Assembly (NCBI GenBank): GCA_023818725.1
Contig: JAMWBX010000009.1
Span: forward strand, 1 to 11,127
Reading direction: 5' to 3'
Origin: Candidatus Omnitrophota bacterium
Lineage (GTDB): Bacteria; Ratteibacteria; UBA8468; B48-G9; DTJG01
DNA: 11,127 nt
Position numbers and translations under genes: made by a program. The notes under the pieces are model-generated. The model saw only the letters and a list, made by a program, of their open reading frames with translations. It was not told the origin of the DNA and ran no database searches. Shown piece after piece: positions 1-11,127 of this stretch (the first letter of the stretch is position 1; each line of letters starts with the position of its first letter).

Positions 1-38
1 ATACCAGCAGGCCCGGAACCAATAATGGCAAGATCCAT
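1..38 (-). CDS. trxB: Thioredoxin-reductase-like FAD/NAD(P)-binding protein, N-terminal fragment
   Basis: Only the first 12 codons and two bases lie in the window; the gene continues past the left edge. They read MDLAIIGSGPAG, the beta-strand and GxGxxG turn of an FAD-binding Rossmann fold as it begins in thioredoxin reductases and related flavoproteins. I chose ATG 38-36 because it opens the Rossmann frame; the ATG at 42-40 is out of that frame. An AGGGGG ribosome-binding site (45-50) lies 6 nt upstream, one of the few good ones in this operon. The gene begins 3 bp after the ccdA stop codon, so it is the next gene of the same transcript. TrxB would supply NADPH-derived electrons to thioredoxin, the usual electron donor of CcdA. 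The family call rests on the fold motif plus context; another pyridine nucleotide-disulfide oxidoreductase remains possible. Confidence 0.72.
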   Translation of the reverse strand, partial: MDLAIIGSGPAG

Positions 39-41
39 CCA

Positions 42-728
42 TTACCCCCTTGAAAGAAGATAGAAGGAAAACAAAAGAAGAACAATACCTGCAAACATTC
101 TCACAATTCTTGTATGCCGCACCACAAATGATTTAGGTTTTCTGAATGAAGAAAAAAATGTGGCAAAAACAAAAAAAGGTATTGATAGACCGATAGAATA
201 AAAAAGAAGCATTAAAATGCCCTTCGACACAGTATCCTGAGTTGAAGCTATAGTGAGAATTGCTCCAAGAACAGGTCCAACACACGGAGTCCAGGAAATC
301 CCCAGTACAGCGCCGAAAACAATAGCACCAAAACCAGAAGGCTTTTTCCTGAATTCAGGAGAAAACTTCCCACCAAAAATAGAAAAAAAATGTGTTAGCT
401 CGAGAGTTTCAAGGCTAAAGAAAAGCATTATTATTCCAGCCAGTATCTTAAAGTATTTAAGGTGAAAGGCAAGAAATCTACCAATAGATGTGGCTGAAGC
501 TCCAAGTATAACAAAAACGATCGTGAAGCCAGCACAAAAAAGCAAAATTGAAACAAGAAATTTACTTTCCCTTTTGATTCCATCGAGCGTTGAACCGAGA
601 ATAAAAGAAAAGTATGCTGGAATAATAGGCAAAATACACGGCGAAAAAAACGAAACAATTCCTCCCAAGAAACTTACGAAGAAGGCTAAATACAATCCCG
701 ACGCTGTGTTTTCAAGTATCTCTATCAT
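42..728 (-). CDS. ccdA: CcdA/DsbD-type transmembrane thiol-disulfide interchange protein
   Basis: A 228-residue polytopic membrane protein of the CcdA family, normal in length. Two conserved halves are visible: SPCILPIIP around Cys31 and TPCVGP around Cys149. These are the two membrane-embedded cysteines and proline-rich turns that define CcdA and the DsbD core. About six hydrophobic segments cover residues 13-35, 55-80, 92-112, 133-160, 168-193 and 209-226. In the family the cysteine pair accepts electrons from cytoplasmic thioredoxin and passes them to extracytoplasmic thiol proteins, for cytochrome c maturation or disulfide reduction. No cytochrome c assembly gene is present here, so the second role fits better (inference). 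The first 17 bp overlap the radical-SAM gene, and the trxB-like gene starts 3 bp beyond the stop. No Shine-Dalgarno is visible, so translation is probably coupled to the upstream gene. Confidence 0.93.
   Translation of the reverse strand: MIEILENTASGLYLAFFVSFLGGIVSFFSPCILPIIPAYFSFILGSTLDGIKRESKFLVSILLFCAGFTIVFVILGASATSIGRFLAFHLKYFKILAGIIMLFFSLETLELTHFFSIFGGKFSPEFRKKPSGFGAIVFGAVLGISWTPCVGPVLGAILTIASTQDTVSKGILMLLFYSIGLSIPFFVFATFFSSFRKPKSFVVRHTRIVRMFAGIVLLLFSFYLLSRG
45..50 (-). promoter_or_regulatory. Ribosome-binding site of the trxB-like gene
   Basis: AGGGGG on the minus strand, separated by six bases from the ATG at 38-36. It overlaps the final codons of ccdA and supports the start at 38 over the out-of-frame ATG at 42. 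Confidence 0.6.
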
Positions 729-1437
729 AGTATCTTATACAACACTTTTCAAAAAAATTCGAAACTTCTTGGCGGAATTTTTCCATCTCTTCTCTGGAAA
801 ACGGTATTCCACCATCAAAGTCATCCCTTACCCCGATCTTTCTGTATTGCTGAAGTACATATTTTTTTGCGCCTTTTAACACCATTGCTATCTGTCTTAT
901 ATTTTCAATAGTATGAAATGAACGAACAAGTGTTGTTCTGAATTCATAATCAATACCGGAATTCATCACAATTTTTGCAGAGGACAAAATATTTCCGAGC
1001 ATCTTATCGTCAACCAGAATCCCGCTTGTCATTGAATATAATTGAGGCTCAAAAGCATTTTTGATATCCATTGCAACACCATCTATCAAACAGCTGTCTA
1101 TAAGAAATTTAAGCTTATCAGGAAAGGTGCCATTTGTATCAACCTTAACAGCCATATTTATCTTTTTAATTTCTCTTATGATGTCGAATATAAAGTCAGA
1201 AACAAAAGGTTCACCCCCTGTGATAACAACCCCATCTATGAAATCTTTATTTTCATCCAAGTATTCTTTTATCACACCCAAATCGATATCTTCAAAATTT
1301 TGAGGCTCCTGAATAAGTTGCCAGTTCTGGCAGAATGGACACCTCAAATTACATCCCGTTAGAAAAATAACCGATGTAATCTTCGAATCCCAATCACAAA
1401 AAGAATTTTTTACCCAGCCTTTGATTGAGTATTTCAT
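712..1437 (-). CDS. Radical SAM activase of the anaerobic ribonucleotide reductase-activating (NrdG-like) type
   Basis: A 241-residue radical SAM protein. The motif GCNLRCPFCQN gives Cys29, Cys33 and Cys36 (CxxxCxxC) for the 4Fe-4S cluster. GGEP at 74-77 is the SAM-binding motif, and TNGT (101-104) and MDIK (123-126) are the expected later strands. Overall this matches proteins annotated as anaerobic ribonucleoside-triphosphate reductase activating protein, which install the glycyl radical on class III reductases. Pyruvate formate-lyase activases look similar, so the exact client is uncertain, and no glycyl-radical enzyme gene lies in the window. It starts 13 bp after the anti-sigma stop and overlaps ccdA by 17 bp, so it belongs to the thiol operon. 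A link to a thioredoxin-reduced class III reductase is attractive but inferred. No ribosome-binding site is evident before the ATG. Confidence 0.88.
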   Translation of the reverse strand: MKYSIKGWVKNSFCDWDSKITSVIFLTGCNLRCPFCQNWQLIQEPQNFEDIDLGVIKEYLDENKDFIDGVVITGGEPFVSDFIFDIIREIKKINMAVKVDTNGTFPDKLKFLIDSCLIDGVAMDIKNAFEPQLYSMTSGILVDDKMLGNILSSAKIVMNSGIDYEFRTTLVRSFHTIENIRQIAMVLKGAKKYVLQQYRKIGVRDDFDGGIPFSREEMEKFRQEVSNFFEKCCIRYYDRDT

Positions 1438-1450
1438 CTGGAAAAGAAAA

Positions 1451-1699
1451 TCAAAATTTTTCTTTTTCGTAAATTACTCGTAGCTGATAGAAGACTCTTT
1501 CGGAAACATTTTTTGGAACTCTACAGTATTTTTTTCTGTAATAAACCCTTGATAGGGCGACAGTTTTTTTTAATGTGCGAAAAAAGATCATGCAATTCTC
1601 ACAGAGACAAAGATGTTCTTCAACAAGATCAACCTCGTCCTGGTCAAGGTCTCTGTCAATGTACAAAGAAATTAATTCAAGGTATTTTTCACATTTCAC
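1451..1699 (-). CDS. Zinc-binding anti-sigma factor (ZAS / zf-HC2 family), RsrA-like
   Basis: An 82-residue soluble protein. His29, Cys33 and Cys36 form the HxxxCxxC signature of zinc-associated anti-sigma factors, and Cys3 lies 26 residues before the histidine. As I recall, RsrA binds zinc through Cys11, His37, Cys41 and Cys44, which is the same spacing. Further cysteines are Cys31 and Cys59. There is no transmembrane segment, so it should act in the cytoplasm by holding the ECF sigma factor encoded just upstream. The GTG start (1699-1697) overlaps the sigma TGA in a GTGA junction, typical of stoichiometric translational coupling. If it behaves like RsrA, oxidation would form a disulfide, release zinc and free the sigma factor; that is inference from spacing and context. 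The radical-SAM gene follows after 13 bp. Confidence 0.86.
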   Translation of the reverse strand: MKCEKYLELISLYIDRDLDQDEVDLVEEHLCLCENCMIFFRTLKKTVALSRVYYRKKYCRVPKNVSERVFYQLRVIYEKEKF

Positions 1700-2322
1700 A
1701 AATTCGCTCCCTGCTTTAGGTCTGTCTGAAAATAAGAAGAAAGCTTATCCCGTAAAAACATTCTACTTCTATGAACCCTTGATTTCACAGCAGGAACTGA
1801 TAGATTAAGCATTTTGCTAATCTCTTCAGTTGAAAAACCCTCGATATCATGAAGAACAAATATTGTTTTGTATTTACCGGGAAGGGCATCAACAGATTTT
1901 TCTATGAGAAGCTTCAATTCCTGATTTCTCAAATGTGCACCGGGATCATTGGACCAATCCGGGGCATTATGGTAGAATTCAAGCTTTCCGGAATCACTCG
2001 TTTGTGTTTCGAACCTTACCAGCGGAATTTTCTTTTTTCTCATCTTCATAAAAGCGTTGTTTGTCGCTATCCTGTAAAGCCATGTTGAAAAGGCAGACTT
2101 ACCTTCAAATTTGGGTAGCGCATAATAGGCATTGATGAAGGTTTCCTGAAGAAGGTCTGCTGCATCCTCTTTATTACCAAGGAGTTTTAACCCGAGATTA
2201 TAAATTTTTGCCTGATTTCTTTTCACAAGTTCTTCAAAGGCAGCATGGTCCCTGTTTTTTGCCCTTTCTATCAGTTCATTTTCTTTCAGTAAGGCAAGCG
2301 CCTTTGGCTGATTGTTTTGCAT
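1696..2322 (-). CDS. ECF (RpoE-like) RNA polymerase sigma factor
   Basis: From ATG 2322 the product has 208 residues. Region 2 spans about 20-97, with DLLQETFINAYYAL (region 2.2) and STWLYRIATNNAFMKMRKKK (2.3/2.4). Region 4 spans about 145-195, with the helix-turn-helix GFSTEEISKMLNLSVPAVKS. There is no region 3, as expected for the ECF class. It should direct RNA polymerase to a stress regulon while restrained by the downstream zinc anti-sigma factor, which it overlaps by 4 bp. An in-frame TTG at 2349 would add nine residues. I prefer the ATG because region 2 is complete without them and an extended -10 sequence lies directly before it; neither start has a clear ribosome-binding site. The tauE-like gene ends 41 bp before this ATG. 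An ordinary-looking -10 at its own start suggests the sigma gene also has a basal promoter. Confidence 0.9.
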   Translation of the reverse strand: MQNNQPKALALLKENELIERAKNRDHAAFEELVKRNQAKIYNLGLKLLGNKEDAADLLQETFINAYYALPKFEGKSAFSTWLYRIATNNAFMKMRKKKIPLVRFETQTSDSGKLEFYHNAPDWSNDPGAHLRNQELKLLIEKSVDALPGKYKTIFVLHDIEGFSTEEISKMLNLSVPAVKSRVHRSRMFLRDKLSSYFQTDLKQGANL

Positions 2323-2329
2323 ATCATTT

Positions 2330-2338
2330 ATTATATCA
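2330..2338 (-). promoter_or_regulatory. Extended -10 promoter element before the sigma gene
   Basis: On the minus strand TGA-TATAAT reads as a consensus extended -10 (TATAAT at 2330-2335, TG at 2337-2338). A weak -35 (TGGAAT, 2353-2358) lies 17 bp upstream. The predicted transcription start, about 2323, falls one base before the ATG at 2322, implying a leaderless mRNA. It may be an internal promoter of the operon. Confidence 0.5.
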
Positions 2339-2363
2339 GAATGTAGCAAGTAATTCCAGAAAC

Positions 2364-3116
2364 CTATGGATTTCTTATCAAAACAGCAATTCCCGCAAAT
2401 AAGAGCACAATTGAAAAAATTTTTCTCAATTTCCGATTGTCTGTGCGCAAACTGAGTGTAGAGCCTGCCTTCGCTGAAAACACAGCAACAAGACCAGCAA
2501 TTGTTCCTGAATGAAAATCAACAAATCCGTGGTAAATGTATCCTGCAACTGCTGATAGGGAATTGAACATAACCACTGATAATACAGTACCTATACAAAT
2601 CTTCATTGGAAGGCCAATCCACAAGTGTAAAAAGGGGACAATAACAATTGCCCCACCAACACCACCCATACCCGAAATAAGCCCTCCACTAAAACCAATC
2701 AACGTTAAACGAACGGGTAAAGACCTCATCTGTGCAGAACAACCCCTGTCAGTCAACCTTTCCCTCCACATGTTAATAGCCAGAGCAATTGCAAGAGACA
2801 CAAAAAAAATCTTTACCACGGTCTCCGGGAGGTTGGCAGTTATTAAACTTCCATACTGTGCACCAATTATGCCGGAAATAATAAGAAAGCCTGTAATTTT
2901 GAAGTTTACCTGGTCTGCTTTCATATGAGAAATGAAAGCAGAAACAGAAGAAACCAGTATAACAAGCAGGCTTGTGCCAATGGCTTTTTTTATTGACCCT
3001 AACATAAAGTAAAACACTGGAACATAAATAGTGCCGCCGCCCATACCGGTCAATCCGCAAATAAACCCTGCAAATAATCCGGCAACAAAAGATTCAAGGA
3101 TAGATATAAATTCCAT
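2364..3116 (-). CDS. TauE/SafE family membrane transporter (sulfite/organosulfur-type anion exporter)
   Basis: A 250-residue polytopic protein of usual family length. It shows the two-fold internal repeat of TauE/SafE: GLTGMGGGTIYVPVF at 21-35 and ISGMGGVGGAIVIVPF at 147-162. Each is followed by a helix with a conserved threonine and serine-rich stretch (IGTSLLVILVSSVSA; IGTVLSVVMFNSLSA). About eight membrane segments are predicted. Characterised members export sulfite, sulfoacetate or related anions, but substrates vary and cannot be read from sequence. It starts 3 bp after the CvpA-like stop codon with no ribosome-binding site, implying translational coupling, and the sigma gene follows. 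A role in exporting a sulfur compound would suit the redox-thiol context; that is inference. Confidence 0.92.
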   Translation of the reverse strand: MEFISILESFVAGLFAGFICGLTGMGGGTIYVPVFYFMLGSIKKAIGTSLLVILVSSVSAFISHMKADQVNFKITGFLIISGIIGAQYGSLITANLPETVVKIFFVSLAIALAINMWRERLTDRGCSAQMRSLPVRLTLIGFSGGLISGMGGVGGAIVIVPFLHLWIGLPMKICIGTVLSVVMFNSLSAVAGYIYHGFVDFHSGTIAGLVAVFSAKAGSTLSLRTDNRKLRKIFSIVLLFAGIAVLIRNP

Positions 3117-3119
3117 TTT

Positions 3120-3986
3120 TTAATACTTGATTGGTTCACGCCACAGCATAATGTCAAGTTTATTATTGTCGATTGGACAGGGACCTGTAGGTGTTACCCA
3201 GGTTCGATTTCTCCATGTGCCGCAATCAAATTTAACATCCTGACGCGCAAGTTCGACAGGACAGGCGTTGTAAAGTTTGTGATAACCTTCATATGTCTGA
3301 CAACCATCTGAAATCCTGCCACATTTTTCACATACAAATTTAGGAACTATACCTGCGCCATATTTTGCGACATATCCATTAAACATAACCTTTCCACCAC
3401 AGTTGATGCATGTATAACCTTCAAATTTCGTAAAATTCATCTTGATTAATCTGGCTTTCATTACATCCTGCCCAAACTCATCCCTGTATGCAACAGGAAG
3501 GATTATCATCTTTGGAAGTGTAATATTGTGTCTTTCAATCTGTTCATAAAACCTAAGTAATCCCTGCCTTACAAAAGGAGCAAATTTGGTCTGATTTATC
3601 TCCTCGCCCATCTGAACAGAAGAAGTCATAATCACCAGAATGCTTGCTGCGCCAACAAATCCATTTACTGTACCCAGCACTCCGCCAAAAATTCTGTCAA
3701 TAACCGGTTTTATTTCAACCTTTCTCCTTATTGCCTCGAGGAAAAGAATAATAACGAGACAAAAAATTATGCTTGAAAGAATGAAAAAAATAAGTTCGAC
3801 AGGTGTCCCTGTGATTCCGAATTTCTTAAAAAGTTTTACTGGCGCAGGATAAACAAACGATCCAATAAAAATCCCAAAGGCAATTCCAAAGATATCTATC
3901 AGTGTACCGAGAAAGCCACGGCCGGCTCCCCCTAAAATGCCCCCAAGCACAAACATTATAACGATGACATCCAGTCCACCAAACAC
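3120..3986 (-). CDS. CvpA-like four-helix membrane protein with an eight-cysteine C-terminal domain
   Basis: The 288-residue product begins like CvpA family proteins: hydrophobic segments at about 4-20, 27-46, 62-84 and 103-123, with GRGF after the first. The remainder, about 165 residues, is not typical of CvpA. It contains Cys193-x2-Cys196 and Cys219-x2-Cys222, resembling a zinc ribbon, then Cys229, Cys242, Cys255 and Cys270 at near-regular 13-15 residue spacing. The most basic loop (RRKVEIK, 88-94) lies between helices 3 and 4, which by the positive-inside rule puts the C-terminus outside the cytoplasm. Mycobacterial MarP, a CvpA-like membrane domain with a periplasmic protease, has that layout. 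An extracytoplasmic Cys-rich domain would be a natural CcdA client (inference). The start is GTG 3986: a TGA lies five codons upstream, and no Shine-Dalgarno is visible. The function of this combination is unknown to me. Confidence 0.82.
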   Translation of the reverse strand: MFGGLDVIVIMFVLGGILGGAGRGFLGTLIDIFGIAFGIFIGSFVYPAPVKLFKKFGITGTPVELIFFILSSIIFCLVIILFLEAIRRKVEIKPVIDRIFGGVLGTVNGFVGAASILVIMTSSVQMGEEINQTKFAPFVRQGLLRFYEQIERHNITLPKMIILPVAYRDEFGQDVMKARLIKMNFTKFEGYTCINCGGKVMFNGYVAKYGAGIVPKFVCEKCGRISDGCQTYEGYHKLYNACPVELARQDVKFDCGTWRNRTWVTPTGPCPIDNNKLDIMLWREPIKY

Positions 3987-3992
3987 AAAGAT

Positions 3993-4020
3993 ATGATATC
4001 ATTTTTTTTAGACGTGAAAA
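3993..4020 (-). promoter_or_regulatory. Candidate leaderless promoter of the CvpA-like gene
   Basis: On the minus strand an extended -10, TGA-TATCAT (TATCAT 3993-3998), lies 16 bp from a TTTTCA -35 (4015-4020). The predicted transcription start is base 3986, exactly the G of the GTG codon. The -10 is embedded in a perfect 10-bp palindrome, ATGATATCAT (3993-4002). The remaining intergenic bases (to 4126) show no other feature I can support. Confidence 0.42.
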
Positions 4021-4126
4021 AATTGACCAATAAGATTCTCTTGCCACAGAAAAATTCCTGCATTTTCCTTTTTCCTCTAAGGCTATATCCGGACAATAAG
4101 GAACAATCGGGTGGGACTTATTGATA

Positions 4127-4525
4127 TCATCTTCTATCCCGTCTTTTCCAATAATCTTGCTTGATAAAATCGACATTCCTGTATTCCTGACGTATTTGCT
4201 CTCTGCGTTTTTTCATGGTCTGGTATTCTTCGTTATCTTTCAGCCTTTCTTCTATCTTCTCTCTTAATTGTTGCTGAAGTTGCCTTATTTGTTCAACCAG
4301 CTGTTTCAACTCCTGATCCTGCTGAATAACATTCCTTTCTATGTCAAACATCTTCTTTTGGATTTCAAGTAGTTCCTTCACCTTACCAGCAATTTCAGGA
4401 GTTCCAGGTGCGACTTTTTCCAGCGAAGGTTGATGCTGAGATGTTCTTAATAAAGGTGCATCCCTGCCATGAGCAAACGTAAGAAAGACTCCACAGATTC
4501 CGGTTATTATCATCACTTTTTTCAT
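4127..4525 (-). CDS. Secreted coiled-coil protein of unknown function
   Basis: A 132-residue protein I do not recognise. Residues 1-20 look like a signal peptide: two lysines, a hydrophobic core and AHG as a plausible cleavage site before Arg21. There is no lipobox. A proline-containing linker follows (about 21-45). From about 48 to 122 the sequence is almost entirely charged or glutamine-rich helix with heptad-like leucine and isoleucine spacing, for example QLVEQIRQLQQQLREKIEE, so a long coiled coil is likely. The C-terminus is strongly basic. It would act in the periplasm, perhaps as a small chaperone or sensor loosely like Spy/ZraP-type proteins, but their diagnostic motifs are not seen. 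It is the first gene of the minus-strand cluster, with its own strong promoter. The gap of 140 bp to the CvpA-like gene makes co-transcription possible but unproven. Confidence 0.78.
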   Translation of the reverse strand: MKKVMIITGICGVFLTFAHGRDAPLLRTSQHQPSLEKVAPGTPEIAGKVKELLEIQKKMFDIERNVIQQDQELKQLVEQIRQLQQQLREKIEERLKDNEEYQTMKKRREQIRQEYRNVDFIKQDYWKRRDRR

Positions 4526-4542
4526 TTTTTCACCCGACGATT

Positions 4543-4571
4543 AATTTATATCTAATCCATCGCTTTGTCAA
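4543..4571 (-). promoter_or_regulatory. Sigma-70-type promoter of the coiled-coil gene
   Basis: Minus-strand TTGACA (4566-4571) is a perfect -35. Two overlapping -10 choices follow: TAAATT (4543-4548, 17-bp spacer) or TATAAA (4545-4550, 15-bp spacer). The predicted leader is only about 11-13 nt and contains GGTGA (4530-4534), a weak ribosome-binding site 4 nt from the ATG. Confidence 0.7.
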
Positions 4572-4592
4572 CCTTTAGACGAATGAAAGAAT

Positions 4593-4608
4593 ACCCGGTT
4601 TATCGGGT
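4593..4608. repeat. Inverted repeat (distal CCCG/CGGG dyad)
   Basis: ACCCG (4593-4597) and CGGGT (4604-4608) flank a 6-base spacer, giving ACCCG-N4-ATCGGGT-like symmetry. A second, similar dyad sits inside the HAD promoter at 4664-4680. The region between the two divergent genes (4526-4695) otherwise contains only their two promoters. Confidence 0.45.
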
Positions 4609-4657
4609 TCTGGTTTCCAATACATGGGGGCTGAACTCATAGATTTATTATGGCAAC

Positions 4658-4685
4658 TTGATTTCCCGCCTGAATCGGGTATAAT
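4658..4685 (+). promoter_or_regulatory. Promoter of the HAD gene with a dyad filling its spacer
   Basis: TTGATT (-35, 4658-4663) and a perfect TATAAT (-10, 4680-4685) are separated by 16 bp. The predicted start is near 4692, leaving a leader of about four bases before ATG 4696. The spacer is occupied by the dyad CCCG (4665-4668)/CGGG (4676-4679), well placed to be an operator that would block polymerase. Confidence 0.65.
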
Positions 4686-4695
4686 TTTTCGCATT

Positions 4696-5346
4696 ATGGA
4701 AAAGAAACTTTTCATCTTTGATCTTGATGGAACCCTGATAGATGCTTATATGGCAATATGGGAAACCCTTCTGCATACGCTAAATACCCTCGGATATCCA
4801 CCTGTTGACTTCAAAACAGCAAAAAGAGCTGTCGGATATGGTGACAAAAATTACATACCCAGATTTTTCAGACCCCAACATGTAGACCAAGCATCAAGAA
4901 TTTACAGGGAGTACCATCTAAAATCCCTGAACGGAAAGATAAAGCTTCTTCCAGGTGCAAAAAAGTTGCTTGAAGAGCTTAAACGAAAAGATAGATACAT
5001 TGCTGTTGCTTCAAACAGACCATCTGAATCAGGTATACTTATTGTAAGGAACCTTGGCATAGAAAAATTCTTTGACAAAATGGTTTTTGGAGACCAGGTA
5101 GTTAATCAGAAGCCTGACCCTGAAATACTGCTTAAAATAATTGATTTTTTCAGGATTGATAAGAAAAACACCATCTTTGTCGGAGACATGGACATAGATG
5201 CAAATACTGGCAAAAAGGCAGGCATAGATACGTTTGTTGTACCAACTGGTTCTTCAACCGTACAAGAGCTAAAAATAAGTAATCCCTCAAAAATCTGTAA
5301 TTCACTTTTTGAAATCCTAGAAATGCTGCAACAGGGTCTGCTTTGA
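4696..5346 (+). CDS. HAD-superfamily hydrolase, phosphoglycolate-phosphatase-like
   Basis: From ATG 4696 the product has 216 residues. All four HAD motifs are present: FDLDGT with Asp9 (nucleophile) and Asp11; VASN with Ser106; Lys139 in NQKPDPE; and GDMDID with Asp164 and Asp168. The cap inserted at about residues 16-85 is a helical C1 type as in Gph/PGMB phosphatases. It should be a cytoplasmic Mg-dependent phosphatase of a small phosphorylated metabolite; the substrate cannot be named. An in-frame ATG at 4624 would add 24 residues before the first strand. I reject it because HAD proteins begin right at this strand and the added stretch overlaps a near-consensus promoter. There is no ribosome-binding site, consistent with a leaderless message. 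The stop codon is 2 bp from the 3' end of the opposing tRNA-Cys gene. Confidence 0.92.
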   Translation: MEKKLFIFDLDGTLIDAYMAIWETLLHTLNTLGYPPVDFKTAKRAVGYGDKNYIPRFFRPQHVDQASRIYREYHLKSLNGKIKLLPGAKKLLEELKRKDRYIAVASNRPSESGILIVRNLGIEKFFDKMVFGDQVVNQKPDPEILLKIIDFFRIDKKNTIFVGDMDIDANTGKKAGIDTFVVPTGSSTVQELKISNPSKICNSLFEILEMLQQGLL

Positions 5347-5348
5347 AG

Positions 5349-5420
5349 AGGCCAGGACCGGATTTGACCCGGTGAGTAACGGTTTTGCAGACCGTTGCCT
5401 TACCACTTGGCTACCTGGCC
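5349..5420 (-). tRNA. tRNA-Cys (anticodon GCA)
   Basis: A complete 72-nt cloverleaf on the minus strand. The acceptor stem is GGCCAGG/CCTGGCC (5414-5420 with 5350-5356). The D arm is GCC-loop-GGC, the anticodon stem ACGGT/ACCGT encloses loop CTGCAAA with anticodon GCA, and the T arm is ACCGG-GTCAAAT-CCGGT. The discriminator base at 5349 is U, the identity base of tRNA-Cys. The 3' CCA is not encoded and must be added after transcription. The T loop begins GTC rather than the usual TTC. Its promoter would leave a 5' leader of only about two bases. Confidence 0.97.
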
Positions 5421-5428
5421 GTAAAATA

Positions 5429-5457
5429 ATTATACATTTATTTAAAGGTGTGGTCAA
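5429..5457 (-). promoter_or_regulatory. Promoter of tRNA-Cys
   Basis: Minus-strand TTGACC (5452-5457) and perfect TATAAT (5429-5434) with an ideal 17-bp spacer. The predicted transcription start is about 5422, two bases before the mature tRNA 5' end at 5420. Between this promoter and the next (5458-5548) I see nothing further. Confidence 0.8.
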
Positions 5458-5548
5458 AAAAATCCATTTTATGGTTTTGAGTGTAAACAGCTGAGCAATA
5501 ATGCCTTACCCGACCGTATTTCCCCTGGTAAAAAGATCGCAAAGTTTC

Positions 5549-5577
5549 TTGACAGCGTTCTGACAAATAAATAAAAT
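5549..5577 (+). promoter_or_regulatory. Promoter of the parvulin gene
   Basis: Perfect TTGACA (5549-5554) and TAAAAT (5572-5577) with an ideal 17-bp spacer; transcription should begin near 5584. The 27-nt leader carries a GGAGG ribosome-binding site (5601-5605) five bases before the ATG, in contrast with the leaderless layout of the HAD and sigma genes. Confidence 0.8.
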
Positions 5578-5610
5578 TGATAGGTAAACAAAAGGTAAAA
5601 GGAGGCGCGG

Positions 5611-6423
5611 ATGAAAAAACCTATTGTGATTTTGATTTTACTGATTCTTGCAGTTATTTCACAGGCTCAAACAAACAAAGGCGCTATTGTATTGAAGATA
5701 GGAAAACAGAACTTTACGATTGACGATTTTGAAAAATATCTCAACCAGATTAAGGTTAATTACGCAAATCTAAATCATGATATGAAAAAAAGAATGCTGG
5801 AACAATTTGTAAAAGAAAAGGTTTTTTTCACTGCTGCCAGGGATGCTGACACAAAACTAACAGAACAGCAGGAAAAAGATATTGAAAGAATCAAAACAAT
5901 GTACATAATAAACAACTATGTTTCAAAAATTCTTCAGGAAAATCCCGTCACGGATACAGAAATAAAGATAATGTACGAAAAAGATCCCCAGCAATATCAA
6001 ATCCCGGAAAAGAGAAAGTTAAGACATATAATTGTTTCAGATGAAACAAAAGCAAGAGAAATTCTAGAACAATTAAAAAAAGGCGCCAGTTTTGAAGAAC
6101 TTGCCAGTCAGAACAATACTGATGCCACAAAACAGAGAGCAGGAGACCTTGGATGGGGACAGAAAGGTGTCTATGTAAAGGAATTTGAAAATGTTGCATT
6201 CAGCCTTAAAAAGGATGAAATAAGTGACATAGTCAAAACTCAATTTGGCTATCATATAATAAAGGTGGATGATGTTATACCTTCCAAACAAAGGTCATTC
6301 GCAGAGGTCTCGCAGGAAATTAAAAGGAAGCTTGAGCAGGAAAGAATAGTGGATATCGAACAACAACTGAGAAATAAATACAGGGTTGAAGTTGATTATT
6401 CTGTCATAGAAAATAAAACGTAG
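5611..6423 (+). CDS. Secreted parvulin-type peptidyl-prolyl cis-trans isomerase (SurA/PrsA-like)
   Basis: A 270-residue extracytoplasmic folding catalyst. Residues 1-19 are a signal peptide (KK, hydrophobic core, cleavage after SQA). Residues 22-125 are a SurA-N-like helical chaperone region. Residues 134-222 form the parvulin rotamase domain, with RHIIV (His139), FEELA, GDLGWGQKG (179-186) and FGYHIIKV (His215). A charged helical tail ends the protein. It should isomerise prolyl bonds and assist folding of exported proteins. No lipobox cysteine is present, so it is probably soluble in the periplasm rather than a PrsA-type lipoprotein. The start is set by GGAGG five bases upstream and the signal peptide. 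It has its own strong promoter. The membrane synthase-like gene follows after 89 bp on the same strand with no terminator visible between them, so read-through is likely. Confidence 0.94.
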   Translation: MKKPIVILILLILAVISQAQTNKGAIVLKIGKQNFTIDDFEKYLNQIKVNYANLNHDMKKRMLEQFVKEKVFFTAARDADTKLTEQQEKDIERIKTMYIINNYVSKILQENPVTDTEIKIMYEKDPQQYQIPEKRKLRHIIVSDETKAREILEQLKKGASFEELASQNNTDATKQRAGDLGWGQKGVYVKEFENVAFSLKKDEISDIVKTQFGYHIIKVDDVIPSKQRSFAEVSQEIKRKLEQERIVDIEQQLRNKYRVEVDYSVIENKT

Positions 6424-6512
6424 GTAGCAGAGTGTTCTTTTCACGTCGGCTTCCCTGATGGAGAAAAAGGTTAAAGTTGAATCCGGTATCAAAACTGAGG
6501 ACCAAAATCTGA

Positions 6513-8714
6513 ATGATTGCTTTTACCTTTCTCCTTAAAGGATTCTCTGCCCTTTGTGCCCAGGTCCTTCTCCTGAGAGAGTTTTTCATTATTCATGTCG
6601 GAAATGAGCTCTGCTCTGGCGCATTTTTTGCGATCTGGCTTTTATCAGGGGCTCTCGGCAGTTTCATCGCGAGATACACAAAAAAGCATTTAACGCAAAT
6701 TTTTTTCACTCTCATCACATTTGAAGGTTTTTGGCTCTTATTTTCTCTTGCTTTGATACGATCATATCACAATATATTCGGCCTTTTGCCTGGTCAAATT
6801 ATGAGTATTTTGCAAGCAATCTTGCTGGTATCCATGACCGCAGGGATTTTTAGTTTAAGCCAGGGCATCAGGTTTGTCTCTGGCGCAAATATGATGCGCA
6901 CCATAGTTGAAGAAAAAAAGGCTGCAGGAATTTTTTACGGCTGGGAGGCAGTAGGCGCACTATTCGGTGGTATTGTTTTCGCCTTTCTCATTCAGAAATA
7001 TACTGATCCCTTTCAGACAGCTGCTTCCATTGCAATAATCAGCTTGCTGTCTTTTTTACCAGTTTTTTCGTTTCAAAGAAAAAAACTACTAATTTTTGCA
7101 TTTGTCGCGGTTTTGGGTTTTTTTTCTTTTTTTTTCTTTTTCCCGCAGCATGGTTTTTACCACCGGTTGAACTCAATCACCCTGATGAAGCAATGGAAAG
7201 TTAAAAGTCCACCCTTGTATTATTTAAACACCCACTATGGAAACATTTCTGTTTTTGAAAATAATCAGCAAATTTCATTTATACTCGATGGCCAGCTTTT
7301 CCTTACTTTGCCCCATCCAGATCTTGAATGGATAGAAGCAATGGTACATTTACCTCTCCTTTATGCCGAAAAAACGGACAGAATTTTTGTCATAGGAGCT
7401 GGTATAAAAGGAATTATTCCTGAAATAATGAAATATAGAGCCAAAAGCATTGATTGCATTGAAGCAAATCCTGAACTTATCAGGGTGATTAAAAAATTTT
7501 TGCCTTCTTACTTCCAACCATCCGAGAAGAGTAAAATCAACATCATTAAAGATGATGCAATAAGGCTGCTTAGAAAAACCAGAAAGAAGTGGGATGTTAT
7601 CATTTTAGATGCTGGTATTCCTTTTTCTCTGAAAACCGCTAGATTCTACACAAAAGAGTTCTTTGAACTGGCTAAAAACCATCTTTCAGAAGATGGAATA
7701 CTTTATATCGGAATTGAGGGTTCTACTGAATATATGTCCCAACCCTTGGTTGATGTTCACTCAATTATTTACGCAACTTTGACTTCTGTCTTTCCTCGCG
7801 TGTCTGTTGTCCCAGGTTATCTAACAGGATACTGTGCCACAAAAGCGAAAAATTCACCCGAAATCAGCAGCCAGCTGCTAATTCTGAAAAAAAAAGAGAA
7901 GAATATTTCCACAACAGTTCTCACTGAATTTTATCTAAAAGACAGACTTGACAGCGAGAAAAAGCAAAACTTTTTAAAAATGATAGAATCAGGCAAAGAA
8001 GCTAAAAATTCAATAAACAGGCCCTTTATCCTCGTTCCAGCAATAAAATACTGGACTTTTCTGTCATCAGGTGAATTAAAAAACATAAGAAAGCCTGTCT
8101 TTCTAATATCATTGATCAGCATTTTTACCTTTTTGGCTTTTCTGTTCAACATCAAAAAAAAGAAAGGGATTCTTGAATTCATTGTTTTTTCTACAGGTTT
8201 TCTCTCTGTCGCGTGGGAACTTGTTTTTCTGTTTTTGTTTCAGATGTATTTTGGGTCTTTATATTTCTATCTCAGTGTGCTAACAGGAGCATTCATGGCG
8301 GGTTTGGCTGGTGGAAGCCTCGCCTTCTCAAGTCTGAGCGTGAAAATAAAAAACTGGAAAAATGTTCTACTGATATGGCAATTAATACAGATGGGCTTTG
8401 CTTTTTTTGCATTTGTTTTTATTTATTTTCTTTCAAATATAGCAGTATCGGCTGTTTTATTTTTTTTCATAATAGCGGTAACTGGTATTTTTGCTGGCTG
8501 GGAATTCCCTCTTGTCAACAGGATTTACATTTCAGATAGAAACCCATTCTCAAAATCAATCAGCACATTTTATGCCTTTGACCTTGCCGGAGCAACAGTA
8601 GGCAGTATTCTTACAGCACTGGTTCTCGTTCCGTTTTTGGGAATAGCTCTATCCTGTGTTTTATTTGGAATGGTTAAGTTGTTAGCGGCTATCTTTGTAT
8701 GGAAACTGCGTTAA
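6513..8714 (+). CDS. Polytopic membrane protein with an internal spermidine-synthase-like domain
   Basis: A 733-residue protein. Residues 1-210 hold about six or seven membrane helices; 235-460 a Rossmann-fold domain related to spermidine synthases; about 528-733 a second membrane half. The halves share features: FYGWEAVGALFGG (141-153) matches FYAFDLAGATVGS near the C-terminus, so they look like duplicated repeats. In the synthase domain the LDG strand (259-260), an acidic strand end (Glu317 in IEANP), DDA (347-349) and a catalytic-position Asp366 in ILDAGIP are present. The glycine-rich loop is GAGIKG (295-300) instead of GGGxGG, and the YHE triad reads WIE (273-275). It may therefore use another nucleotide or amine substrate than polyamine synthesis does. 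ATG 6513 has GAGG 12 bases upstream, a long spacing. The stop is 6 bp from the opposing priA stop. Confidence 0.88.
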   Translation: MIAFTFLLKGFSALCAQVLLLREFFIIHVGNELCSGAFFAIWLLSGALGSFIARYTKKHLTQIFFTLITFEGFWLLFSLALIRSYHNIFGLLPGQIMSILQAILLVSMTAGIFSLSQGIRFVSGANMMRTIVEEKKAAGIFYGWEAVGALFGGIVFAFLIQKYTDPFQTAASIAIISLLSFLPVFSFQRKKLLIFAFVAVLGFFSFFFFFPQHGFYHRLNSITLMKQWKVKSPPLYYLNTHYGNISVFENNQQISFILDGQLFLTLPHPDLEWIEAMVHLPLLYAEKTDRIFVIGAGIKGIIPEIMKYRAKSIDCIEANPELIRVIKKFLPSYFQPSEKSKINIIKDDAIRLLRKTRKKWDVIILDAGIPFSLKTARFYTKEFFELAKNHLSEDGILYIGIEGSTEYMSQPLVDVHSIIYATLTSVFPRVSVVPGYLTGYCATKAKNSPEISSQLLILKKKEKNISTTVLTEFYLKDRLDSEKKQNFLKMIESGKEAKNSINRPFILVPAIKYWTFLSSGELKNIRKPVFLISLISIFTFLAFLFNIKKKKGILEFIVFSTGFLSVAWELVFLFLFQMYFGSLYFYLSVLTGAFMAGLAGGSLAFSSLSVKIKNWKNVLLIWQLIQMGFAFFAFVFIYFLSNIAVSAVLFFFIIAVTGIFAGWEFPLVNRIYISDRNPFSKSISTFYAFDLAGATVGSILTALVLVPFLGIALSCVLFGMVKLLAAIFVWKLR
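7118..7141 (+). repeat. Homopolymer tract T8-C-T9-C-T5 within the membrane synthase-like gene
   Basis: Twenty-two thymines interrupted by two cytosines encode a run of phenylalanines at the end of the last helix of the first membrane half (about residues 203-210). The reading frame is intact here, but the T9 tract is a likely polymerase-slippage or sequencing-error site. Confidence 0.8.
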
Positions 8715-8720
8715 ATACAG

Positions 8721-10547
8721 TCAGAAAAAGGGGCTTGTATCCACAGTAACTTTTGTTATTCTATACTTTTCAACAACTTCTTCTAGAATTTTTAAAGCCC
8801 TTTTCCTTTCGGCTATCTTCCATAAAAAAACTTCCTTTTTGTCCGAAGATATTTCATAAATCTCCCCAATTTTTCCAAGCTCTTCAAAAACTCTGTCTCT
8901 GTTTTGTTTCCATTTTTTCCCATAAAAAACTATTTCAATCAGGTCTCCATAAGGTGGAAACTTCAGTTTCTCCCTTATAAATAGCTCCCTTTTGTAAAAG
9001 TTTTCATAATCGTTTCTGACCACATCACCATAAACATCAAGCCCTGGATTTCTTGTTTGGATCACAATGTATCCATTGTTCGGCTGCATGAACGCCCTGA
9101 TTCTCTCAACGAGGAGAAAAAATTTTTCCTCGCTTCTAAAGATGCTTCTTGCTGCAATCGTGTCTGCATTAGCAAAAATCACAAGCCCTGGTGAAATCTT
9201 TTCAAGGTGTTGAACTATTTTTTGTGTACCAATCAGAATATCAGGGGTGAAATCAGGCGAGTCTTTATCAGATATAATGCCTGCCCTGAAGTCCGGATAA
9301 ATGGTTTTTAAAATCTCGATAAGTTTTTGAATGCCTGGCTGTCTTATCCCTGGCGTTCCTTTTTTACATAACGGACACTTTTTTGGAATCTCTGCTAACT
9401 TCTTACAACTGCTGCAGTAAACATATTGATCAGAAATAGGTACAACATTACCTCCACATTTCTGACACATAAATACACCTTGGCATTTTTTACACATAAC
9501 AAGCCGCGCATAACCTTTGATATTGTGAATGATAACAACCTTATTTTTTTCAATGATTGCCTTTTCAAGAAGATGCTTTGAAATATCTGTGAGAATCTGT
9601 TTTTGAGATTGCCCCTGAATCTGGCTTATAACGACTTTGACATTGCCATTTTTCTCACCAATTTCCACCAGGGCAGCATTTTTACTCTTTATCATAAAAA
9701 CGTCTGTGACATCAGGTTGAAAGACAGTAAAGATTACAGGAACCTGCAGAATTTCTGAAATCATAAGAGCAACTTCCCTTGAATTGTATCTCGGATCTTT
9801 GTTTTCTTTATGGCCGTATTCTGAGGGTTCATCCACAATGACAACTGATAGATCAGAAACCGGCGAGAAAAGGCAGAATCTTGTACCAATAATGATGAGT
9901 TTTTTCTCTTTTATAATCCTTTTCCATCTGATGGTTTTCTCCATTTTGCCCATCTCGCCTGTAAGGACAATAATCCTGTTGCCATAAACTGGTTGCAAGA
10001 TCTCATAATATCGGTTAACATCTGTCTGATTGCTAAAAACCATCAGACATGAACCATTACATGTTAGTGGTACCTGAAGGAAGAAATTTTTCTTTTTTTC
10101 AGGAGTTGAAAATTTCACAACGCATATCTTTCTGGAATGCGCATTCATTGCCTCAAAAACAGTCTGTGGCAGCATTTTTTCATTAAAAGAAACAGTGGCT
10201 GGTTCTTTGAGTTCTTCATGTTCAGGAATCATTTTCTTAAGTGCAAGGCCCTTACCTATTGCGGCAAGAACACTTCCAAAAGATGAAAAATAGTTTTCTG
10301 ACATACGCTGTGCAAGGTGAAGAAGATATTCATTAATAAGTGGAAAATCATCATACAGTTTAAGCACGTCCTTATATCTGAAATTCCCGGTTAGACCAGG
10401 GCCAACAACCCAGCCAGTAACTTTTCTATTATGAAAAGGAACCTTGACCCTTTGTCCGGGTAAAAGACCAATCGTACTTTTATATGTGAACAATTTTCTT
10501 GCTGGTATATCTATTGCAATGGAGACCAATCCCTCAATTTTTTCCAT
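8721..10547 (-). CDS. priA: PriA-like primosomal protein N' with degenerate helicase motifs
   Basis: A 608-residue PriA homologue, shorter than the usual 730 or more. The N-terminal 3'-DNA-binding domain (about 1-100) is clear, with GLLPGQRVKVPF and GWVVG. Eight zinc cysteines remain as four CxxC pairs (352/355, 361/364, 378/381, 391/394). The C-terminal region is also recognisable (IQTRNP, then KFPPYGDLIEI). The helicase motifs are lost. No GxxGSGKT loop occurs where Walker A belongs (about 144-158). Walker B reads VDEPSEYG in place of VDEEH. Motif III reads FTVFQPD instead of SATPS. GTQ lacks the following KGH, and the GRAGR arginine finger is RAFMQ. Probably it acts in replication restart as a DNA-binding platform without ATPase. 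I chose ATG 10547; an in-frame TTG at 10553 adds two residues. It starts 2 bp after the RACo-like stop, suggesting coupling. Confidence 0.92.
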   Translation of the reverse strand: MEKIEGLVSIAIDIPARKLFTYKSTIGLLPGQRVKVPFHNRKVTGWVVGPGLTGNFRYKDVLKLYDDFPLINEYLLHLAQRMSENYFSSFGSVLAAIGKGLALKKMIPEHEELKEPATVSFNEKMLPQTVFEAMNAHSRKICVVKFSTPEKKKNFFLQVPLTCNGSCLMVFSNQTDVNRYYEILQPVYGNRIIVLTGEMGKMEKTIRWKRIIKEKKLIIIGTRFCLFSPVSDLSVVIVDEPSEYGHKENKDPRYNSREVALMISEILQVPVIFTVFQPDVTDVFMIKSKNAALVEIGEKNGNVKVVISQIQGQSQKQILTDISKHLLEKAIIEKNKVVIIHNIKGYARLVMCKKCQGVFMCQKCGGNVVPISDQYVYCSSCKKLAEIPKKCPLCKKGTPGIRQPGIQKLIEILKTIYPDFRAGIISDKDSPDFTPDILIGTQKIVQHLEKISPGLVIFANADTIAARSIFRSEEKFFLLVERIRAFMQPNNGYIVIQTRNPGLDVYGDVVRNDYENFYKRELFIREKLKFPPYGDLIEIVFYGKKWKQNRDRVFEELGKIGEIYEISSDKKEVFLWKIAERKRALKILEEVVEKYRITKVTVDTSPFF

Positions 10548-10549
10548 AT

Positions 10550-11127
10550 TCAAAAGAAAAGGGATTCAGCAAAAACACTCTGAAAATCAGGATATAGTGA
10601 TAATTCTACGATCTTTGTTTTTTCTGCAATCTCTAGGAGTTCTTTCTTCAAGTCAGAATTACACAAAAATAGAAGTGTGGAGGAAAGAGAAGTGTTACCT
10701 GAAGGAACAATTTTCTCTGCTGGGAAATCAGGCAACATCTTAATCTTCTTGATGTTTTCCAGATTGACGAAATTTCCAAGCGCTCCAGCAAGATAAACGT
10801 TTTCTATGTCTTCTAACTTTACCCCTTTTATTCTCATTAAAATTTCTATTCCACTTCTGATGGCCGCTTTGGCTGCCTGAAATTCCCTGACATCCTTCTG
10901 GGTAAGATATATTGAATTTTCCTGCCCTGGTTCGAAAACAAAAACACCGTTTATCATATGCTTTTTCAGTTCTGATTCTGAAAACTCTTCAAACCTACCT
11001 GAATCGTTGATAATTTTATGTTCTTTCAATACACTGACAATGTCCACCAGGCCCGATCCACAAATACCCTTCAATCTATTTCCACCAATCACCTGCCACT
11101 TAAGAGAACCATCAGAAACCCAACATT
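10550..11127 (-). CDS. RACo-type reductive activator of corrinoid proteins, C-terminal ASKHA domain (partial)
   Basis: The frame is open to the right edge, so the 5' part is missing; 191 residues and the stop are present. They match the C-terminal ATPase domain of RACo-type ferredoxin-like activators: KGICGSGLVDIV near the start, LTQKDVREFQAAKAAIRSGI in the middle, VYLAGALGNFVN and a MLPDFP segment. The full protein normally has an N-terminal 2Fe-2S domain, not seen here. RACo uses ATP to drive reduction of inactive Co(II) corrinoid to Co(I), keeping methyl-transfer corrinoid proteins active in Wood-Ljungdahl or methylotrophic pathways. The GTG at 11092 is only an internal valine, because the residues before it in frame (DGSLKWQ) fit the family. 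It precedes priA by 2 bp in an apparent two-gene unit. No methyltransferase gene is in the window, so the client protein is unknown. Confidence 0.87.
   Translation of the reverse strand, partial: CWVSDGSLKWQVIGGNRLKGICGSGLVDIVSVLKEHKIINDSGRFEEFSESELKKHMINGVFVFEPGQENSIYLTQKDVREFQAAKAAIRSGIEILMRIKGVKLEDIENVYLAGALGNFVNLENIKKIKMLPDFPAEKIVPSGNTSLSSTLLFLCNSDLKKELLEIAEKTKIVELSLYPDFQSVFAESLFF

Follow-up and report, generated by a model that had tools for sequence, protein, structure and literature searches.

SigH and RshA of Corynebacterium and Mycobacterium are an ECF sigma factor and its soluble zinc anti-sigma factor (PMC3489674, PMC4803200, PMC7448276). As described for Corynebacterium, sigH is transcribed from SigA promoters and rshA from a SigH promoter, the targets include thioredoxin and heat-stress genes, and the SigR/SigH promoter consensus is GGAA-N16-19-GTT (PMC3489674). 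In Streptomyces, the partner of SigR is RsrA, described as a soluble single domain with a CHCC site at C11, H37, C41, and C44 (PMC4960319). L18, F21, F34, F38, and V54 are reported to be the core residues driving its oxidised fold (PMC5358783). RsiW, the partner of SigW in Bacillus, also has a CHCC site (C3/H30/C34/C37). It is described as membrane-bound and cleared by proteolysis, and its CHCC site is reported to be redox-insensitive and can be structural (PMC5358783). Across soluble class I anti-sigma factors, zinc motifs are reported in ∼72%, and the authors link them to redox sensing (PMC7406223). For Omnitrophota, a literature search turned up no work on regulation by ECF sigma or anti-sigma factors.

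Organization of the locus

The window, meaning the whole stretch of 11,127 nt analyzed here, is an entire contig of a Candidatus Omnitrophota draft genome (G000:C260). Its ECF sigma gene (sig, 1696..2322, 208 aa; PF04542 (Sigma70_r2) 63.6 bits, PF08281 (r4_2) 56.9 bits) lies on the minus strand, as do all window features described below, and most likely starts at ATG 2322 rather than TTG 2349, because relatives begin or align there. Downstream are the gene of an 82-aa soluble zinc anti-sigma factor with a GTG start (1451..1699; PF13490 (zf-HC2) 35.1 bits, cutoff 22.2), nrdG2 for a radical SAM activase of the anaerobic ribonucleotide reductase type (712..1437; TIGR02495 181.4 bits, cutoff 131.15), ccdA of the DsbD transmembrane family (42..728; PF02683 (DsbD_TM) 70.1 bits), and the start of trxB (1..38). 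Twelve trxB codons, MDLAIIGSGPAG, are read from position 38 to the contig end, which interrupts the gene. A sequence-only reading had named the sigma factor, the anti-sigma factor, ccdA, and the trxB start, all of which are confirmed; nrdG2, between the anti-sigma gene and ccdA, had been overlooked.

Upstream of sig, and in the same direction as its operon, are genes for a tauE/safE family permease (2364..3116; PF01925 171.3 bits), a cvpA-like membrane protein with a Cys-rich C-terminal part (3120..3986; PF02674 44.9 bits), and cc132, a probable secreted protein recognized by eye from a signal-like N-terminus and a coiled coil (4127..4525). tauE is found upstream of sig in 5/5 relatives and also in G001, where the contig stops 85 nt past the gene with no visible sig start. 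cc132 is present in all six genus relatives examined (G001-G005, G007).

Because the contig ends within the window trxB, the gene was identified by way of relatives. In all four same-genus genomes with enough contig, the cluster has at this place a complete thioredoxin-reductase-like gene of 286-289 aa. Beyond the genus, trxB is just downstream of the anti-sigma gene in 17/17 same-order genomes of f2 and f3 with an anti-sigma factor, directly in eight and after hsp20 in nine. The sigma/anti-sigma/trxB order is conserved across same-order genomes, which supports the earlier idea of a redox operon in respect of trxB, the wider partner. CcdA is not supported in this way: ccdA occupies the window position in the four genus relatives whose contig reaches trxB, but among the loci read it is in the cluster only in this genus, and it was rejected as a conserved core. 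In G029, G033, and G031, a more distant nrdG2 copy follows the anti-sigma gene by one or two genes. In Streptomyces, trxBA is not known to be part of the sigR operon.

Like thioredoxin reductases that lack the NADPH motifs, the genus trxB has GEG in place of GGGxxAxE and no HRR; the same-order trxB keeps GGGxxA and HRR. In the PDB the genus protein scores highest against ordinary thioredoxin reductases, and in length it is like 6gna (286 versus 288), a probably ferredoxin-dependent thioredoxin reductase. The GEG and the lack of HRR(D) are shared with DvTRi, described as having GEG and no HRRD (PMC5627308).

The sigma factor and its promoter

The best PDB match of the window sigma factor was SigW (103.5 bits), with lower scores for AlgU-type factors (91), RpoE (84.5), SigH (64.7), and SigR region 4 (30.1). 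The NCBIfam scores were 169.8 for PRK11922, 156.4 for SigW, 121.4 for RpoE, and 74.5 bits for SigH_actino. By both sets of scores the SigR/SigH group is not nearest, and the window sigma factor differs from SigH in being closer to SigW and RpoE. Genomes of the genus contain 3-7 genes with sigma-70 region 2, RpoD included.

An extended, sigma70-like -10, TGNTATAAT (2330..2338), is located 7 nt before the sigma ATG and is kept, 6-8 nt before ATG, in 6/6 aligned genus sequences. A strict search found no CATCTAA promoter, of the type described below, in the window operon. The module had been proposed to be autoregulated, a proposal that these two results do not support for the window.

A further ECF-type motif, P1 (TAAAC-N16-CGTCTAA, 4575..4602), lies 49 nt before cc132 and is followed by TTGACA and TATAAA. 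The form AAACY-N15-17-CGTCTAA precedes cc132 in all seven genus loci read (window, G001-G005, G007). P1 was rejected as an autoregulatory promoter of the sigma factor because its count does not exceed the reversed control (AAACY-N14-17-CGTCTAA, one match in G000 and 16 in seven relatives, against 3 and 38), because it stays with cc132 in G004, where that gene is no longer found ahead of the cvpA-sig operon, and because it resembles CTAAAAC/T-N15/16-CGTCTAA, which another ECF sigma factor of the genus has before its own gene in 6/6.

The anti-sigma factor

The anti-sigma factor contains Cys3, His29, Cys33, and Cys36 (C-N25-H-N3-C-N2-C). All four ligands are invariant in 25/25 aligned sequences (the window and 24 relatives, 30-71% identical), as the sequence-only reading would predict of orthologues, and judged by this alignment the conserved Cys/His set is more than chance. 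The alignment leaves aside L061 (G021, cut at the contig start), L252 (G031, continuing into hsp20), as well as the paralogues L028-L031, L040, L041, and L048. Apart from the query itself, the protein-database search yielded a single 73% relative; other relatives were taken from genome searches. The protein has the features of ZAS, or class I, anti-sigma factors (PF13490), namely HxxxCxxC with a fourth ligand 23-26 residues upstream, a gene directly downstream of the ECF sigma gene, and a helical anti-sigma fold. An AF2 model (mean pLDDT 79.6, pTM 0.54) has four helices at 3-15, 20-32, 34-57, and 63-81. Its best Foldseek match was RsiW, which tied with MucA in another fold search; RsrA structures were not among the matches, which excludes nothing.

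The CHCC spacing is the same as in RsrA, also a soluble single domain (PMC4960319), and had been read as a sign of RsrA. It was rejected as diagnostic, since RsiW, reported to be redox-insensitive, is also CHCC (PMC5358783), and the anti-sigma factor does not reach the RsrA equivalog TIGR03988 (25.0 bits against a cutoff of 62.5). The 25 sequences have no conserved cysteine beyond the ligands, a further difference from RsrA. When matched by eye without gaps, the RsrA core residues L18, F21, F34, F38, and V54 correspond to I10, Y13, V26, L30, and T46 of the window protein. Thr46, at the V54 position, is invariant in the family, and RsiW has Ser there. SigW-RsiW is the nearest pair by sequence and fold search; unlike membrane-bound RsiW (PMC5358783), the 82-aa protein is soluble, with no membrane or extra domain found, and its gene clusters with trxB.

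A shared promoter motif and its predicted regulon

The motif GAAAC-N16/17-CATCTAA was found between the anti-sigma gene and the hsp20-trxB pair in 8/9 loci with this arrangement; the ninth has CATCAAA. It precedes the anti-sigma gene in 3/3 f5 genomes, and also hsp20 in G031; in G029 and G033 the match before the anti-sigma gene falls within the 3′-terminal part of sig itself. The strict motif gave 72 matches over 35 genomes, 62 of them just upstream of dnaK, groES, clpB, hsp20, trigger factor, FmdB, superoxide reductase, trxA, or the anti-sigma gene, and ten lying within coding sequence or ahead of other genes. Within the window's genome and six others of its genus, every strict match (15/15) precedes a chaperone or redox gene or the anti-sigma gene. 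In G010, G011, G012, G013, G015, and G020, an hsp20 on a different contig from the anti-sigma gene keeps the motif. Target classes were assigned by reading translations, with a Pfam check of one representative for each of eight classes and of two TrxB types. A loose pattern gave 135 matches against 75 in a reversed control; 20 matches lacked the C before ATCTAA, 16 of them with the locus read.

groES, chosen by family, carries the strict motif in all six genus genomes with the gene and the CATCAAA form in 2/2 from f3. The motif was absent from the nine f2 groES genes read and from five gene-bearing non-carriers outside the carrier genera; the start was not located for 3/29 loci (L229, L230, L233). 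No strict match was found in 6/6 genomes without the anti-sigma factor outside the carrier genera. In G097, from another lineage, a relative of the sigma factor is preceded by GGAAC-N17-CATCTAA-ATG, and the other two matches of that genome are not before chaperones.

The search for a shared promoter suggested earlier yielded a common motif before chaperone and redox genes, but no strict copy in the window operon. The earlier thiol module did not include this regulon, the predicted targets of which are mainly heat-shock chaperones, together with superoxide reductase and thioredoxin. By promoter prediction, the regulon combines chaperones with the thioredoxin system. The predicted targets overlap those of SigH-RshA (dnaK, clpB, the thioredoxin system, and a Ruc-like zinc ribbon), which likewise has a housekeeping-type promoter for the sigma factor and a stress promoter for the anti-sigma factor or following genes (PMC3489674, PMC4803200, PMC7448276). 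The SigR/SigH consensus is not matched: the -10 is CATCTAA rather than GTT. Moreover, groES and superoxide reductase carry the promoter here, and trxB sits in the sigma cluster.

Proposed mechanism and alternative explanations

On balance we favor, with some reserve, the view that the pair is a cytoplasmic thiol and heat-shock switch like SigH/RshA, with a different sigma factor and promoter. We infer that the window sigma factor reads the motif, that it is bound by the anti-sigma factor, and that the switch is triggered by oxidation. The reduced, zinc-bound anti-sigma factor would hold the sigma factor until oxidation of the Cys3/Cys33/Cys36 zinc site, possibly also heat, frees it. With RNA polymerase, the freed sigma factor would transcribe the chaperone, FmdB/Ruc-like zinc ribbon, superoxide reductase, and thioredoxin genes, and in nine same-order genomes the adjoining hsp20-trxB pair. 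Thioredoxin reductase from the same cluster may then help to re-reduce the anti-sigma factor, ending the response, and in the window's genus CcdA and NrdG2 could draw on the same reducing power.

The same sigma factor and regulon could instead respond to heat or unfolded protein through melting, proteolysis, or chaperone titration, with a structural zinc site. The predominance of chaperones among the predicted targets would fit this, as would the RsiW CHCC site described as potentially structural (PMC5358783), Thr46 at the RsrA V54 position, and the lack of a further conserved cysteine. We nevertheless consider such a trigger rather unlikely, given that the predicted targets include redox genes (trxB, trxA, those for superoxide reductase and Ruc-like FmdB), that the anti-sigma factor is without a membrane or extra domain, and that the zinc motifs of most soluble class I factors are linked to redox sensing by the authors of PMC7406223. 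An envelope-stress pair like RsiW/SigW, with thiol genes in its operon by accident, would agree with the closest solved relatives and with the membrane or secreted proteins encoded upstream (tauE, cvpA-like, cc132); the soluble anti-sigma factor, the recurrence of the cluster with trxB across the order, and the cytoplasmic products of the genes behind the motif make it very improbable.

Alternatively, another ECF sigma factor may read the CATCTAA promoters, leaving the window pair to control only its own or unlinked genes. The genus has several sigma-70 region 2 genes, one of which has the close CGTCTAA motif described above. Furthermore, G001 (92% complete), G006, and G019 have eight strict matches, 8/8 before chaperones or trxA, and neither the anti-sigma gene nor a close sig was found in them; nrdG2 is also missing from G001 and G006. 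Either the block is missing from these drafts or another sigma factor reads the motif. Conversely, G005 carries the pair and no strict match. Against another reader, the motif occurs within the sig-anti-sigma cluster in f2 and f5, and G030, G032, and G034, whose ECF sigma factors are only distant (29-36% identity), contain no strict match. We regard this alternative as improbable.

Implications

With these results, what had been a guess from a single operon becomes a testable regulon, with a defined promoter, named targets, and a candidate sigma/anti-sigma pair. More tentatively, a thiol-gated ECF sigma factor nearer to SigW than to SigR/SigH by sequence may be the main heat-shock regulator across the order, driving dnaK, hsp20, and clpB (and groES in the window's genus) and tying chaperone supply to the thioredoxin pool whose reductase its cluster encodes. 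The host group probably lives without oxygen, as judged from the presence of NrdG2 and superoxide reductase and from a neighbor resembling a ferredoxin oxidoreductase. On this more tentative reading, such bacteria would have reached the logic of SigH independently, with a different promoter code. If the thiol and heat-shock switch proposed above is correct, it suggests that heat shock became coupled to thiol redox state, or had that coupling rewired, outside Actinobacteria, in bacteria with a probably oxygen-free life.

Gene neighbourhood of the sigma/anti-sigma pair

The window is the whole of contig C260 of a 1.47 Mb draft genome that is 64% complete (G000). Public contigs with close relatives of its ECF sigma factor carry the labels Candidatus Omnitrophota and unassigned bacterium, with TA06 on one of them, and the phylum assignment follows these labels. 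On the minus strand the transcription order is cc132 (4525-4127), cvpA-like (3120-3986), tauE, the ECF sigma gene (sig), the zf-HC2 anti-sigma gene (asf), nrdG2, ccdA and trxB, the last being interrupted by the contig end after its first 12 codons. The sequence-only reading had the sigma, anti-sigma, CcdA and TrxB start in place but overlooked nrdG2. For the sigma factor, ATG 2322 is a likelier start than TTG 2349 because relatives begin or align there. The CvpA-like membrane protein is extended at its C-terminus by a Cys-rich stretch (CINCGG ... CEKCG) resembling a zinc site. Elsewhere on the minus strand (8721-10553), a 610-residue PriA-like protein has the 3' DNA-binding domain but no helicase domain detected by Pfam, and with 190.2 it stays under the TIGR00595 cutoff of 230.35; it may be a degenerate PriA.

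Seven genus relatives were searched; all five that yielded the anti-sigma keep the order cvpA-tauE-sig-asf-nrdG2, and ccdA-trxB comes next in all four whose contig extends that far. In two other families of the order (f2 and f3), the anti-sigma was found in 17 of 18 genomes searched (exception G019), with TrxB just downstream in every carrier, directly in eight and after an Hsp20 gene in nine; two of these 17 TrxB genes are interrupted by contig ends. Another family of the class (f5) is represented by G029, G031 and G033; in these three genomes the genes after asf encode Hsp20 (in G031 alone), a zinc-ribbon protein of the FmdB type, NrdG2 and proteins resembling TlpA or TrxA. Thiol and chaperone genes therefore stay by the pair while the exact partners vary. 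The proposed sigma/anti-sigma/trxB neighbourhood thus recurs in relatives; among the loci read, no genus but the window's had ccdA in the cluster.

All four genus TrxB proteins (L067:12045-12905, L043:13224-14093, L044:3885-4745 and L068:7613-8473) are without the NADPH motifs, GEGKxV replacing GGGxxA and HRR being missing; both motifs are retained in the 16 of 16 same-order TrxB proteins that cover the region. Against TIGR01292 (cutoff 343.45), the genus form at L067 scored 286.8 and the order form at L047 386.5. The genus TrxB may use another electron donor. At L067, a 2-oxoacid:ferredoxin oxidoreductase gamma-like ORF was seen by eye nearby on the opposite strand.

Zinc site of the anti-sigma factor

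The C-N25-H-N3-C-N2-C spacing of the 82-residue anti-sigma was read correctly; taken alone, it is not a telling sign of RsrA. Zinc anti-sigmas generally have H-x3-C-x2-C with a fourth Cys/His 23-26 residues upstream (PMC4960319), and redox-insensitive RsiW has C3/H30/C34/C37, where a disulfide can form and the sigma is still held (PMC5358783). The anti-sigma did not reach the RsrA equivalog level (25.0 bits on the curated RsrA model vs a cutoff of 62.5), and its closest solved relative was RsiW, which in a second fold search tied with MucA. All 25 aligned anti-sigmas (the window's and 24 others) share the four Cys/His ligands without exception, and likewise Tyr13, Thr46 and Pro62; no further conserved cysteine was found in this alignment. 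The protein's solubility and these invariant ligands matter more than the cysteine spacing.

A candidate promoter and its predicted targets

Just past the anti-sigma stop codon, GAAAC-N17-CATCTAA lies upstream of hsp20 in eight of nine f2 loci, the ninth having CATCAAA. Genome-wide, GAAAC-N16/17-CATCTAA (the strict form) lies mostly before chaperone and redox genes. The loose pattern GAAAC-N17-19-ATCTAA (N17-18 in part of the genome scans) gave 135 matches in 35 genomes vs 75 for the reversed control. In the strict form 72 matches remain, the chance expectation being ~0.45 per Mb from base composition at the window's G+C. Sixty-two lie just upstream of chaperone/redox genes or asf: 22 precede DnaK and 15 Hsp20, GroES and ClpB have six each, superoxide reductase has four, trigger factor and asf have three each, thioredoxin has two and FmdB one. 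These classes were assigned by reading the downstream genes and confirmed by Pfam for one representative of each of eight. The remaining ten fall inside coding sequence (four) or before other genes (six).

In G000 and six genus genomes, all 15 strict matches precede target-class genes, the two in G000 standing before groES and superoxide reductase (contigs C96 and C258). These seven genomes also hold 20 matches with another base before ATCTAA; among the 16 read, FmdB follows two and Lon one, at 61-179 bp. In G010 (L248) and G024 (L249), a strict motif inside an ORF lies, by eye, ~248 bp ahead of a flavodiiron-like gene, which also belongs to oxygen defence. G097 (L267) comes from an unrelated lineage, and its sigma is 43% identical; of the three motif matches there, one precedes, by eye, a YeeE/YedE-like transporter.

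As a control, groES was picked by family (PF00166, found in 25 of 30 genomes), and 26 of 29 loci plus the G000 copy were read. The strict motif precedes groES in all six genus genomes with the gene, and the CATCAAA form does so in both f3 genomes; among the copies read, the motif was absent from nine f2 main copies (mostly TTGACA/TATAAT), two f5 genomes and five genomes without the anti-sigma (G008, G009, G030, G032 and G034). At least one strict match occurs in 25 of 26 anti-sigma carriers (exception G005). Of nine non-carriers, the six outside carrier genera had none (G008, G009, G028, G030, G032 and G034, draft genomes with 62-93% completeness). The remaining non-carriers, G001, G006 and G019, are congeners of carriers and together hold eight strict matches, all before chaperones or thioredoxin; a search of them for a close sig found none. 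The motif in these three genomes counts against a simple link between pair and motif. Either the sig-asf block was lost from the draft assemblies or the motif is readable by another sigma. G001 is 92% complete, and its contig continues for 85 nt beyond tauE, where relatives' sig begins, with no sig start visible; G001 and G006 lack nrdG2 as well.

Promoters near sig and other ECF sigma factors

A sigma70-type TGNTATAAT is conserved 6-8 nt before the sig ATG in all six genus sequences. With up to two mismatches allowed, the window operon has no strict motif except P1 (TAAAC-N16-CGTCTAA, 4575-4602, minus strand) before cc132, and with up to one, genus relatives have none in the 1.2 kb before and the 1.8 kb after the start of sig. 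P1 is conserved; it was rejected as the operon's own-sigma promoter since it stays with cc132 in G004, where the operon sits elsewhere, and resembles another ECF sigma's own-gene promoter. The window therefore does not support the autoregulation that had been claimed. In f2 and f5 the motif is internal to the cluster and precedes either hsp20-trxB or asf; in G029 and G033 it falls within the end of the sig coding sequence. This parallels Corynebacterium, where SigA promoters serve sigH and rshA has its own SigH promoter (PMC3489674).

A second genus ECF sigma of ~175 residues (L094-L096, L098, L099 and L102) has CTAAAAC (CTAAAAT in L098) and then CGTCTAA directly before its ATG in six of six genomes. 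Similar motifs precede cc132 and, in three genomes, secreted proteins starting FAQTTSTRTST; this suggests an envelope regulon of its own, whose transcripts would be nearly leaderless. A third type (L097, L100, L101, L103, L104 and L115) has TGTCTAATG at the start codon in all six loci read, mostly with GGAAC upstream; in G000 it adjoins a long, probably membrane-bound anti-sigma.

Likely working of the pair

Among open-licence papers, no Omnitrophota study of ECF/anti-sigma factors or of sigma factors and heat shock was evident by title and abstract start, which is weak evidence of absence. The window's sigma is nearer SigW/RpoE than SigH and its candidate -10 differs from that of SigH; the pair is therefore classed as probably SigH/RshA-like in working and not as a member of the SigH/RshA group. 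The FmdB targets share their layout with Ruc, a redox-activated, SigH-induced chaperone (PMC7448276), and the mycobacterial SigH regulon includes dnaK and Rv0991c (ruc) (PMC4803200). We infer zinc sensing, sigma/anti-sigma binding and promoter use by this sigma. By analogy, the pair most likely works in the SigH-RshA manner: oxidation (or heat) would free the sigma from the anti-sigma, the freed sigma would have chaperones and thiol enzymes made, and thioredoxin would re-reduce the anti-sigma.
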